From: Duncaniella freteri | GTDB taxonomy: Bacteria > Bacteroidota > Bacteroidia > Bacteroidales > Muribaculaceae | DNA length: 64,000 nt | NCBI RefSeq assembly: GCF_004766125.1 | Contig: NZ_SJSA01000002.1 | Location: 496,001 to 560,000 of the forward strand | Direction: 5' to 3' | Part shown: in pieces, positions 1 through 64,000 of the stretch | How positions within the stretch are numbered: position 1 is the stretch's first letter | How the letters are laid out: each line of letters opens with the position of its first letter | Made by a program: the position numbers and the translations under genes | The notes under the pieces: model-generated | Told to the model about the DNA's origin: nothing | Databases searched by the model: none | The model's input: only the letters and a program-made list of their open reading frames with translations

Positions 1-2
1 CT

Positions 3-380
3 ATTCTTGCTACACCCATACCCAAGTATGCCAAAGGTACGGACTATCACCGAGGTGGCCCAGCCATTGTCGGTGATGGTGGTCGTTCAGAAGTTGTATT
101 GTTCAACGGTGGTGCATGGCTGACCCCCGACAAACCTACACTTGTTAATATGCCAGAGGGAGCCATTGTCATTCCAAGTGTAACAGACTATGATGATAAT
201 CCGGCAGGTTTGTTGATGATGCCCGTGGGTTCGGACAAGACTCCGACCTCCCGGGTCTATGATGATTCCGCTATCCGTAGAGGTGTGTCTGAACTCATCT
301 ACCTCATTAAGTGCCAGACACGACAGCAACACTGCGATTCTTACCTTACCAACTACGAATTTTTTAAGAGTAAAATATGA
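3..380 (+). CDS. Phage tail tape-measure protein, C-terminal fragment
   Basis: The reading frame is open from the window edge, so the 5' part lies outside. The visible ~125 residues carry the pattern usual at the C-terminus of tape-measure or tail-length proteins: a glycine-rich segment (HRGGPAIVGDGG), then a hydrophobic valine patch, then PDKPTLVNMPEGAIVIP. Such proteins set tail length in siphophages and myophages and pass through the tail tube at infection. The stop codon overlaps the next ATG by four bases (ATGA), showing translational coupling inside a tail operon. No start is assigned because the gene is truncated by the window. The family call rests on motif recognition only. Confidence 0.7.
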   Translation: MLATPIPKYAKGTDYHRGGPAIVGDGGRSEVVLFNGGAWLTPDKPTLVNMPEGAIVIPSVTDYDDNPAGLLMMPVGSDKTPTSRVYDDSAIRRGVSELIYLIKCQTRQQHCDSYLTNYEFFKSKI

Positions 381-955
381 TAGAGAGACTTGAACAATTA
401 ACCGTCGGCCAGTTCGTCGATCTCGTTTGTGGAGATACAAGTGTGCTGATTGGCAAGCGAGAAGTCGTAAATGAGGCGGTGCTTGTTGTTGCAATGCGCA
501 ACATAGTGTTTGAATACAAGGAGATTGTAGATAAAGCCGGAGTTAGTTCCTACCTCTCCACCATAGAGGAACTAATAAAGGCTAAGATGTCGGTTGTGGT
601 ATTTCAGATGTGCCGGAATCTTGTTTCATTGAATGAACATGACCGCGCCCGTGAGGTGTTAATAGAGTATGGTATTAATGCAAATTCTATGAATGACCAA
701 AGGGTTACAGCAGAAATAAAATCACGTCTTGAAAGAGCTAAAAGCACTATCGAGAAAATCGAAAACGAGAGCAAGAAAGACAAGCCGGGGTCAATCAATT
801 TCCGCCGGGTATTCGACACACAGACTGCCATGTTGATGGCTCATTTCAAGTTCCAGATTGATACATCCACTATGAAGGCCACTGTATATGCCCATCTTGT
901 TGACCAACATAACAGAGAAGTCAAGGCGATGCGTGGAGCCTTGAAAAAGAAGTAA
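377..955 (+). CDS. Phage protein of unknown function (192 aa)
   Basis: I do not recognise a family. The protein is mostly helical and charged, with a Lys/Glu-rich segment around residues 115-140 that could form a coiled coil and a basic C-terminus ending in three lysines. There is no signal peptide and no membrane segment. Its ATG overlaps the stop of the tape-measure gene (ATGA), so it is co-translated with it. From position it is probably a tail accessory or assembly protein; that is an inference from context only. Confidence 0.6.
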   Translation: MIERLEQLTVGQFVDLVCGDTSVLIGKREVVNEAVLVVAMRNIVFEYKEIVDKAGVSSYLSTIEELIKAKMSVVVFQMCRNLVSLNEHDRAREVLIEYGINANSMNDQRVTAEIKSRLERAKSTIEKIENESKKDKPGSINFRRVFDTQTAMLMAHFKFQIDTSTMKATVYAHLVDQHNREVKAMRGALKKK

Positions 956-978
956 GCACCGCCCCCTGTAACCTAATG

Positions 979-1013
979 AGAGCTTGTCATTCATAATAGC
1001 AGGCTCTTTTTTT
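979..1013 (+). terminator. Weak intrinsic terminator
   Basis: A 5-bp stem (AGAGC/GCTCT) with a long loop is followed by a run of seven T. It sits 24 bp after the stop at 955 and before the next gene, which fits the end of a tail transcript. The stem is short, so it may be inefficient. Confidence 0.35.
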
Positions 1014-1073
1014 CAAGGTTGACCGCACTTTAGAACGGTTCGTTAGTAACCCCTTGCAAAACCGCAAAGTGTT

Positions 1074-1307
1074 ATGACGAAACGTAATCAATGTTATAAG
1101 CGCCGCCCGTCGAGGCTTGACCGAGTAGAAAGGAAATGTGACAGAATCCTGTCCGAGTTGTTAATCATCCGCCAGCAGCTCAACCGTCGGCCGGATATGG
1201 ATATGGCAATTGAACGCCTCCACCGTACCGCCCGCAAGTTGAGAACTCAATGCGAGCAAGAGCGTGATTTAACAAGAAGAATGTTCAACTCCAAATTCCC
1301 GGAGTAA
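1074..1307 (+). CDS. Small basic helical phage protein (77 aa)
   Basis: The protein is 77 residues long and very rich in Arg and Lys (KRRPSRLDRVERKCDRI at the N-terminus, then alternating charged helix). It looks like a short coiled-coil or nucleic-acid-binding peptide; no family is recognised. Its stop overlaps the next start by one base (TAATG), coupling it to the sigma factor gene, so a role linked to that sigma factor, for example as a partner, is possible but unproven. A palindromic GTTAGTAAC motif lies 24 bp upstream of the ATG. Confidence 0.6.
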   Translation: MTKRNQCYKRRPSRLDRVERKCDRILSELLIIRQQLNRRPDMDMAIERLHRTARKLRTQCEQERDLTRRMFNSKFPE

Positions 1308-1780
1308 TGAACATCGAAGACCTTGTTGTAAAACACGCCGGATGGATACGACGAAAAGCACGAAGATACTATGCCGACGAGTTTGATGCCGATGATCTCG
1401 CAAGTGAGACCATCTACAAATGTCTGAGCCAAGCCCGGAAGTTTAACCCCGGAATGAGTTTTAAGCCGTGGGCATTAGCCATTATGGAGAACACCTACAT
1501 TACGCAGTACAACCGCCGCCGTTGTGTTCTCTTTACCGGATATGATGAATATGACCCATACACGGGGAATGATTATGCCGACCAGAGAGCTTCTGTGAAC
1601 AGCATCCTATCGATAGTCCGTGATTGCGGGCGTAAGTCATGTTGTATTGAGTGTGTTCTTCTATATGCCAAAGGATATAGTTATGATGAGATAGCCGAGA
1701 GAATCGGCATACCTGTCGGAACTGTCAAGAGCAGAGTTTCAGCCGGGCGCAAGATGCTCCGTGAGGCTCTTGACGGCTAA
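1307..1780 (+). CDS. Phage-encoded sigma-70 family (ECF-like) RNA polymerase sigma factor
   Basis: The 157-residue protein has the two domains of a minimal sigma factor. A region-2-like helix set near residues 10-55 contains DADDLASETI and KPWALAIMEN. A region-4 helix-turn-helix lies at about residues 125-152 (YSYDEIAERIGIPVGTVKSR), the usual -35 recognition motif. It should bind host core polymerase and redirect it to phage or host promoters. It overlaps the preceding 77-aa gene by one base. A sigma factor within a late structural region suggests control of late transcription; the conserved 37-bp upstream motif at 2654 and 16553 is a candidate target. The middle (residues 70-110) is poorly conserved and Cys-rich. 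Confidence 0.8.
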   Translation: MNIEDLVVKHAGWIRRKARRYYADEFDADDLASETIYKCLSQARKFNPGMSFKPWALAIMENTYITQYNRRRCVLFTGYDEYDPYTGNDYADQRASVNSILSIVRDCGRKSCCIECVLLYAKGYSYDEIAERIGIPVGTVKSRVSAGRKMLREALDG

Positions 1781-1844
1781 AATGTCAGTAAATGTTAAGG
1801 TGGTAAAATGGTGAAAATCAGACGCTAAATGGTGGTCATTCTGT

Positions 1845-1875
1845 TTGTGTCTCTTGTAAATAATGGCTAACTTTA
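1845..1875 (+). promoter_or_regulatory. Bacteroidetes-type promoter (TTG-N20-TAACTTTA)
   Basis: A TTG at 1845-1847 is separated by 20 bp from TAACTTTA at 1868-1875, one base off the Bacteroides -7 consensus TAnnTTTG. It lies 55 bp upstream of the DUF2693 gene, leaving a leader of roughly 48 nt that contains the 16-bp sequence repeated at 20242. Confidence 0.55.
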
Positions 1876-1903
1876 CATCAGAAAATAAAACAATAACCAA
1901 CTA

Positions 1904-1919
1904 AAAGTCAAACCAATAA
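1904..1919 (+). repeat. 16-bp leader repeat (copy 1)
   Basis: AAAGTCAAACCAATAA occurs here in the 5' leader of the DUF2693 gene, 11 bp before its ATG, and again exactly at 20242-20257. The second copy lies in the linker of a minus-strand small-RNA candidate, which would therefore be perfectly complementary to this leader. Confidence 0.75.
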
Positions 1920-1930
1920 ACCCCTTAATT

Positions 1931-2263
1931 ATGGAAAAGAAAAATAATTTCCGCGTGAGAGTGATGAAGTATGCATGGCAACTCTGGAAAGCCACCAAGC
2001 AGGCGTGGCGCATCTGCATGATAAAAGCGTGGCAGCTCTACCGCCTCGCGAAAGCCATGCGCGAGGGCGTGGTAACATTCTACTACACCAAAGCCGACGG
2101 CTCTATCCGTAAGGCTGTGGGCACTCTCAGAAATGTACCTGCCGGTGCCACACTCGGTGGTAAGAAAGTAACCAAACCGTCTTACAAGACTATGGCTTAC
2201 TTTGACACCGAAAAGAACGGATTCCGCTGTTTCAAAGTAGAGAATCTAATCTGCGCAATCTGA
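1931..2263 (+). CDS. DUF2693-type SH3 beta-barrel protein
   Basis: The N-terminal 45 residues form amphipathic Trp-rich helices (WQLWKATKQAW, KAWQLYRLAKAMREG). The C-terminal part has the DUF2693 signature: VVTFYYTKADGSIRKAVGTL, then YFDTEKNGFRCFKVENL. Proteins of this type are frequent in Bacteroidetes phages and conjugative elements; their function is unknown and the fold is predicted to be an SH3-like barrel. It has its own promoter and a leader with a 16-nt block complementary to the small-RNA candidate at 20.2 kb, so it may be post-transcriptionally controlled. It overlaps the next gene by one base. Confidence 0.75.
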   Translation: MEKKNNFRVRVMKYAWQLWKATKQAWRICMIKAWQLYRLAKAMREGVVTFYYTKADGSIRKAVGTLRNVPAGATLGGKKVTKPSYKTMAYFDTEKNGFRCFKVENLICAI

Positions 2264-2556
2264 TGGAACTGCAACCTGCCAAAGCCTACCTTATCACCGT
2301 CGGGGGAGATATAAACGAAATCTTCCCCGAGAACGGGGAAACCTTTGAGCTTGAAGAGGCTCAGGCTCATGTCGAGGGCTATATTGAGATCGTACACCTC
2401 ACCAAAAACCAGATTATGATTGTCAACGAAGAGGGCAAATTTGATAAAGAGTACAATCCGATAGCCACCGGAATTGCCGACCTCCACCGAGCATTGTGGA
2501 GTGGCGATTACATCTGCGGCAATGTGGTGATTTGCCCCTCTCCGATGCTCCCATAG
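2263..2556 (+). CDS. DUF3846-like small phage protein (97 aa)
   Basis: The arrangement GYIEIVHL...IMIVNEEGKF...NPIAT...ICGNVVIC resembles DUF3846, a family of small proteins in phages and mobile elements with no known function. It has no signal peptide or membrane segment. It is translationally coupled to the DUF2693 gene (TGATG) and followed by a strong terminator, so the two genes form one transcript. Confidence 0.6.
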   Translation: MELQPAKAYLITVGGDINEIFPENGETFELEEAQAHVEGYIEIVHLTKNQIMIVNEEGKFDKEYNPIATGIADLHRALWSGDYICGNVVICPSPMLP

Positions 2557-2583
2557 TAAAAGTCGCTTTCAGGGCAACTTCGG

Positions 2584-2630
2584 GCGCATAATTCACAAAC
2601 TCAAAGAGTTAAAGTGAGTTATGCGCTTTT
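2584..2630 (+). terminator. Strong intrinsic terminator
   Basis: The outer stem is GCGCATAATTCAC paired with GTGAGTTATGCGC (one G-T pair). The inner stem AACTC/GAGTT has an AAA loop. TTTT follows directly. It closes the DUF2693-DUF3846 transcript before the virion genes. Confidence 0.8.
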
Positions 2631-2653
2631 GTCATTTGGCAGAATTTGAGCCG

Positions 2654-2690
2654 TTTGGCTGAGCCGGCGATGTTTTGGCTTACATTTGCG
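2654..2690 (+). promoter_or_regulatory. 37-bp conserved phage promoter motif, copy 1
   Basis: The block starts TTTGGCT, has A-CC-GC in the middle and ends in TACATTTGCG. An equally long relative starts at 16553. Here TACATTTG (2681-2688) matches the Bacteroides -7 element. The motif overlaps an upstream in-frame TTG start candidate at 2675, which argues that the real start of the next gene is the ATG at 2705. Confidence 0.6.
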
Positions 2691-2704
2691 AAAAGACCAA
2701 AACT

Positions 2705-5164
2705 ATGCTCACGAAATATTTTATAGAAATAGACGGCCAAAGGACCGAGATTCCTAATGAATGTATTAAGAATTGGGATGAGGTTCGGTGTGCTTACAAG
2801 CGTGCAGATTTTAGTGGTGTCACTCGCTCGTTCTCATCGCAGTTTGAGTTTGTTGGCGATGCATACGATATGTTGATGGCCTTGTATCTCCGAGATGGAT
2901 TCAATGCTGTTGCAACTCTATATCTTTATACCATTACAGACCGTTGGGTGTGGGAAGAACGATTTGCAGCTCCAATTGATTTCTCAACCATAGTATGGGA
3001 CAACAATATCCTAAAAGTCAACTGCGTAGACAATAGTCTTGCCGCTCTCATCAAAGCAAACAAGAGTACCAAGTATGAGTTTGGAGTCGGTAGTGATATT
3101 CCAATAGCATCGCAGTTAAACTATGACCGTATTCCTATGACAGAAGTTGTATCATATCAGGTTATTGGAGAAACAATCGATGATAGTTCAACTATGAAGT
3201 TATCTGTTCCTGGTGCTTTGGGTGTTGTTTATAGGATACCTGTAAACATTATTACAGAAAATGTGCTTGTCAACGAAAAGTTACTGTATAATGACCAAAC
3301 CACAGATGATGGTAGCTATATGGTATCAGCAAAAACAGATGTCACTATTACAATAAAGGGAGGTATTGCAATAGATATGATTAATGCTTGTCAACCCGCA
3401 AACTTTGGAGTAACAATTTACAAAACAAGTAATGATGTGACTACTAAAATAGGTCCATTATGCAGCCAAAGTTTCTTGATAACATATAGAGGCGAATATG
3501 ATAAACCTGGGGACCTGCCAATACTAACGCCAGCTACACTTGGCGCAACAGCATTTGTTAAACAAACAAATACTATCTGGAAATGGTGGGTCAATGAGGC
3601 GTCTACATCCGAGGATAATTTATTCATATGGATGGATTCAAAGATGTCTTCAGATGAATATATGCGGCAAATTCCCGAATACACCTATTCGGTTGACTTG
3701 AAGGAAGGTGATAAAATCTGGATTGGAGCTGAGGCGAATCCCGGTTTAGGTTCTCGCCCTGGGCCTTTTTGGATTTTAATGCTCGACCAGAAAATTGAGA
3801 TTTCTTGGGGCGGAATAGGAAAAAGTGCTGAAATTGATGTAATACGGCCTCTTGATTTTTGCGAAAAAATTCTCAATCGTATTAGCATGGGTAAGGTTAA
3901 TGTTGGTGTAACATTTAGTGATTTCGATAATCGCCTTGCCAATACGTATCTTTTAGCGGCTGAGAGTGTTCGTGGAATTGGTGATGCAAAGATATACTCA
4001 TCATTCACAGAGTTTGTAGACTGGATGCAAACAGTATTCGGTTATACATATTGTCTTGGCCCGCGCACAAAGGCACAATTCAAAAGAAAGCAGTCAATAT
4101 TCTACAATTCATGGCCGATTTCCGCAAATGATAATCTTCTGCATACGATGTGCCCGGTCGAGCCAGGAACCCAAGTTGTGATAATACAGGGGACTCCATA
4201 CTGCGCTGTTTTGGGTGATTACAATTCTGACGGTGGCAACAATTACTACACTAAATGGGAAGGCAGTGATGCGTATAACGACCCGAAAACCGGTAAAGCT
4301 CGTTTGGACACCATTTTTATAGGAGAAGATAAAGAAGGGTGTTATTTCGACAGTAATTATAATCTTCACATATATGATGGAAATGTTGAAATGGCTATTT
4401 GTGATAACCAAGTAATCAATTTTATCCACCGTTCTGAGCTGTTTAAATCTGACGCCTCAACTATGAGAATAAACAACGTTCGGGATGTCTCGTATTCTGT
4501 TGATTCAAGTTCGATTTATTCGGCAATTACTATCGGATACGAAAAGCAGGATTATGAAGGCTTCAATGGGCGTGATGAGTTTAACTTCAATAATACTTAC
4601 TCCACCGGCCATACTGTTAACGATAAGAAACTTAGTCTCATCAGTAAATATCGAGCAGATTGCTATGGTATTGAGTTCGCCGTTCAGAAGCGTGGGCAGG
4701 ATACTACAGACTCGTCAAGTGATAAGGATGTTTTCTTTGTGCTTTCTAAAAGTGAGAATGGGTTACTTATTCCGGATAGAACCATTAGAATAGAAAATAC
4801 TATATCTGATATGGTATTCAATGGCGCATTTTCTCCAATAGCTTGTATCCAGGCAAATGCCGGATTTATAGGAATACAGGCAAAGCATCTTCATCTTGAA
4901 TTTGCTTCGAGCATGGGGAATAGCTCTATTGTTATAGATGGCCGAGCTATGTCTGAAGATATAGATCTTGATGCTCCTTTGATGACGTGTGGTAGAGTAT
5001 CATTTACAACTGATGAAATTGATGAACCGGCATCTGAAAACAATCTCATAGAAATTGAAAGTAATGGTATCCTGTATAGGGGATTTGTAAAAGATGCCAC
5101 ATTCAAATATGCCACGAATGAGGCCGTAAAATACGAACTAATCGTAAAAGATATTGAGCTATGA
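2705..5164 (+). CDS. Phage virion structural protein (tail or baseplate), 819 aa
   Basis: I do not recognise a named family. It is a long soluble beta-rich protein without signal peptide or membrane segments, rich in Asp, Asn, Tyr and Ile, as in tail-tip and baseplate proteins of Bacteroidales phages. The ATG at 2705 is chosen over an in-frame TTG at 2675 because a promoter -7 box (2681-2688) lies between them. Its stop overlaps the next gene (ATGA). Position directly before the fibre gene favours a distal tail or baseplate role. Codon use is more A+T-rich than in the fibre gene, hinting at a different origin. Confidence 0.6.
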   Translation: MLTKYFIEIDGQRTEIPNECIKNWDEVRCAYKRADFSGVTRSFSSQFEFVGDAYDMLMALYLRDGFNAVATLYLYTITDRWVWEERFAAPIDFSTIVWDNNILKVNCVDNSLAALIKANKSTKYEFGVGSDIPIASQLNYDRIPMTEVVSYQVIGETIDDSSTMKLSVPGALGVVYRIPVNIITENVLVNEKLLYNDQTTDDGSYMVSAKTDVTITIKGGIAIDMINACQPANFGVTIYKTSNDVTTKIGPLCSQSFLITYRGEYDKPGDLPILTPATLGATAFVKQTNTIWKWWVNEASTSEDNLFIWMDSKMSSDEYMRQIPEYTYSVDLKEGDKIWIGAEANPGLGSRPGPFWILMLDQKIEISWGGIGKSAEIDVIRPLDFCEKILNRISMGKVNVGVTFSDFDNRLANTYLLAAESVRGIGDAKIYSSFTEFVDWMQTVFGYTYCLGPRTKAQFKRKQSIFYNSWPISANDNLLHTMCPVEPGTQVVIIQGTPYCAVLGDYNSDGGNNYYTKWEGSDAYNDPKTGKARLDTIFIGEDKEGCYFDSNYNLHIYDGNVEMAICDNQVINFIHRSELFKSDASTMRINNVRDVSYSVDSSSIYSAITIGYEKQDYEGFNGRDEFNFNNTYSTGHTVNDKKLSLISKYRADCYGIEFAVQKRGQDTTDSSSDKDVFFVLSKSENGLLIPDRTIRIENTISDMVFNGAFSPIACIQANAGFIGIQAKHLHLEFASSMGNSSIVIDGRAMSEDIDLDAPLMTCGRVSFTTDEIDEPASENNLIEIESNGILYRGFVKDATFKYATNEAVKYELIVKDIEL

Positions 5165-5991
5165 TAGTAAGCCCTTTCACTCCGCTGTTTTTCATCAAAC
5201 GAAAGGCTGATGGGATAGATAGCGAATATATTCAGACATTCGCCACTACTGACCAGATACTCTTGCAGCTCATAGGAGGGCGTAATGATACCGTTGTCGC
5301 CCAGATTATAAGTGAGCCGGACGGAGCGGTCCTGCATCAAATTCAGTTCAATCAGTGGGACATAAACGACACTGTTACTCTGAGGTTCACAACAATCTCA
5401 TTGTCGACCGGCTATTATTCAGTAAATATAATGGGTGTCGGTCGTAGTGAGGTGTTTCGAGTTACCGATGACCCTCTGATATTGGATAAGACAACACTGA
5501 TTCAGTATTCGATGAGGAACAACCGCCAGCGTCAAGACGCAGTGTTCTTTATTGACGGGATGCAGTATTTCTTTGATTTCCGAGTCCCAGGAGGATTCAA
5601 AGATAGCAATTGGACTTTCGGTGTGGAGAGCGAGCAGTTCGTGACCCCCCAGGCCGACATATCGCAGTTGTTCGGTCTGGAGTCAACGCAGAAAAGATTT
5701 ACTCTCGGAGGCAGTATGGGTGTTCCCGTATGGTTTGGCGAAATGCTGAACCGAATACTCATCTGCTCCCATGTCTATTTCGATGGTATTAAGTACAGCC
5801 GAAAAGAGGCTAATGTGCCGGAACTGACCGTGCAGTTGGAGGGCGTGAACAGTTTTGTGTTCAATCAGACTCTCCAGCAGTCAACCAACCTTGACCCCGT
5901 AATCGAACAAAGGAATCACGCCGCCATGCGCCGCGTTGATGACACCAATTATAGAGCAACTTCTTCAACTATTAACAGATTAATTTATTAA
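5161..5991 (+). CDS. Phage virion protein of unknown function (276 aa)
   Basis: No family recognised. The protein is beta-rich and soluble and starts with a hydrophobic stretch (MIVSPFTPLFFIKRK) that is not a convincing signal peptide. It overlaps the preceding gene by four bases and ends two bases before the fibre ATG, so it is translated as part of the baseplate-fibre unit. A connector between baseplate and fibre is a reasonable guess from order alone. Confidence 0.55.
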   Translation: MIVSPFTPLFFIKRKADGIDSEYIQTFATTDQILLQLIGGRNDTVVAQIISEPDGAVLHQIQFNQWDINDTVTLRFTTISLSTGYYSVNIMGVGRSEVFRVTDDPLILDKTTLIQYSMRNNRQRQDAVFFIDGMQYFFDFRVPGGFKDSNWTFGVESEQFVTPQADISQLFGLESTQKRFTLGGSMGVPVWFGEMLNRILICSHVYFDGIKYSRKEANVPELTVQLEGVNSFVFNQTLQQSTNLDPVIEQRNHAAMRRVDDTNYRATSSTINRLIY

Positions 5992-5993
5992 GT

Positions 5994-8900
5994 ATGGCAA
6001 TCACTCCAGACGAACAGCAGAGCATCGTCAGTGCCGTGCTTTCATCAATCCGTACCAACTCACGGACTATCGACCAGCTCACGCCCGTAACCTCGTTGAG
6101 CGAAACCGATAGTTTTGAGATAAACGGAGGAAAGAGAGTAACGTACAAGGTGCTCCGGGATTTGATAGCGTCTTTATCCTCATCGGAACAAGACTCTCTC
6201 AAAACCCTCATCAACAAGTGTGAGTTGAAATCGGTATCTATAACAGTTGCCGAAAGTACCGCCACACTCTCTATCTCGTCGGTAGGCAAGGCCATCACGA
6301 CATCGATCCCGATTGCGACCACAAGCAAAGCAGGATTGATGACTGCCGCCGACAAAGTAAAGTTACAGAGCGCATACGACACCGCCCAGGCAGCCAAAGA
6401 TACGGCCAATACCGCCAAATCTAAGGCCGAGTCCGCTCAGTCAAGCGTTACGGCACTATCCGATAAGATTGGTGCCCCTAATGGTATTGCTCCACTTGAT
6501 GCCAATGCAAAGGTGCCTGCCGCCAACCTTCCCGGCTTCGTAGATGATGTCGTAGAGTTTAACGCTATGGTAAGTGGCGTTACTTCGCAAATGGCATCTT
6601 CAATCCATAAATCGACCGACGCAGGTTGCATGGTAGTGTATGACACCGACAACGACGTATTCCTTCTCGCAGTGTCGAAAGTTGCTGTTTCAGATAATAC
6701 TCAATGGGGAATTATCAAACGCCCCATCAAGAATCTGAATGCCGCCACTCCCGCTGTTGAAGGTGGAACCCTCCAACAGCAAATCAATGTGTCGGATTAC
6801 TGGCAGATTCAAAACGGTGGCGCAAGCCTCATTCTCACGCAGTTCACATACTACAACAACTGGCTCGACGCTGATGCCTATGGAACAGGCACAGCCGCAG
6901 GTCGTGTGCCCGAAGGAGGCAAGATTTACACCTGCACCTCGGACAACAAGACCTTCCGTTGGAGCGGTTCTGAACTCGTAACCATTGGCTCTGACCTTGC
7001 ACTTGGACACACTGCAAGCACCGCTTTTCCCGGTGATGAGGGCGCACAGCTTCAAGAAGATTTAAAGGACACCCGTGATGAAGTTCAAAATGAGTCCATG
7101 CGTGTCAATAATATCGGTATATTACCCTTTGACGGATTCTATGAGGACAACCCTGACCAAAGCACCGGCGTTTGGTATCGCCGTTATCCTGCCAATGAGG
7201 GAGGCACCTGCTGTATGTGGTCAAACAAATTTCCAGAAGGGTATCATCCTACCGACTACAACACCACTTTCCACGGGTTCCAAAAAATCCGTGAAGATAG
7301 AATTTTCCGTCTTGCAAACGACCTCTACCGCTTTGATGGAGAGAATCTCGTTAAGGTCGGGGGCGCATCCGTCGGCAATGTCTATAACCTTACTGCCGAA
7401 CTGCCGACACCTGACCCGGAAAAAATCTTCTACACCCTCAACGATTCAACCGATAAATACTATGCCCCTGCCGCTGTATTAGCCCAGGGCAAAGCAAAAA
7501 TCGGTATGGATATAACTTTCGCCATAGCCAAAGGCTCATGGAAAAGCTACAAATATATCGGTCTTACACTTGATGCCAACGATGTTCTTGACAAAGATAA
7601 TTGGCTCGATCTTGCCGGAATGTCGGCAGGCTCGGAGCCGTTTGTCAACATCAATGCGGTATGTGAGGATAAGGATTACACCCTCTCACTTGCGATTCAG
7701 GCTCTGCTCGACCTCAAAGAGACCACAGGCATAGACTATCGTAAGGAGGGTATGGTCATAACCTATCGCCGGAGTTCCAACCCCTTTGTTTGGGAGACCA
7801 AGCAATATCAAGGTGCGTTGACCGACCTTACCGCAACCAATGAGGCCCAATGGGTTGACTTCGGCAATGGCGGAGGCGGTAAGGTGGAAACCTCAGACAC
7901 GCCGGAGAAAGATGGCAAAGACGCACTATCCACCGGCGGGGCCTACGAGATTCAACAAAACCAGTTCGCCGGTCTTGAAATGGTTCCCGACCCGACGGAT
8001 TATATAATCCAGGGTGTGAGCAAAGCTGGCAACCCCATAGGCGACAGCATCAAGATTCCGAAGAGCAACGGGGCCGGAACAGCAAGCGGCAGCACACTTA
8101 CAATCTACTGCGATCAGGCGGTATGGGGTGCTTTCGGCAGTGAGGTTTCACTTATGGTTGCTATCAAGAGCGTAAGTTACGATGGCGAGGATGAGGTTCT
8201 CGGAACAATCCGAACCATCAGTATCATTGACCCCGTGACCAACATTGAACTCTGGAGCGAGGTTAAGAACGAGCGTTCATCAACGAGTGCCGCCGACTTG
8301 AAATTCAAGTTTGATTTCACCGACTTCATCACATCAGCATCGAGCCGAGATTTCATCATTCAGGCTACCGATGCCGATGGCAACCGCCGAACCAAGACCA
8401 TCACCGTTACCGCTGTCGATGTTACCTGCACCTGCATACAGACCCTCAACTATTCAACATCAACCGCACTGGAAGTAGGCGTTAACCGAGACAAGAGTCT
8501 GCCGATGTATAAGTTTGAGAACAACGTGTCAACGCGCCTCGGTATTCTCGTTACTACCGAGATGTTCTACAACGGTGAGTGGCGTACACTCGGCACGGCC
8601 ACTGTTGTTGATTCGTACTCCCACAACATATCCATCAATCCGTGCAATGTATTCGGAGGTGGAGAGCGTCTGGAACACGGTGCATATCCAATCCGTATTC
8701 AAGGCAAAGACCTTGCGTCCGGCGTTGTCGGCAATATGGTGTATACCGCCGTGATGTGTGTTGATTCCACCAACGCCACGCCTATTGTCGTAATGCGTTA
8801 CGATGATCGCACTGAGGGCAAAGTGCGCCTGTACGATTCAATATCTGTCGATGTGGCGGCATATACTCCCGGCAAGACCAATACTCCGGTAGAGGTGATG

Positions 8901-11900
8901 ATTGACGGGCATATTGCGACCACCGTCAATTGTCCCATCGGTCAGCCTTACAATGTGAGCAAGCAGATACAAGGATATGCCACCGACGGCTCAAAGAGCT
9001 TTGATGTGTACGCCCGGAGCGGAGCAAGCAAAAGTGAAACTATCACGCTTACCGTTGAGGGGTCTGCTATCGACGCATCTTTGAAAGAGGGTGCGCTGTT
9101 CTCGTTTGATTTCTCCACCAGAAGCAACACCGAGACCGACCACAGAATCATTGACAACGGCTATGAGATGACTCTGAACGGCTGTAACTATAACTCCAAT
9201 GGTTTTGTCAATGTTCTTGGCGAAACGGTATGCCGTATTGCAGAGAATGTAACCGCTGAGATTCCTTATGCACCGTTCTCATCTGCCGCTTTGGAGACTG
9301 CCGGAGCCGCAATCCAGTTAGCGTTCTCTACAAAGAGTATCAAGGATAAGAACGCTATGCTCTGTGAGTGCTATGACCCGACAGCCGGTGTGGGTTTCTA
9401 TATTCGCGGCAATGAGATTGTCCTCAGTGTCCTTAACGGAACACCCAAGCAGCAGCGCGTCGGATTCAAATGTGGTGAGAAGATCACTGTTGCCGTTGTT
9501 GTGGAACCCGGCACAAAGTATGTTACCTACAAGGGTATCAACTATTCCTTTGTCAAACTGTATGTCAATGGTGAGGAATGTGCCGCCATCGGTTATCAGC
9601 CCGGTACAAGCGCACTCCGCCAAAGCAAGAACATCACGTTCAACTCTGCCAATGGCGATTTCAACCTCAACTACATCATGCCTTATTCAAGTTACATGGA
9701 ATGGTTGCAGGCGTTCCGTAACTACCTCTGCAAACTGAGTAATGTTACCGCCATGATTGCCGAGTATGACAAAGAGAATGTGCTTGATACCACCGGCAAA
9801 CCCTCTATGTCGCTCATGGCGGCAAAAGGTATGCCTTACTATGTCATTGTTGCAGATCAGACCACGTTCAACAACTTTGACTATGCCCTCAACGGCGGAA
9901 CTTCCACCTCTGACCAATTCGCCTGCACGCTTTACTACTACAATCCACAGCACCCGGAATGTAACTTTAAGGCGATAAATGTTCTTTGGCGTCGGCAGGG
10001 TACCACCTCGGCACAACGCCCGGAGAAGAATGACCGATTCAACTTCAATAAGAAGAACAAGACCACGGGACTCAAGGCGACTGTAACTCTGCTGAATCCC
10101 GATGACAGCACCGAACTCGGCCGTAAGGCGATACTTGCCGCCAAGCATAACAAAGTATTCGTTCACGAGACCGGGCATTTTGTCGATGTTATCACAGTAA
10201 AGAAAGACTACTCTGACAGCTCGATGGCGAATGACTGTGGCGTTTGCGACCTCATGAACGCCACGTTCCGCTCCCTCGGCTCATCTTACCTCACGCCGGC
10301 GCAACGCGCCTTTGACGGTACCCAAGACCTCGGAGACGGTGATATACTCACGGGTATTCAGATGGATCACTCCACAAAGAATCACCCCATCGCTTATTTC
10401 CGTGCAACGACAGACACCTTGCAGGATGCTTGGTTTCAGGCTCGTGGTAATTGGAAAGAGGATAAGGGCGAGCAGGTGGCTCTTGGATTCAAGGACACAC
10501 CCGGCTACAACCTCGGATGTCTTAACTACGGTGATTTTGTGGAGTATTTCGGTACACCCGATGAGACTCTTGCCCAGACAGAGGCGCGATTCAAGGCAGA
10601 CCCCGAAACCAATACTGAAAAGGCACACGGAAACGTGTATCTCATATCTCAGTATTGCGGTCGAGATTATGCAATATATCGCTACAAGAACGGAGCATGG
10701 ACTCGTTCAACCGGCTCAATGAAGCAAGTAAACGGGAAATGGGTCGTTACTGGAGATGTTCTTAACCCCGTGACGGGTTATGAACTGTTGCAGTATGCCG
10801 GAATGGACTGGTGGCAGGGTGTAAACACTGTCGAGGATATGATGAAACCGACTACGCAGAAATCCTCATGGGTGAACAAACTCGGACTCGCTGCCACTGA
10901 ATACCCGGCTTGGACATACTACTTTGAGTGTATGGTCGATGATGATCAGCTTCAGGAAGACCTGGCACTCGGCAAAAAGGTTCCTTACGACCTGTTCAAT
11001 ATGCTCAGGTTCTTTGATTCATGCGACTATTCTAAAGTAACGGGATGGGAGAAGATATGGAAGGAGAACGCCTATCGCTATATGTCGCTGGAGTCGGCTA
11101 TGGCATACACCGCGTTCACCGACTATCTCGCCGCCGTCGATCAGCGTGCAAAGAATATGCAGCCTATGTTCTTCCTTGAAGATGGGTGTTCTGTTGAGAA
11201 TGGCGTTTACTCCGGCTACCGCAACATGGAGCCAACCCGAATGTATCTCAATAAAGTGTATGACTGCGATACTTGCAACGGAGCAGACAACGACGGTGGA
11301 CGCGATATTGATGCGGAGGTTGACCCCAACAAGATGACTGATGAGGCTACCGGATACACTAACCCCTACATGGGTTATGGCTCCGTGCTGTTCAACAATA
11401 TCGACCGTCAGCAAGAGTGCTGGAATAGCAACGATCTCGGAGTAACGACAATCTCCTTAAAGAGCGTTGTGAACCGAATGCGCAATCAGACAGCCGAGAT
11501 TGGCGGAAAGACAATGGCTCCATTCTCACCGGATGGCGCAATGTATTTCTTTGTAGAGAGCCGTCTGATGTTCTGGCCCAAGACCATAGCGACCTATGAT
11601 TGCGAATCAAAGTATATTGACAAGACACACTTTGCCAATATGCCATACTTCTATGCCCTGCATGGTCTCGGCTTGACATCGCTACCCCGATTCATCGAGC
11701 AGCGTTGGGCAATCCGCGACGGTTACTATCAGACCGGCGATTTCTTCACCAATCCCCTCAGCGGTCGTGTGTCGGCAATTTCCTCTAAATCCAAAATCTA
11801 TATCACGGCAGCCGCTACGGGCTACTTCGGTATAGGTAATGATGCGAGCGGTCAGTTGTCTGAAACCGTCTATCTCGAGGCGGGTCAGAGCCATGCTTTT

Positions 11901-14354
11901 ACTGATTTTGCACACGATTCGGGTGCGCTGCTCTACATCTACAATCCCGGGCGAATGAGTCGCATTGACCTGTCAGAGATGTCGCTTGCGTTCCACTTTG
12001 ACGATTTGAGCAAGCTGGAACTTGCCGAAGAGATTATCCTTGGCGGTAACAAACACTCGGCAAATACCTCGCTTAACGGCTTTAACCCCCTCGGTTCAAT
12101 AGTTCTTGGCGATTTGCCGTTCTTGCGTGTGCTTGATGTCAGCCTCACAACGGCTACGAGTATCGACGCAAGCGGATGCCCTCGTGTTGAAAGCATCATC
12201 GCCAACAATACGGAGCTGACAACGTGTAACCTTGCACAGACTTCCCCGATTGAGACGCTGACACTCCCGGCTACAATGACATCGCTTGAACTCGTCAACC
12301 TGCCTAACCTCTCTTTCCCCGGCGGTCTTACCATTGAAAGTGTCGGCAGTATCACGCGCCTTTGGGTTGAGGGTAGCAAGTATATCGACACCGAGACACT
12401 TCTGCTTGATGTGGCCCGCGCCGGTGCCATCCGAGAGGTACGAATACCCGATGTGAACGTAACGGCATCCGTTACCGTTCTGCGACTGCTCCGCAATTCC
12501 GGTGCCATAGGTCTTGATGCCTCCGGCGCCGCCTATGAGGAAAGCAATCAGTGTTCAGGTGTGATCGGCCGATGGATTCTTACAGAACTCATCAAGGAAG
12601 AGGATAGCGACGGTCTCGCCGGACTCAATAGCCTCAACCGCTACTTCCCCGAATTGGAGGTTATCAACTCACAGTATTCTCATATCTGCTTTTCAGATTT
12701 TGAGAACGACACCGAGAATATAACCAACATGGATGACAGCACGGGCTACAAGTTCGGCAATGCTTACACCGTTCCCGGCCACTGGGCGAAAATCGAAGAA
12801 CTGAGCCACGCCTACAAAGCCACGTTCAACTCCCGTGATGGCAAAATGCACCTCCGCCAAATCAGCGATGCCGATTATGGCAAGATGAAAGACGGCACGG
12901 ATTATGACCCGGCCGACCTTGCAGGTGAGGGTTTCGACATCATGAAAGACATTTACCCCCATTGGCGTAAGGGTGTCAACGACTTCAAGACTCAGGAGAA
13001 GCACACCTTCATCAGCTCATGTCCGAATGAACCCATCTCAACCGCAACAAGGGTGAACCGCAAGCATCTTGCCGATATTATGGTAAAATCTCTTGCCGCA
13101 ATCTTCACCGACAATGTTGTTGCCGGCGGAGATTATGAGATTACCGACAACCCCAACATGAATGTCTACGAACTTGATGTTGCGGGTATGAAACAAGTCC
13201 GCTGGCCCGGAGTCAACAACGCCATGATTGGTGCCGTGTTTGTCGGAGAAGATGGAAAGGTTATCAAGAAGTTCAACATGAGCGTCGGTGCCGCACTGTT
13301 CGACTTTGTGAACGGCGAGTATGTCTATACGGATGTTCCTAACGGAGCGGTCAAAATCGTGTTTACATCACCTGTCGGATTTGACAATCTGGAGGCGATA
13401 GCCGTTGACAGCTCGGCAGTCGAGGCGATAGAACCCGATTGGGTGTATATCGGTGGCTCCCTTGACAACCCTGCCATCCGTGAACTCGTAGGCGTGTATG
13501 GTATGACACTTGACTCTCTTATGCGCGCCCGCTCAATCAGCGGTGCCGTTACCAAGCGAGGCGAGAACAACAATACCATCAATCCCGATTGGCAGTATGA
13601 TAACGATGGTAATCTTACCAACGCCACGGTACCCTCATCAACTATGACGGGTTCCGCCGCCAACCTCATCAATCTGTGTCGTATGCGCGGCCCCGGTTTT
13701 TACAGCATCGACTACGAGATGAGAATTGACATTGATAACCTTGTTCTCGGCATCATAGGTGATCGCGATGTTCAGGCAGTGTGCGGTTATGGTTGCGGTT
13801 CCGGATATTCCACCGGTGCCAACGGCATGAACGCCTACGGCAACGTGACCAGACGCTGGAATGGCGGTAACACAGGCAATATCATCTTCGGCATTCAGAA
13901 CTATGTCGGCTGTAACTCCGAGTGGCAGGACAATGTAGCGGTCAATGTGCCGAGCTTTGTAGAAATGCGCCGCCAGCGATATGCAGAGGTTGCAGCGTTC
14001 CCGATTGACGCCAAGTGGCATATCTATAATCCGCTCACTAAGACGGAGCGTGTCGTGCAGGGTATCACGGATACCAACGGAATGTGTGTCGCCCGTGTCA
14101 AACATGGCCGCTATTGCGACATGATAGCCTCTCGCTGTACCACTGACACAAGCAAATACAACGAGAACTATTCCGACGGCCATTGGTACACAGCCGGGCG
14201 AAGCCGTGTCCCTCTGCGGTCGGGCTACAGCGCGTATGCGCATGGCGGTCTCGCGGACTCGGCTGCGAATAACGCCGGGACGTACTCGGGCGTGAGCTGC
14301 GGCGTGCGGCTGGCCTTCAGAGGCGAGTGCGTGTTCGACGACGAGGCAGCGTAA
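5994..14354 (+). CDS. Giant tail fibre, DGR target protein with C-type-lectin-like variable tail
   Basis: This 2786-residue protein is the receptor-binding fibre. Near residues 100-165 lies a helical coiled-coil stretch (KDTANTAKSKAESAQSS) and then the PLDANAKVPAANLPG motif of phage fibres. Residues ~1030-1240 resemble a concanavalin A/LamG fold. Residues ~1330-1770 carry CotH-kinase-like signatures: QGTTS with EKN, KKDYSDSSMAND, VDQRAKNM and YDCDT. Residues ~1985-2140 look like leucine-rich repeats. The last ~37 residues before the constant tail FRGECVFDDEAA are the variable region, matching the template repeat at 14828 with changes nearly all at template adenines. The terminal domain is expected to be a C-type-lectin fold that displays this diversity. 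Confidence 0.85.
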   Translation: MAITPDEQQSIVSAVLSSIRTNSRTIDQLTPVTSLSETDSFEINGGKRVTYKVLRDLIASLSSSEQDSLKTLINKCELKSVSITVAESTATLSISSVGKAITTSIPIATTSKAGLMTAADKVKLQSAYDTAQAAKDTANTAKSKAESAQSSVTALSDKIGAPNGIAPLDANAKVPAANLPGFVDDVVEFNAMVSGVTSQMASSIHKSTDAGCMVVYDTDNDVFLLAVSKVAVSDNTQWGIIKRPIKNLNAATPAVEGGTLQQQINVSDYWQIQNGGASLILTQFTYYNNWLDADAYGTGTAAGRVPEGGKIYTCTSDNKTFRWSGSELVTIGSDLALGHTASTAFPGDEGAQLQEDLKDTRDEVQNESMRVNNIGILPFDGFYEDNPDQSTGVWYRRYPANEGGTCCMWSNKFPEGYHPTDYNTTFHGFQKIREDRIFRLANDLYRFDGENLVKVGGASVGNVYNLTAELPTPDPEKIFYTLNDSTDKYYAPAAVLAQGKAKIGMDITFAIAKGSWKSYKYIGLTLDANDVLDKDNWLDLAGMSAGSEPFVNINAVCEDKDYTLSLAIQALLDLKETTGIDYRKEGMVITYRRSSNPFVWETKQYQGALTDLTATNEAQWVDFGNGGGGKVETSDTPEKDGKDALSTGGAYEIQQNQFAGLEMVPDPTDYIIQGVSKAGNPIGDSIKIPKSNGAGTASGSTLTIYCDQAVWGAFGSEVSLMVAIKSVSYDGEDEVLGTIRTISIIDPVTNIELWSEVKNERSSTSAADLKFKFDFTDFITSASSRDFIIQATDADGNRRTKTITVTAVDVTCTCIQTLNYSTSTALEVGVNRDKSLPMYKFENNVSTRLGILVTTEMFYNGEWRTLGTATVVDSYSHNISINPCNVFGGGERLEHGAYPIRIQGKDLASGVVGNMVYTAVMCVDSTNATPIVVMRYDDRTEGKVRLYDSISVDVAAYTPGKTNTPVEVMIDGHIATTVNCPIGQPYNVSKQIQGYATDGSKSFDVYARSGASKSETITLTVEGSAIDASLKEGALFSFDFSTRSNTETDHRIIDNGYEMTLNGCNYNSNGFVNVLGETVCRIAENVTAEIPYAPFSSAALETAGAAIQLAFSTKSIKDKNAMLCECYDPTAGVGFYIRGNEIVLSVLNGTPKQQRVGFKCGEKITVAVVVEPGTKYVTYKGINYSFVKLYVNGEECAAIGYQPGTSALRQSKNITFNSANGDFNLNYIMPYSSYMEWLQAFRNYLCKLSNVTAMIAEYDKENVLDTTGKPSMSLMAAKGMPYYVIVADQTTFNNFDYALNGGTSTSDQFACTLYYYNPQHPECNFKAINVLWRRQGTTSAQRPEKNDRFNFNKKNKTTGLKATVTLLNPDDSTELGRKAILAAKHNKVFVHETGHFVDVITVKKDYSDSSMANDCGVCDLMNATFRSLGSSYLTPAQRAFDGTQDLGDGDILTGIQMDHSTKNHPIAYFRATTDTLQDAWFQARGNWKEDKGEQVALGFKDTPGYNLGCLNYGDFVEYFGTPDETLAQTEARFKADPETNTEKAHGNVYLISQYCGRDYAIYRYKNGAWTRSTGSMKQVNGKWVVTGDVLNPVTGYELLQYAGMDWWQGVNTVEDMMKPTTQKSSWVNKLGLAATEYPAWTYYFECMVDDDQLQEDLALGKKVPYDLFNMLRFFDSCDYSKVTGWEKIWKENAYRYMSLESAMAYTAFTDYLAAVDQRAKNMQPMFFLEDGCSVENGVYSGYRNMEPTRMYLNKVYDCDTCNGADNDGGRDIDAEVDPNKMTDEATGYTNPYMGYGSVLFNNIDRQQECWNSNDLGVTTISLKSVVNRMRNQTAEIGGKTMAPFSPDGAMYFFVESRLMFWPKTIATYDCESKYIDKTHFANMPYFYALHGLGLTSLPRFIEQRWAIRDGYYQTGDFFTNPLSGRVSAISSKSKIYITAAATGYFGIGNDASGQLSETVYLEAGQSHAFTDFAHDSGALLYIYNPGRMSRIDLSEMSLAFHFDDLSKLELAEEIILGGNKHSANTSLNGFNPLGSIVLGDLPFLRVLDVSLTTATSIDASGCPRVESIIANNTELTTCNLAQTSPIETLTLPATMTSLELVNLPNLSFPGGLTIESVGSITRLWVEGSKYIDTETLLLDVARAGAIREVRIPDVNVTASVTVLRLLRNSGAIGLDASGAAYEESNQCSGVIGRWILTELIKEEDSDGLAGLNSLNRYFPELEVINSQYSHICFSDFENDTENITNMDDSTGYKFGNAYTVPGHWAKIEELSHAYKATFNSRDGKMHLRQISDADYGKMKDGTDYDPADLAGEGFDIMKDIYPHWRKGVNDFKTQEKHTFISSCPNEPISTATRVNRKHLADIMVKSLAAIFTDNVVAGGDYEITDNPNMNVYELDVAGMKQVRWPGVNNAMIGAVFVGEDGKVIKKFNMSVGAALFDFVNGEYVYTDVPNGAVKIVFTSPVGFDNLEAIAVDSSAVEAIEPDWVYIGGSLDNPAIRELVGVYGMTLDSLMRARSISGAVTKRGENNNTINPDWQYDNDGNLTNATVPSSTMTGSAANLINLCRMRGPGFYSIDYEMRIDIDNLVLGIIGDRDVQAVCGYGCGSGYSTGANGMNAYGNVTRRWNGGNTGNIIFGIQNYVGCNSEWQDNVAVNVPSFVEMRRQRYAEVAAFPIDAKWHIYNPLTKTERVVQGITDTNGMCVARVKHGRYCDMIASRCTTDTSKYNENYSDGHWYTAGRSRVPLRSGYSAYAHGGLADSAANNAGTYSGVSCGVRLAFRGECVFDDEAA
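14204..14312 (+). repeat. DGR variable region VR1 (inside the fibre gene)
   Basis: This 109-bp block is collinear with the template repeat at 14828-14936. I count 15 differences, 13 of them at template adenines; the exceptions are a T-to-G (TAC to GAC) and a C-to-T (ACG to GTG). The 3' end GGCGTGCGGCTG is the invariant GC-rich tract expected of an initiation-of-mutagenic-homing site. Downstream codons to the stop are outside the template. Confidence 0.9.
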
Positions 14355-14371
14355 AACGCAGAGCGCGTTTT
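14353..14371. other. DGR-type hairpin downstream of VR1
   Basis: AAAACGC-AGAGC-GCGTTTT forms a 7-bp stem with a 5-nt loop immediately after the fibre stop codon. In characterised DGRs a hairpin or cruciform just downstream of VR promotes homing of the mutated cDNA. An exact second copy lies at 14665-14683 after VR2, and none follows the template. Confidence 0.65.
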
Positions 14372-14384
14372 GCGAAAAAACGAC

Positions 14385-14443
14385 AGAGGGAGAGCCGACC
14401 AACGGGAGGCTGCTCCCTCTCTCTTTATCCCGCCTCTGGCGGG
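14385..14443 (+). terminator. Terminator stems after the fibre gene
   Basis: AGAGGGAG-AGCC pairs with GGCT-G-CTCCCTCT (one bulged base), followed by a second hairpin CCCGCC-TCT-GGCGGG and an AT-rich stretch. An exact copy lies at 14697-14755. These probably end the structural transcript and insulate the template RNA. Confidence 0.6.
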
Positions 14444-14481
14444 TCGATAAATTTTGATTTTTCTAATTGACCGATTTTTAG

Positions 14482-14489
14482 TAATTTTG
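14482..14489 (+). promoter_or_regulatory. Promoter -7 box upstream of VR2
   Basis: TAATTTTG matches TAnnTTTG. Upstream TTG triplets exist but at unusual spacing (12 or 25 bp). An identical box at 14794-14801 precedes the template, so each repeat unit carries the same candidate promoter. Confidence 0.45.
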
Positions 14490-14515
14490 TACCCAAAAGG
14501 TAGATAACCTCAATG

Positions 14516-14666
14516 CCGTGTCCCTCTGCGGTCGAGCGACAACGCGAATGCGGGTGGCGGTCTCGCGTACTCGGTTGCGAATTACGCCGGGACGGTCTCG
14601 GTCACGAGCTGCGGCGTGCGGCTGGCCTTCAGAGGCGAGTGCGTGTTCGACGACGAGGCAGCGTAA
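14516..14666 (+). repeat. Second, out-of-gene variable region VR2 with complete C-terminal codons
   Basis: VR2 begins exactly 312 bp after VR1. Read in the VR1 frame it gives an uninterrupted lectin tail up to the same FRGECVFDDEAA and stop, but it lies behind the fibre stop codon and has no fibre sequence of its own. All 12 differences from the template are at template adenines. It differs from VR1 at 14 bases within the core and at none in the flanks. It has the GC-rich homing tract and the downstream hairpin, so it can in principle receive mutagenised cDNA. It is best read as a silent spare receptor tail. Confidence 0.85.
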
Positions 14667-14793
14667 AACGCAGAGCGCGTTTTGCGAAAAAACGACAGAG
14701 GGAGAGCCGACCAACGGGAGGCTGCTCCCTCTCTCTTTATCCCGCCTCTGGCGGGTCGATAAATTTTGATTTTTCTAATTGACCGATTTTTAG

Positions 14794-14801
14794 TAATTTT
14801 G
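14794..14801 (+). promoter_or_regulatory. Promoter -7 box for the template RNA
   Basis: TAATTTTG lies 26 bp before the template repeat. Transcription would start near 14808 and give an RNA carrying the template, the spacer and the reverse transcriptase message. Confidence 0.45.
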
Positions 14802-14807
14802 TACCCA

Positions 14808-15100
14808 AAAGGTAGATAACCTCAATGCCGTGTCCCTCTGCGGTCGAGCAACAACGCGAATGCGAATGGCGGTCTCGCGTACTCGAATGCGAATAACGCC
14901 GGGACGAACTCGAACACGAACTACGGCGTGCGGCTGACATTAAGGACTATAATCATGGGCGGGTTAACCGCTCTTATTATATAAATCGCCACACTGCAAC
15001 GTCCACGTGCTGGGCAATGAAAGAGACGAGAGGTTAGAGCCTCGGCAACCCTCGCGCAAGCAGAAAGCCGGAACATAACGAAGAGCCCTGAAGGCGCGTC
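14808..15100 (+). ncRNA. DGR template RNA (TR plus structured spacer)
   Basis: In known DGRs the non-coding RNA covers the template and a downstream structured spacer that primes reverse transcription and binds the enzyme. Here 164 bp without a gene lie between the template end and the reverse transcriptase ATG; the segment is G+C-rich, with short complementary blocks (for example GACGAGAGG and CCTCGGC). The extent is inferred from the promoter box and the next start codon. No Avd-type accessory gene is seen nearby, so the RNA or the enzyme may cover that role. Confidence 0.6.
14828..14936 (+). repeat. DGR template repeat (TR)
   Basis: The TR is rich in AAC and AAT codons at the positions that vary in VR1 and VR2, the hallmark of a DGR template: adenines give wide amino-acid replacement without stops. 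Homology to both VRs runs from CCGTGTCCC to GCGGCTG. At the 3' end the template has AACTAC where both VRs have AGCTGC, marking the difference between the template tract and the homing tract. After GCGGCTG the sequence diverges completely (ACATTAAGG versus GCCTTCAGA). Confidence 0.93.
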
Positions 15101-16534
15101 ATGGAGATTCAGTATCCAATTGATAATCTTATCCCAGAGATTGTCAGCGACTCCAATATGTATAGTGGCTATGATTATGTAATCAGCCATTTGGAGAGCA
15201 AAGAGCAACGGGCCAAATATGCTCCCGACAAGGAGCCAAAGACGGAGTATGATTTTAATACTCCCGAAGAATACGCCGCATATCTGGAACAACAGATTTA
15301 TGCGGCGAAAGTGCGTGATGCTATAATCGGCACTCTGAAAAGGCAGATTGCCGATGGCTCTTTTAGGATCACGCTGAAAGATGTAAAGACACTACGGGTT
15401 AAGGATGGACCTAAAGAGCGGGAGTGCCAGGCACCTAAAGTCCCAAAGCGTGTCGGATGCCATTGTATAATGGTGGTGGTTGAGAAATACACTTATCCCT
15501 CACTGATTCACAATACGGGAGCCTCTATCAAAGGAAGGGGTATGCACTGGATGCACCATATTATTGAGGATGATATTAAGGCGGTGCCGGGACTGTTTAC
15601 CCACTATTATAAAAATGACATTTCCCATTATTACGACAGTATAAGCCAGGAGCGGATGAAATGCGTAATCCGGCAATACATCAGTGACTCCGTTCTGCTT
15701 CCGATTCTTGATAGTTTCATAACGCTGCTCCCCGAAGGACTTTCAAAAGGATTGCGTTCATCGCAGACTTTCGGAAATCTCTTTATTTCGCCGGTCCACC
15801 ATAAGATGCTCTCTATGGCAGAACGATATTTCATATCAAATGAGGATGGGAGTGTCGAGGTCAGATATCTCTACTACAACTATTGCGATGATACTGCAAT
15901 CGGGGGCAATGACAAGAAACGGCTCTGGCAGTTGCGGGATGTCTATGTTGAGGAGATGGCAAAACTCGGTTTGACTGTCAAACCTAACGAGGCGGTTAGA
16001 CCGCTTACGGATGGTCTTGATATGGTTGGTTATGTTCATTATCCGACTCACACCCTGCTCCGTAAGAGAACGAAACAAAATGCGGCCCGGAAGCTGGCTA
16101 AGGTTAAATCTCGAAAGCGCCGACAAAAAATCATAGGCTCTTTCAAGGGTATGGCTTGCCATGCTGACTGCAAGCATTTATATTTCAAATTAACACATCA
16201 TCAAATGCAAAAATTTTCAGAGATGGGAATTTCCTATACTCCCGCAAACGGAAAGGAAATGCTCCCCGGCAATGTCGTAAGACTCGCCGCCCTCCAGAAT
16301 AAGACCATCGAGGTTCACAAGTTCGTATCCGGGCAGGAAACCGGCTACGGCAAAGACCGATATATCGTATCGTGCCGCGACCCGCAGACGGGAACTTGGA
16401 TGAAATTCTTCACCTCCTCCGAAGAGATGAAACAGATACTCGAAAAAGTTCGCGACGTTGACGGATTTCCATTTGAGACCATCATCCAAAGCGAGGTATT
16501 TGACGGAAACAAAGTAAAATACAAGTTTACCTAA
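15101..16534 (+). CDS. DGR reverse transcriptase
   Basis: This 477-residue protein has the group-II-like RT palm: a catalytic Asp at 173 (KNDISHYYDS), the DGR-type motif 4 with SSQ (Ser221-Gln222, KGLRSSQTFGNLF), and the YCDD box at 261-264 (YNYCDDTAI). The basic thumb (RKLAKVKSRKRRQK) lies around residues 330-345. The C-terminal ~120 residues are an extension beyond the usual core. It copies the template RNA with errors at adenines and the cDNA replaces a VR. It is on the same strand as template and fibre and starts 164 bp after the template. No accessory protein gene is adjacent. Confidence 0.93.
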   Translation: MEIQYPIDNLIPEIVSDSNMYSGYDYVISHLESKEQRAKYAPDKEPKTEYDFNTPEEYAAYLEQQIYAAKVRDAIIGTLKRQIADGSFRITLKDVKTLRVKDGPKERECQAPKVPKRVGCHCIMVVVEKYTYPSLIHNTGASIKGRGMHWMHHIIEDDIKAVPGLFTHYYKNDISHYYDSISQERMKCVIRQYISDSVLLPILDSFITLLPEGLSKGLRSSQTFGNLFISPVHHKMLSMAERYFISNEDGSVEVRYLYYNYCDDTAIGGNDKKRLWQLRDVYVEEMAKLGLTVKPNEAVRPLTDGLDMVGYVHYPTHTLLRKRTKQNAARKLAKVKSRKRRQKIIGSFKGMACHADCKHLYFKLTHHQMQKFSEMGISYTPANGKEMLPGNVVRLAALQNKTIEVHKFVSGQETGYGKDRYIVSCRDPQTGTWMKFFTSSEEMKQILEKVRDVDGFPFETIIQSEVFDGNKVKYKFT

Positions 16535-16552
16535 GAATCAGCTTTTCGGTCA

Positions 16553-16589
16553 TTTGGCTCAACCTGCCGTTTTTCGTTGTATATTAGCG
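16553..16589 (+). promoter_or_regulatory. 37-bp conserved phage promoter motif, copy 2
   Basis: It starts TTTGGCT and ends GCG exactly 37 bp later, like the block at 2654. The -7 region is TATATTAG, a degraded TAnnTTTG. It lies 16 bp before the ATG at 16606, the same short leader as at 2705. Conservation beyond a normal promoter suggests recognition by a phage factor. Confidence 0.5.
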
Positions 16590-16605
16590 CAAAAATCATT
16601 TTGCA

Positions 16606-17112
16606 ATGAAAAAGATATACGGCGCCAAAGAGCGGCAAGATGGCTTATACTCTATCGGCCGCAACAAATGGGAGGTGTTCTTCGGGTTCTGGAAAGACAA
16701 TGAAGAAGATGAAAACGGCTTCAACCTCCGCAAAAAATACACCAAGAAGCCGACAAATGAGGAGATTATCAGCGACATCTTCGATGCTCTGAACAAGATG
16801 TGCGATGATAAAATCCTCTCCGGCCATACATTCAAAGGTATGCCCGTGTGGTTGTCTAAGGAGAATCAGAGCAACTACGAGACAGCCCGGAACATTGCCC
16901 GTGATACCAACGGGGAATCTCTGCCGGAAACATTCAAGTTTGGCGGCGATTTCGACTTGTACCTCTACGACTTCAAGACATTTGAAGATATTGATGATTT
17001 CTATATGGGCTGTTACCGATTCATCAAGCAGTGTCTTGCCGAGTGTTGGGCGTACAAAGCCGAGGCGTTGGCATTATTCCCGGTTGCGAACATAAGCCTG
17101 CCGGAGTTATGA
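16606..17112 (+). CDS. Tail-fibre-associated protein (DUF4376-like)
   Basis: The central part reads PTNEEIISDIFDALNKMCDDKILSG with GMPVWLSKENQSNYETA, and then an FKFG segment and a helical C-terminus. This resembles DUF4376 proteins, which accompany phage tail fibres and are thought to be fibre or assembly components. The protein is 168 residues, soluble, with no signal peptide. Its own 37-bp motif lies upstream. The stop overlaps the next gene (ATGA). The role as fibre chaperone or tip is inference. Confidence 0.6.
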   Translation: MKKIYGAKERQDGLYSIGRNKWEVFFGFWKDNEEDENGFNLRKKYTKKPTNEEIISDIFDALNKMCDDKILSGHTFKGMPVWLSKENQSNYETARNIARDTNGESLPETFKFGGDFDLYLYDFKTFEDIDDFYMGCYRFIKQCLAECWAYKAEALALFPVANISLPEL

Positions 17113-17573
17113 TAGCCAGTGTCGTTATTTCGGCTGTCTTATTTGCGGCATTGATTATCGGCTATGCGTTGAGGCATAAGCATCCCGAATCATTGAGCGC
17201 GATTTATTACGGAATGGCAAACGGGTGGATGTTCCCACTTACTCTCGGAGTTTGTGCCGGGCTCATTATCGCGCCGATGTTTGAGATTACGCCGGAGAGG
17301 TTTCAGTTCCTTGTGTTCCTGCTTATGGCAGGTGCCATGTTTGTTGCCGCAAGTCCTAAGTATCGTGATGGTCTTGATGGCCCGGTACATTATACCTCTG
17401 CCATAATTATGTGTGCTGCTCTATTGGCATGGGTGATAGCAATGGGATATTTTCCATATTTCGGGATTACCGGAGGGATTGTAGGACTATTCAAGCGGAG
17501 GTATCTCGTATATGCCTTTGAGGTCGGGATGCTGGTCAATTTATTCTATGTCTTGATTTTTGAATTAGTGTAA
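17109..17573 (+). CDS. Phage membrane protein of unknown function (154 aa)
   Basis: The start is set at the ATG overlapping the previous stop (ATGA); an open upstream extension would only add residues read in the other frame of that gene. About five hydrophobic helices fill the protein (IASVVISAVLFAALIIGYAL, then segments near residues 40-60, 65-80, 95-115 and 135-152). The topology resembles small integral membrane proteins near lysis genes. I cannot assign a function. A terminator follows at once. Confidence 0.6.
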   Translation: MIASVVISAVLFAALIIGYALRHKHPESLSAIYYGMANGWMFPLTLGVCAGLIIAPMFEITPERFQFLVFLLMAGAMFVAASPKYRDGLDGPVHYTSAIIMCAALLAWVIAMGYFPYFGITGGIVGLFKRRYLVYAFEVGMLVNLFYVLIFELV

Positions 17574-17594
17574 TATATTAGTGAGTATGTGCAT

Positions 17595-17637
17595 GAGATG
17601 GTGCGAATCGAAAGGTTCGTGCCATCTCGCTTTTTTT
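17595..17637 (+). terminator. Intrinsic terminator
   Basis: GAGATGGTGCGAA pairs with TTCGTGCCATCTC (two wobble pairs), followed by CGCTTTTTTT. It ends the fibre-accessory transcript before the lysis genes. Confidence 0.85.
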
Positions 17638-17698
17638 GCAAGTCGCTTAAATAGGGCGATTTAAGGTGTTTTGCTTATGTCGGTTTTTCGGCAATTCG

Positions 17699-17728
17699 TT
17701 GAATGAGTGGCTTATTCACTTACTTTTG
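17699..17728 (+). promoter_or_regulatory. Promoter of the lysis cassette (TTG-N19-TACTTTTG)
   Basis: TTG at 17699-17701 and TACTTTTG at 17721-17728 form a textbook Bacteroides promoter. Transcription would begin near 17735, just before the ATG at 17745, which rules out the longer frame starting at 17703. Confidence 0.75.
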
Positions 17729-17744
17729 GGCAAAAATAAGACTT

Positions 17745-18008
17745 ATGAAGATAGCCAACGATAAAATCAAACATTTCTCGGCTTGCGCCGTAGTATCATT
17801 CACAGCATCAGCCATAGAGTTTAATGCGGAATATCACAACGCATGGATCGCCGGTTTTATCGCTGGCATGGCTATCGGTGTCGGCAAGGAGTATGGTGAT
17901 AAATGTGCCATAGGAAACAAATGGGATTGGTCAGACATAGGTGCCGATGCTCTCGGTTCGGTTGTCGGTGCGACACTTGGCTCCCTTTTCACATTACTGA
18001 AACATTAA
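17745..18008 (+). CDS. Small YfiM/DUF2279-like membrane protein of the lysis cassette
   Basis: The 87-residue protein begins NDKIKHFSAC, has a hydrophobic glycine-rich middle (IAGFIAGMAIGVGKEYGD) and ends WDWSDIGADALGSVVGATLG. This pattern (D-K-x-x-H-F, G-K-E, W-D-W-S-D, G-x-x-x-G) is that of YfiM/DUF2279 proteins, often found beside phage endolysins. It has two likely membrane segments. The exact lysis function is unknown. The start follows from the promoter position. Confidence 0.65.
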   Translation: MKIANDKIKHFSACAVVSFTASAIEFNAEYHNAWIAGFIAGMAIGVGKEYGDKCAIGNKWDWSDIGADALGSVVGATLGSLFTLLKH

Positions 18009-18019
18009 ATCTTTAAGAC

Positions 18020-18496
18020 ATGAACCATATCTCTGAATTTCTCCGCTGGGTGTTCACGGCTATTGGAGCCATAGTAGCAATACTTGAACCAACATTGCCA
18101 TATCTCATCATTTGCACCCTTATGATATTCGCCGACTGTTTCACCGCCTGGCAACTATCCAAACGAGCCAGAAAAGCTCATCCCGAAAGAGTGAGCGACG
18201 ACGGCAAAAAATTCAAATCTCAACATTTCGGCAAGGTCATAATGACGGTGTTGAAAGCATGGGCTCTTATCATCATGGCGTTTCTCATGCAGAAGCACAT
18301 CACCGATGGTTTGCCTATCGACCTTACCAAAGTGGCAGCCGGAGCGATATGCTTTTGGCAGTTGTGGTCCATCCTTGAGAACGAGTCCAGTTGTAACGGC
18401 GCAAAGTGGGCGAAACTTCTTCAGCGCATCGTTGTCGATAAGACCGAGCGGCACTTTGACATAGACCTGTCCGAAATCAAATCTAAAACTGAATAA
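18020..18496 (+). CDS. Phage holin family protein
   Basis: The 158-residue protein has a hydrophobic N-terminal half with segments at about residues 10-42 and 72-95, a basic loop (KRARKAHPER) and a C-terminal domain with FWQLWSILENESSCNGAKW, the signature of the Bacteroidetes phage holin family. It sits directly upstream of the amidase. Holins open the inner membrane at the time of lysis. The assignment comes from motif, topology and position. Confidence 0.75.
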   Translation: MNHISEFLRWVFTAIGAIVAILEPTLPYLIICTLMIFADCFTAWQLSKRARKAHPERVSDDGKKFKSQHFGKVIMTVLKAWALIIMAFLMQKHITDGLPIDLTKVAAGAICFWQLWSILENESSCNGAKWAKLLQRIVVDKTERHFDIDLSEIKSKTE

Positions 18497-18497
18497 T

Positions 18498-19226
18498 ATG
18501 ACTACAATCAAGAAAGGTAGCCGGGGCGATGATGTGAAGAAGCTCCAGCAGGCATTGAACAAAGCCTGCAACTGCGGTCTGAGCGAAGATGGTGTTTTCG
18601 GTGCAAAAACGGAAACCGCTTTGAAGGACTATCAAAGGAAATATGGACTGACTCCCGATGGGATAGCCGGCCCCAAGACCTGGAGCAAGTTGGGCTATTC
18701 AACATCGGAGGTGCCTATGTCCCGTCTCATCGACGAGATTATTCTCCATTGTTCCGCCACCAAAGAGGGCGTGAACTTCACAAGCGACTCGGTCAATGCC
18801 GCCCACAAAGCGCGCAAGTTCTCAACCTATGTTGATTCCAAGACCGGGAAGACACTTTACATCGGATATCACTTCTATATCCGTCTTGACGGAACAATAG
18901 AGGAGTGCCGCCCCATAAACGTGCGCGGATGCCATGCGGTCAATCATAATGCACGCTCCATCGGCATCTGCTATGCCGGCGGTCTTGACAAAGCGGACAC
19001 CAACGGCACGAAGATAAAGGACACAAGAACACCGGCCCAGAAAGCAGCAATCCTATCACTCTGCAAGCGACTGATTGCCGAGTATCCGACAATTAAGCGC
19101 ATCATCGGGCACCGCGATACATCGCCCGACCTCAACGGCAATGGAGTTATTGAGCCGTTTGAGTATATCAAAGGCTGTCCGTGCTTTGACGCTATCCCGG
19201 AGTACAAACATCTTTTCAAAGTATGA
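18498..19226 (+). CDS. Endolysin: peptidoglycan-binding plus N-acetylmuramoyl-L-alanine amidase
   Basis: Residues 4-65 are a PG_binding_1 domain (GSRGDDVKKLQQALN, GVFGAKTETALKDYQ, DGIAGPKTWSKLG). Residues ~75-235 are an Amidase_2 domain with zinc ligands His84 (ILHCSAT), His205 (IIGHRD) and Cys227 (KGCPC). The enzyme cuts the bond between N-acetylmuramic acid and the stem peptide. It has no signal peptide, so it needs the upstream holin to reach the wall. It begins one base after the holin stop, inside the holin-endolysin-spanin cassette. Confidence 0.9.
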   Translation: MTTIKKGSRGDDVKKLQQALNKACNCGLSEDGVFGAKTETALKDYQRKYGLTPDGIAGPKTWSKLGYSTSEVPMSRLIDEIILHCSATKEGVNFTSDSVNAAHKARKFSTYVDSKTGKTLYIGYHFYIRLDGTIEECRPINVRGCHAVNHNARSIGICYAGGLDKADTNGTKIKDTRTPAQKAAILSLCKRLIAEYPTIKRIIGHRDTSPDLNGNGVIEPFEYIKGCPCFDAIPEYKHLFKV

Positions 19227-19230
19227 GCCG

Positions 19231-19764
19231 ATGAAGAACCTTGTTATAATCGTGGTATCACTTGCCTCTCTCATGCTTTCCGGGTGCCACTCATCTAAGC
19301 AGATGTTACCCTCAACGCCCGTCATTGTCAACAATACGGATAGCGTCAGGATTGAATATATCGAGACCGTCAGGATTGATACCGTTACCATTGAGGTGCC
19401 GGTTCCGATGGAATCAGCAAAGCAGGTAGTGCCGGATAGCACGAGCCACCTTGAAACATCTCTCGCCGAGTCCGACGCTTGGATAAATGAAGATGGTACA
19501 CTCGGCCACTCGATCAAGAACAAGGAGCAGAAACTGAAAGCCGATGTGCCGGTGCCTGTCAAGGATACAAAGACCAACAACACCGAGGCAACAGTCAGAG
19601 AGGTGCCTGTTCCTTATCCCGAGCCGGTGTATATCGAGCGTGATTTCTCAAAATGGGAATCGTTCCGGCTTGATGCGTTCTGGTATCTTGTGGGATTAGT
19701 TTTGATTTCTTTAGGCTGGATTCTACGAAAGCCTTTGATTACTGCCATTAGGAAATGCTTATAG
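19231..19764 (+). CDS. Putative unimolecular spanin (lipoprotein with C-terminal membrane anchor)
   Basis: The start is the ATG at 19231 (MKNLVIIVVSLASLMLSGC), giving a lipobox LSGC with the mature Cys near residue 19; the longer frame would bury this signal in the amidase gene. The body (~residues 30-140) is Pro/Val/Glu-rich and extended, and residues ~150-170 (FWYLVGLVLISLGWIL) form a membrane helix with basic residues after it. Lipoylated outer-membrane end plus inner-membrane helix is the topology of u-spanins, which fuse outer and inner membranes in the last lysis step. Position after holin and amidase supports this; no sequence homology was tested. Confidence 0.65.
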   Translation: MKNLVIIVVSLASLMLSGCHSSKQMLPSTPVIVNNTDSVRIEYIETVRIDTVTIEVPVPMESAKQVVPDSTSHLETSLAESDAWINEDGTLGHSIKNKEQKLKADVPVPVKDTKTNNTEATVREVPVPYPEPVYIERDFSKWESFRLDAFWYLVGLVLISLGWILRKPLITAIRKCL

Positions 19765-19785
19765 CAATTTTGATTATGTGTGAAA

Positions 19786-19814
19786 AGAGCCACGTTGTGA
19801 AACGCGGCTCTTTT
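19786..19814 (+). terminator. Intrinsic terminator after the lysis cassette
   Basis: AGAGCC-A-CGTT pairs with AACG-C-GGCTCT (one mismatch), loop GTGA, followed by TTTT. Confidence 0.8.
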
Positions 19815-19854
19815 GCTATGCGAACTTTTAAGAATGTCGTTAGTAATTGGTAGT

Positions 19855-19924
19855 GGAGCGTCTTTGATGATGTAAATTGATGATGTGTGACGCTCCGGGC
19901 TGTCGAGATGGCAGCCCTTTTTTA
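19855..19924 (+). other. Two-hairpin intergenic element ending in a terminator
   Basis: GGAGCGTC and GACGCTCC pair around a loop holding two TGATGATG repeats. Directly after it GGGCTG-TCGAGATGG-CAGCCC is followed by TTTTTT, an intrinsic terminator. The element lies between convergent genes and could be a short structured RNA; I see no canonical promoter for it. Confidence 0.5.
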
Positions 19925-20188
19925 TTTGGCGAGTGATAGACCGTGATAGGCGAGGAATTTTTCAAGCGTCTCAACTGAGATCCTGCCGAGTTGATTAATT
20001 TTTCTCAACCCTTTGGCGGTTTGATTTACCAAATCGCCGAGTGTTCTGATTCCTGCTTTTTCAAGAGGGCAAAGGATGCGTAGGGAGATGTCAAACTCTA
20101 CAAGGTGAGCTTTCAGCAACCTCTCCATGTGGAGCCTCGGCTCATCGTATTTGTCAAATTCATTGCTTGTGGAGGGAGTGTCAAACAT
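19922..20188 (-). CDS. RNA polymerase alpha C-terminal-domain-like phage protein
   Basis: The 88-residue protein matches the alpha-CTD fold in its last ~55 residues: DISLRILCPLEKAGIRTLGDLV, then KGLRKINQLGRISVETLEKFL and HGLSL. In bacterial RpoA this domain binds UP-element DNA and activators. There is no alpha N-terminal domain, so the protein cannot assemble into polymerase as alpha does; it could act as a free DNA-binding or decoy domain. It sits between the lysis genes and the integrase on the minus strand, 25 bp after the T-run of the terminator of the small-RNA candidate, so it may be read by attenuation-type read-through. Confidence 0.8.
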   Translation of the reverse strand: MFDTPSTSNEFDKYDEPRLHMERLLKAHLVEFDISLRILCPLEKAGIRTLGDLVNQTAKGLRKINQLGRISVETLEKFLAYHGLSLAK

Positions 20189-20212
20189 GGCTGATTGAAT
20201 TGATGGGTTAAT

Positions 20213-20284
20213 AAAAAAGCGGAGGGAACCACCCCTCCGCCAAAGTCAAACCAATAAGACCTTTCAGATGGAAAGAACTTATTG
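20213..20284 (-). ncRNA. Small-RNA candidate or attenuator leader
   Basis: On the minus strand a canonical promoter (20291-20321) would start RNA near 20284. The RNA would hold a 5' hairpin (AATAAG-T-TCTTTC/GAAAGG-T-CTTATT, loop CATCT), an unpaired linker TTATTGGTTTGACTTT, and an intrinsic terminator GCGGAGGG-GTGGTT-CCCTCCGC followed by six T, about 70 nt in all. The linker is perfectly complementary to 1904-1919, the leader of the DUF2693 gene. It could also be the leader of the alpha-CTD gene downstream, with the terminator as attenuator. No transcript data exist here. Confidence 0.6.
20242..20257 (+). repeat. 16-bp leader repeat (copy 2)
   Basis: This is an exact match to 1904-1919. On the plus strand it is followed by similar bases and a tiny reading frame ATGGAAAGAACTTATTGA, so a decayed copy of the DUF2693 leader is an alternative to a purpose-built antisense linker. 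Confidence 0.7.
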
Positions 20285-20290
20285 ATAATG

Positions 20291-20321
20291 CAAAGTTAAC
20301 ACTTTATTTCAGATTATCCAA
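20291..20321 (-). promoter_or_regulatory. Minus-strand promoter (TTG-N20-TAACTTTG)
   Basis: Read on the minus strand, TTG (20321-20319), a 20-bp spacer and TAACTTTG (20298-20291) match the Bacteroides consensus exactly. The -33 element lies within the last codons of the integrase gene. Confidence 0.75.
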
Positions 20322-21479
20322 CACCTGTCGCACGGCTTTTGTAGCTTTATCAGGCGTTACCGAGATATAGGCGTAAAGAGAGGTGCCGCCTTTGTCAACT
20401 CTATGGCCCAGGATATAGTCAATGACACTCTCACTGATGCCGAGGTCAAAGGCGTGCTGGCTGAATGATTTTCGCGCCGAGTAGAATATGAGTTGTTTGA
20501 TGCCCGTTATCTCTGCCAACTTGGGCATATTGACATCGAAGAAGTAATGACAGTTTGATTTTCTCTGAAACTCCGTTACACGGATGAAACCATCGGTGCC
20601 CTTGTGACGGGCAATAATATCCTTAGCCTCGTCTGGAATACGGAACTCTACAAACTTGTTCATCTTTGGGCGATTCTCGGTCTTTGTCCTAACGTAGTGG
20701 ATTGTGTCGGTCTGCTCATTGAAATTGATGTTGAGCAGATCAATCATGTTGATACCGCCAAGATAGTATGAGAGCATGAAGAGGTCCCGGCATTTCATGA
20801 TGTTAGGCTTAACGCTCTCTATGTCCCGGATTTTTCTTACCTCATCTACGGAAAGCCAAGATTGGCGAACCTCCATCTTTGGCAACTCATATCCGGCAAA
20901 GGGGTCCACTCGGAACTGCACATAGCCACATCGCTTGGCATAGTTTAGCAAGACCATCAGGAACACGAGATAGTTGCGAACAGTAGTGGGTTTCAGCCCG
21001 CGTTCACGGAGATACTTGTCGAGTCCCAGGATTGTCCCGTGTGTAATGTTCTCAACAAGCATCTTCTCGCTGAGGTGCCCGCTGATAGTTTTCCAGATGT
21101 TCACATAGCCCTTGTATGTTCCCGGCTTGATGTGGGCGTTATCCATATACTCCTCGTAGATCGATAATAGGGTGCGGTGCTTATAATTTCCTGCGTTTTT
21201 GATTTGGTAAACGAGTTCCGAGCAGGTCAGACCGTTTGTGTATGCCAAATCATCGATCACGCCTTGATAGCGTTGTAGAAGACCACGGAGTTTGGTATTG
21301 AGAATGGCTGCATCCGGTCTTTTGACTATTGAGCCATTCTTAAACTCTTTGAGGGATTCGATTGTGATGTCAGTTACTATGTAGCGAGTTTCTCCATTGT
21401 GCGCCACTGAGATTCTGACCTTATGCCGACCACCCTTGAGGACTTTCGCCGGCACAATAACTGCGTTCAAGATTGCCAT
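20304..21479 (-). CDS. Prophage site-specific integrase (tyrosine recombinase)
   Basis: The 391-residue protein has the layout of Bacteroidetes phage integrases: an arm-binding N-terminus (~1-85), a SAM-like core-binding domain (~100-200) and a catalytic domain (~215-385). Visible motifs are CRDLFMLSYYLGGINMIDL (box I, with GIN in place of the usual G-x-R, common in this group), YVRTKT with the Lys, YSARKSFSQHA with the box II Arg, and ILGHR followed by the Tyr of SLYAYI. It should insert and excise the prophage. It lies at the right prophage end, so the attachment site is expected between 21480 and 21730; I cannot define it without the left end. Confidence 0.9.
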   Translation of the reverse strand: MAILNAVIVPAKVLKGGRHKVRISVAHNGETRYIVTDITIESLKEFKNGSIVKRPDAAILNTKLRGLLQRYQGVIDDLAYTNGLTCSELVYQIKNAGNYKHRTLLSIYEEYMDNAHIKPGTYKGYVNIWKTISGHLSEKMLVENITHGTILGLDKYLRERGLKPTTVRNYLVFLMVLLNYAKRCGYVQFRVDPFAGYELPKMEVRQSWLSVDEVRKIRDIESVKPNIMKCRDLFMLSYYLGGINMIDLLNINFNEQTDTIHYVRTKTENRPKMNKFVEFRIPDEAKDIIARHKGTDGFIRVTEFQRKSNCHYFFDVNMPKLAEITGIKQLIFYSARKSFSQHAFDLGISESVIDYILGHRVDKGGTSLYAYISVTPDKATKAVRQVLDNLK

Positions 21480-21682
21480 ATTTCGGACAATTTTTAGGAA
21501 ATGTTTTTAGCTCAAAGGGTCAATTTGACGATTGTCGGCTATTGTCAAAAATGACCCGATTTGAAAAGGGTTACTAACAAATCCTATTGAAGTTCAGTTA
21601 TTTCAGCCTCTTAGAGCGGATTTTACGGCATATTTACGAAAAATAGGTGTCCGATTATGCAAACAACTTCAATTATTTTGAG

Positions 21683-21690
21683 TACCTTTG
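21683..21690 (+). promoter_or_regulatory. Promoter -7 box (TACCTTTG) before the secreted protein and topB
   Basis: TACCTTTG matches the -7 consensus 41 bp before the ATG at 21731. No TTG sits at the right distance upstream, possibly because the phage junction lies nearby. Confidence 0.5.
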
Positions 21691-21730
21691 CATTTGTCAG
21701 TCAATTTTCTGACATAAAGCGATTTCGACT

Positions 21731-22126
21731 ATGAAGTGTATTTCAATGATAATAGCAGGGGCAATGGCATTGGCTATGCCATTGAACGCCAAGGTAGTAA
21801 AGAGGTATGCATCAACTCCGGATGCGACGCTTGCCGTTGTGGTTGACAGCATAGACTTCCGTAATGATCTTACACGGATATACGGAAAATTCACAGGAAC
21901 ACCTCACACGTCCAATCGTGTTGATTCCGCAATACTCAAATCGGGTAAACAGATCTATAATGGAAACGATATCGATGGTGTAGATTTCAAGCGTTATTTT
22001 CAATGGGAGGATGACGGATGTATACTTGTTGAGATAGACTTTCCGGCGATGAAACAATTCAAGTTTGCCCACCTCCACCTCGCCACTCCTCGCGGTGAAT
22101 CAGTTACTAACTTAACACGAAAATAA
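21731..22126 (+). CDS. Secreted protein of unknown function (131 aa)
   Basis: An N-terminal signal peptide is clear (MKCISMIIAGAMALAMPLNA) with a likely cut after the Ala-containing end. The mature part (~110 residues) is beta-rich and contains repeated RVDS/VDSIDF patterns. No family recognised. It is the first host gene right of the prophage and abuts topB without any gap, so the two are co-transcribed; any functional link is unknown. Confidence 0.6.
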   Translation: MKCISMIIAGAMALAMPLNAKVVKRYASTPDATLAVVVDSIDFRNDLTRIYGKFTGTPHTSNRVDSAILKSGKQIYNGNDIDGVDFKRYFQWEDDGCILVEIDFPAMKQFKFAHLHLATPRGESVTNLTRK

Positions 22127-24190
22127 TTGAAACTCTGCATAACGGAGAAACCAAGTGTCGCCAAGGATATAGCTAAGATCCTTGGCGCGAATGTGCGTAA
22201 CGATGGGTATTATTCAGGTGGAGACTATTGTGTCACCTGGACTTTCGGCCACCTATGTCAGCTAAAAGAACCGCATGACTATACTGACGGATGGAAACGA
22301 TGGTCGCTTGGGTCATTACCGATGATCCCTGCGAAATTTGGGATAAAACTTATTCCGGAAGCATCCTATGAACGACAGTTTCACGTGATAGAGACCCTTG
22401 CCGCTCAGGCTGATGAGATAATCAACTGCGGTGACGCCGGACAGGAGGGAGAACTGATACAGAGATGGGTGATGCAGAAGGCTGGAGTGAAATGTCCGGT
22501 GAGCCGTCTGTGGATATCATCTTTGACTGACGATGCTATACGAGAGGGATTCTCCAGACTTGAACCACAACAGAAGTTTGACAATCTGTATTATGCCGGG
22601 CTTTCTCGTGCTGTAGGCGACTGGATATTGGGCATGAATGGGACCAGGCTTTATTCCCTTAAGTACTCCTCTCCTGGGAATGTCCTGTCAATAGGCAGGG
22701 TGCAGACCCCGACACTTGCATTGATTGTGCAGCGTCATTTCGAGATAGAGAATTTCAAACCGGAAGATTTTTGGGAATTGAAATCATTGTATCGCGATGT
22801 GACTTTCAATTCCACAGCCGGCCGTTTCAGTTCTATCGAAGAGGCGGAAGAGGCTCTTGCTGCATTGTGTGGCAAAGAAATGACCATTCAGGATGTACAG
22901 CAGAAGCAGGGTCGGGAATCGGCTCCTCGTCTTTTTGACCTGACATCTTTACAGGTTGAGACCAATAAGAAATGGGGCTGGACTGCCGATCAGACACTCC
23001 GGCTCATACAAAGCCTGTATGAAAAGAAGGTGACAACTTATCCGCGCGTCGATACTACATATCTTAGCGAGGATATATATCCTAAGGTGCCAGGCATTCT
23101 TTCGCAGATGACTCCTTATGCCACACTTACTTCTTCGCTGCTCCAAGGGAAGATTGCAAAAAACAAAAAGGTCTTTGATAATTCAAAAGTTACAGACCAT
23201 CATGCGATTATCCCTACGGGGCAATCACCATCTGTTTTGGTTGGTGACGAGAGAAAATTATATCATCTGATAGCTCTCAGATTTATTGCAGTGTTTTATC
23301 CGGACTGCCAGTTCATGACAACTACTGTTATGGGCTCGGTAGAATCTCAGGGATTCAAGGCCACAGGCAAAGTGATAACTTCTCCGGGATGGAGAGCCGT
23401 ATATGAAGGTTCTAAAGATGAAAAGGATGAGGCAAATGACGGTGATGACAAGCTGCTTCCCGAATTCACAATAGGGGAGTCTGGTCCACAGGAACCGTCG
23501 CTACAGAAAAAGACTACCCAGCCGCCGAAATATTATACGGAAGGAACACTTCTGCGAGCTATGGAATCGGCAGGAAAGACAGTTGATGATGAGGAGTTGC
23601 GTGATGCCATGAAAGAGAACGGAATAGGACGTCCGTCAACACGCGCAGCAATCATCGAGACCTTGTTCAAGCGCAGATATATCAGCCGAACCCGCAAATC
23701 GATAATGGCAACACAGGCAGGTATAGATCTTATAAATACGATTAAGGAAGAACTGCTAAAGAGTGCCAAACTTACAGGCATATGGGAGAATAAGCTCCGT
23801 CGGATCGAGCGGGGGGATTACTCCGCACCTCAGTTTATTGAAGAACTTAAGACCTTGATGAATGAGATTGTGATAAATGTGCTGAGCGACAATTCCAACA
23901 GTAAGATAAATACCGGAGTGGCTGACTCTCAAAACGGAAAAGCTTCCGGAGGTGCATCATCAGTTGGGAATGCTCCTAAACCCACCAAGCCTCGCGCACC
24001 TCGCGTTACAAAATTCGAACAGGTGGAATGTCCTATGTGTCATCATGGGCATATTATAAAAGGGCATACAGCATTCGGTTGCAGCAGATTCCGGGAAGGA
24101 TGCGCTCTTCGTCTTAACTTCTCAGACTATCCCGATACTCTCACTCCTTCCAAACTAAAGAAGATCATTTCAAAAAAATCAAGTCGGTAA
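22127..24190 (+). CDS. topB: DNA topoisomerase III
   Basis: The 687-residue type IA topoisomerase has an N-terminal TOPRIM domain (LCITEKPSVAKDIA, then GDAGQEGELI with the acidic metal ligands), the SIGRVQTPTLAL segment and the catalytic Tyr at about residue 305 in TTYPRVDT. A C-terminal four-Cys zinc finger (CPMC and CSRFREGC) lies near residue 640. It decatenates DNA during replication and recombination. The start is a TTG directly after the stop of the upstream gene; starting there gives the conserved KLCITEKPSVA N-terminus. It is transcribed toward the strong terminator at 24212. Confidence 0.93.
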   Translation: MKLCITEKPSVAKDIAKILGANVRNDGYYSGGDYCVTWTFGHLCQLKEPHDYTDGWKRWSLGSLPMIPAKFGIKLIPEASYERQFHVIETLAAQADEIINCGDAGQEGELIQRWVMQKAGVKCPVSRLWISSLTDDAIREGFSRLEPQQKFDNLYYAGLSRAVGDWILGMNGTRLYSLKYSSPGNVLSIGRVQTPTLALIVQRHFEIENFKPEDFWELKSLYRDVTFNSTAGRFSSIEEAEEALAALCGKEMTIQDVQQKQGRESAPRLFDLTSLQVETNKKWGWTADQTLRLIQSLYEKKVTTYPRVDTTYLSEDIYPKVPGILSQMTPYATLTSSLLQGKIAKNKKVFDNSKVTDHHAIIPTGQSPSVLVGDERKLYHLIALRFIAVFYPDCQFMTTTVMGSVESQGFKATGKVITSPGWRAVYEGSKDEKDEANDGDDKLLPEFTIGESGPQEPSLQKKTTQPPKYYTEGTLLRAMESAGKTVDDEELRDAMKENGIGRPSTRAAIIETLFKRRYISRTRKSIMATQAGIDLINTIKEELLKSAKLTGIWENKLRRIERGDYSAPQFIEELKTLMNEIVINVLSDNSNSKINTGVADSQNGKASGGASSVGNAPKPTKPRAPRVTKFEQVECPMCHHGHIIKGHTAFGCSRFREGCALRLNFSDYPDTLTPSKLKKIISKKSSR

Positions 24191-24211
24191 CCATACTGTC
24201 TACCGCGAAAA

Positions 24212-24262
24212 ATAAAGGACAACACTCTGCGAGCCTCATTCATAAGGAGTGTTGTCCTTTAT
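24212..24262. terminator. Bidirectional terminator between convergent genes
   Basis: ATAAAGGACAACACTC and GAGTGTTGTCCTTTAT form a perfect 16-bp stem with a 19-nt loop. A T-rich stretch follows on the plus strand and an A-rich one precedes it, so it serves topB and the opposing permease gene. Confidence 0.9.
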
Positions 24263-24268
24263 AGATTT

Positions 24269-25552
24269 TTATTCATAGTTGATTGCTTTTGACGGAGGAA
24301 TAGTTGTGACAATTGCTGAAGGCAATAGCAATACAATAAAAGACAACACTATTATTCCGGCATTGAGAAGCAGTATCGATGTCCAGTCAATCATTACCGG
24401 TACATGATCAAGATAATATGAGTCGGGATTCAGAGGTATCAGTCTTGTCGTTTTCTGAATGTACAGGAATCCGATGCCTATTATATTGCCAAAAAGCAAA
24501 CCGCGAGCGAGTATTCTTACAGCAAGAAGAATGAATGTGCTGCGCACCAGTCTGTTGGATGCACCGATCGCTTTAAGAATGCCTATCATGCTGACACGTC
24601 TCAATATAAGTATAAATAATGAAGAAATAAGGGTCAGTATGGTCAGTAATGACATGAGTGTCAATATCACCTTAACATTTGTATCAAGGAGGGCAAGCCA
24701 GTTGAAATACAGTGCTGCTGTGTCGTGTATATTCACGATGGAATATACACGATCGGTACTTCCTGCATACAGTCGATCAAGATAGGCTTTCGAAAGTTTT
24801 GCCGACAGATTGTCAATAGTTTCATCGTCAGGCAGACCGTTTATCTCGGCTATAGTGGCGCATGTGTCAGGCACAGACGCCACCTGCTGTAGCATCGAAA
24901 GAGAGCCGAACACCATGTTACGGTCATACTCACTGAAATGAGTGTCATATATTCCGGCGATTTTCAGCCGTCGTGCACGATAGGCACCATTGCCAAGGAA
25001 ATATGTATCGACTTTCTGCCCGAGTTCAAGTTCCAAAGTATTTGCCAAGGTCCTTGATACCATAATATGATACATTGTAGAATCAGAGCTGTAGTCAGGT
25101 ATAATTCCTTCGACAAGATTGGACCGCAGGAAAGACCAGTCGTAATTATTGTCAACCCCCTTTATTATGGAGCCGGAAAAATTTTTCGGAGTCTTGATTA
25201 TGGCAGGTTGGCGTACAGAGAGAGAGACCGATGCTGAAGAGGGGAGTATCTCGCGGGTAGTTTTCAGATCATCGTTTGAAATAAGTACCGATGCATCGGT
25301 GTCTGCTCCAGTCTTGACTCCTATTGACATCTGTGAATCAAATCCTATTACCTTTTGTCTTATCTCATGGCGGAACCCCATCATTACCGATATGGATACG
25401 ATCATCACTATCACCGATAAAGTGATACCGATGATAGCAATCAGAATTCCGGTCGATCCGTTGTTTCGGGATGACTTGAGCGACAAACGCTGTGCTAAGA
25501 ATAACGAGAGTGACATATCTCCAATAGAATCAATGAGAAGCCTATACTTCAT
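24269..25552 (-). CDS. LolC/LolE-type ABC transporter permease (FtsX family)
   Basis: The ~427-residue protein has one N-terminal helix (STGILIAIIGITLSVIVMIVSISVMMGF), a large periplasmic MacB-PCD-like domain (~60-270) and three C-terminal helices of the FtsX fold (residues ~285-420). This is the architecture of lipoprotein-releasing permeases. The start may be 25552, which overlaps the AraC gene by 11 bases, or the Met at 25516 (MSLSLFLAQRL), which matches relatives better. No ATPase gene is adjacent. It is the last gene of a long minus-strand run. Confidence 0.8.
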   Translation of the reverse strand: MKYRLLIDSIGDMSLSLFLAQRLSLKSSRNNGSTGILIAIIGITLSVIVMIVSISVMMGFRHEIRQKVIGFDSQMSIGVKTGADTDASVLISNDDLKTTREILPSSASVSLSVRQPAIIKTPKNFSGSIIKGVDNNYDWSFLRSNLVEGIIPDYSSDSTMYHIMVSRTLANTLELELGQKVDTYFLGNGAYRARRLKIAGIYDTHFSEYDRNMVFGSLSMLQQVASVPDTCATIAEINGLPDDETIDNLSAKLSKAYLDRLYAGSTDRVYSIVNIHDTAALYFNWLALLDTNVKVILTLMSLLTILTLISSLFILILRRVSMIGILKAIGASNRLVRSTFILLAVRILARGLLFGNIIGIGFLYIQKTTRLIPLNPDSYYLDHVPVMIDWTSILLLNAGIIVLSFIVLLLPSAIVTTIPPSKAINYE

Positions 25553-26096
25553 TTAGCCCCTTCCGGCTCATAGAAGTGCGCAGGTACTCCGAGGGAGTAA
25601 GCCCTGTTATATTTTTGAATTGGCGGGAAAGATGTGCCACACTGGAATATCCGGTATGGTCGGCAATCTCTGAGATTGTCATCTGCCCATATCCAAGAAG
25701 CTCTTTCACCCACTCTACACGTTGTGCCATCTGGTATTTTTCAAGTGTCCTGCCTTCATGTGAGGAGAATACTCGGCTTATAGTGTCATATGGCGCGGCA
25801 AGAGTATCTTCAAGGCACTTGGACAGGTTCAGTCGGCATTCGTGAGGCTCGCGGATATGCTTTATCACAGCTTGTTTTGTGCGTTCCACCAATTGGGATT
25901 CTGTATCGAGTATACGTGAGAATCCTTCATGTTCAAGCAGATTGTCAAGCATGTCAAGGGCTGCACCATCCAGGTTTTCTTTGATTTGCGCACGTCCTAA
26001 AGTGATGTTCTCTGTGGTAAGGCCGGCTGATTTCAGTACGCGCTCCACAGCCTCGATACAATGATGGCAGACCATACCTTTTATGATTATCTCCAT
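25542..26096 (-). CDS. AraC-type regulator with N-terminal heavy-metal-associated domain
   Basis: The start is the Met at 26096, two bases after the tilS stop; the upstream in-frame extension would overlap tilS. Residues 1-65 look like an HMA ferredoxin fold with a Cys10-x-x-Cys13 pair (MEIIIKGMVCHHC). Residues ~125-185 are an AraC helix-turn-helix domain (ISEIADHTGYSSVAHLSRQFK, then GLTPSEYLR). The combination suggests a transcription factor that senses a metal through the CxxC motif. The targets are unknown. It is coupled to tilS and the permease. Confidence 0.8.
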   Translation of the reverse strand: MEIIIKGMVCHHCIEAVERVLKSAGLTTENITLGRAQIKENLDGAALDMLDNLLEHEGFSRILDTESQLVERTKQAVIKHIREPHECRLNLSKCLEDTLAAPYDTISRVFSSHEGRTLEKYQMAQRVEWVKELLGYGQMTISEIADHTGYSSVAHLSRQFKNITGLTPSEYLRTSMSRKGLNEV

Positions 26097-26098
26097 TA

Positions 26099-27427
26099 TC
26101 AGCGCAATTTTATTTGTATTACCGATTGGGTCTGTTCTGTGATTGGAAAATGCCTTGAAGCACGTACTCCAGCTATCCATATCAGTTCGTCGTTGCGGAA
26201 GAGTAGGAGAGTGGAGTCTTTCTGGGCTTGTGTGAATTTTGCATCCTTGAATATGTCACTGACAAGGCGCGAGCCTTTCATGCCGAATGGGGATAGACGA
26301 TCGCCTTTATGCCATGTGCGTAGACACCATTCGGGAGAACCGTTCATGACGTTGGAATCCAGATATATAGAATCAGGTTTCAGTAGCCTTTTTTGTTTTA
26401 GGGAATTGAATTCATTTGTTGTCAGTGTCGATACCTTTAGTGCCGGTGATATAAGGTCCCGAAATCTTTCCTCCTTTTTTATATTATGTTTTTCGGAGTA
26501 TTCTGAGAGTATTCCTCTCTCAAGAACAAATGGACAGGATGGGGTTACAAAGAGTTGCCCCGACTGAGCATTTACACAAGTACCGTCACAACATTTTATG
26601 AGATTCTCTATCTGGGAAGGGGTGAACCCTTTTGGCGAAAGCATCTCATATAGTAGAGTGGAATGCTGCGCTTCGGAATTAACTATTCCTGACACGTCGA
26701 TACTTCCATTCGCAAGAATGTATTTCCGTGCTTTTTCATTAATATATGTTCGATATAAAGTGTAGTTGTCACGAAGAATATCAAGAGATTTCACCATTGC
26801 ATCAGTCGCGCCGGGGAATAATCTTTCTATCTCAGGCAGAATGATATTCCTGAGTTTGTTGCGCTTGTACTCATTCTCAAAATTGGTGTGGTCATCGACC
26901 CATGAGAACCCTTTTTTAGACACATATTTCTCTATATCGGCACGGGATGTTTTCAGTAGCGGACGTATGATGTTGCCGTTGACAGGTAGCATCCCTTTCA
27001 GTCCGTTTATGCCGCTTCCACGCAACAGATTGATAAAGAATGTTTCCACATTGTCTTCCCTGTGATGTCCTACAGCAATGTAATCACATGTGCCGGAGGC
27101 GATCAGTTCGTTCCACCAATCGTAACGCAGGGCGCGGCATGCCATTTCGAGCGATTCAGCAGTGGCGGCACGGCGTGCTGTGACATCGAAATGTTTGATG
27201 AGGAGTTTCACCCCGATTCTGTCGCAAAGCTCCATGCAGTGTTTCATGTCGCGGTCACTTTCCTCTCCGCGAAGATGAAAGTTGCAATGTGCGGCTATGC
27301 AATGTGCACCAGCCTCCTTCAGTGCGAGAAGCAGAGCTACGGAATCAGCACCTCCGCTCAATCCCACAAGGATGCGGCAGGACTGAGCGAGGTGCTTTCT
27401 AATAAACTGCTGAACTGCTGTTGTCAT
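26099..27427 (-). CDS. tilS: tRNA(Ile)-lysidine synthetase
   Basis: The 442-residue protein has the PP-loop SGGADS at residues 24-29, then HCNFHLRGEESDRD and VGHHREDNVETFFINLLRG, all diagnostic of TilS. It converts C34 of tRNA-Ile(CAU) to lysidine, so that AUA codons are read as Ile. The C-terminal half carries the substrate-binding domain, less conserved. It lies 20 bp downstream of the GH28 gene and directly upstream of the HMA-AraC gene. It is essential in most bacteria. Confidence 0.92.
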   Translation of the reverse strand: MTTAVQQFIRKHLAQSCRILVGLSGGADSVALLLALKEAGAHCIAAHCNFHLRGEESDRDMKHCMELCDRIGVKLLIKHFDVTARRAATAESLEMACRALRYDWWNELIASGTCDYIAVGHHREDNVETFFINLLRGSGINGLKGMLPVNGNIIRPLLKTSRADIEKYVSKKGFSWVDDHTNFENEYKRNKLRNIILPEIERLFPGATDAMVKSLDILRDNYTLYRTYINEKARKYILANGSIDVSGIVNSEAQHSTLLYEMLSPKGFTPSQIENLIKCCDGTCVNAQSGQLFVTPSCPFVLERGILSEYSEKHNIKKEERFRDLISPALKVSTLTTNEFNSLKQKRLLKPDSIYLDSNVMNGSPEWCLRTWHKGDRLSPFGMKGSRLVSDIFKDAKFTQAQKDSTLLLFRNDELIWIAGVRASRHFPITEQTQSVIQIKLR

Positions 27428-27447
27428 TACAGGTGTAGCGAATGTTT

Positions 27448-28716
27448 TTATTTTGTCGGATTTTCGATCTGTTTTCCGTTTATTGTGACATTTTCAAGTT
27501 TTACTCCAGGATAAATACATTCGAATCCGGGATTGCTTGCTTCAACCTTAACATCTCGCATGATGAAATTGCTCACAGTGTCCGATGGATTCCCGGCAAT
27601 CACACCCAATGTTTTTACTTTGACATCTACATTTTCGATAAGGATGTTTCGCACAATGCCATAAGGCTTTTCGGAAGACCCTTCAAGGTTGAAGAACTGT
27701 TTCCAAGGCTTCATGTCAATTACGGTGCCGCTTGACCCGGTTATATTTTTGACTGTAATGTTCTCATATATCTGATATGTGTCGGGACGCATTTTCAATC
27801 GAAGTATTGCAGTGCCGGTATTTACATGGCAGTCTCGCACTTCGATGTTGCGTGCATGAACACATTCGCTTCCAAGGGTGAGAGTGCCATGAAGGTTAGG
27901 GCCGAATGTGCAACGTTCCACAAGAATATTCTCTACAATACCATTCTCGGCAGATCGATTGGCGTAGACTCCTTTCCCTCCTTTGATGCACACACCGTCA
28001 TCATCACAATCCAGATAGCAGTCGCGGACAATGACATTGGAGCATACATCAAGATCAATGGCATCGCTTGATGGGGCTCTTACCGGTTCGCGAGGAGCGG
28101 TGATGCGGCAATTTTCAATAATTACATCATTGCACTGATACAGATGTGTAGTCCAGAATGGCGAGTTGCACAATGTGGGACCACTGAGTTTTACGTTGTC
28201 ACAGCCCCATAGGAACACCAGCCTCGGACGATGAACCTCAAGATTGGTGCAGGATTCTTTGATTTTGGCACGTTCGGCACGAAGAGCCCAGAATTGTTTC
28301 CAATATTTAAGTCCGTTGCCGTTGATCATGCCAGGACCTGTGATTGCAAAGCCGTCCACATGATAGGCATTTATCAGAGCCGCATAGTAGTATATGCTTC
28401 GTCCCTCCATTCGGGATGGTATCAATGGGAAATTCTCTATCTCATCGGAGCCTTTTATGCATCCCCCATCTTCAATATGTAGTGTTGTGCCGGGCTTGAA
28501 GAAGAGCGCGCCGGTGAGGTATGTTCCTTTCGGAACAATTATGCGCCCGCCGCCTGCTGCCTCGGCCATATCGATTACTTTCTGAAATGCAGCAGTCTGA
28601 ATCTTGGTGCTGTCGTTTGTTACGCCATGAGATGTGATGATGTAGTCCTTTGCAGAAACCCCTTGTGCCAAGGCAAATGAAATAGCCAGGGATACAGATG
28701 TTATGAGTCTGTTCAT
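27448..28716 (-). CDS. Glycoside hydrolase family 28 (polygalacturonase-like)
   Basis: The 422-residue protein has a signal peptide (MNRLITSVSLAISFALAQGVSA) and a right-handed beta-helix with the GH28 catalytic blocks: SDAIDLD, DCDDDGVCIKGG (the Asp pair), LHGTLTLGSE (His) and RLKMRP (Arg-Lys). GH28 enzymes cut alpha-galacturonide bonds in pectin or rhamnogalacturonan. It is secreted to the periplasm or surface. It forms a cluster with the acetylesterase and DUF4861 genes upstream, fitting rhamnogalacturonan use. The exact specificity cannot be read from the sequence. Confidence 0.9.
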   Translation of the reverse strand: MNRLITSVSLAISFALAQGVSAKDYIITSHGVTNDSTKIQTAAFQKVIDMAEAAGGGRIIVPKGTYLTGALFFKPGTTLHIEDGGCIKGSDEIENFPLIPSRMEGRSIYYYAALINAYHVDGFAITGPGMINGNGLKYWKQFWALRAERAKIKESCTNLEVHRPRLVFLWGCDNVKLSGPTLCNSPFWTTHLYQCNDVIIENCRITAPREPVRAPSSDAIDLDVCSNVIVRDCYLDCDDDGVCIKGGKGVYANRSAENGIVENILVERCTFGPNLHGTLTLGSECVHARNIEVRDCHVNTGTAILRLKMRPDTYQIYENITVKNITGSSGTVIDMKPWKQFFNLEGSSEKPYGIVRNILIENVDVKVKTLGVIAGNPSDTVSNFIMRDVKVEASNPGFECIYPGVKLENVTINGKQIENPTK

Positions 28717-28723
28717 ATATGGA

Positions 28724-29572
28724 TTACTTGTTTAGGTTATATATCTCGGGACGGATGTATCTGCGAAGCTCAGGCACCTGTTTGGCAAGAGCATTCACTG
28801 CGAGACGTGACACCATAAGACCGCCGATAACAGTGAGATGGGTGTTGTCTATCTTCCCTTTGGGGCAGAATTCGTATGTGCCGGCAGGTATCCACATAAA
28901 TAGGTCGCGAGAATTGTTGGGACCTAAATTCTGCACAAGTTCATGAGTGAGCTTGTTCATGTCGATGAATGTCGTTCCGGTCTCTTTTGCCACATTGCGG
29001 GGTGAATCAAGATATGCCCCATGAGTGTCAATAAGTATCACTCCCTCCTGTGGGTAATTCCCTTTCCATTCTTTCTGCTTGTCATCACTTTCGGATGCCA
29101 CATCGATCATCGATTGTGGAGGGAAATTACGTCTGACAATGGAATTCATGAGGATAGGTGTCGCTCCTTTGCTTTTTGTATCGTTTACGAATCGGCGCAG
29201 GTTGTCGTCAAATGTGCTCCCGGGAATGGTATAACGATCCGGGCTCTTTATTTTTTCATCATTATGTCCGAACTGGATTATTACATAATCTCCCGGACGG
29301 ATTAATGACATCACATTGTCCCATCGGCCTTCATCAATGAAACTCTTGCTTGAGCGTCCGTTTACCGCATGATTGTCAACTTTGATTTTTCCTTGCAGAT
29401 ATACCGGAAGCATCTGCCCCCAGCCACGTTCCTGATTCTCTTTTTTAAGAGGTTTGTTTGCCATTGTGGAATCTCCGATCATGAATACTGTTACAGTATC
29501 GGAGGGCTCTGCTGCGACAGCCGGCATCACAGTCAGGCATGTGGTAATAAATAATGTTGTTAAAAGTTTCAT
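28724..29572 (-). CDS. Rhamnogalacturonan acetylesterase (SGNH hydrolase)
   Basis: The 282-residue secreted protein (signal MKLLTTLFITTCLTVMPAVA) has the SGNH blocks GDSTM (nucleophile Ser), NGRSSKSF, FGHND and, at the C-terminus, DNTHL with the Asp and His of the catalytic triad. It removes acetyl groups from rhamnogalacturonan so that backbone enzymes can act. It is eight bases upstream of the GH28 gene and 12 bases downstream of the DUF4861 gene. Confidence 0.88.
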   Translation of the reverse strand: MKLLTTLFITTCLTVMPAVAAEPSDTVTVFMIGDSTMANKPLKKENQERGWGQMLPVYLQGKIKVDNHAVNGRSSKSFIDEGRWDNVMSLIRPGDYVIIQFGHNDEKIKSPDRYTIPGSTFDDNLRRFVNDTKSKGATPILMNSIVRRNFPPQSMIDVASESDDKQKEWKGNYPQEGVILIDTHGAYLDSPRNVAKETGTTFIDMNKLTHELVQNLGPNNSRDLFMWIPAGTYEFCPKGKIDNTHLTVIGGLMVSRLAVNALAKQVPELRRYIRPEIYNLNK

Positions 29573-29584
29573 GGTTATGACTAT

Positions 29585-30775
29585 TTATCTCTTTCTTGTG
29601 GTTTTGGCAACAGTTACTTTTACCGGAGCATCAAGCCCGCGACGCCATTTTTTAAGGTATGCGAACCATTCCTTGGATGAGCGTGGTGATGTCTCGTCGC
29701 GGAGTGCGGCGGCTGTTATGGTATAACGGATTTTCCCTTTCGTATCCGGAGTGAGGAGGGTTAGATAATTGACATCGTCCTCAAGAGTTTTTGCCAGATA
29801 AGGCTCACGAACTGAAATTCCAAGTCCCAATGTGTCGGTCACCTCTGGCATATTCTTGTCGGGCAGATTGTCGCCCCAGCTCCCTGCAAGTCCCTGAGGG
29901 GTGATGAACCCTTTATTATTGTTCATTATTTTCTGTATGCCTGTGGCAAATACTGCCCCCTTGGGTGCTCCTTTCAGAATTATTTCAACATCATAGTCGC
30001 GATGACCCTTGTATATTGTATACCGCTGGGTCATATCAATTGGAGTGCCATTATATATCCAGCCTTTATCCTGTACCTCTATCACGGAACGGAGCGGTCC
30101 GGTGGTTACTACTCGCTGACCGCGGGTGGTGACTGTGTCGATTGTCACAGGTCTTGAGCCGTTCCATCCTCGGAATGAGCCCATTGCTACCGATGTGCCG
30201 GCCCAGAGAATATCTCTGCCGTATCCCTGATCGAGCTGTTTACGTGTTGTATAGAAACCGGTTGAGTCAAGTTCAAGACGCGGATGGTTCTTGGCATATA
30301 GATCTATGCTCTGACGGTTGTCCATATACACTCTGATGGCATTGTATAATCCTTCAAGCACAGCTCCATGACCATAGATGCTGCTGTACATCTGGCGGTT
30401 ATCGACATCTCCGGGATATGTTATGGATGAGATTTTGGGATACTTTTTATTCTTGTCGTTAAGTCTTATATAAGCATAGGTCCCTGGCGTGAGATCCGTA
30501 TCGGCATCCTTTGCAGAGAATCTCACTTTGAAACGACGTGTCTCGCTGGGTTTCATGTCAAGAAGCAGCACCAGTTCATCGGGGATTCCGTCGGCATTCA
30601 TATCATCAAGCTGATATGGTACATCGGGCATTTCCGGAACTGTTATTGAACGAACTTCACCGGCAGAAGATGGGATTGAAATTACCACAGGGACATCCTG
30701 GCGTGACTCAGGCAGTGGATTTGTTACTGTCACAGCAAGCGATGAGAGCACGGCTGCGATTAAGGATGGTATCAT
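29585..30775 (-). CDS. DUF4861 family protein of the pectin cluster
   Basis: The 396-residue protein has a short N-terminal signal-like stretch (MIPSLIAAVLSSLAVTVTNPL) and the DUF4861 pattern: VPYQLDDMNADGIPDELVLLLD, YGHGAVLEGLYNAIRVYMDNRQSIDLY and a GTSVAMGSFRGW motif. DUF4861 proteins are found in pectin and polysaccharide utilisation loci and some are linked to unsaturated uronide release; the activity is not settled. It is the first gene of the cluster with GH28 and the acetylesterase. Confidence 0.82.
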   Translation of the reverse strand: MIPSLIAAVLSSLAVTVTNPLPESRQDVPVVISIPSSAGEVRSITVPEMPDVPYQLDDMNADGIPDELVLLLDMKPSETRRFKVRFSAKDADTDLTPGTYAYIRLNDKNKKYPKISSITYPGDVDNRQMYSSIYGHGAVLEGLYNAIRVYMDNRQSIDLYAKNHPRLELDSTGFYTTRKQLDQGYGRDILWAGTSVAMGSFRGWNGSRPVTIDTVTTRGQRVVTTGPLRSVIEVQDKGWIYNGTPIDMTQRYTIYKGHRDYDVEIILKGAPKGAVFATGIQKIMNNNKGFITPQGLAGSWGDNLPDKNMPEVTDTLGLGISVREPYLAKTLEDDVNYLTLLTPDTKGKIRYTITAAALRDETSPRSSKEWFAYLKKWRRGLDAPVKVTVAKTTRKR

Positions 30776-30819
30776 AGTGATTGTATCTAAGGCGATTGTG
30801 ATGAATCATTGAAATGATA

Positions 30820-30880
30820 AAAGGCACAAAACACAATATCCCCTCAATTTAGAGAAAGAGTATTGATGTTTTGCGCCTTT
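30820..30880 (-). terminator. Terminator hairpin between rpoD and the pectin cluster
   Basis: AAAGGCACAAAAC pairs with GTTTTGCGCCTTT (one mismatch) around a 35-nt loop. It ends the rpoD transcript on the minus strand. Confidence 0.6.
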
Positions 30881-30901
30881 ATGACTCCCGGACAATATAT
30901 A

Positions 30902-31762
30902 TTACTGTCCGAGATAAGCTTTAAGCAAATGGCTCTTCTGACCCTTAAGCCGACGTATGGCTTTCTCCTTGATCTGGCGCACACGTTCACGGGTTAGATC
31001 GAACTTGGCTCCGATCTCCTCAAGGGTCATTTCCTGGCAGCCTATGCCAAAAAACATCTTGAGAATCTCTCTCTCTCGGTCGTGGAGCTGCTTGAGTGCG
31101 CGGTCCACCTCCTTGGCAAGCGACTCCTGAGTGAGTGTCGAGTCAGCCATAGGGGAGTCGTCATTGGTGAGCACATCAAGGAGACTGTTGTCCTCTCCTT
31201 CCACAAACGGAGCATCGACCGATATGTGGCGGCCGGATACTTTAAGAGTGTCAGCAATCTTGTCGACAGGCACGTCGAGACGCTCGGCAAGCTCCTCCGG
31301 TGAGGGGCGGCGTTCATTCTCCTGCTCGAACTTTGACAGAGCTTTGCTTATTTTGTTGAGGGACCCTACCTGGTTGAGAGGAAGTCGCACAATACGACTC
31401 TGCTCAGCCAATGCCTGGAGGATGGACTGACGTATCCACCACACAGCGTAGGAAATAAATTTAAAACCGCGTGTCTCGTCGAACTTCTGTGCCGCTTTAA
31501 TCAAGCCGAGATTGCCTTCGTTGATGAGGTCGGGGAGGCTTAGTCCCTGATTCTGATACTGTTTTGCCACTGATACAACGAAGCGTAGGTTGGCACGAAC
31601 GAGCTTGTCGAGAGCGCGTTGGTCACCCTGGTGAATGCGTTGAGCCAGCTCTACCTCCTCCTCAACGGAGATGAGCTCCTCGCGACCTATCTCCTGAAGA
31701 AATTTGTCGAGCGAGGCACTTTCACGATTGGTGATTGATTTGGTGATCTTTAATTGTCTCAT
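30902..31762 (-). CDS. rpoD: Primary sigma factor RpoD
   Basis: The 286-residue protein has regions 1.2 to 4.2 and lacks the long non-conserved insert, as usual for Bacteroidetes primary sigma factors. Region 2 is clear ([52 protein letters not shown]). Region 4.2 ends it ([20 protein letters not shown]). It directs polymerase to the TTG/TAnnTTTG promoters seen across this window. Its own -7 box TAACTTTG lies 27 bp upstream. Confidence 0.95.
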
Positions 31763-31788
31763 GTCTTACTTAACGCACAATTAACGTG

Positions 31789-31796
31789 CAAAGTTA
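31789..31796 (-). promoter_or_regulatory. rpoD promoter -7 box (TAACTTTG)
   Basis: On the minus strand TAACTTTG precedes the rpoD ATG by 27 bp. A TTG is present 23 bp upstream of it. The start site lies within the inverted repeat GCACAATTAACGTGC. Confidence 0.55.
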
Positions 31797-31901
31797 ATAA
31801 AATATTGCGTAAAAACAGCCAAATTAATGCATAAATTTTAATAAACATGAAACCCATAGCTTTTTGACGGCTGAAATAGCTGTCGTTTCGGGAATTTTTT
31901 A

Positions 31902-31909
31902 TAACTTTG
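31902..31909 (+). promoter_or_regulatory. Promoter -7 box (TAACTTTG) for the glycogen-synthase-like gene
   Basis: TAACTTTG lies 51 bp before the ATG at 31961. The -33 region (GTTTCGG) is only a partial match. Confidence 0.55.
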
Positions 31910-31960
31910 TAACGCGGAATATTATACCCGCATCCTTTCTAAACAGCATTAACCATCCAA

Positions 31961-32791
31961 ATGGAGGCAAAAAAAGTTTTATTCATCTCACAGGAGGTTT
32001 CACCTTACGTACCTGACACACCTATGTCGAAGCTCGGATGCGAGATACCGCAGTCGATTCATGGCAGAGAATTCGAAGTAAGGATCTTCACTCCTAAATA
32101 TGGGTGCATCAATGAGCGACGCAATCAGCTGCACGAAGTGATACGTCTTTCTGGCCTCAATCTAATGATTGACGATAACGACCACCCTTTAATAATTAAG
32201 GTGGCTACGCTATTACCATCGCGTATGCAGGTATACTTCATCGATAATGATGATTATTTCCATCCGCTTCCGGAGAAGGGGCTTGAGACAGAAGTTATCC
32301 CTGAGGAGAATGATGAGAGGCTTATGTTCTTCACTGCCGGTGTGATGGAGACGGTAAAGAAATTACGTTGGCAACCTTCGGTGATACATTGCAGCGGATG
32401 GGTATCGGCTCTTGCTCCGTTGTATCTGCGCACCAAATATGCTGACGATCCGACATTCCGGTCTGCCAAGATTGTATATGCATTGCAGCCCGAGAAGTTT
32501 GATGGTGCTCTTGACCCTCGTTTTGTGGAGAAGCTTGAACAGAACGAGTTCTCTGCCGAAAATCTGTCCGCTATATCCGGAGCTCCGGTAGATTATATCA
32601 CCCTCAACAAATTCGCAATAGACTATTCTGATGCAGTGATGCAGGTCACTGAAGATGTTGATCCGGCACTCATAGAATATGCTAAGCAGTCAGGTAAGCC
32701 ATTTTTGGAATACATCCCTGAGGAGGAACGCAAAAAGAAACAGGTCGAGTTTTACCGAAGCCTAATAGGGGACGGTGAAGATGACTTTTAA
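31961..32791 (+). CDS. Short glycogen/starch-synthase-like protein (GT5 N-domain)
   Basis: At 276 residues this protein covers only the N-terminal Rossmann half of GT5 glycogen synthases (KKVLFISQEVSPYV, then PSVIHCSGWVSALAPLYLR near residue 140). The C-terminal nucleotide-binding half is absent. Short proteins of this length are regular in Bacteroidales, so this is not a truncation. Without the second domain, catalysis as a normal synthase is doubtful. The gene is followed by a DUF4270 lipoprotein, a common pairing. Confidence 0.75.
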   Translation: MEAKKVLFISQEVSPYVPDTPMSKLGCEIPQSIHGREFEVRIFTPKYGCINERRNQLHEVIRLSGLNLMIDDNDHPLIIKVATLLPSRMQVYFIDNDDYFHPLPEKGLETEVIPEENDERLMFFTAGVMETVKKLRWQPSVIHCSGWVSALAPLYLRTKYADDPTFRSAKIVYALQPEKFDGALDPRFVEKLEQNEFSAENLSAISGAPVDYITLNKFAIDYSDAVMQVTEDVDPALIEYAKQSGKPFLEYIPEEERKKKQVEFYRSLIGDGEDDF

Positions 32792-32852
32792 CTTAGTACG
32801 AAATCAACGAACAGAACAGATCCGGATTAGTCCCGGATCGATACTCAGAAAC

Positions 32853-34277
32853 ATGAAACGCATTTTCCCGCTTATATCCGTAGGGCTTGCTTCTATTATG
32901 GCACAGTCATGCGAGGACTCCACCACTCAGGCTGGCAGCTCATTGGTAGAGGACGAAGTGGAGATTGTATATGACTCGTCATTCTCTACGACAGGTGTCT
33001 CGGACCCGGTCACGTCAGTACATTCAAGGACTATCCTTCAGCTTCTCGGAAGGCTTAACGCTGAAGGATATGGAGAATTCTCATCCGATATAGTGTGCCA
33101 GTATATGCCTGCGGCTAATATTGACACCACCAATACTACGGCAAATGATGTTGATTCCGTAAAACTGTTGCTCCTTATGTATAAAGGAGGATTTGCAGGT
33201 GATTCAGTGGTTCCCATGGGTCTTTCAGTATATCCGCTTACGCAGCAATTGCCAACCGACATGGAAAGTAACTTCAATCCTGCCGGGATGTATGATCCTA
33301 ATCCGATAGGTTCTGTGTCCTATTCGGCGTTGCTTGATGGCTCACCCGACAGAGGCGTTGACTCGGAGGGGAGTGTGTACAAGCAGATTGTAGTGGATCT
33401 GCCCAGGCAGATAGGCATTGATCTGTATAATCTTTATAAGAGGTCTCCGCAGACTCTGTCTTCGCCAAAAGAGTTTGCGAAATGGTTTCCTGGCCTGTAT
33501 ATCACCACATCGTTCGGATCAGGTCGAGTAACAAGAATAAGCAACAACTCTATCCAGGTGTATTACCATTCCACTCATCGCATAGGGGAGGGCACTGATA
33601 ATCCTCGCGATACTATCATCAAACATGTAGGTGCATATATGGCAGTGACCCCCGAGGTATATACCAACAATAATATCTCCTACAAAATGAGCCCTAAGCT
33701 CTCATCACTTGCCAATTCCGGCAAATCGATACTTGTGGGACCATTGGGTTATGATGTGGAATTCAAATTCCCTGCTCGTGAGATATTGAAGAAATATAAG
33801 GAGCAGACCGGAGAGCTTGCCATAGTAAACTCCCTGTCGTTCTCTATTCCGGCTGTAGAGGTTGAAAATGACTATGGGATAGCACCGCCTCCATATATTC
33901 TTATGGTGAAGAAATCGCAGAAAGAGAAATTCTTCTCGGCACTCAGTGTCAACGACAATATGTCGTCATTCTATGCCACATATGATTCGAACTCTAAGAA
34001 ATACGATTTCTCTTCAATGCTTAATTACATCAACGATATAATCAAGCGCGGAGAGGTTACGGCAGACGACGAAGAGTTTGTGATATGTCCTGTGAATGTG
34101 TCCTATTATCCGTCGGCAAGCTCTTCAGACTATTATTCGTACTATTATTACGGATATTCAACAGCATCAACCGCCCGTATAAGTTCGATATCGCCATATG
34201 TGACCGAACCTGTGATGGTGCAGCTTGATTTTGAGAACGCCAAAATTGATTTCTCATTCAGCAAACAGACGATTTAA
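32853..34277 (+). CDS. DUF4270 family lipoprotein
   Basis: The start is set at 32853 (MKRIFPLISVGLASIMAQSC), which gives a signal peptide with the lipid-attached Cys; the longer frame overlaps the upstream gene and has no signal. The remaining ~450 residues are beta-rich, starting with EDSTTQAGSSLVEDE as in DUF4270 proteins. Function is unknown; a surface or envelope role follows from lipidation. The gene is 61 bp after the glycogen-synthase-like gene and probably co-transcribed. Confidence 0.8.
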   Translation: MKRIFPLISVGLASIMAQSCEDSTTQAGSSLVEDEVEIVYDSSFSTTGVSDPVTSVHSRTILQLLGRLNAEGYGEFSSDIVCQYMPAANIDTTNTTANDVDSVKLLLLMYKGGFAGDSVVPMGLSVYPLTQQLPTDMESNFNPAGMYDPNPIGSVSYSALLDGSPDRGVDSEGSVYKQIVVDLPRQIGIDLYNLYKRSPQTLSSPKEFAKWFPGLYITTSFGSGRVTRISNNSIQVYYHSTHRIGEGTDNPRDTIIKHVGAYMAVTPEVYTNNNISYKMSPKLSSLANSGKSILVGPLGYDVEFKFPAREILKKYKEQTGELAIVNSLSFSIPAVEVENDYGIAPPPYILMVKKSQKEKFFSALSVNDNMSSFYATYDSNSKKYDFSSMLNYINDIIKRGEVTADDEEFVICPVNVSYYPSASSSDYYSYYYYGYSTASTARISSISPYVTEPVMVQLDFENAKIDFSFSKQTI

Positions 34278-34343
34278 AAATATCGCTTCGGCAGTACACA
34301 ATTAAGAAAAAATGCTTAACTTTGCACTGCCGAAAGCAATAAA

Positions 34344-34416
34344 GCCGCAATAGCTCAGTCGGTAGAGCATTTCATTCGTAACGAAAAGGTCGCGGGTTCG
34401 AGCCCCGCTCGCGGCT
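34344..34416 (+). tRNA. tRNA-Thr (anticodon CGU)
   Basis: The cloverleaf folds with D arm GCTC/GAGC, anticodon loop TTCGTAA (CGT at 34-36) and T arm GCGGG-TTCGAGC-CCCGC; the 3' CCA is not encoded. Two stem pairs are A-C mismatches: position 6-67 in the acceptor stem (GCCGCAA versus TCGCGGC) and 31-39 in the anticodon stem (TTTCA versus CGAAA). Both changed bases lie in the 3' half. A promoter-like TAACTTTG at 34317 precedes it and a terminator follows. Confidence 0.85.
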
Positions 34417-34423
34417 CAAAGTT

Positions 34424-34470
34424 AAAAGGGTAATAATCAAGTGGTTAAATAGCTTGATTGTTGCTCTTTT
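34424..34470 (+). terminator. Terminator after tRNA-Thr
   Basis: AAAAGGGTAATAATCAAG pairs with CTTGATTGTTGCTCTTTT through several wobble pairs, ending in TTTT. Confidence 0.6.
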
Positions 34471-34516
34471 GATGTTAATATTGTTAATCAACATCTGTTA
34501 ATAGCTAAAAATGTCG

Positions 34517-34524
34517 TACTTTTG
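34517..34524 (+). promoter_or_regulatory. Promoter -7 box (TACTTTTG) of the Ig-like lipoprotein gene
   Basis: TACTTTTG lies 47 bp before the ATG at 34571 and overlaps the longer reading frame starting at 34511, so the later ATG is the start. Confidence 0.5.
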
Positions 34525-35081
34525 GACAAAAATTCGTGCGCGTTTTGATTTAACAATAAAATCAATAATAATGGAAAAAATCAAAAAACTTTTCTTGCTT
34601 ATGGCAATACTCTTTCCTGCCATAGCATTCACAGCTTGCAGCGATGACGAACCAAAAGAACCATTAAGAGCAAAGTTCAAAGAAAGCTCTATTATTCTAC
34701 GAGTAGATGAAACATCTGTTTTACAGGTTGTTATTGAGAGTGGCAATATCGAAATGGATAAAGCTGTTTGGAAAAGCTCTAATAACGATGTTGCAACCGT
34801 ATCAAATGGAATTGTGACAGCTGTGTCTGTTGGAAAGGTAGATATATCACTTTCATACAATGGTAAATTTGTTGCATCTTGCAAAATTACCGTATCCCCA
34901 ATAAAAGCCTCTTCTGTTGTATTAAGTGAACATAATCTAAATATGATCATCGGAGAGAGCGTAGAACTTTATGCGACAATAGAACCATTCAACACCACAA
35001 ACAAAGAAAAAAATGGGAAACTTCGGGTCAAGCCGAAATTCCGGTGCATTTGTTAAAATTCGAGAGCTGAAATGTTAAAGT

Positions 35082-36047
35082 TTAGGCGTAGAGTTTGACG
35101 AGACGGAAGATGAAGAAGTTTCGGTCTCTTACGCCACGCATCTGCGAGCGGAAGATTTTCACTTTGGAGTTGAAGGCTTCGGCCGAGGCATTAGTTGCGC
35201 GACGTCGGAAATAATTGAGGATAGTCGGGGCGTGGTTCTTGAACGTCCTGATGACAGAGCGGAAGTTGTTGTTGCCCAATGCCATTACTTTTTCATACCA
35301 CTTGTTCATCCGACCCATTGCTTTGGTGGGTGATATCTTTGCGTTGAAGATTTGGCGCAGTTCCATAGCCAGATGGTATGCAGCTTTCAGTATCGGATAG
35401 TGTCTGAACAGAATGTTTGCGCGATGACGCTGTATGTCAGTCCATTTGTTCTGCGACATCATCAGGGTGTGCTTGCTGCGGGCAAGGATCTGGCGCATGG
35501 TCTCGCCGTTGGAATATGTAATTGGAGGCTCTGATTTGTCACGGCTGTTGTCTTCGGCAATGAGCTGTCGGCGGATGTCTATGCGAATTTCGTCGACAGC
35601 CTCGTTATAGACCTGCTGCACATGGAAGCGGTCGTTAACGACGTGGGCGTTGTAGAATACCTCGGCGGCTATCAGCATCATCGAGGGCGACAGATCGCAG
35701 GTCACTTCTTTTACCCTGCGTCTGACCGATTTACCCATGGCTCCGATGAGGATTGTGGTTATCTCATCGCTCTTTGTGCCGGGGATGGCCGCCGCCAGCG
35801 TCCCACGGCCGCCGTGTCCGTCCTTGTTCGTGAGGAAAGTCCATACCTCGCCGTTGCTCAGGCAGGTTTCGTCAAGACTCATGTACGGGCCGATATTGTT
35901 AGCGTTGAAGTAGAAGCCGCAACCGAGTTCGGCCTCACGCCATTCGGTATAACCGCTTATCCTGTTGCGATACTGTTCGGCAAAATATTTGCCGTTGACG
36001 CAGTACATCTGCGCTATATGCTTAATCGACAATGCCGTCGTCTCCAC
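35082..36047 (-). CDS. ISAon1 family transposase, catalytic part
   Basis: This 321-residue DDE transposase has YMSLDETCLSNGEVWTFLTN (first Asp), VTCDLSPSM and VVNDRFHVQQVYNEAVDEIR (second Asp region) and a C-terminal ATNASAEAFNSKVKIFRSQMRG with the last Glu, matching ISL3-type transposases. It lies 26 bases overlapping with the N-region gene upstream, in another frame, which is the normal ISAon1 layout. Confidence 0.88.
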   Translation of the reverse strand: METTALSIKHIAQMYCVNGKYFAEQYRNRISGYTEWREAELGCGFYFNANNIGPYMSLDETCLSNGEVWTFLTNKDGHGGRGTLAAAIPGTKSDEITTILIGAMGKSVRRRVKEVTCDLSPSMMLIAAEVFYNAHVVNDRFHVQQVYNEAVDEIRIDIRRQLIAEDNSRDKSEPPITYSNGETMRQILARSKHTLMMSQNKWTDIQRHRANILFRHYPILKAAYHLAMELRQIFNAKISPTKAMGRMNKWYEKVMALGNNNFRSVIRTFKNHAPTILNYFRRRATNASAEAFNSKVKIFRSQMRGVRDRNFFIFRLVKLYA

Positions 36048-36393
36048 CTTCGTCTTTTAAAAAAGCCACGAACTCGGCGCTGAGTCGTGTCCTCTCCTCG
36101 TTGGGCAGTTCCAGGTTATATGAGAATATCTCGTTGGTCTTTTTGTCCCACCATTTGTTCTTGCGCATGTGCAGGAACACCGGTCTGCCGCGCATCGGAT
36201 AGTCCTGCACTGTAACGTAATCCGTGTATCCACGTGCCACAATGTTAGGATTGCGGAAATCCTCATCCGACAGTTTCTTCTTCTCGTCAAGCCATATGTC
36301 GTAGGACTGGTCTGTCTTTTCAAACTTGACCATCTCAAACAGTTCGTCCAATCCTTCTGGCAGGAATTGCCAGAATGCATCTGCGGTTTTCAT
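36022..36393 (-). CDS. ISAon1 family transposase N-region protein
   Basis: The 123-residue protein carries FWQLLPEGLDELFEMV-type start (here FWQFLPEGLDELFEMVKF), YDIWLDEKK and the RGRPVFLHMRKNKWWDK segment of the N-region protein that precedes ISAon1 transposases. It is thought to supply DNA binding for the transposase. Its 3' end overlaps the transposase start. Confidence 0.8.
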   Translation of the reverse strand: MKTADAFWQFLPEGLDELFEMVKFEKTDQSYDIWLDEKKKLSDEDFRNPNIVARGYTDYVTVQDYPMRGRPVFLHMRKNKWWDKKTNEIFSYNLELPNEERTRLSAEFVAFLKDEGGDDGIVD

Positions 36394-37217
36394 ACCGCAA
36401 ATTTAACTCTTTTCCAAAAATTCATGCACCGGCATTTCGATTTGAGCCGAAACTTCTAATAAAAAAGTGGCAACTGTCACTGACGAAGGGATAATAACTG
36501 CTGTCTCAATAGGAAGTGTTACCATAAAAGCTGTTGTGCCAGGAACAGACATTTCAGACAAATGCGAAATTACTGTTAATCCTAAAGCTGTTACAGGAAT
36601 AGAGTGTCAAAGCAATGCAAGTGTGCTTTTAGGTGAAACTGTAAAAATAAAAGCATCAGTAAAGCCGATTGATGCCTCAAATACCTCAATAGTTTGGACC
36701 TCACTCAATCCTGAAATAGCCAATGTAGATAGTAGTGGAAATGTTAAAGGTGTAGCTTTAGGCACTGCTATAATTGTTGCCAAAACTATTGATGGAGAAT
36801 TTGAAGGTTCCTGTTCAGTTGAAGTGTTTGGAATTGATCAATGTATCAAAATTTTCTCATCACAAGGAACCGAAGGCAGCACATCATCTGGATTTTATAG
36901 CTATCTAAGACTCAATATTAATACAAATTCTACTCAAAAAATTTATATTAATTCAATCCTATTGGTAGATGAAAATAACTATCTTAAATTCGGTGAAACG
37001 CCAAACATATCATGTATTGAATATACAAATAAATATGTGACAGTCAATCATGGAAATTCACATGGGAACACCTTTATGGCTGACGGATGGAAGTTTATCA
37101 TAGACTACACATGGAATGGGAAAAACTATCAATATACTCACACCCATAAAGGAGGCATTTTAATGTAGATAACAGTATGGCATTAGAAGGACGATGGATA
37201 TAAATCTGAATAACAAC

Positions 37218-38184
37218 ATGAAAAAGTTTTTACTTATATGGTTGATGATGGTACTGATGGTAGTAGCGGGCTGTAAAGATGAGCGAGTAGTGCAGTTTGC
37301 TCAAAGTGAGGTGCAAATAGTAACAAGTGATGGGACAATTATCTCTGTTTATGATAGCTATGGGGATTTTAGCAACTGTATATGCCGAGCTGATGATGGC
37401 ACTGTTGTCGGTGCATTTTTAAACAACGAAAATGGCAGAGTCGACATACTAGGCTATTCTCCTGGAGAGACAAACGTGCGGATTATAGACGAGACAACAG
37501 GGGGGACATTGTCAATGTGTAGGGTTAGAGTCCTCGGCCCGGATGATGTCGATTTTGAGATTAGTGATGAACAATTATCATTTCAGAATACGTCTCAAAG
37601 TATATTTGTCTTAAAGGCGCAATCAAAATATAATTTAATGGCAACATCAACTAACTATACACCATCGTCTTTGTTTTATTTATCAGTAGAGAGCGATAAT
37701 GATGAAGTCGCACAAGTTAAGTTGATAGAATGTTTTCCCCCGAATCCTGATGGCCAAACGAATTGGCATACTAAGCATAACGAATTTACCCACAAGTTTG
37801 AATACTCTTATTGTGAAATACCTATAGAACTAGTTGGAGCGGGAGAAGCGTGTATCACAATTTCATTTGCGAATGGGTCTAATGGATTAAAAAAAATGCC
37901 ATATTAGTGTCTCTGAGGTTTCCGTTACTAGTGTAACTCTTTCTAACTACTATTTATATGGTATGCGTCCAATGAATAAATATCAACTTAAGGCCACTGT
38001 ACATCCTGAAAATGCAACAAATAAAAATGTCATTTGGTATTCTTCTAACCCAGATGTGGTAACTGTGGACTCTGACGGTTGGATAGAAGCGGTAGGAGTC
38101 GGGGACGCTACTATTTATGCAGAGGCTGAGGATGGAGGAGTTAAAGCATGGTGTGCTGTGCGTAGTACGGCTTTCTTATTTTGA
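37218..38184 (+). pseudogene. Ig-like lipoprotein with a frameshift in an A8 tract
   Basis: The first frame codes for a lipoprotein signal (WLMMVLMVVAGC) and ~220 residues, and stops at 37907 just after eight A (37890-37897). With one A fewer the frame continues without break: KKCHISVSEVSVTSVTLS, then a Big2 domain (ATVHPENATNKNVIWYSSNPD) to the stop at 38184. The start at 37218 is chosen because it opens the signal peptide. The tract could be a slippage switch, or the gene may be dead; the domain beyond it shows no other damage. Confidence 0.8.
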
Positions 38185-38206
38185 ATAGAATATAATTTAT
38201 GATATT

Positions 38207-38340
38207 AAAACCCAAGTCGGATGCCACCTGTGGATAAGATTGATCTGCCCCCTGAAAACAATTTATTTTTGTTCTCTGAAGAGTTTGTCTGATGGGGTCA
38301 AATCAATCTTGTCCACAGGTGGCATCTGACTCTGGGTTTT
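38207..38340. mobile_element. Palindromic MITE-like element
   Basis: Two ~45-bp arms are near-perfect inverted repeats (left AAAACCCAAGTCGGATGCC, right ends GGCATCTGACTCTGGGTTTT), separated by ~42 bp. There is no gene inside. The arms share the block GCCACCTGTGGA and end in CCCC/GGGG. This is the form of a MITE or a decayed IS, or a very strong bidirectional terminator. No second copy is in the window. Confidence 0.6.
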
Positions 38341-38380
38341 CCATCAGTCAACTAATTCCGGTCTTATAATATAAACGTTT

Positions 38381-39052
38381 ATGGGCAATAAATCCTGTCT
38401 AAGAACTATGATCAAACGGATTGTGCTGAGCATTTCCGTGTTCATGTTTTTAGGAATAGCCTTTACTGTATATGTCAATGTGAGAGTTGAGAAAGTTACT
38501 CAGCATCGGCTATATACTGATGTCAGTTTAATTCCTCGCAACAAGGTTGCGCTATTGCTTGGGACAAATCCATTGAATAGACTTGGGCGTCCAAACACAT
38601 ATTTTTCCACTCGAATAAAAACTGCGGCAGAACTTTATTGTGCCGGTAAAGCAGACTATATTCTTGCCAGCGGAGACAATCACTCAAAGGGGTATGATGA
38701 GCCGACTGCTATGCGTGATTCTCTTATCGCTAATGGCGTTCCTTCCGACAGGATTGTTCTTGACTTTGCCGGATTCCGTACTCTGGACTCAGTTGTCAGG
38801 GCTAAGGAAATATTCGGTTGCGACTCATTGACTATAATATCACAGACTGATCATAATTCCCGGGCATTGTATTTGGCAGAGTCCAATGGGATAGATGCTA
38901 TTGCGATATCAGCTCCGATAAAAGCCGGTCGATTGGTCCGTATTCGTCTCGCTCTTCGTGAATGGCTTGCACGAGACAAGATGATGCTTGATATATGGTT
39001 TGGCAAAAAGCCGCATTTCCTTGGAGAAAGAATTGAGATTCCGGATGTTTAA
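38381..39052 (+). CDS. sanA: SanA/YdcF family envelope protein (DUF218)
   Basis: This 223-residue protein has one N-terminal membrane helix (IVLSISVFMFLGIAFTVYV) and a DUF218 domain: VALLLGTNP, FSTRIKTAAELYCAGKADYILASGDN, DEPTAMRDSLIANGVPSDRIVLDFAGFRTLDSV and IISQTDHNSRALYLA. SanA proteins affect envelope barrier function and vancomycin tolerance in enterobacteria. The start may be at 38381 or at the Met at 38408. The gene is flanked by the palindromic element and an IS. Confidence 0.85.
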   Translation: MGNKSCLRTMIKRIVLSISVFMFLGIAFTVYVNVRVEKVTQHRLYTDVSLIPRNKVALLLGTNPLNRLGRPNTYFSTRIKTAAELYCAGKADYILASGDNHSKGYDEPTAMRDSLIANGVPSDRIVLDFAGFRTLDSVVRAKEIFGCDSLTIISQTDHNSRALYLAESNGIDAIAISAPIKAGRLVRIRLALREWLARDKMMLDIWFGKKPHFLGERIEIPDV

Positions 39053-39122
39053 TGCAAATCAAGCCTTTATAAAATGGGCATAGTTGTGTACGATAAGGAA
39101 TGTATTTGACAGATAATGTGAG

Positions 39123-40036
39123 GTCATCTTGACTTATTTTAAACATACAAAATACAGTAAGGAGTGTTAAGTGTAATGAGAAAAAACACACCTAAACACT
39201 CCTTGAATTGATAGAACTCATAGATAAAGACACCATAAGAATGGAAATCCTGCCGTATCTGACAACCGCCAAACGAGGCTACACATGCAAGGGAGACCTT
39301 TGCGAGGTCATCCAGTGCATATTGTACAAGCTCAAGACAGGCTGCCAATGGCACATGATTCCCACTATGGCGATATTCACCGAAGTAGTCCTCCATTATA
39401 AAACAATCTTTGGGAAGTTTCGGCAGTGGTGCAAGGACGGTTCGTGGCAAAAAAGTTGGGAATCGCTGCTTGGACGCAATCGCGACATGATAGACCTCTC
39501 CAGTGCCGACCTTGACGGCAGCCATACCGTGGCACGACGCGGAGGAGAGGAAGTAGGTGGAGCAGCGCATAAAGTGGCTCAGACCACCAATGTCATATTT
39601 ATTACTGACCGCCAGGGCATTCCGGTGGCTATGTCTGAGCCAAAATCCGGCAAGCACCATGATGTTCATGAGATTGGAACGTCGCTTGACCAGATTTTTG
39701 GCATGATGGATAACGCAGGAATTTCCATTGACGGCCTTTTCCTCAATGCCGATGCCGGATTTGACTGTCACGATTTCAGAAGAAAATGTGACAGTGCCGG
39801 AGTCATTGCTAATGTAGATTTCAACAATCATACCAAAAACGATGAGAAATATCTTTTGGACAGAAAACTCCTGTCTCTCAGATATAGCATTGAGAGGACA
39901 AATGCCTGGATGGACTCTTTCCGATCCGTGCTCAATCGTTTCGACAAAACGGTTTCCAGCTGGAAAGGGTGGAATCTCCTGGCATTCCATGTGATATTTC
40001 TTAAACACATTAACAGACTCAAAAAGTCAAGATGAC
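39123..40036 (+). mobile_element. IS5-type insertion sequence (914 bp)
   Basis: GTCATCTTGACTT at 39123 and its reverse complement at 40024-40036 are the terminal repeats. A 10-bp hairpin AAGGAGTGTT/AACACTCCTT between the left end and the transposase gene could block incoming transcription or translation. The right end lies in the 3' end of the Imm5 gene. Confidence 0.85.
39208..40035 (+). CDS. IS5 family transposase
   Basis: The 275-residue single-frame DDE transposase has ADLDGSHT (Asp), LFLNADAGFDCHDFR (Asp) and YSIERTNAWMDSFRSVLNRFD (Glu). The N-terminal part (YTCKGDLCEVIQCILYKLKTGCQW) is the DUF4096-like DNA-binding region. The stop codon lies within the right terminal repeat. It starts right after the internal hairpin. 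Confidence 0.9.
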   Translation: MIELIDKDTIRMEILPYLTTAKRGYTCKGDLCEVIQCILYKLKTGCQWHMIPTMAIFTEVVLHYKTIFGKFRQWCKDGSWQKSWESLLGRNRDMIDLSSADLDGSHTVARRGGEEVGGAAHKVAQTTNVIFITDRQGIPVAMSEPKSGKHHDVHEIGTSLDQIFGMMDNAGISIDGLFLNADAGFDCHDFRRKCDSAGVIANVDFNNHTKNDEKYLLDRKLLSLRYSIERTNAWMDSFRSVLNRFDKTVSSWKGWNLLAFHVIFLKHINRLKKSR

Positions 40037-40654
40037 TTCTGTTGCTTTGTTTGCGAAAGCAAGATATGGCAGTCTGTCATTCGCACAAGCAGTTTCGATG
40101 CAATCGGTAAGATACCAGCTCCAAAACTCTTTATTGCGTTCGTCATCAATAAAACCTAAATCAACAATACCGTCATTATATACTAAACTTGCAAGGAATG
40201 CCGGATCCCATTCGTCCGGGTTTTCCACTTCTTCATCGGAATCGTAATCACTAATAACCATGTCTTCATCTGAACTGGCATCATAGGCTGCATGAACAGC
40301 TACCTTGGCAGCAAACGAGGCTGTTATATCATCTTCCATGTAATAATCAGCAAACATGTCTAAATGGTCGGCATCTTTCAACAAATCCTTTTTACTCGTT
40401 TGTCCAAGCAGATATTTCTCCGTTTTTGTAATCAGTCCGATTATATCAGTATCATCCCTGAAAAGGTCATTCCATATCGGATATACTTTCAATGCGCATA
40501 AAATACTTATTCTTCCAATGATACAGGGTTCATTGATAGCTTGTAGAATCTTACGTCTTGTTGATAAGGACAGATGCCCTGCACTTGAATGGTTGACTTC
40601 ATCCAAGCCCTTTCTTATCAATGACTTTATGGCTTCGCTGTATTTCATGCGCAC
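40019..40654 (-). CDS. Imm5-like immunity protein, C-terminus replaced by IS sequence
   Basis: The 211-residue protein resembles Imm5 immunity proteins: an R-x-I-L-Q motif near residue 35, central helices with KVYPIWNDLF, acidic insert (SDYDSDEEVENPDEWDP) and FWSWYLTDCIETA. Its last codons (EVILTF and stop) come from the terminal repeat of the IS5-type element, so the native C-terminus is lost. It is the most distal cassette of the array, preceded by an attC-like site at 40664. Imm5 proteins protect against polymorphic toxins of neighbours; whether the truncated form works is unknown. Confidence 0.65.
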   Translation of the reverse strand: MRMKYSEAIKSLIRKGLDEVNHSSAGHLSLSTRRKILQAINEPCIIGRISILCALKVYPIWNDLFRDDTDIIGLITKTEKYLLGQTSKKDLLKDADHLDMFADYYMEDDITASFAAKVAVHAAYDASSDEDMVISDYDSDEEVENPDEWDPAFLASLVYNDGIVDLGFIDDERNKEFWSWYLTDCIETACANDRLPYLAFANKATEVILTF

Positions 40655-40663
40655 TAATTGTTT

Positions 40664-40714
40664 CTAATGGGATGCAGCTTGCCGCCGTTATAGGCGGCAC
40701 AGGTGCTTGTTAGC
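40664..40714 (-). repeat. attC-like site 1
   Basis: On the gene strand it runs from GCTAACAAG to CCCATTAG. The stem GCCGCC-TATAAC-GGCGGC is extended by GCA/TGC and CT/AG with an extra base on one side. It shares sequence with sites 7 and 8. Confidence 0.75.
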
Positions 40715-40723
40715 ATCGTTCTT

Positions 40724-41074
40724 TTAATCCAATTCAGCATGGGAGAATAAGTCCATTATTAATTTTTTATTTTCACATGCTTCTTTAAACTGTAAGATGA
40801 ACTTTCTTAAAGCCTCTTTATCACTTGAATAAGCACAGAACATACTTCCTTCCGAATCGAAGTCAATGCTTTCGGATAGCTCTGGTGCTTGTTCGTCAAT
40901 AAAGACACGAGCCAGTGACTCCCAGTCGTAGCCATTACCTTCAAATCCTTCATCTTCTCTTGATTGAAAGATTTCCGTTTTATACTCGCCAACAGTCAGA
41001 CATACCGAAATTGTTGATTCATGTTCAACCCAAAAGAAAGGTTCAATAGCCGCTGCAAAATTATTAATGTCCAT
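40724..41074 (-). CDS. Imm51 family immunity protein
   Basis: The 116-residue protein has the Imm51 pattern: IEPFFWVEHESTISVCL near the start, DEGFEGNGYDWESLARVFI in the middle, and FDSEGSMFCAYSSDKEAL before a C-terminal helix. Imm51 proteins neutralise toxins delivered by neighbouring cells. It overlaps the upstream gene by 11 bases and both lie between the same pair of attC-like sites, so they form one two-gene cassette. Confidence 0.8.
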   Translation of the reverse strand: MDINNFAAAIEPFFWVEHESTISVCLTVGEYKTEIFQSREDEGFEGNGYDWESLARVFIDEQAPELSESIDFDSEGSMFCAYSSDKEALRKFILQFKEACENKKLIMDLFSHAELD

Positions 41075-41411
41075 ATTGTTCTAATTCTTTAAAAAGTTCA
41101 TCACCATTTGCTTTAATTCCATTTCTAAACTTGGCAGGAATTCTACTGCTACAACGTTCAAACCAATCGTTAAAAACATTTTTCCATTCTTGAACTTTCT
41201 CTTTTTTAATTAACAGATTAGCATCAATGGGGTATTTCTTTGCCAGTATTACCAGCATATCAATAATTGCCAATATTGGCTGAGAAGGCTCTTTGGTTGT
41301 TTTCATCCAATCAATAAATTCATCCATCATTGAAATGGAGAATTTTATATAATCAACTCCAACAGCTTCTGCAAGTTCATTTCCTTCTGGTGCTGTACTA
41401 AATATCTTCAT
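41064..41411 (-). CDS. Unknown small protein, partner of Imm51 in one cassette
   Basis: The 115-residue soluble helical protein has no recognised family. It has Trp-rich helices (FIDWMKTTKEPSQPILAIIDMLVILAKKYP and WKNVFNDWFERC). It overlaps the Imm51 gene by 11 bases with no site between, so they move and act together if the site logic is right. A second immunity factor is the simplest guess. Confidence 0.6.
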   Translation of the reverse strand: MKIFSTAPEGNELAEAVGVDYIKFSISMMDEFIDWMKTTKEPSQPILAIIDMLVILAKKYPIDANLLIKKEKVQEWKNVFNDWFERCSSRIPAKFRNGIKANGDELFKELEQYGH

Positions 41412-41436
41412 ATTATATTTTTCTTATTCTTCGATG

Positions 41437-41487
41437 CTAATGGTTGGCGAATAACTGACCGTTAGGGCAGTTCATTCGCTTGTTAGT
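41437..41487 (-). repeat. attC-like site 2
   Basis: On the gene strand CTAACAAG begins it and CCATTAG ends it. The stem GCGAAT-G-AACTG pairs with CAGTT-ATTCGC perfectly apart from a single bulged G. The core overlaps the last codons of the upstream gene. Confidence 0.75.
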
Positions 41488-41771
41488 AGCGTTTTAAGAG
41501 TTATAGCTTGTTCAGTTGTATTCTCTCGTTCTAATTCAGAACAATAGAAGCGTGGATGATTAATTCCTTGTTTATAACAATCATTGGCTAAATCATCCAG
41601 TTTTTGAATCGCACTATCAAACCATCCATACTCTTCTTCACTGATAAGATAATATCGTTCATACCAAAACCAATGGCAGATAGTGACTGTCATTATGTAT
41701 TGTTTAACTAATGGATTGAATCCGACTGAATAGAACCCATCATTTCTTATCTTTTCTTTTATTAATTTCAT
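41472..41771 (-). CDS. Unknown small cassette protein (99 aa)
   Basis: No family recognised. The protein has aromatic-rich centre ICHWFWYERYYLISEEEYGWF and a CysSer segment YCSELERENTT. Its final residues LLTSE and stop are encoded by the attC-like site 2 itself (CTACTAACAAGCGAATGA). It lies alone between sites 2 and 3, as a single-gene cassette of probable immunity function. Confidence 0.6.
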   Translation of the reverse strand: MKLIKEKIRNDGFYSVGFNPLVKQYIMTVTICHWFWYERYYLISEEEYGWFDSAIQKLDDLANDCYKQGINHPRFYCSELERENTTEQAITLKTLLTSE

Positions 41772-41788
41772 TGTCTCATTTTTCGCTA

Positions 41789-41834
41789 CTAATGGTTAGC
41801 AGGGAACGGCTTGCCGTTACCCTGCTTCGTTAAC
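41789..41834 (-). repeat. attC-like site 3
   Basis: On the gene strand it reads from GTTAACGAAG to CCATTAG. GCAGGG-T-AACGG pairs with CCGTT-CCCTGC with a single bulged T. It is related to site 6. Confidence 0.75.
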
Positions 41835-41849
41835 ATCATATTGTACGCA

Positions 41850-42242
41850 TTATTCAGCTTCGTTTGGGTTACCGACCAGTCTTTTCTCTACGACCCGAAC
41901 AAGCTGATATTTGTATATGCTACCGTCTGCTGGTGGATTTGCCAAAGTTGTCTTATTGACACGCAAATCGTATTCATAGCCTTTCTCATATTCGAAGCCC
42001 TGAATACCGCAGAATGCCAAAGGACGATATTCATCCTCTCCCTGCTCCTTGACGAGCATACATTCTATCGGAAATTCTCCTTCCGAATCAAATAAATCAT
42101 ACATAATTCCAGTTTCAGAAGAAACATACATCGTTACTTCTTTTGTGATGTCCTTTGGCTCATCTTCATTCATGCAAGCTGTCAGTCCCAATATGGTAAC
42201 AAAGGCTATCAGCAGCGTTCTTAAATAAATTTTCGTTCTCAT
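41850..42242 (-). CDS. DUF4377 lipoprotein cassette
   Basis: The 130-residue protein has a lipoprotein signal ending ILGLTAC and a DUF4377 domain: EVTMYVSSETGIM, ECMLVKEQGEDEYRPL, IQGFEYEKGYEYDLRV and NPPADGSIYKYQLV. It is exported and membrane-anchored, so if it is an immunity factor it would act on toxins that reach the periplasm. It sits between sites 3 and 4 as a single cassette. Confidence 0.75.
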   Translation of the reverse strand: MRTKIYLRTLLIAFVTILGLTACMNEDEPKDITKEVTMYVSSETGIMYDLFDSEGEFPIECMLVKEQGEDEYRPLAFCGIQGFEYEKGYEYDLRVNKTTLANPPADGSIYKYQLVRVVEKRLVGNPNEAE

Positions 42243-42262
42243 ACTTATTAGTGTTATTGATG

Positions 42263-42313
42263 TTAATGGGTTGGTGAGGAACAGCGTTTAGCTGTTATCT
42301 CGACCTTGTTAGT
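42263..42313 (-). repeat. attC-like site 4
   Basis: On the gene strand it runs CTAACAAGG to CCCATTAA. The stem GGT-C-GAG-AT-AACAGC pairs with GCTGTT-C-CTC-ACC: a bulged C and an AT/C internal loop. Its 47-bp core is identical to site 9. Confidence 0.75.
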
Positions 42314-42325
42314 TGTTTACTATAT

Positions 42326-43090
42326 TTACTTAATGATTTCAATGTCTTGAATAGGTATATAACCTATAGGAGCATTAAAAATGGAATTTATTCGGCACCA
42401 GCCATTTGTTAATTTGCTTATAACAACAGGCATTCCAAATTTGACTGCTATGCCATCTTCGCCTTTGATAGTTTTTTCTCCATTAGGTAAAGAATAAATG
42501 TAAGAACTGCATAGTATGGCACTATCTCCAACTTGTGGCGTAAAATTCGTCCTTTTAGCATTTGGAAGGCTCTGTAATATTATATTATATTGAGCTTCTA
42601 TACATTTTGTGGATAAGAATAGGTATGTTTCAAAACAATTCTTACATTCGTTTTCATCAGGAAAATGCTCTATGTGAAAACCCGAAGCGTCAGCATACAA
42701 CTTTCCGTGAGTTTCATCACCTTTATTATATGCTCCATATATCAATCGCCCATTAGAATTATAATATGCGATACTATGCAATGCACCCCCGTCAGCCCAT
42801 CGCTTAAATACTTTTCTTATTTTGTTATCTCTATCGAAATACATAGTGAACAATACATTCGCATTCTTTATTTGACCATCATCTAAGATTTTGTACGAAT
42901 GAACTTGATTAAATTCCATATATTCATTATTTATCACCTCTCCCAAACTATCCAAAGGCACAAGGTATGCAATCCACAAAGGCATTTCGTTTATTGCATC
43001 AATCTCTGTTTGAATAGTTGCCTTACAGCTTTGTGCGAAAGTATAAGGTGAAAGCAAGCATAAAATATAAAGTATTATTATCGTTCTCAT
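42326..43090 (-). CDS. Secreted cassette protein with SH3-like C-terminus
   Basis: The start at 43090 (MRTIIILYILCLLSPYTFAQ) gives a signal peptide; the longer frame runs back into attC-like site 5. The 254-residue product is exported. The C-terminal ~60 residues (VGDSAILCSS, IAVKFGMPVVISKLTNGWCRI) look like a bacterial SH3 fold. No exact family is recognised. As a single-gene cassette it may guard against wall- or periplasm-acting toxins. Confidence 0.65.
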   Translation of the reverse strand: MRTIIILYILCLLSPYTFAQSCKATIQTEIDAINEMPLWIAYLVPLDSLGEVINNEYMEFNQVHSYKILDDGQIKNANVLFTMYFDRDNKIRKVFKRWADGGALHSIAYYNSNGRLIYGAYNKGDETHGKLYADASGFHIEHFPDENECKNCFETYLFLSTKCIEAQYNIILQSLPNAKRTNFTPQVGDSAILCSSYIYSLPNGEKTIKGEDGIAVKFGMPVVISKLTNGWCRINSIFNAPIGYIPIQDIEIIK

Positions 43091-43097
43091 ATTACAA

Positions 43098-43145
43098 CTA
43101 ATGGGATAGCGGGGAACGCCGTTAGGCGTTATCACGCTTTGTTAG
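43098..43145 (-). repeat. attC-like site 5
   Basis: On the gene strand CTAACAAAG starts it and CCCATTAG ends it. The stem AACGCC-TAAC-GGCGTT is extended by a partly mismatched GCG/CGC with the AT/C loop. Its core contains the stop codon of the upstream gene. Confidence 0.75.
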
Positions 43146-43512
43146 TCACGTTATTATTCTTGCTTATAAATTCATAACAGTCATCCAAAGCATATCGGGC
43201 TAAAGCACTTTCTATCCATTTCTCATAACTATCAAGAAGCTTTTCGCATTCGGGATGTGTAAGCCAATACGTTTCACCATATAGAGCAAGCATTGCCCAA
43301 TGATAAATGTTTTCGTGAGAAAAGAAAACAACATCATCAGTTGTGCTTATTGGCTGTTGTAAAGGATGAAAGTCTTTAACCAGTTGCAGTGCATTCTCTA
43401 TGGTAGTATTTCCATATATAGATATGCACTCTTTCAATAGTTCGCAAAACACTTTGAAATGAAAGATGATTTTAACATCTTCATCCTCTGTTACTATAAT
43501 GTCTTTGTTCAT
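43132..43512 (-). CDS. Unknown cassette protein (126 aa)
   Basis: No family recognised. The protein is acidic and helical (VTEDEDVKIIFHFKVFCELLKE; FFSHENIYHWAMLALYGETYWLTHPECEKLL). It has no signal peptide. Its final residues VTNKA and stop are encoded by attC-like site 5. It is a single-gene cassette between sites 5 and 6, of probable immunity function by context only. Confidence 0.55.
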   Translation of the reverse strand: MNKDIIVTEDEDVKIIFHFKVFCELLKECISIYGNTTIENALQLVKDFHPLQQPISTTDDVVFFSHENIYHWAMLALYGETYWLTHPECEKLLDSYEKWIESALARYALDDCYEFISKNNNVTNKA

Positions 43513-43546
43513 GCTGTTATCATTTATAAGTTATCGCAAGTTGTGA

Positions 43547-43594
43547 CTAATGGGATAGCAGGGAACGGCTTGTCCGTTATCCTGCGTTGTTAGC
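43547..43594 (-). repeat. attC-like site 6
   Basis: On the gene strand it runs GCTAACAACG to CCCATTAG. GCAGG-AT-AACGG pairs with CCGTT-C-CCTGC, with the same AT/C internal loop as sites 4 and 9. Confidence 0.75.
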
Positions 43595-43604
43595 TGTATT
43601 TTAG

Positions 43605-44330
43605 TCAAAAGTCATGTAACACAAACAGACTTTTAACAAGATAATTTTCTACTGTCCATACGGCATAATATCCGCCTGCACCGTCACTGTTCTGCGTGCT
43701 GATGAACAGTGAGTTTCCTTTACCCAATGCCACGACAACATTGTTTCGGCTCGGTTCGTATAGATGTGTTATGTATGCTGTTGGAAATTCCAATATTCCG
43801 GCAGGGTGCTTGACGGTGACAGATGCGTATTCTTCATGCGGAATATTATCATCTATGCCTGTCAAGTCAGAACAACCGTCAATACTCCGAACAAAGCCTG
43901 CTTCCAAATCATAAACAATGGCATGTTTTTGTGGATTAAACTTTTGGAAGATTATCTTTATGGTTAATGTGTCGTTGGCATATACAAGGCATTTATCTGT
44001 GCTTTGCGGCTGTTTCTTCAACTGTGGCAAATCTGCCAAATAACGGATGCGGCTTTTATGGATTTCTCCTGTATGGGTATTTCCATTCGGGCAAGTCTTG
44101 GTTATGCCCGTTTCTGCTCCATATTCTACGCTATGCCATTCTTTATGGCTCTTTTGTGCATCCCAATCGACAAACACATGATTATCCAATAATTTGCCTA
44201 TTACTGTTCCACTTGTATCACGTACATTTACATATCCGTCCGCATCCTGAATGACACCGAAGAAAGGCTGTTGTGCTTGTATAGGCAAGCAAAACAGAAT
44301 TGCCGATATGTAGAAAATAATCTTTTTCAT
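43605..44330 (-). CDS. Secreted SH3-domain cassette protein (241 aa)
   Basis: A signal peptide (MKKIIFYISAILFCLPIQAQ) is followed by an SH3-like segment (DGYVNVRDTSGTVIGKLLDNHVF) and a beta-rich ~140-residue domain. This is the standard form of exported SH3 proteins. Between sites 6 and 7 as a single cassette. An immunity role against periplasmic effectors is inferred. Confidence 0.65.
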   Translation of the reverse strand: MKKIIFYISAILFCLPIQAQQPFFGVIQDADGYVNVRDTSGTVIGKLLDNHVFVDWDAQKSHKEWHSVEYGAETGITKTCPNGNTHTGEIHKSRIRYLADLPQLKKQPQSTDKCLVYANDTLTIKIIFQKFNPQKHAIVYDLEAGFVRSIDGCSDLTGIDDNIPHEEYASVTVKHPAGILEFPTAYITHLYEPSRNNVVVALGKGNSLFISTQNSDGAGGYYAVWTVENYLVKSLFVLHDF

Positions 44331-44343
44331 GCTTCTATTACAG

Positions 44344-44393
44344 CTAATGGGATGCAGCTTGCCGCCGTTTAGGCGGAATAGGTGCTCGTTAAC
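44344..44393 (-). repeat. attC-like site 7
   Basis: On the gene strand it runs GTTAACGAGC to CCCATTAG, with the CCGCC/GGCGG stem of the site 1 family. Confidence 0.7.
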
Positions 44394-44400
44394 AACATCG

Positions 44401-44892
44401 TTAGTAAATACTTACTAAAACTCCAGTTTGGGAGTTTAATGCGTTTTCGTAAAAGGCTTTCAAATTCAGAAACTCTTTTTTCAATTCCGCTTTTAGTTGT
44501 TTTTCATCTTTTTTCACCCAGATATTTGGATATATTTTAGCTTTTCTAAACTTGGATAAATCCATACTTTCTATAAGAACCTCTATATCTGCCTTGTTTA
44601 GTGCATCAACAATGTCCTTAATATGATTAGGGTATGTATATGCTATAAAATCTTCACAGTCGAAAATTTTAGTGCCTACAATGGCTTCACTTAAAGGATC
44701 ATTTTCAATTGTTTCTTGTGCGGACACTCCAGTTAGTAAGAAATGAAGCCCATCCCATAACTTATCAATATCATAGGCAATAGTTGTTGACTCATCTCCA
44801 TATTCTTCAACAGCTTCAAATAAATCTTCATCATTTGAAAGCCTTTCTATTGTTGCTTCATCAGCCAACATGTAAACTCCTAACATTCCCAT
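44401..44892 (-). CDS. DUF1877 (YfbM) family cassette protein
   Basis: The start is the Met at 44892 (MGMLGVYMLADEATIERL); the longer frame runs through attC-like site 8. The 163-residue protein has the DUF1877 pattern: LSNDED, AYDIDKLWDGLHFLLTG, an acidic middle, IYPNIWVKKDE and a C-terminal helix FYENALNS. DUF1877 proteins often occur in immunity arrays. Single cassette between sites 7 and 8. Confidence 0.8.
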   Translation of the reverse strand: MGMLGVYMLADEATIERLSNDEDLFEAVEEYGDESTTIAYDIDKLWDGLHFLLTGVSAQETIENDPLSEAIVGTKIFDCEDFIAYTYPNHIKDIVDALNKADIEVLIESMDLSKFRKAKIYPNIWVKKDEKQLKAELKKEFLNLKAFYENALNSQTGVLVSIY

Positions 44893-44904
44893 AATTCTTT
44901 TGTT

Positions 44905-44952
44905 GTTAATGGTTTGCAGCTTGCCGCCGTAGGCGGAACAGGTGCTTGTTAT
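44905..44952 (-). repeat. attC-like site 8
   Basis: This has the site 1 family stem (GCCGCC/GGCGG) with a shorter loop; the right core is AATAACAAG and the left core CCATTAAC. Confidence 0.7.
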
Positions 44953-44959
44953 TCGCATA

Positions 44960-45586
44960 TTATTCAGGTCGCCAATATGGATGTAATGCCGTTTCAATAT
45001 TAAACTTTGGAATATTAAATTCATTTATCCATTCAAGGCGAGTCCAAACGCCAGAGTTTTCACCAACCATAAGCATCTTTTCATTACAAAAAACAGCTTC
45101 CATTTCATAAGGACGATGACCAATTTCAAAGTTCATTACAATGAATCTAACTGGTGCTTTATCTTGTAACGGCACAACAACCGAACTGCATTTTAAGGTG
45201 GATTTTGCCATTTTTCCTAATGGTCTTTCACTATGCTTAATGACTTCAACAGAGCGTTTGACATTTCTTGAAATTACTATTGGCTTATATATTGGACCAT
45301 ACTCCAGTTCTACATCATTGGGCAGAGCATCCATTTTATCTGCCAATTTTATAAGACCATTCATTATCATTTCTTTCATATCCATTGGATTTACATTGCA
45401 AAATTCCGTCCATGCAGTAAGCTGTTTGTCGGTAGGAAAACTCTCGCCATCCATATCAAACCACACATCGAAGTTCCCGCCCAAAGAATTGATATGGATA
45501 GGGGATTTGGCGGCATATAGCCCCAAATCATCAACTCGCCAAAGCGAGCAATCAAGATTTGATATGTAGTTTTCTTCTTTCTCCAT
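44960..45586 (-). CDS. Unknown cassette protein (208 aa)
   Basis: No family recognised with confidence. The protein is soluble and mixed alpha/beta, with FDVWFDMDGESFPTDKQLTAW near residue 40 and RPYEMEAVFCNEKMLMVGENSGVWTRLEW near the end, reminiscent of DUF2004/DUF6985-like proteins found near toxin loci. It lies between sites 8 and 9 as a single cassette. Probable immunity role by context. Confidence 0.55.
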   Translation of the reverse strand: MEKEENYISNLDCSLWRVDDLGLYAAKSPIHINSLGGNFDVWFDMDGESFPTDKQLTAWTEFCNVNPMDMKEMIMNGLIKLADKMDALPNDVELEYGPIYKPIVISRNVKRSVEVIKHSERPLGKMAKSTLKCSSVVVPLQDKAPVRFIVMNFEIGHRPYEMEAVFCNEKMLMVGENSGVWTRLEWINEFNIPKFNIETALHPYWRPE

Positions 45587-45598
45587 TTGCTATTGCGA

Positions 45599-45649
45599 AT
45601 AATGGGTTGGTGAGGAACAGCGTTTAGCTGTTATCTCGACCTTGTTATA
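45599..45649 (-). repeat. attC-like site 9
   Basis: This site is identical to site 4 across 47 bp although 3.3 kb apart. The upstream gene ends inside it (AGCTTATAA). Confidence 0.75.
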
Positions 45650-46301
45650 AGCTAAATTTTTCTGTTACTATATTCCTTATCATTTTAGCATCTGTGCTAT
45701 TCAGCCTATAAATGCTGCATAGTTTACTAAGAGCTTGCTGTATCTCTGCATCCGTTATCCCTAAGTTGAACATAATACCTAAAGGAAGAAACCAAGAGTT
45801 AGGAATTTGCTCATCCTCAATCGTTACTTTTGGGATATGGTTTTCTGCATCATTTTCACAACTCAATACACACCCTCTGTCTTCTTCTTGTAGATTTCCG
45901 ATAGCATCTAATTCGGCACAATAGAAACGCTTTTCTTGGCTACTCTCATAATAGCCATAAGCGTAACGATATTCCCATAAATCTATCGAGAAGTAATAGA
46001 CACCACATTTTGCCGAAAGCCTTTTACCCAATGTTTCGTAAATATATCGTAAACATTTTCCTTCAATGATATAATATCCGTTAATGACAGGCGAAATCAA
46101 TATCTTATCAACCCTCGGTAAAAGGTCATTAAGATAATTGTCTGCATTTTCATAAGTAGTACAAAGTATAGAGTTGGTATCCCACTGCTCATTATCAGAC
46201 AAAAGGGTTAGCCCCAATATGTCTGCAACATCTTTTCTAACGGATGCAGGTATTAGGAGCCAATCAGCACAGCTAAAATGTTCTTGTACTTGTTCGTTCA
46301 T
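45645..46301 (-). CDS. Unknown cassette protein (218 aa), first of the array
   Basis: No family recognised. It is soluble, with CADWLLIPASVRKDVADILGL near the start and an aromatic-rich stretch (YYFSIDLWEYRYAYGYYESS) in the middle. Its stop codon lies in attC-like site 9. It is the cassette nearest the recombinase side; its upstream boundary (46302-46390) does not show the standard site. Confidence 0.55.
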   Translation of the reverse strand: MNEQVQEHFSCADWLLIPASVRKDVADILGLTLLSDNEQWDTNSILCTTYENADNYLNDLLPRVDKILISPVINGYYIIEGKCLRYIYETLGKRLSAKCGVYYFSIDLWEYRYAYGYYESSQEKRFYCAELDAIGNLQEEDRGCVLSCENDAENHIPKVTIEDEQIPNSWFLPLGIMFNLGITDAEIQQALSKLCSIYRLNSTDAKMIRNIVTEKFSL

Positions 46302-46390
46302 AATTTGGTGTACTATTGCTTATAATGTATTTATAAGATCACCTATAGGTGTTGTTTGTTTTGGTAAACGACACCCGACAGGTGTGTTTC
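46302..46390 (-). other. Atypical palindromic spacer at the head of the array
   Basis: It holds CACCTATAGGTG, a perfect 12-bp palindrome, and ACACC-TGTC-GGGTGT, but lacks the CTAACAAG and CCATTAG cores of the other spacers. It may be the array head site (the attI counterpart) or simply the end of the BatD gene. Confidence 0.45.
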
Positions 46391-47764
46391 CTAATCTCTA
46401 ATAGCTGCACTCTGTGTCAGTGCGTCCCTTATTCTTCGAACATTCCGTTTGGCATAACCGAACGAGAATGGCGAAGTACGCTTGTTCAGGTCATTCACAC
46501 TGTTGACCCATACCTGTCCTTTGTCGAACACGATGAAAATCTGCTCTCCCCATGTCAGATGCCAGATGGCGGGATTGGTATGCGCCACGATGCAGTCCTC
46601 ACCGTAATGATCAACATCCCAGTCATAAGTTGCCGCCAGATTATATATCCTGTCGTAAATCGCCTGCTCGTCCAGCGTGGTCGGTATGCTTTGGAAATCC
46701 AGCTTGCGCCGCTGGTGGCGATATGACAGATAAGCAAGCGGCACAAACGCAATACCGAGCCAGAAAAAGACAGACATGAACAGACTGTCTGTATAGATCG
46801 CAACTCCCGTTGTGGCAAGAAACAGCACGGAAAAAAGCAATAGCGTGTGCGATACGCCATAATGGGTATACGCCCAGCTTACAGTCAGAGGCAGAGCCTT
46901 CTTTTCCAACACGAATTCGGCAAGAAGGGCATCCTTATCCTCTCGGTAGCGACGTCTGCAAGCAAGCCACCATGCCAACTCGAACAATGCGCCTGTAACC
47001 ACGATGGCAATAAGGAAGTCCGCACCGGCTAATTTGCCTTTTTTCGGTTTGACGGAATATGGTTTGCCACCAAAGGTCAGCTCCTCGCAGGACACCTCAT
47101 AACTGTCATCGTTAAAGAAATACTCGTAAACGTATTCTTCCTTGCCGTTGGAAATTGAAAAGGACTTGCGGGTAGGTCGGAATATTTTCCCGTTGATGGA
47201 CAGCAGTGGCGGGTTCTGGTCGGGACAGGCATTGCAGGTCAGCGTGGCACAGTATTTTGCGTAACCGCCGGCCATACGTTCCACCTTCAAACTGCATTTC
47301 AGTTTGTTCATATCCACTACGGCAGGATGTACGGTTACACGGCATTCCGGGGTGGTATATGTCCGGTTGCCTGCCTTTACGGATGCGGAAGGGAGTTCGA
47401 CCTCTCCGCTCTGTCTGAACTGCACAATATAACTGAATCCGCTTTCACGGCTCTTTCTTCCCACTCCGTTTATAATGGCGTAGCTACTGCCTTCATGTGA
47501 CTTCGGACCTTCTATCACTTCAATGCTGCTGTTGAATACCGGAGGAGAAACCGAATCGAATTGTGCATTGACCAGCGCATACGTCAGTTCCACCACTTGT
47601 CCCGCACGGATCTCCCGCATCGTGTCAGCCTTTATGTGGAAATACACAGAGTCTGCTGTAGTCGAAGCGTACACCCGAACTACCGACAACAATGCGGATA
47701 TCAATATACAGTAGATTTGCATACTACTGACTGGCGGTCTTGTTATGTTGCCTTTATTTTTCAT
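46391..47764 (-). CDS. BatD-like membrane protein between recombinase and array
   Basis: The 457-residue protein has a signal or first helix (MQIYCILISALLSVVRVYA; start possibly 47722), a BatD-like Ig domain (REIRAGQVVELTYALVNA, SSIEVIEGPKSHEGSS), a helix near residue 255 (FLIAIVVTGALFELAWWLAC), two further helices near 315-355 and a cytosolic C-terminal domain (WDVDHYGEDCIVAHTNPAIWHL). BatD is linked to aerotolerance operons, but no Bat partners are here. Its place behind the recombinase suggests that it belongs to the locus. Confidence 0.7.
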   Translation of the reverse strand: MKNKGNITRPPVSSMQIYCILISALLSVVRVYASTTADSVYFHIKADTMREIRAGQVVELTYALVNAQFDSVSPPVFNSSIEVIEGPKSHEGSSYAIINGVGRKSRESGFSYIVQFRQSGEVELPSASVKAGNRTYTTPECRVTVHPAVVDMNKLKCSLKVERMAGGYAKYCATLTCNACPDQNPPLLSINGKIFRPTRKSFSISNGKEEYVYEYFFNDDSYEVSCEELTFGGKPYSVKPKKGKLAGADFLIAIVVTGALFELAWWLACRRRYREDKDALLAEFVLEKKALPLTVSWAYTHYGVSHTLLLFSVLFLATTGVAIYTDSLFMSVFFWLGIAFVPLAYLSYRHQRRKLDFQSIPTTLDEQAIYDRIYNLAATYDWDVDHYGEDCIVAHTNPAIWHLTWGEQIFIVFDKGQVWVNSVNDLNKRTSPFSFGYAKRNVRRIRDALTQSAAIRD

Positions 47765-47793
47765 TTCCGGTTCTGCAATTTAACAGTTGCACA

Positions 47794-48892
47794 TTATGTG
47801 TTATCCAATGAATCAAGCGGATTCGGTATGCTCGACTTGTGGGCACTTGTAACATGAAGGTAGATGCTCGTAGTCTTGATGTCGTTGTGTCCCAAAAGCT
47901 CCTGTATGGTTCTCAGGTCCGTACCCTGCTCCAGTAAATGGGTGGCGAAAGAGTGCCGCAGCATGTGTACGTGTACCCGGTGCTTGATGCCGGCTCGATC
48001 GGCGGCTTCCTTCAACACTTTCACCAATGCACTTGCCGAATATTGCTCTCCGGGTGTTTCGCCCTCGAACAGCCATTTTTGCGGGCGATATTCCTTGAAA
48101 TATTCCCGAAGTTCGCACAATACCTTCTCCGACAGCAGCGAGTAGCGGCATTTTTTGCCCTTGCCCATAATGCGAATCAGCATACGTTCGCTCATAATAT
48201 CCTGCGGAGTGAGGTTAAGCAACTCGCTCCTTCTCAATCCTGCGGAATAAATCAACGAAATCATACAGCGATGCTTGCGGTTTGCAAGGCATGAAAGAAT
48301 GCGCCGCACCTCGTTGCGGCTCAACACTTCGGGCAGGCTCTTGTACTCTTTGGCACGGGTGATGCCACCGTAGTATTGCCGTTTGCCGCCTTTCACCTGC
48401 TCGTAGTAGAACTTGATGGCGTTGATGCGCATATTCTGTTGCGACACCGAGATTTTCTTCTCGTTCACAAGATAGAGTATGTACTTGTTGATGTCCGGCA
48501 CTTTCAGACGGTCGATGTTACGCCCCTTGTGATATTCCATGAAGTCGCTGAAATAAGCCTTGTAGGTCTTGACGGTCGAAGGGCTGTAACGCTTCTGTTC
48601 CAGCAGTTCAAGATAGCCTTTCGGCAGCACATATTCCCGTTTTGGCTTGGGATGGCGTACATATACACGGCTGTAGTCAATATAGGCGTGCGGAGAATAG
48701 CGGTCATAGAAGGCGGAAAACGGTGGCTGGAATGTAGCCGGAGCCGTCCACGACCGCAGCCACGTCGGTGTCCTGTGCCAGCAGCAGGGTTATGGCTTGG
48801 CTGTCCGTGTAGTCCACCCGGATGCACTCCTCACCGTTGTACCTGTCTTTATGCAGGACGATGCTGCCACGTTGTTTTAGTATCTTATCCAT
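47794..48892 (-). pseudogene. XerD-type tyrosine recombinase of the immunity array, with a 5' frameshift
   Basis: The 278-residue downstream frame (from a GTG at 48630) holds a full SAM-like and catalytic domain with all active residues: SAGLRRSELL (Arg), GKGKKCR (Lys), HMLRHSFATH (His-x-x-Arg), LLGHNDI (His) and SIYLHV (Tyr). Upstream the same frame stays open through FSAFYDRYSPHAYIDY. A separate 62-residue frame from the ATG at 48892, just behind a good promoter, gives the missing N-terminus (MDKILKQRGSIVLHKDRYNG) but stops at 48704. One extra base near 48712-48720 (GTTTTCC) explains the break. The core could still be made from the GTG. Confidence 0.8.
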
Positions 48893-48920
48893 AATTTCCC
48901 GGCTATAGATTCCATGACCC

Positions 48921-48949
48921 CAAAATTAGCGAAATAATCCGAAAAACAA
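48921..48949 (-). promoter_or_regulatory. Recombinase promoter (TTG-N18-TAATTTTG)
   Basis: On the minus strand TTG (48949-48947) and TAATTTTG (48928-48921) lie 18 bp apart. RNA would start near 48914, 22 bp before the ATG at 48892, supporting that ATG as the original recombinase start. Confidence 0.65.
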
Positions 48950-48974
48950 ACCGATTGATTTGTTTTTAACACAT

Positions 48975-49003
48975 AAAAAAGCGGCTGAAAACACAAAACC
49001 GCT
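48975..49003 (-). terminator. Intrinsic terminator of the integrase remnant
   Basis: On the minus strand AGCGG and CCGCT pair around a 14-nt loop, followed by TTTTTT. Confidence 0.6.
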
Positions 49004-49009
49004 CGAATT

Positions 49010-49402
49010 TTAACATTTCAGGCTTTTAAGACTTTGGACTGCCATTTTATAGTTCTTGGCATTGCGGTCGTGACCGCTGTTGATCATGCGGTCAATATGG
49101 AGTTTGGCATAGTCAGTGAAACTTGCGTCACTCTCCTGAGTCTGGAGAAATGAAATGACCTCCTTGACACTCCATAATGAGGTGTCCTGAAGATTTAGAC
49201 GACGATTGTACTCGGATATGAGCTGGGTGCAATAGCGCAGGACTTCATTGTCACGAATTTCTTTAGTCTTGGAGACCGCTGAAGGTTCTACAATCTTGTC
49301 GGTTTTGATATACCCGGGTTTCCTGTTTTGGATTACCCAGATATAGACTGGATAGAATCCGTCTGAGCGTTGCTTCTGAACGCATGGTCTTAGGGTTGCC
49401 AT
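49010..49402 (-). pseudogene. N-terminal remnant of a Bacteroidetes integrase
   Basis: The 130-residue frame (MATLRPCVQKQRSDGFYPVYIWV, then GYIKTDKIVEP, EYNRRLNLQDTSLWSVKEVISFL and FTDYAKLHIDRMINSGHDRNAKNY) is the arm-binding and SAM-like N-terminus of tyrosine integrases that are about 400 residues long. The catalytic domain is missing, so the gene is dead as an integrase. It probably belonged to the element that brought the island now ending here. Confidence 0.8.
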
Positions 49403-49603
49403 AGTTCTCTTATTTAATGTTTGATTAATATTTAATGCCTTTGGGCTTTTTTTATTAATCAGAGACTTACGGCTGATTATTTACTCTAAACATTGCTCTA
49501 AACACGCTCTAAGCAGAGGGGGTGAAAAGTCTAAGCTATTTCTAAACATTTCCGTTTATTCTGCTCGATTTATGTGTACAAATGAACGAGAGGTTTAATA
49601 GTG

Positions 49604-49647
49604 AATTAGGTCGTAACCCCTGCAAAGCAAGGCGTTACGACCTAATT
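49604..49647. terminator. Hairpin after ppdK
   Basis: AATTAGGTCGTAAC and GTTACGACCTAATT form a perfect 14-bp stem with a 16-nt loop 23 bp after the ppdK stop. It lacks a long T-run but should end or protect the transcript. Confidence 0.65.
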
Positions 49648-49669
49648 GTTAGATTTCAGTTACTAAGGA

Positions 49670-52384
49670 TTAATCTTCTATGGCTGCCTGGGCCGCTGCT
49701 ACGCGGGCGATGGGCACACGGAAAGGTGAGCAAGATACATAGTTCATGCCAAGCTTAGCGCAGAACTTAACAGATGAAGGTTCGCCGCCATGTTCACCAC
49801 AGATACCGACTTTGAGATCGGGGTTGGTAGCACGACCTTTCTTGACACCCATCTCTACGAGCTGACCTACGCCTTCCTGATCAAGAACTTCGAATGGATC
49901 TGTCTTAATGATGCCGTTCTCTTTATAGAACTTAAGGAATTTGGGAGCGTCGTCACGAGAGAAGCCGAATGTCATCTGTGTGAGGTCGTTTGTTCCGAAT
50001 GAGAAGAATTCGGCAACCTCAGCAATCTGATTTGCCACAAGAGCAGCACGAGGAACTTCAATCATTGTGCCGACTTTGTATGCTACAGTGTTGCCGGTTT
50101 CTTCGAATACCTTAGTAGCTGTGGAGTGGATGATGTTTGCCTGATTCTGGATCTCCTTGAGTGAGCCAACAAGGGGGATCATGATTTCGGGATGAACATC
50201 AATACCGCGAGCCTTCACTGCAAGAGCAGCCTCGATAATAGCGCGAGCCTGCATTTCAGTGATCTCAGGATAGGTGATGCCAAGACGGCAACCACGGTGT
50301 CCGAGCATCGGGTTGAACTCTTCGAGAGAGTCTACCTTTGCCTTTACCTCTTCAAGAGTGATGCCCATCTGCTCGGCAAGCTCCTTTTGGGTGGCTGTCT
50401 GGTGAGGCACGAACTCATGCAATGGGGGATCGAGGAGACGGATGGTAACTCCGAAGCCGTCCATAGCTTCAAATATGCCTTCAAAGTCACCACGCTGTAT
50501 GGGGAGCAATTTAGCGAGAGCGGCACGACGACCTTCTACATCGCTTGCAAGGATCATTTCGCGAACAGCTTTGATACGGTCGCCCTCGAAGAACATGTGT
50601 TCTGTACGGCACAGACCGATACCCTGAGCACCGAAGTAACGAGCCTGCTTGGCATCGCGTGGAGTGTCGGCATTTGTGCGAACGAGAGTGTGGGTGTATT
50701 TGGAGGCAAAGTTCATTACCTGACCGAAGTCACCGCCAAGTTCAGGCATAACAGTGGGTACCTGACCGTCGTAAACCTCGCCGGTAGAACCGTTGAGAGA
50801 GATCCAGTCACCTTCATTATAGGTCTTTCCTGCCATTTCTACAGTCTTGGCCTTGTAGTCAACGCGGATTTCACCTGCGCCTGACACACAGCACTTGCCC
50901 ATACCACGAGCAACCACAGCAGCGTGAGATGTCATACCGCCACGCATTGTGAGAATACCCTGAGCAACAGCCATGCCACGAAGGTCCTCGGGAGAGGTCT
51001 CGATGCGGACAAGGATGACTTTACGTTTCTTCTCGGCCCATGATTCAGCCTCCTCTGCGGAGAATACGATCTGACCTGAAGCTGCACCGGGTGAAGCGGG
51101 GAGACCCTTTGCTACAACATTGGCACGCTTGAGGGCAGCCTTGTCAAATACAGGGTGAAGAAGTTCGTCGAGCTTCTGAGGCTCCATGCGCATAAGGACA
51201 GTCTTGTCGTCAATCTCTCCTGCACGGAAAAGGTCCATGGCGATCTTCACCATAGCGGCACCTGTACGCTTGCCATTACGAGTCTGGAGCATCCAAAGTT
51301 TTCCATCCTGGATAGTGAACTCCATATCCTGCATGTCCTTATAATAGCTTTCAAGCTTGTTAGCAATAGCAATGAGCTCAGCGGCACATACAGGCATTGC
51401 CTCTTCAAGAGAAGGATATTTTTCCTTACGGACATCCTCTGAGATACCCTGAAGGGCAGCCCAACGGCGTGAGCCCTCAACAGTGATCTGCTGAGGAGTA
51501 CGGATACCGGCTACGACATCCTCGCCCTGAGCGTTGATAAGGTATTCACCGTTGAACATGTTTTCGCCAGTTGCTGCATCACGGCTGAAAGCAACGCCAG
51601 TAGCGGAGTTATCACCCATGTTGCCATACACCATAGCCTGAACGTTAACGGCAGTTCCCCATTCCTCAGGGATCTGGTTCATACGACGATAAAGGATTGC
51701 ACGCTCGTTCATCCAGCTGTCAAATACAGCACAGATGCCACCCCAAAGCTGCTCCCAGGCATTATCGGGGAAGTCTTTGCCTGTATATTCCTTTACAGCA
51801 GCCTTGAAGAGCTTAACGAGGTCTTTGAGATCCTCTACGTCAAGTTCTGTGTCAAGCTTAACGCCCTTTTCCTCTTTTTTCTTATCCATGATCTCCTCGA
51901 AAGGATCGATGTCGGTCTTGGTTTTGGGCTTCATGCCGAGAACCACGTCGCCATACATCTGAACGAAACGGCGGTAGCTGTCCCATGCGAAACGAGGATT
52001 GCCACTCTTTTCTGCGAGAGAAGCCACAGTCTCGTCATTCATGCCGAGGTTGAGGACGGTGTCCATCATACCGGGCATTGAAGCGCGCGCGCCTGAACGA
52101 ACTGATACGAGAAGGGGATTGGCAGGATCATTGAACTTCTTGCCGGTAAGATTCTCAACATGAGCGATGGCTGCCTTTACTTCATCCTCAAGACGGCTGA
52201 CAACCTCGTCACGTCCATACTGTGTGTATTCGGTACATACTTCGGTGGTGATGGTGAAACCGGGGGGAACAGGCATTCCCAAAAGGTTCATTTCAGCAAG
52301 GTTAGCACCCTTGCCACCAAGGAGATTGCGCATTGAGGCATTACCCTCGGCCTTGCCATCTCCAAACGTATAAACTCTTTTCAT
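49670..52384 (-). CDS. ppdK: Pyruvate, phosphate dikinase
   Basis: The 904-residue protein has the N-terminal nucleotide-binding domain (LLGGKGANLAEMNLLGMPVPPGFTITTE), the phosphohistidine domain with the active His near 487 (GGMTSHAAVVARGMGK), and the C-terminal PEP/pyruvate barrel (PMLGHRGCRLGITYPE, GTNDLTQMTFGFSRDD, CGEHGGEP). It interconverts pyruvate, ATP and phosphate with PEP, AMP and pyrophosphate, which many anaerobic Bacteroidales use in glycolysis or gluconeogenesis. It is monocistronic with its own promoter and a 3' hairpin. Confidence 0.95.
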   Translation of the reverse strand: MKRVYTFGDGKAEGNASMRNLLGGKGANLAEMNLLGMPVPPGFTITTEVCTEYTQYGRDEVVSRLEDEVKAAIAHVENLTGKKFNDPANPLLVSVRSGARASMPGMMDTVLNLGMNDETVASLAEKSGNPRFAWDSYRRFVQMYGDVVLGMKPKTKTDIDPFEEIMDKKKEEKGVKLDTELDVEDLKDLVKLFKAAVKEYTGKDFPDNAWEQLWGGICAVFDSWMNERAILYRRMNQIPEEWGTAVNVQAMVYGNMGDNSATGVAFSRDAATGENMFNGEYLINAQGEDVVAGIRTPQQITVEGSRRWAALQGISEDVRKEKYPSLEEAMPVCAAELIAIANKLESYYKDMQDMEFTIQDGKLWMLQTRNGKRTGAAMVKIAMDLFRAGEIDDKTVLMRMEPQKLDELLHPVFDKAALKRANVVAKGLPASPGAASGQIVFSAEEAESWAEKKRKVILVRIETSPEDLRGMAVAQGILTMRGGMTSHAAVVARGMGKCCVSGAGEIRVDYKAKTVEMAGKTYNEGDWISLNGSTGEVYDGQVPTVMPELGGDFGQVMNFASKYTHTLVRTNADTPRDAKQARYFGAQGIGLCRTEHMFFEGDRIKAVREMILASDVEGRRAALAKLLPIQRGDFEGIFEAMDGFGVTIRLLDPPLHEFVPHQTATQKELAEQMGITLEEVKAKVDSLEEFNPMLGHRGCRLGITYPEITEMQARAIIEAALAVKARGIDVHPEIMIPLVGSLKEIQNQANIIHSTATKVFEETGNTVAYKVGTMIEVPRAALVANQIAEVAEFFSFGTNDLTQMTFGFSRDDAPKFLKFYKENGIIKTDPFEVLDQEGVGQLVEMGVKKGRATNPDLKVGICGEHGGEPSSVKFCAKLGMNYVSCSPFRVPIARVAAAQAAIED

Positions 52385-52464
52385 TGTGTTGATTGGATAA
52401 TATATTAGGATATTAATTTATAAACTTTGAATCTTCGAGTGCTCTGTTGCATCCCAAAAACTAT

Positions 52465-52495
52465 GCAAAGATAGTGTTTTTTTCGCCAGAATTCA
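52465..52495 (-). promoter_or_regulatory. ppdK promoter (TTG-N20-TATCTTTG)
   Basis: On the minus strand TTG (52495-52493), a 20-bp spacer and TATCTTTG (52472-52465) match the consensus. The leader would be about 75 nt. Confidence 0.7.
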
Positions 52496-52525
52496 AGCCC
52501 AATTAAATCTTTTGTTAAAATTAGT

Positions 52526-53377
52526 TCAGAGGGCGTGGCTGTGAAAATGTGCAAGAGCTGATATCGGAGACTGTATCACACGCCCCATGACACCTTTCTC
52601 TGCCTGCATTGCTTCTGACAACTGAGAGTGAAAATTTTCAGCAATAGAGCCTATAAAATTCACAGGGAGTACGCCGAATCCGGTGTAATTCAAGAGATTG
52701 TACCGTATATATCTTCGAAATTCATCGATAACAAATCTGTTGACATCCTGATAGCGGCAACATTTCAGAATGAATGGAGCGAAGGAAGCGAGAAACGCGT
52801 TGGGACGTGACTCTCTGTAAACTTGTGTAATTATCTCAGGGATACTGAAAGAACAATCATTCTTAAAGTCTTTTAACACATCATTACAGAATTGACCTTT
52901 TAGTAATCTCCCTAAAAACAATCTTCCAAGAACGGCACCGCTCCCTTCGTCACCGAGAATGTATCCGAGTGGGGAGACATTCTCTACTATATCCCTGCCG
53001 TCATACAGGCAGGAGTTAGAACCTGTGCCGAGAATGCCAACAATCCCTGCTGAATTACCGCATGCAGCCCGGGCAGCACCGAGCATATCGGAGGAGACTT
53101 CAATCCTTGAATTACGGAATAACAATGACAGGTCTGTCCTTATCCTTTCACATGCCTCATCGGTAGCACAGCCTGCGCCATAGTAATATACCTCACCCAC
53201 ATGCTCAGCATCACTGAGCAACGCATCACATTCTGAGATCAAGCCTTTTAGCTCCCCATTCTTTACGGTCATGGCATTGATGCCTCTTGAAAGAGGTATA
53301 AACTCGGCTAAGGTGTCGGAATCACTGACCTTTGCAACCGTAGTCTTGGTGCTCCCGCTGTCAAATATCAGGATCAT
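52526..53377 (-). CDS. BadF/BcrA-type N-acetyl-hexosamine kinase
   Basis: The 283-residue protein has the sugar kinase blocks of the ASKHA fold: LIFDSGSTKTTVAKV (phosphate 1), GILGTGSNSCLYDG (adenosine or sugar loop), GYILGDEGSGAVLGRLF. Enzymes of this family phosphorylate N-acetylglucosamine or N-acetylmuramic acid. It lies four bases into the NamZ gene downstream end, at the last place of the peptidoglycan salvage operon, so a MurK-like role in recycling is likely. Confidence 0.8.
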   Translation of the reverse strand: MILIFDSGSTKTTVAKVSDSDTLAEFIPLSRGINAMTVKNGELKGLISECDALLSDAEHVGEVYYYGAGCATDEACERIRTDLSLLFRNSRIEVSSDMLGAARAACGNSAGIVGILGTGSNSCLYDGRDIVENVSPLGYILGDEGSGAVLGRLFLGRLLKGQFCNDVLKDFKNDCSFSIPEIITQVYRESRPNAFLASFAPFILKCCRYQDVNRFVIDEFRRYIRYNLLNYTGFGVLPVNFIGSIAENFHSQLSEAMQAEKGVMGRVIQSPISALAHFHSHAL

Positions 53378-54672
53378 TTATAGATATAATATTTTGATGA
53401 TTTTTCTTTGAATTGTCGGGCATCCTGCTCCCAGAAATCGATCATATCGTCAACCTTGTAACGTTTAGTGAAAAGTTGACGGACCTTGGCAGATCCGCAC
53501 ACCTGATCAAACATTCTTACCCTTGAAGGGGCGGCTGTGGCAAAAGCCTTATGGGAAGGATACATGGAAGCCAGTTCCTGCATAACATAGAACTGGATTA
53601 TACTCAAAGGGGCATTGGCTGCATCTTTTATATAAACCTGCACTCCGGCAACATTATCATTCTTGAACTGACCATAGAATGGCTTGTAGTATATCGGTCG
53701 AAATTCGATTCCGGGAATGCCAATGTCATTCAATCGTTCGGATAGTTTCTGTGCATCGATCCATGGGGCGGCCGCAAGGCTGAAAGGAAGAGTATATCCG
53801 ACACCGATTGACACATAACTCAACTCGCCCATGATACCTGTAGCCGGATAAAGCAGAGCCGCATCTGTAGTCGGTATATGAGGAGAGGGGAGTACCCAGG
53901 GCATCCCGGTCTGAGAAAATGTCATGTTGCGTTGCCACCCATCCATCGGTATCACCGTCAGATCAACGGATACACCGGCACCTAAAAGACCTTCATTATT
54001 TAGATACTCTGCAAGCTCTCCCGGAGTGAGCCCATATATATAAGGTATCGGGTATTGTCCTACAAAAGATTCCCTTCCTTTCTCCACAAGATTCCCTTCG
54101 ACTCGCACTCCTCCAAGAGGATTCGGACGATCAAGCACCATAAACTCTTTTCCTGCATTGGCGGCTGCCTCCATAGCCAATCCCATCGTGGATATGAATG
54201 TATAGCTGCGGCATCCTATATCCTGAATGTCATATACAAGAATATCGACATTTCTCAACATTTCTGGGGTAGGTTTCTTTGTTCGGCCGTGAAGAGAATA
54301 CACCGGTACACCAGTCTTTTTGTCAACATCATTTGCAACAGAAGCTCCTGCCACATAGTCACCTCTCACACCATGTTCCGGAGCAAACAGCGCAGTAAGT
54401 CTTACACCTGGTGCCTCAGCAAGAATATCTATGGTAGAGCGCAGGTTATTGTCAACTCCGGTAGGATTTGTGATCAGTCCGACACGCTTGCCTTGCAACT
54501 GTTTGAATCCGTTTTCGGCAAGCACTTCAATTCCGGGTCGTACCACTATTGCATTGCCAGTCGCCAGCACTGTTTCCGCCACAGGTGATGTAGGTTCAGA
54601 GACAGCTTGGGAGCATGATCCTGCAACAGCTAAGAGCGCAACGCTGCCCATTAATAAAGACATCATGTTCAT
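53374..54672 (-). CDS. namZ: Exo-beta-N-acetylmuramidase NamZ family (DUF1343) lipoprotein
   Basis: The 432-residue protein has a lipoprotein signal ending LAVAGSC and the NamZ pattern: KRVGLITNPTGVD, LTALFAPEHGVRG with the catalytic Glu-His, VYSLHGRTKKPTPEML, LVYDIQDIGCRSYT, VLDRPNPLGG and SPHIPTTDAALLYPATG. NamZ removes non-reducing-end N-acetylmuramic acid from peptidoglycan fragments. It overlaps the kinase gene by four bases, which would phosphorylate the sugar that is released. Confidence 0.88.
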   Translation of the reverse strand: MNMMSLLMGSVALLAVAGSCSQAVSEPTSPVAETVLATGNAIVVRPGIEVLAENGFKQLQGKRVGLITNPTGVDNNLRSTIDILAEAPGVRLTALFAPEHGVRGDYVAGASVANDVDKKTGVPVYSLHGRTKKPTPEMLRNVDILVYDIQDIGCRSYTFISTMGLAMEAAANAGKEFMVLDRPNPLGGVRVEGNLVEKGRESFVGQYPIPYIYGLTPGELAEYLNNEGLLGAGVSVDLTVIPMDGWQRNMTFSQTGMPWVLPSPHIPTTDAALLYPATGIMGELSYVSIGVGYTLPFSLAAAPWIDAQKLSERLNDIGIPGIEFRPIYYKPFYGQFKNDNVAGVQVYIKDAANAPLSIIQFYVMQELASMYPSHKAFATAAPSRVRMFDQVCGSAKVRQLFTKRYKVDDMIDFWEQDARQFKEKSSKYYIYK

Positions 54673-54726
54673 ATGTATTTAAGCCGTTGGTATATCATAG
54701 AATAACACCGGCATGAGTTAAGTCGT

Positions 54727-56016
54727 TCAATGTTTCTTCCCGAATTCCGGATTGATCTTCAGCAAATATGTGACGCCGATAGTAGCAATGCAGCATATCA
54801 TTGTCCAAATAAAGAAATAACGGTATCCGATGGTTTCCTGTATCCAACCGGCAGCCATACCTGGCAGCATCATGCCAAGAGCCATGAAACCTGTGCAGAT
54901 ACTGTAGTGTGCCGTAGAGAATTCTCCTTCTGAGAAATATATGAGATAGAGCATATAGGCTGTAAATCCGAATCCGTAACCAAACTGCTCGATGAACACA
55001 CATGTATTTATTGTCAGCAGGCTCGGCTCACTTGCCCAACTGAGATATACAAAAGTCAGGCAGGTGAGCGACATGCTCCATGCCATAGGTTTAAGCCAAT
55101 AATGCAATCCCTTTTTTGCAGCCAATATGCCACCAATAATACCTCCTGCCGTCAATCCTATAATTCCTACAGTCCCATACACAATTCCTACTTCTGATGT
55201 GGAAAGGCCAAGCCCCCCGATGGAACTTGCATCAAGAAGAAAAGGATTTATTAGCTTTATAAGTTGCGCTTCAGGCAACCGATACAGTAACATGAAGAGG
55301 ATCGCAAGTCCGGCTTGCTTCTTTCTGAAAAAGGCGACAAAAATTCTTACGAATTCTTTTGTCACATCATTAAAAGTGTAATTCCTTTTTGTGTTTCTGA
55401 TCTCCACCTTGGGAAGAGCCCAGGAATGATAAACGGCAAAAAACAGAAACATGGCAGACAGTACAAAAAATACCACTCCCCATGCAAAAGGGATATCTCC
55501 GGTGCTCTCTTCAATGCATCCTGCCACCACGACAAGAGCTCCTTGTCCGGCAACTGATGCTATACGATAGAATGTGGAGCGTATGCCCACATAAAATGAT
55601 TGTTCATGTTCCGTAAGTGCCAGCATATAGTAGCCGTCGGCAGCAATGTCGTGAGTGGACGACACGAATGCCACGAGCCAAAACACAGCAAGTGTAAGAC
55701 TAAAGAAAAACTGCACTGGCAATGCAAACGCTATCCCGGCAAAAGCTATTGCCACAAACCATTGCATAATGATGACCCATTGGCGTTTGGTTGATATTAT
55801 GTCGACAAACGGACTCCAGAACGGTTTTATAACCCATGGCAGATAAAGCCACCCTGTATAAAGGGCTATGTCGGTATTGGAGACACCCAATCTTTTGTAC
55901 ATTATCACAGAGAGGGTCATCACCGCGATATATGGAAGCCCTTGAGCAAAGTATAGTGTAGGCACCCACGCCCATGGTGACCGCTTGGCGCAAGTGGAAT
56001 TGATTGATTTACTCAT
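54727..56016 (-). CDS. ampG: AmpG-like muropeptide permease (MFS)
   Basis: The 429-residue protein has twelve or more hydrophobic helices and AmpG signatures: WVPTLYFAQGLPYIAVMTLSV, LGVSNTDIALYTGWLYLPWVIKP, STHDIAADGYYMLAL. AmpG imports anhydromuropeptides or their sugars across the inner membrane. The gene lies 54 bp upstream of namZ and five bases after the SpoIID gene stop. Confidence 0.85.
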   Translation of the reverse strand: MSKSINSTCAKRSPWAWVPTLYFAQGLPYIAVMTLSVIMYKRLGVSNTDIALYTGWLYLPWVIKPFWSPFVDIISTKRQWVIIMQWFVAIAFAGIAFALPVQFFFSLTLAVFWLVAFVSSTHDIAADGYYMLALTEHEQSFYVGIRSTFYRIASVAGQGALVVVAGCIEESTGDIPFAWGVVFFVLSAMFLFFAVYHSWALPKVEIRNTKRNYTFNDVTKEFVRIFVAFFRKKQAGLAILFMLLYRLPEAQLIKLINPFLLDASSIGGLGLSTSEVGIVYGTVGIIGLTAGGIIGGILAAKKGLHYWLKPMAWSMSLTCLTFVYLSWASEPSLLTINTCVFIEQFGYGFGFTAYMLYLIYFSEGEFSTAHYSICTGFMALGMMLPGMAAGWIQETIGYRYFFIWTMICCIATIGVTYLLKINPEFGKKH

Positions 56017-56020
56017 ATTT

Positions 56021-57331
56021 TCAGTATAATTTTACAATTGATGCCACAGGATAATAATGCCGTAGAATCTCATCGAATGTGTAGCCTTTTTCTCCCATTA
56101 CAGCAGCTCCGATCTGGCATAGACCCACTCCGTGACCCCATCCCGCTCCATGAAGGATAAACGAATCAGGCACATTGCCTCCATCTTTAAAATGCCGGTC
56201 GACAACAAATGCCGAACTGAGCAGGTGTGATTCAGAAAGAGTACGCCTTATCATAAGTTCCTTTCCAATCACGATTTCTCCTTCAGTTCCGATAATTCGT
56301 AACCGGATTATGCGTCCTGACGTGCCGCGCTGCAACGGTATAAGGTCAATTACTTCTCCGACATTTATACCACTGCGTTCATTTAGAAGCCTTATTATCT
56401 TTTCTTGAGTAATCTCTTCTGTCCAACGGTAAAAATCATTGCGTTCACGATCGTAATTGTTAAGGACCTGCGAAAGGATGTGCTCATCATTGTTACTGCA
56501 AAATGATGCCGGACAAGATAATATCCATTCTCTTGCCTCATTCTCTTCTGTAAGGTCGGGATATTTAACAGGGTTGACAGTGTCTCGTCCCGCTACAAGA
56601 TAGGGCAGGTGTATATCCCCCCAGCAAGATTTAAATTCCTCGAACACCCCGCCGCAACATTTAGAGAATCGCGCATCGCACAACTCGCCGTTAAACATCA
56701 GGACCATTCCGCAGGTGTCATCAACAGCTTCATGGGCAGCTGAGCCTTTTACTCTGGATATACCTTGATAACGCTGGCAATGGTCGTCAGCACAGACATC
56801 AAAATCGTTATGGTCATCATGATCCCACCAACGTGTGATCTCTGTGTCACTTCGTCTAAAAGAGTCAACACGAGGAGTGCTGCGATGTCTCATCTGAGCC
56901 AACAACCATGACCGCGATATGACAGCATGAGCACGTAAAAGCGGCAGAGAGGAGGTTGAACTCATTTCGCTTGAGATTACTGAGATGAGATAATCCTCTA
57001 CTTTCACTATATTTACAGCTGTGAGATTCCCATCAGAAACTATTAGACGTATAGAGCCTCTGAACTGTTGTCTCTCTTTCCTTTGCCAATGGAAATCCAC
57101 ACCGATTACAACATCCTCCAATTCAAAGGAGTCACCATCATATGATGTCGGGGTGAATTCTATTGAGGTGTAATTTTTCCCGTTCCATACAATGGCAATC
57201 CCGGAATCCGACAGCGTAGCTTCCTGTTCGCCAGTCACAATCGCAACATCATCGGTTGAATATATACCTTTTAATGTGAATTTAATGGATTTACCTGACA
57301 AAACCCCTACTGATACATATGGCTCATTCAT
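56021..57331 (-). CDS. SpoIID/LytB domain protein
   Basis: The 436-residue protein has the SpoIID block VEDYLISVISSEMSSTSSLPLLRAHAVISRSWLLAQ and a C-terminal HGAGWGHGVGLCQIGAAVMGEKGYTFDEILRHYY, the usual catalytic or substrate site. SpoIID proteins cut denuded glycan strands as lytic transglycosylases or enhance amidases. No clear signal peptide is visible. It overlaps the DUF4922 gene by four bases. Confidence 0.88.
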   Translation of the reverse strand: MNEPYVSVGVLSGKSIKFTLKGIYSTDDVAIVTGEQEATLSDSGIAIVWNGKNYTSIEFTPTSYDGDSFELEDVVIGVDFHWQRKERQQFRGSIRLIVSDGNLTAVNIVKVEDYLISVISSEMSSTSSLPLLRAHAVISRSWLLAQMRHRSTPRVDSFRRSDTEITRWWDHDDHNDFDVCADDHCQRYQGISRVKGSAAHEAVDDTCGMVLMFNGELCDARFSKCCGGVFEEFKSCWGDIHLPYLVAGRDTVNPVKYPDLTEENEAREWILSCPASFCSNNDEHILSQVLNNYDRERNDFYRWTEEITQEKIIRLLNERSGINVGEVIDLIPLQRGTSGRIIRLRIIGTEGEIVIGKELMIRRTLSESHLLSSAFVVDRHFKDGGNVPDSFILHGAGWGHGVGLCQIGAAVMGEKGYTFDEILRHYYPVASIVKLY

Positions 57332-58284
57332 GATTGCAACCGAGTTTTAAAATCCATAAATTCATCGTGAGTATAGCCGACCTCATTATAGATCATTTGT
57401 GTTAATTCATTATCCAGACGGTCGAAGTCTTCATGTCGGGATGTGATAAATGTTCCGGTCATTTCAATCGATGCCGGACTGATCAGCATCATTCCAGCTT
57501 CTGAGCCGTAGATTGACGGTCGATGCTTTTTACGAGGTATCACCACGACACGCGTCGTGTCTCCCATCCTGAATGCGATTACATTCATCATAGGTTCAGG
57601 GGAATCACCATTGACAGGTAGGCTGTCAACAACTGTTTTATATATCGGAATTATGTCCTTGTCAGAGTTGATTTCCATAAGGTAGTAGCCAAATGGCGTA
57701 GTATCCTCGTGAGGCATATATATCTTGCTGTCACCTATCGCTGGTCCCTCATCAAAACATTTCAGATCAGAAGTGAAGTTATCAGATATAGCTGTGTCAA
57801 CAACCTGGAAGTGCATATGATCAGGAGCTGACGCACCACATTTTGCACCATTGTAAAACACACATCCATTTTGGAATATTCTTGTGAGCTTTACCATATC
57901 CACAATTCTGTCATCAAGAATTTGTGGTGCATGCTTCTTGGATGCAATTGTAAAATGAATAGATGAAACAGGGTAGGGGTTCACAAGTATTTCGTAATCT
58001 TCCCAGTCAATCCAGCGTTGCTGCTCAGGACGTGCCGACTTGCATAGGAAACATGGTCTTTCGCCGTTACCTATTGCCTTTAGATCAGCAGTTATGGATC
58101 CTTTCCTGTAATTCAATAAAATCTTTCCTGCTTTCCATGGCACATTATCGAAGATGATTTTACCAAAACAGGCTTCACGGTATTTATTATAATTGGCGAT
58201 AAACAGCTGCCATTCGTCAAGCTGTTTATTGAACAGATCGCATGGTGATTCCTCCAATCTGTTTTCCGCTATTATCTCTGGCAT
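57328..58284 (-). CDS. DUF4922 protein (HIT-like phosphorylase fold)
   Basis: The 318-residue protein carries [13 protein letters not shown] (paired Cys), [20 protein letters not shown] and [14 protein letters not shown], where the H-x-H matches the HIT/GalT active site. DUF4922 proteins are related to nucleotidyltransferases and nucleotide-sugar phosphorylases. It overlaps the neighbouring genes on both sides. In this operon it may act on sugar-phosphate or nucleotide-sugar intermediates of cell-wall recycling; the substrate is unknown. Confidence 0.78.
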
Positions 58285-59594
58285 GACTGTCGTGCTTTAA
58301 GTTCAAGTGTACGGATGTGATCCTTATAATAATTGTTGTTATTGATCCTGTCACGGCTTAATGCATGGTCGGTATTGTCCTCCCATCTTCTGCATAAATA
58401 AAGGGATTCATATATTCTTCCTATAAGATATTTGCGACTTATAGCCAATCCCATGGCATAGTCTTCGCCATAACAAACGTCTGGAAAACCTATTTCACGT
58501 GCTATTGGCGTGAAGAATGCACGAGGAGCTCCGAGCCCATTGATACGAAGTGCATTGTTGGTTCCGTTTTCATCTGTCCACTCGGAGTGATCGATAAGTC
58601 CGGGAGACAGAATATTGCGATTGAAATCAGTGAGCGTGTACGACCCGATAACCATTGCGCATCCTTGCGAACGGAACGTATCTACGATTCTTTGCAAGGT
58701 GTCGGTGCCGCTATATACGTCATCGCTGTCGAGCTGAACAGCAAAACGTCCACAATATTCAGATCTTATCGCAAGATTCCAACATCCTCCTATGCCAATG
58801 TAATGATATGGCAGGCGAGATGTGCTTATTGTTTTTACCTTTGGGGACTTTTTAGCATATTCAGAAAGTATTTCGGACGTGCCGTCGTCACTGCGATTGT
58901 CTACAACGATAACATTAAATGAAAAATCGGTATTTTGACTTAACGCTGATTCTATAGCGTCAGCGATGGTACGTTGGCGGTTCTTTACCGGGATTATCAC
59001 ACTTGCCTCGACCGGGAATATTCCTTGGGTTATGTCAACCTTGGTTTTATCTTTTATGCTGACATATCCTCCTATCGCCTTAAGATGGTTGGTGACCGCC
59101 TTTTCCATCTCTATTTGCGATGTCCGGTTACGTGGATTTACATATGCGAAATGTGATTCCTCAGACCCATCTGATAATGTTTTTTCTTCGATTGTGTATA
59201 ATGGCTCAGGACAGTATATCGGAGCATTCCTACGTGTGAGACGAAGACGCAGGTCATACCATCCGGCTGCTTCGAAATCGTCACTCATTTGTGCGATAGC
59301 CTTCCTCATTTCCACTGATTTCACCAATACAATTTTTCCAAAATCAAAGTCATCGCGTAATGATCCTTCCTGCCATGGTATGAGTCGACGTAGCTCACCT
59401 TGCTCGATATAGTCGCTATAAATAAATGGAGCGTTGGACTGTTCAAGAACCTTTCGCATCCTTTCGAGACCGTTGTGGTTAAAAACATATGCACAACTGC
59501 TCAATGGGATTATAATATATTCCTCATCACCGGATGCCAGTAGGCGCATCCGGTAAGATGACAACAATGAATGCCTGATATTGTCTTTTTCCAT
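58272..59594 (-). CDS. Family 2 glycosyltransferase
   Basis: The catalytic GT-A domain begins near residue 200: [38 protein letters not shown] and the metal-binding [11 protein letters not shown]. The N-terminal 190 residues include a second partial GT-like part ([16 protein letters not shown]) without clear catalytic residues. It overlaps the DUF4922 gene by 13 bases, so production is tightly linked. The acceptor is unknown; the context suggests cell-wall or envelope glycan. Confidence 0.82.
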
Positions 59595-59630
59595 TGCAAG
59601 AAGTAGGTGTCTAATGAGTTGGTATTATAT

Positions 59631-62498
59631 TTAAGATTTTCTTTTTCTTGTTCTGTGTGGGCTTCGTTCTGCCAATTCAGCCGACTCCTTGATCCCTGAG
59701 GTCCAATCCTCAGCACCGAATGCTCCAGGCAGCAATGAGTATTCCTCTTCAGGAGCCAGCAATGTGCCGACAACTATCTTTAGCTTTTCGCGGGCAGATA
59801 AGGTTTCAGTCTGATTTGTGAAGAAGTCAAGTATCTGTCGCATCAGTTTTTCCCGAGCATCCTTTTCAAGAATTGTCTCAAATGGGAAACCGATCACAAC
59901 GGCTTTATGCGAGTTTGTGGCATAAGCAGTTCCGGCTGCATAATCATTTTCACTATAGCGTAATATCACAGCTCCGTCATTTGTCGACACCGGATTGAAT
60001 GACTCCGGTGATTCCACGGCATAACAGTCGGATGACAGTTGCTGGTTGAAGTTGAATTTGAACCTGCCGTTGAACTGGGGATAACGCGATCTCACTTCAG
60101 TGACCTGCCCGGTTATTGTCGCTTTAGCCTGTCGCCAATCAATGCCGAGAATGCTGTGTCCGAATTCCCTGTCTGATTGAGAAACCGCCGTCATGCTATA
60201 TTTGTTGTCGAAGAGGTCTGAGCCGATATAACTTCCGCTGACAAACAATGAACTCCCTGCATCACACATCTCACGAAGCCTTTGTTTTAGCTCCGATGAA
60301 AAAGGTTTATATCGGAGCTTGCTATTGGCTCCTACTGTTATCTCTTTCTGCTTGCCAAGTATTAGGTCAATTATATGAGGATGATCTATCGACTTTATGA
60401 ATGCGCCTACACTCGATGACACGAATGAATGCCCTGCCGCCTTTACAGCCTCTCCATGAAGCATCACAAAATCGAAAGTGTTGCCGGCTATTATCTCTGT
60501 CTCGTATACCGCCCTGCTTGCCCCATGACCAGGAGCGTCATTTGACTTCCATGGCTCAGAAGGACGGAACTCGGTCTGGGCACCTGTAAAAAGTATATCC
60601 TTTATGTATGGAACACCATAATCTTCTTCATAATCGAATCCGATATGTCCGTCACGATATATTTCGGCAGGACCGGACACTCTGGTGAAACCATTGACTA
60701 TTGTCACCTGGTCTTTCCCACCTGGAATATCGCACAATGCAAGTATTTCAGATGGGAAACTAAGACCCCCATCATTAGCTGCGACAATTTTGTAGCTGTA
60801 TATGCTATTGTCGTTCGGAGTGACAGACAGATAAGTGTCATCGGTTATGGCAAGCTCCACAAATGCTCCGTTATCTATCCTTTCATATACAATATAATAT
60901 TTAGCCTTTGCTGTGGGTTCCAGAGGATCATCGGTCGGGATCCAGGAAAGAGTGTAGTTCCCATCCTGACCTTTGATTGAAAAATCCTTAACAGGAAGAG
61001 GCTCCACTATATAAGGAGTCCCGGAGGTCTTGTGCAGATACTTAAGCATCCCTTTATATATTGCTCGGCTCACATCGAACCTGAAGTTCGGATCGAGACC
61101 ATAACGCATGTCTGCAAAGTTCTGATGGCTCAACAGTTCCAGGAGCATAGCCGGTACCAATGGCTCACGTGCCTCATGGTATGATCTGTTGCGTAGTTTC
61201 CTGCGTGTCCATTGAGGATCGTACAGTTGCCATATGTCATCGATAATCTGATCGGTAACCATATTGGCATATGTCATCGACGTTTTCTTGCTTTTACCGT
61301 TGCCCAGTGAGCCGGCAGTGGAAACAATAGGGAGAGTTCCTACAGTGGTGACATCATCACACGTAGTTCCGGCATCGGTGTGAAGAGCAAATGAAAGGTC
61401 CACAGGTATCCCGAGCCCTTTCTGTCCAGGCAATGACTTAGAACCTCCGGCAAGATAGTTGACCCACATCCCACGGCTTTTGTAGTCATCTTCGTAGTCA
61501 CTCTCTCCTCCGGTTATGGAATAGACACTTTCAGGCATTCCAGCCCATTGCAACCAGTATCTCGCACCTTCAGTAAATCTAGGGTACCCGCTTATATCGG
61601 CTGACATTCCGCTACCGCGTCTGACATTGCCCATTCCACCGCCAATCTTGATGGCATCGGCAGTCACTACCTTGTTGTTCTCATTCGAAATGTTATTCAG
61701 TTCCACTACGGTTGTTTTGCCTTGTGCAAATGGGAATGTGCCTAAATAGACCCATGTTCCTCCACCCATAGTCTGGTTGACCTGAAATTCTTCTGAGCCG
61801 CGGAGCGAATTTACTGTATAATGGGCATCACGCGCACTTTCTGGAAGAGATGCATAGCTGATATATAAGGCATATTCTCCCTCCTCAGGAATATCAGCAG
61901 TCCAAGAGGCAGAAGAAGCCTTTTTTATGTCGTTTACTGTAGCTGCTTTTCTTAAGGTCCCTTTTTTGAAAGGGTTATCAGTGCCTGATAATATTTTGTC
62001 AACATAGCCAAAGCCTTTAACTCCAACAGCATCACTCCACATTTTGCTGCCATTCTTTTCGGAATATCCGTTTTGAGCCTCACCTCCATCAGCATCCACT
62101 ATGACCTCGATTGTGGATGTGTCTCTTTCTCGCGGCAACATAACATATGCCCCGGCATTTTCAAGCATAGGCACAAGATATGGATAGACATAGCTTTGGG
62201 AATACAGGTCCTCCACTGTACCCATCAGCCTGCCACGCTGCCACATCCAGCGTTCCTCCTTTACATCATAATAGCGTCCGTGGCTTGGCCACAATGCGAT
62301 ATTTATGCCGTCAAGACCATAAGGAGCCTCTGGGGCATCAGTGCGCACCACAAATGGACCGGATGTCCGTGGATCTGCTTTTACCACGCGAGTGACTTTG
62401 GGTGCCTTCTTGTTTCTTTTCTTTGGTCTGCGTGTCGCAGCCGATGTTGACATAGCTGCAACGAGCAGCATTATAATGATCGTGATATAGTGCTTCAT
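59631..62498 (-). CDS. Amidase_3-like protein with golvesin/xanthan-lyase-type domains
   Basis: The start at 62498 (MKHYITIIIMLLVAAMSTSA) gives a signal peptide; the longer frame adds a non-signal N-terminus. The 955-residue protein has an amidase-like domain in two parts (INIALWPSHGRYYD with RGRLMGTVEDLYS, then LSFALHTDAGTT and YHEAREPLVPAMLLEL), split by a golvesin-like beta domain (YALYISYASLPESARDAHYTV). A fibronectin-III-like segment (~545-640) and a C-terminal domain follow. It is the first gene of the salvage operon and probably releases stem peptides from peptidoglycan. Confidence 0.8.
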   Translation of the reverse strand: MKHYITIIIMLLVAAMSTSAATRRPKKRNKKAPKVTRVVKADPRTSGPFVVRTDAPEAPYGLDGINIALWPSHGRYYDVKEERWMWQRGRLMGTVEDLYSQSYVYPYLVPMLENAGAYVMLPRERDTSTIEVIVDADGGEAQNGYSEKNGSKMWSDAVGVKGFGYVDKILSGTDNPFKKGTLRKAATVNDIKKASSASWTADIPEEGEYALYISYASLPESARDAHYTVNSLRGSEEFQVNQTMGGGTWVYLGTFPFAQGKTTVVELNNISNENNKVVTADAIKIGGGMGNVRRGSGMSADISGYPRFTEGARYWLQWAGMPESVYSITGGESDYEDDYKSRGMWVNYLAGGSKSLPGQKGLGIPVDLSFALHTDAGTTCDDVTTVGTLPIVSTAGSLGNGKSKKTSMTYANMVTDQIIDDIWQLYDPQWTRRKLRNRSYHEAREPLVPAMLLELLSHQNFADMRYGLDPNFRFDVSRAIYKGMLKYLHKTSGTPYIVEPLPVKDFSIKGQDGNYTLSWIPTDDPLEPTAKAKYYIVYERIDNGAFVELAITDDTYLSVTPNDNSIYSYKIVAANDGGLSFPSEILALCDIPGGKDQVTIVNGFTRVSGPAEIYRDGHIGFDYEEDYGVPYIKDILFTGAQTEFRPSEPWKSNDAPGHGASRAVYETEIIAGNTFDFVMLHGEAVKAAGHSFVSSSVGAFIKSIDHPHIIDLILGKQKEITVGANSKLRYKPFSSELKQRLREMCDAGSSLFVSGSYIGSDLFDNKYSMTAVSQSDREFGHSILGIDWRQAKATITGQVTEVRSRYPQFNGRFKFNFNQQLSSDCYAVESPESFNPVSTNDGAVILRYSENDYAAGTAYATNSHKAVVIGFPFETILEKDAREKLMRQILDFFTNQTETLSAREKLKIVVGTLLAPEEEYSLLPGAFGAEDWTSGIKESAELAERSPHRTRKRKS

Positions 62499-62723
62499 AT
62501 TGATAGTGACGCCAAATGTGTCATTATGATTGGAACAATTAACCTGCATCATTTGACTCAATAAGTTCACATTATTTGCACATTCGGCGGATTCTTCGTC
62601 AAAATTAGTAAAAAATATCACTATTGACAATAATGCATAGAGGTAATTTTTTAGTTATGTGATGTGTTGTCATTATTGTTTTATCTTATTCCGGGGCATT
62701 TCCGAAGTGTTGAAAATACCGTA

Positions 62724-62754
62724 TTGCACATTATCTAAAAAATGTCTACCTTTG
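62724..62754 (+). promoter_or_regulatory. dnaN promoter (TTG-N20-TACCTTTG)
   Basis: TTG at 62724-62726 and TACCTTTG at 62747-62754 with a 20-bp spacer form a canonical promoter 55 bp before dnaN. The rest of the 310-bp divergent gap (62499-62808) is AT-rich; I see no clear promoter for the salvage operon in it. Confidence 0.75.
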
Positions 62755-62808
62755 TGATTTAAAAGGCATGCCTTTTTCACGCTTTGTCAATAATAACACT
62801 ACTGAAAT

Positions 62809-63939
62809 ATGAAATTTACGGTACCAAGCAAGACGCTTCATTCGTTTGCTTCCGCAGTGAGCAAGGTGATCAATGCTAAGAATGCGATTACTATCCTTAA
62901 CAACTTTCTCTTTTCGATAAAAGGGAATACGCTCACTATCACTGCTTGTGACGGAGAGAATACCCTGTGTGCCAGAATCCCTATCATGGATGTGGATGGT
63001 GAAGGTGATTTCTGTATAGATGCTCGCCGAGTGGTAGAGTTGCTGAGAGTCATGCCTGAACAGGAACTCAATTTTAATGTCAACGACTCCACTCTCTCGA
63101 TAGAGATGACTCATCCTAATGGCTCCTACAAGTTCATGGGTCTTCCCGGGAATGAATACCCCAATCTTAAAAAGACGCCTCAGGAAGGATCGATGACATT
63201 CAAGACTTCCGGAGCGTCACTTCTTCGTGGACTTGAATTCACAGCATTTGCCGCAGGTACTGATATGTTGCGTCCCCAGATGACAGGTGTGTATTGGGAC
63301 ATCAAGCCTGATCGTCTTGTGTTTGTTGCTACTGACACTCACAAACTTGTGAAATTTGAGGATCAGAGCATTCAGGCAGGAGTGGAAGGGTCGTTCATCC
63401 TTCCAAACAAGTCCACAAATGTATTCCGTTCAGTGTTCAGTAAAGATGAAGAGGTCACAGTTACTCTTGACGTTGAGCGCGGAGTGACTTTCGAGACTGA
63501 TACATTCACATTTGACAGCCGTCTTGTAAAGGGTCGCTTCCCGGATTATACACGCGTGATTCCTGAGAACAATCCTTACACCTTATCTATCAATCGTCAT
63601 CAGTTCACAACCGCGGTTCGCCGTGTGAGTCTTTTTGTAGATGAGGGTCATGGACTCATAAAGTTCCGCGTAACACCTGACAAACTTACCATCAAGGCAT
63701 CCGACAACGAATACAATACCTCAGGCTACGAGACTCTTGAAGCAGAATTCAATGGCAATGAGATGATTGTAGGTTTCAGCTCAAGCTATCTTACTGAACT
63801 TGCATCAGTGCTTTGGACCGACGACATTATCTTCCGTCTTGCGGATCCATCCCGACCTGCTGTGATTGTTCCTACCGAGGATAAGGCTGACACTAAGCTC
63901 ACAATGCTGCTCATGCCTATGAATGTACAGGAATTCTAA
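62809..63939 (+). CDS. dnaN: DNA polymerase III beta subunit (sliding clamp)
   Basis: The 376-residue protein has the three clamp domains: MKFTVPSKTLHSFASAVSKVINAKN at the N-terminus, RGLEFTAFAAGTDMLRPQMTGVYWD near residue 145 and VKGRFPDYTRVIPENNPY near 245, ending VPTEDKADTKLTMLLMPMN. It tethers the polymerase to DNA. As in other Bacteroidales it lies away from dnaA and next to an exonuclease gene. Confidence 0.95.
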   Translation: MKFTVPSKTLHSFASAVSKVINAKNAITILNNFLFSIKGNTLTITACDGENTLCARIPIMDVDGEGDFCIDARRVVELLRVMPEQELNFNVNDSTLSIEMTHPNGSYKFMGLPGNEYPNLKKTPQEGSMTFKTSGASLLRGLEFTAFAAGTDMLRPQMTGVYWDIKPDRLVFVATDTHKLVKFEDQSIQAGVEGSFILPNKSTNVFRSVFSKDEEVTVTLDVERGVTFETDTFTFDSRLVKGRFPDYTRVIPENNPYTLSINRHQFTTAVRRVSLFVDEGHGLIKFRVTPDKLTIKASDNEYNTSGYETLEAEFNGNEMIVGFSSSYLTELASVLWTDDIIFRLADPSRPAVIVPTEDKADTKLTMLLMPMNVQEF

Positions 63940-63952
63940 TTTTGGTAAAACA

Positions 63953-64000
63953 ATGCAGCTCAATTTAAAGAAGCCAATAATATTCTTTGACCTTGAGACC
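63953..64000 (+). CDS. DnaQ-type 3'-5' exonuclease, start only
   Basis: The ATG at 63953 opens MQLNLKKPIIFFDLET, whose FDLET is the ExoI motif of DEDD exonucleases. The gene is cut by the window end. It follows dnaN by 13 bp, the usual order in Bacteroidales. Confidence 0.75.
   Translation, partial: MQLNLKKPIIFFDLET

Follow-up and report, generated by a model that had tools for sequence, protein, structure and literature searches.

Known systems and the rAID locus of Duncaniella freteri

Recombinase-associated acquired interbacterial defence (rAID) loci of Bacteroidales were reportedly described by Ross et al. in 2019. Close to them stand integrons, in most of which the integrase and the cassettes are not co-directional and whose exchange core has the consensus G|TTRRRY. 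rAID is restated in a later paper, an excerpt of which mentions the intergenic motif but not cassette boundaries, a head site or an exchange point (PMC12247911). It is this mechanism (boundaries, head site and exchange point) that is added here. Several immunity genes in a row are also found in T6SS clusters of Vibrio cholerae, a likeness that is drawn from the start of an abstract (PMC5361080).

The window analysed is a stretch of 64,000 nt from Duncaniella freteri (GCF_004766125.1, contig NZ_SJSA01000002.1, 496,001-560,000 of the forward strand). Eleven small A+T-rich genes lie on its minus strand at 40019-46301, downstream of a XerD/IntI-like tyrosine recombinase (Table 1), as an initial annotation had claimed; all eleven encode products of 99-254 aa and are low in GC (0.319-0.408). 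The families named there (Imm5, Imm51, DUF1877 and DUF4377) were all confirmed by Pfam, and the claim of at least four unrecognised families is borne out by 7 of the 11 genes, which have no Pfam family above the cut-off. Constant-ended, foldable sites between genes or gene pairs had also been reported, and nine spacers do carry a structured site with the ends TAAC...CCATTA. The one spacer without a site lies between the two genes of cassette 9, because these overlap and form a single cassette, and downstream of the final gene (Imm5) the site is missing because the array is cut there by an IS5-family element. The tyrosine recombinase indeed lies upstream of the array, but a BatD-like gene intervenes, and the recombinase gene is not a single open frame, its N-terminal extension being out of frame with the remainder.

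The locus is a rAID array, as the initial annotation had read it. It shares with other rAID loci the tyrosine recombinase (with a related recombinase upstream of the array), co-oriented short low-GC genes, immunity proteins and a conserved intergenic motif, here at nine sites (model R1). It differs from them by the BatD-like gene in its platform and by the frame break in its recombinase. In a pool of 128 cassette proteins, the commonest named families are immunity families, with Imm5, Imm51, Tdi1, PoNi and SUKH among the immunity proteins; transposase, TPR and LRR proteins are also present. The cassette 4 protein has a few distant relatives that carry an SH3 domain. Domain evidence suggests that a large part of the stored genes probably encodes immunity proteins, which would neutralise the toxins of neighbours.

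Table 1. Features of the array, its platform and the adjoining insertion element, in window coordinates
Feature	Position	Strand	Details
Recombinase N-terminal extension	48704..48892	-	Out of frame with remainder (frame break)
Tyrosine recombinase, SAM-like and catalytic domains	47794..48630	-	PF00589 and SAM-like (Pfam); 278 aa from GTG
BatD-like membrane protein gene, 457 aa	46391..47764	-	PF13584, E 1.8e-11; platform accessory in window lineage
Candidate attI-like head site	46326..46410	-	Two short inverted repeats; boundary rule and platform comparison
Cassette 1	45603..46325	-	218-aa gene 45645-46301, family unrecognised
Cassette 1 attC-like site	45600..45647	-	Covariance model 60.4 bits
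Cassette 2	44910..45602	-	208-aa gene 44960-45586, family unrecognised
Cassette 2 attC-like site	44907..44951	-	47.3 bits
Cassette 3	44348..44909	-	DUF1877 gene 44401-44892 (Pfam)
Cassette 3 attC-like site	44345..44391	-	49.4 bits
Cassette 4	43551..44347	-	Gene 43605-44330, product probably secreted
Cassette 4 attC-like site	43548..43592	-	46.9 bits
Cassette 5	43102..43550	-	126-aa gene 43132-43512, family unrecognised
Cassette 5 attC-like site	43099..43144	-	59.6 bits
Cassette 6	42267..43101	-	Gene 42326-43090, 254-aa product probably secreted
Cassette 6 attC-like site	42264..42311	-	60.4 bits; core identical to cassette 1 site
Cassette 7	41793..42266	-	DUF4377 lipoprotein-like gene 41850-42242 (Pfam)
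Cassette 7 attC-like site	41790..41832	-	39.9 bits
Cassette 8	41441..41792	-	99-aa gene 41472-41771, family unrecognised
Cassette 8 attC-like site	41438..41485	-	42.8 bits
Cassette 9, two genes	40668..41440	-	41064-41411 (family unrecognised) and 40724-41074 (Imm51, Pfam)
Cassette 9 attC-like site	40665..40712	-	49.2 bits
Cassette 10, truncated	40040..40667	-	Imm5 gene 40019-40654; own site lost to IS5-family element
IS5-family element	39120..40039		19-nt inverted ends 39120-39138 and 40021-40039

Cassette boundaries and foldable sites

It is proposed, with a probability of roughly 80%, that the rAID locus serves as a cassette platform of the integron type, each cassette consisting of one gene (or an overlapping pair) and, downstream, a site of its own. 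When a cassette is a free circle, its ends would meet and make the site complete, with an outer stem (8-9 bp) that is particular to that cassette, an unpaired spacer and an imperfect inner stem. The recombinase would join it, at A|TTA, either to the head site or to the site of another cassette. The linked recombinase is the presumed actor and a folded single (bottom) strand the presumed substrate, and the cassettes would be expressed serially from upstream. What comparison of sequences among relatives brings out of this scheme are the boundaries, the complementarity of a cassette's own ends, precise exchange between head and array, a covarying inner stem and varied cassettes behind one platform. 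The term integron-like, used in the initial annotation, proves apt beyond its original detail.

The short sequence with which each cassette starts is reverse-complementary to the outer arm of the site at that cassette's own downstream end, a rule that is obeyed by 9 of 9 window cassettes. It holds for 178 of 208 adjacent site pairs from 33 sources (shuffled mean 7.7, maximum 19) and, when each cassette family among the relatives is represented once, for 106 of 120 (shuffled mean 4.4, maximum 12); the 30 pairs and 14 families that fail have long gaps in some cases and not in others. An array outside the model-building set, in the congener G588, gave 8 of 10. The complementarity spans 8-9 bp and differs between cassettes, and the arms inside a single integrated site match each other in just 3 of 241. 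As in attC, R and L boxes are paired, with an imperfect inner stem and an unpaired spacer, and the R''/R' arms are complementary within one cassette, over 8-9 nt here and, according to an excerpt on integrons, over 9-11 nt in most of their cassettes (PMC2727003). The sites differ from those of integrons in being only 43-50 nt long.

A loose site pattern matched 14 times in the window, 9 times inside the array (whole-window shuffles: mean 4.1, maximum 10). Covariance model R1, which was built partly from the nine window sites, scored these at E 4e-6 to 6e-11; all 241 sites that it found lie on the recombinase strand. Its sites were absent from 44 distant loci, and no Rfam family matched the sites at E<=1. 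Five measures of covariation were taken, of which two did not exceed the shuffles (6 pairs with a double change vs 5.3, and 12 further pair types vs 13.4), while the inner stem had 108 double changes vs 26.8 and paired at 89.4% vs 70.7%.

The sites could alternatively be used as double strands, as by Xer and phage integrases, the hairpin being a mere trace of paired half-sites. This is unlikely, though it keeps a real chance: a protein that reads a duplex would not need an outer arm that can pair with the other end of the same cassette and is specific to it, and in folding of the circular form the bottom strand had the greater stability in 155 of 179 cases (the top strand in 19), which argues against double-stranded use.

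Head site and exchange point

One and the same cassette may follow a different site, or the head site, from one occurrence to the next, and the sequence in common begins at A|TTA. Across 118 same-cassette pairs with different left contexts, identity was 0.86-1.0 at +1 to +40 and 0.21-0.69 at -6 to -40. ATTA ends all 53 aligned sites; these four bases around the cut are invariant, so the exact cut is unreadable from sequence. The exchange core is A|TTA instead of the G|TT of integrons; G|TT was found in the distant arrays L095, L099, L102 and L117.

As in integrons, a head site lies downstream of the recombinase gene, and comparison points to a primary site adjoining the integrase gene in the manner of attI. 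The exchange point would fall at, or a few bases from, 46326|46325 (A|TTA). The boundary rule locates a head site in 28 of 33 sources, and platform identity stops at 46323 in L039, L040, L074 and L149. The platform is 97.7% identical to that of the window in L039 and 98.1% in G588, where it continues up to the cut and is followed by almost wholly different cassettes. The BatD-like gene is matched in L039 and L149 and partly in L040 and L074; in L010/L052 it is absent and the head site directly follows the recombinase. Single cassettes recur at other places, with cassette 5 coming first after the head site in Bacteroides finegoldii (L060), cassette 1 mid-array in Bacteroides caecigallinarum (L073), cassette 4 in Parabacteroides gordonii (L045) and cassette 6 in L043, L048 and L073. 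Cassette 7 has two copies in the congener G588 (L149) and one in G589 (L150).

Homologous recombination between near-identical sites might also shuffle cassettes, with the recombinase a bystander. Some cassettes have identical site cores, which would permit such exchange, and the damaged recombinases of the window lineage favour it: to the frame break of the window are added a copy that appears interrupted by ~2.6 kb in G588 and an internal deletion in L074. Because of this damage, recombinase activity in the window lineage is doubtful, and the window array, given its frame break, may now be fixed. However, 23 of the 118 pairs set the head site against an array site, with almost no common sequence left of the cut, and own-end complementarity is unexplained by homology; shuffling by homology is held to be quite improbable.

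Cassette order in relatives

Cassettes that are neighbours in the window are neighbours in none of the other 32 sources compared. Some relatives have an order in common, wholly in L064 and L065 and partly in L062, L072, L059 and L061. A conserved order with freely varying spacers, named in the initial annotation as the sign of an ordinary operon, was not found in this comparison. An operon with terminators, attenuators or REP-like elements as its spacers would fit co-oriented small genes with hairpin spacers, but it is hardly credible when none of the nine window sites has a terminator-like match on the gene strand, no window neighbourhood recurs in those sources and an operon would have no use for the boundary rule.

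The recombinase

In most relatives, the recombinase is one open frame of ~368 aa. That of the window contains PF00589, and TIGR02249 matches it in two stretches only (8-180 and 239-315, with 181-238 unmatched), for a total of 199 bits vs a cut-off of 265; by this search and by alignment, the IntI-specific domain is absent. Its clade falls outside IntI. Related recombinases of gut Bacteroidales are 74-99% identical (L039-L074), the same sites being present at 32 of the 36 loci in question; kinship with rAID recombinases was judged on this set. Some distant Bacteroidota recombinases, likewise without the IntI domain, head arrays that obey the same boundary rule.

The best structural matches are to XerA (4a8e, 5hxy), and the window recombinase has in common with XerA, XerC and XerD the fold and a domain plan without the IntI insert. 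It differs from these by its N-terminal extension, its association with a cassette array and its low scores (XerD 187 bits vs the NCBIfam cut-off of 329.6; XerC 183.6 vs 335.15). Membership of XerC/XerD was rejected, both scores lying far under the cut-offs. A true IntI elsewhere in the cell, running the array in trans, would be conceivable in the phylum, where 84 of 296 genomes have one over the cut-off, but it is very improbable here: within the order, just 5 of 295 genomes carry such a gene, and a profile search of the source genome (G000) found none over the cut-off.

Integron-like in its working, rAID is yet no integron by the current definition, because its recombinase lacks the IntI-specific domain and belongs to a clade outside IntI. 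It further departs from integrons in that recombinase and cassettes are co-directional and the cargo is rich in immunity genes.

Implications

A wider reading can be offered tentatively, in which rAID is one branch of Bacteroidota-wide integrons with Xer-like recombinases without the IntI domain and cassettes recognised as folded strands. This class might have arisen alongside IntI or earlier, before the domain was gained; its cassettes would hold immunity genes in gut Bacteroidales and, in relatives, other cargo with phage-defence-like ATPases among it. If this is true, cassette exchange as such can do without a domain regarded as essential for integron activity. A Xer-like ancestor that acquired an extra domain is imagined in an excerpt on integron origins (PMC4792948), and rAID-type recombinases resemble a cassette system in which that domain is missing. 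IntegronFinder, according to part of its description, requires the IntI domain (PMC9668308); programs with this requirement are unlikely to recognise a rAID-type integrase, so this share of gene-capture systems may be uncounted. The biogenesis of rAID is called an active research area in the excerpt cited above (PMC12247911), and boundaries, head site and exchange point make it directly testable. For gut ecology, cassette exchange of this type would explain how toxin resistance is gathered gene by gene, a gut bacterium keeping its probable shields against the toxins of neighbours as interchangeable cassettes.

Locus organization and composition

The array occupies the minus strand, where, read from 48892 to 40019, a recombinase is followed first by a BatD-like gene of 457 aa and then by eleven small genes. 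The recombinase, the BatD-like gene and an attI-like head site are here termed the platform; a cassette is a gene (or overlapping gene pair) with its own downstream site, and the window cassettes are numbered 1 to 10 from the head site. GC content is 0.371 in the array, compared with 0.452 in the window and 0.497 in the recombinase platform, and all 11 small genes fall between 0.319 and 0.408. The recombinase frame is broken (see table); the same gene carries an apparent insert in the same-genus genome G588 and an internal deletion in the gut Bacteroidales locus L074. The recombinase is thus damaged in three near relatives (window, G588, L074), and the copies of L039 and L040 each form one open frame. 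Similarity to L040, L074 and G588 shares an end at window 49029-49030, as if a larger unit had its edge there. At that limit begins a piece of 130 aa (49010-49402) that weakly matches an integrase arm domain. Many of the recombinase's relatives are situated close to the end of a contig, which would be expected were assemblies to break at repeat-rich arrays.

Features of the window array and of related arrays
Feature	Sequence	Coordinates	Strand	Description
IS5-family element	window	39120-40039		19-nt inverted ends; interrupts the array; the Imm5 gene runs into it, with its final codons and stop codon inside
Head site	window	46326-46410		attI-like
BatD-like gene	window	46391-47764		between recombinase and head site; observed in near relatives only (L039, L149 = G588, in part L040 and L074)
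Recombinase frame break	window	48704-48892 / 47794-48630	minus
Upstream sites	L053	5301-8385		three of the 241 sites, located upstream of the recombinase
Cytophagales array	L117	14139-19688		at its head a recombinase distantly related to that of the window
Flavobacteriales array	L095	12350-16076		short sites; 277-aa Xer-like recombinase

Structured sites between cassettes

Nine spacers of the window hold sites of 43-48 bases with the form TAAC...CCATTA. A covariance model built from 53 sites was applied to 37 sources, the window and 36 gut Bacteroidales loci, and recovered 241 sites in 33 of them, every one (241/241) on the strand of the recombinase; the model found no site in the other four (L039, L056, L057, L071). 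The upstream sites of L053 perhaps form a second array. With the same model, 44 more distant loci yielded zero sites at E<=1, and the whole genome yielded none beyond the array's nine among the 150 scored of 668 first-look candidates.

Judged from the aligned sequences, the inner stem of the site is covarying. In an alignment of 94 distinct rows, which was fitted to the tested structure and so favours it, 89.4% of inner-stem cells pair (70.7% in shuffles), 108 cells carry a double change (26.8 in shuffles) and the covariation score is 0.446 (0.146 in shuffles); slid controls are only 30-54% paired. Two measures do not exceed the shuffles: pairs showing a double change (6/7 vs 5.3) and further pair types (12 vs 13.4). 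The seven pairs had originally been predicted on a MAFFT alignment made without structure fitting, in which all seven show at least one double change.

Own-end complementarity of cassettes

Following ...CCA/TTA, the next 5-6 bases of each window cassette are reverse-complementary to those immediately preceding TAAC in its own downstream site. This boundary rule holds in 9/9 window cassettes, cassette 1 being read against the head site. Across all sources, with a match defined as four or more bases beyond TTA, it is followed by 178 of 208 adjacent site pairs (132 of 155 distinct) and broken by 30, compared with a mean of 7.7 and a maximum of 19 of 208 for shuffled partners (1000 shuffles). The arms of one integrated site match each other in just 3 of 241. 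When a single cassette per family is retained, 106/120 match, against at most 12 in 2000 shuffles. The G588 array, which lay outside model building, obeys the rule in 8/10 cases, and its exceptions are a stretch of 505 bases and one of 2.8 kb, the latter of which may conceal a missed site. Integron cassettes have the same boundary rule: their R arms, lying on one strand, are complementary to each other, in most cassettes over 9-11 bases (PMC2727003). Within the portions consulted of the literature searched, to which Ross et al. 2019 does not belong, no account was found of the boundary rule, the head site or the missing IntI-specific domain (the domain by which integron integrases are currently defined) in recombinase-associated acquired interbacterial defence (rAID) loci, and the main text of PMC12247911 has 0 occurrences of 'integron' or 'attC'.

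The head site was located by the boundary rule in 28 of 33 sources, and because the rule itself served to find it, support must come from other evidence. Firstly, the sequence preceding the cut is conserved, over about 85 bases in the window's kin; in other platforms it is shorter and has a single CACC...GGTG repeat. Secondly, identity of the window to L039, L040, L074 and G588 stops with the final base of TTA, position 46323. The G588 platform is 98.1% identical to that of the window, and its cassettes are different except for cassette 7, which is present twice.

Exchange point and cassette movement

The 234 cassettes group into 129 families, 53 of which occur in at least two sources. Among them, 149 pairs have at least 85% identity over the first 60 bases after TTA, and 118 of these have less than 50% identity in the far-left context (-200 to -60). 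In these 118 pairs, which are non-independent and were selected for likeness on the cassette side but not on the left near the cut, identity is 1.0 at +1 to +7 and 0.86-1.0 up to +40; on the left it is 1.0, 0.86, 0.68, 0.49 and 0.86 at -1 to -5, and 0.21-0.69 across -6 to -40. A head site is compared with an array site in 23 pairs, with little common sequence beyond the last bases. Because the A and TTA are invariant, the exchange cut is placed, by analogy with integrons, within A/TTA.

Five of nine complete window cassettes were found elsewhere, among them cassette 7, in both same-genus genomes (G588 and G589). Cassette 1 is mid-array in Bacteroides caecigallinarum (L073), and in B. finegoldii (L060) cassette 5 directly follows the head site. 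Gene and own site mostly move together: own-site identity has a median of 0.96 within families (204 pairs; 75% above 0.9) vs 0.58 between families. In agreement with the initial annotation, which had proposed acquired cassettes, gene order is not common to all relatives: zero neighbouring pairs of window cassettes recur elsewhere. Certain relatives do have cassette order in common with each other. In modelled circular forms, the bottom strand is the more stable in 155/179. Exchange would proceed through a folded single strand, a reading that rests on own-end complementarity and this bottom-strand bias.

A possible wider class in distant Bacteroidota

From the 44 distant loci, eight bearing repeats were inspected; L091, likewise repeat-rich, was left out. 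Repeated sites lie downstream of the recombinase in four of the eight (L095, L099, L102, L117), whose recombinases share 45-48% identity with that of the window and likewise lack the IntI-specific domain. The boundary rule is followed over 7-9 bases, with a G/TT core, at 4/4 boundaries in L099, 3/3 in L102 and 3/3 in L117 (three inner motif hits, not site ends, being left out); in L095 it is followed at 1/3. Since these loci were chosen for having repeats, the counts give no rate. For one boundary in L099 and one in L102, the arms within a single integrated site give a match of about the same quality (9 and 7 bases), since neighbouring sites have similar arms. Two L117 cassettes encode ATPases matching the AbiLi and AriA profiles, one of them with a 244-aa partner without a family. 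Among the cargo proteins of L095 are one resembling an esterase and one resembling a histidine phosphatase.

Cassette cargo

In the window array, Pfam names four of the eleven genes (DUF1877, DUF4377, Imm51 and Imm5), bearing out the immunity types assigned from the sequence at the outset. One protein per cassette family was also scanned, 128 of the 129 families having an ORF of at least 60 aa. Among the matches listed, which cover 25 of 46 families and in which counts per family may overlap, are PoNi (5), Imm-NTF2 (4), Tdi1 (4), Imm5 (3), SUKH-1 (3), Imm51, Imm22, Imm43, Imm11 and DUF1877 (2 each) and Imm68 (1). The commonest named families are therefore immunity families, including those of the T6SS; TPR, LRR and transposase families likewise occur in the pool. 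Three unnamed window proteins were searched and have unnamed metagenomic relatives (n=29, 52 and 33), and a structure model of one unnamed window protein gave no clear structural match. The cassette-6 protein (window 42326-43090) is fused to ankyrin repeats in the metagenomic relatives P0092, P0093 and P0100. By association only, each of the seven unnamed window genes is a candidate immunity gene.
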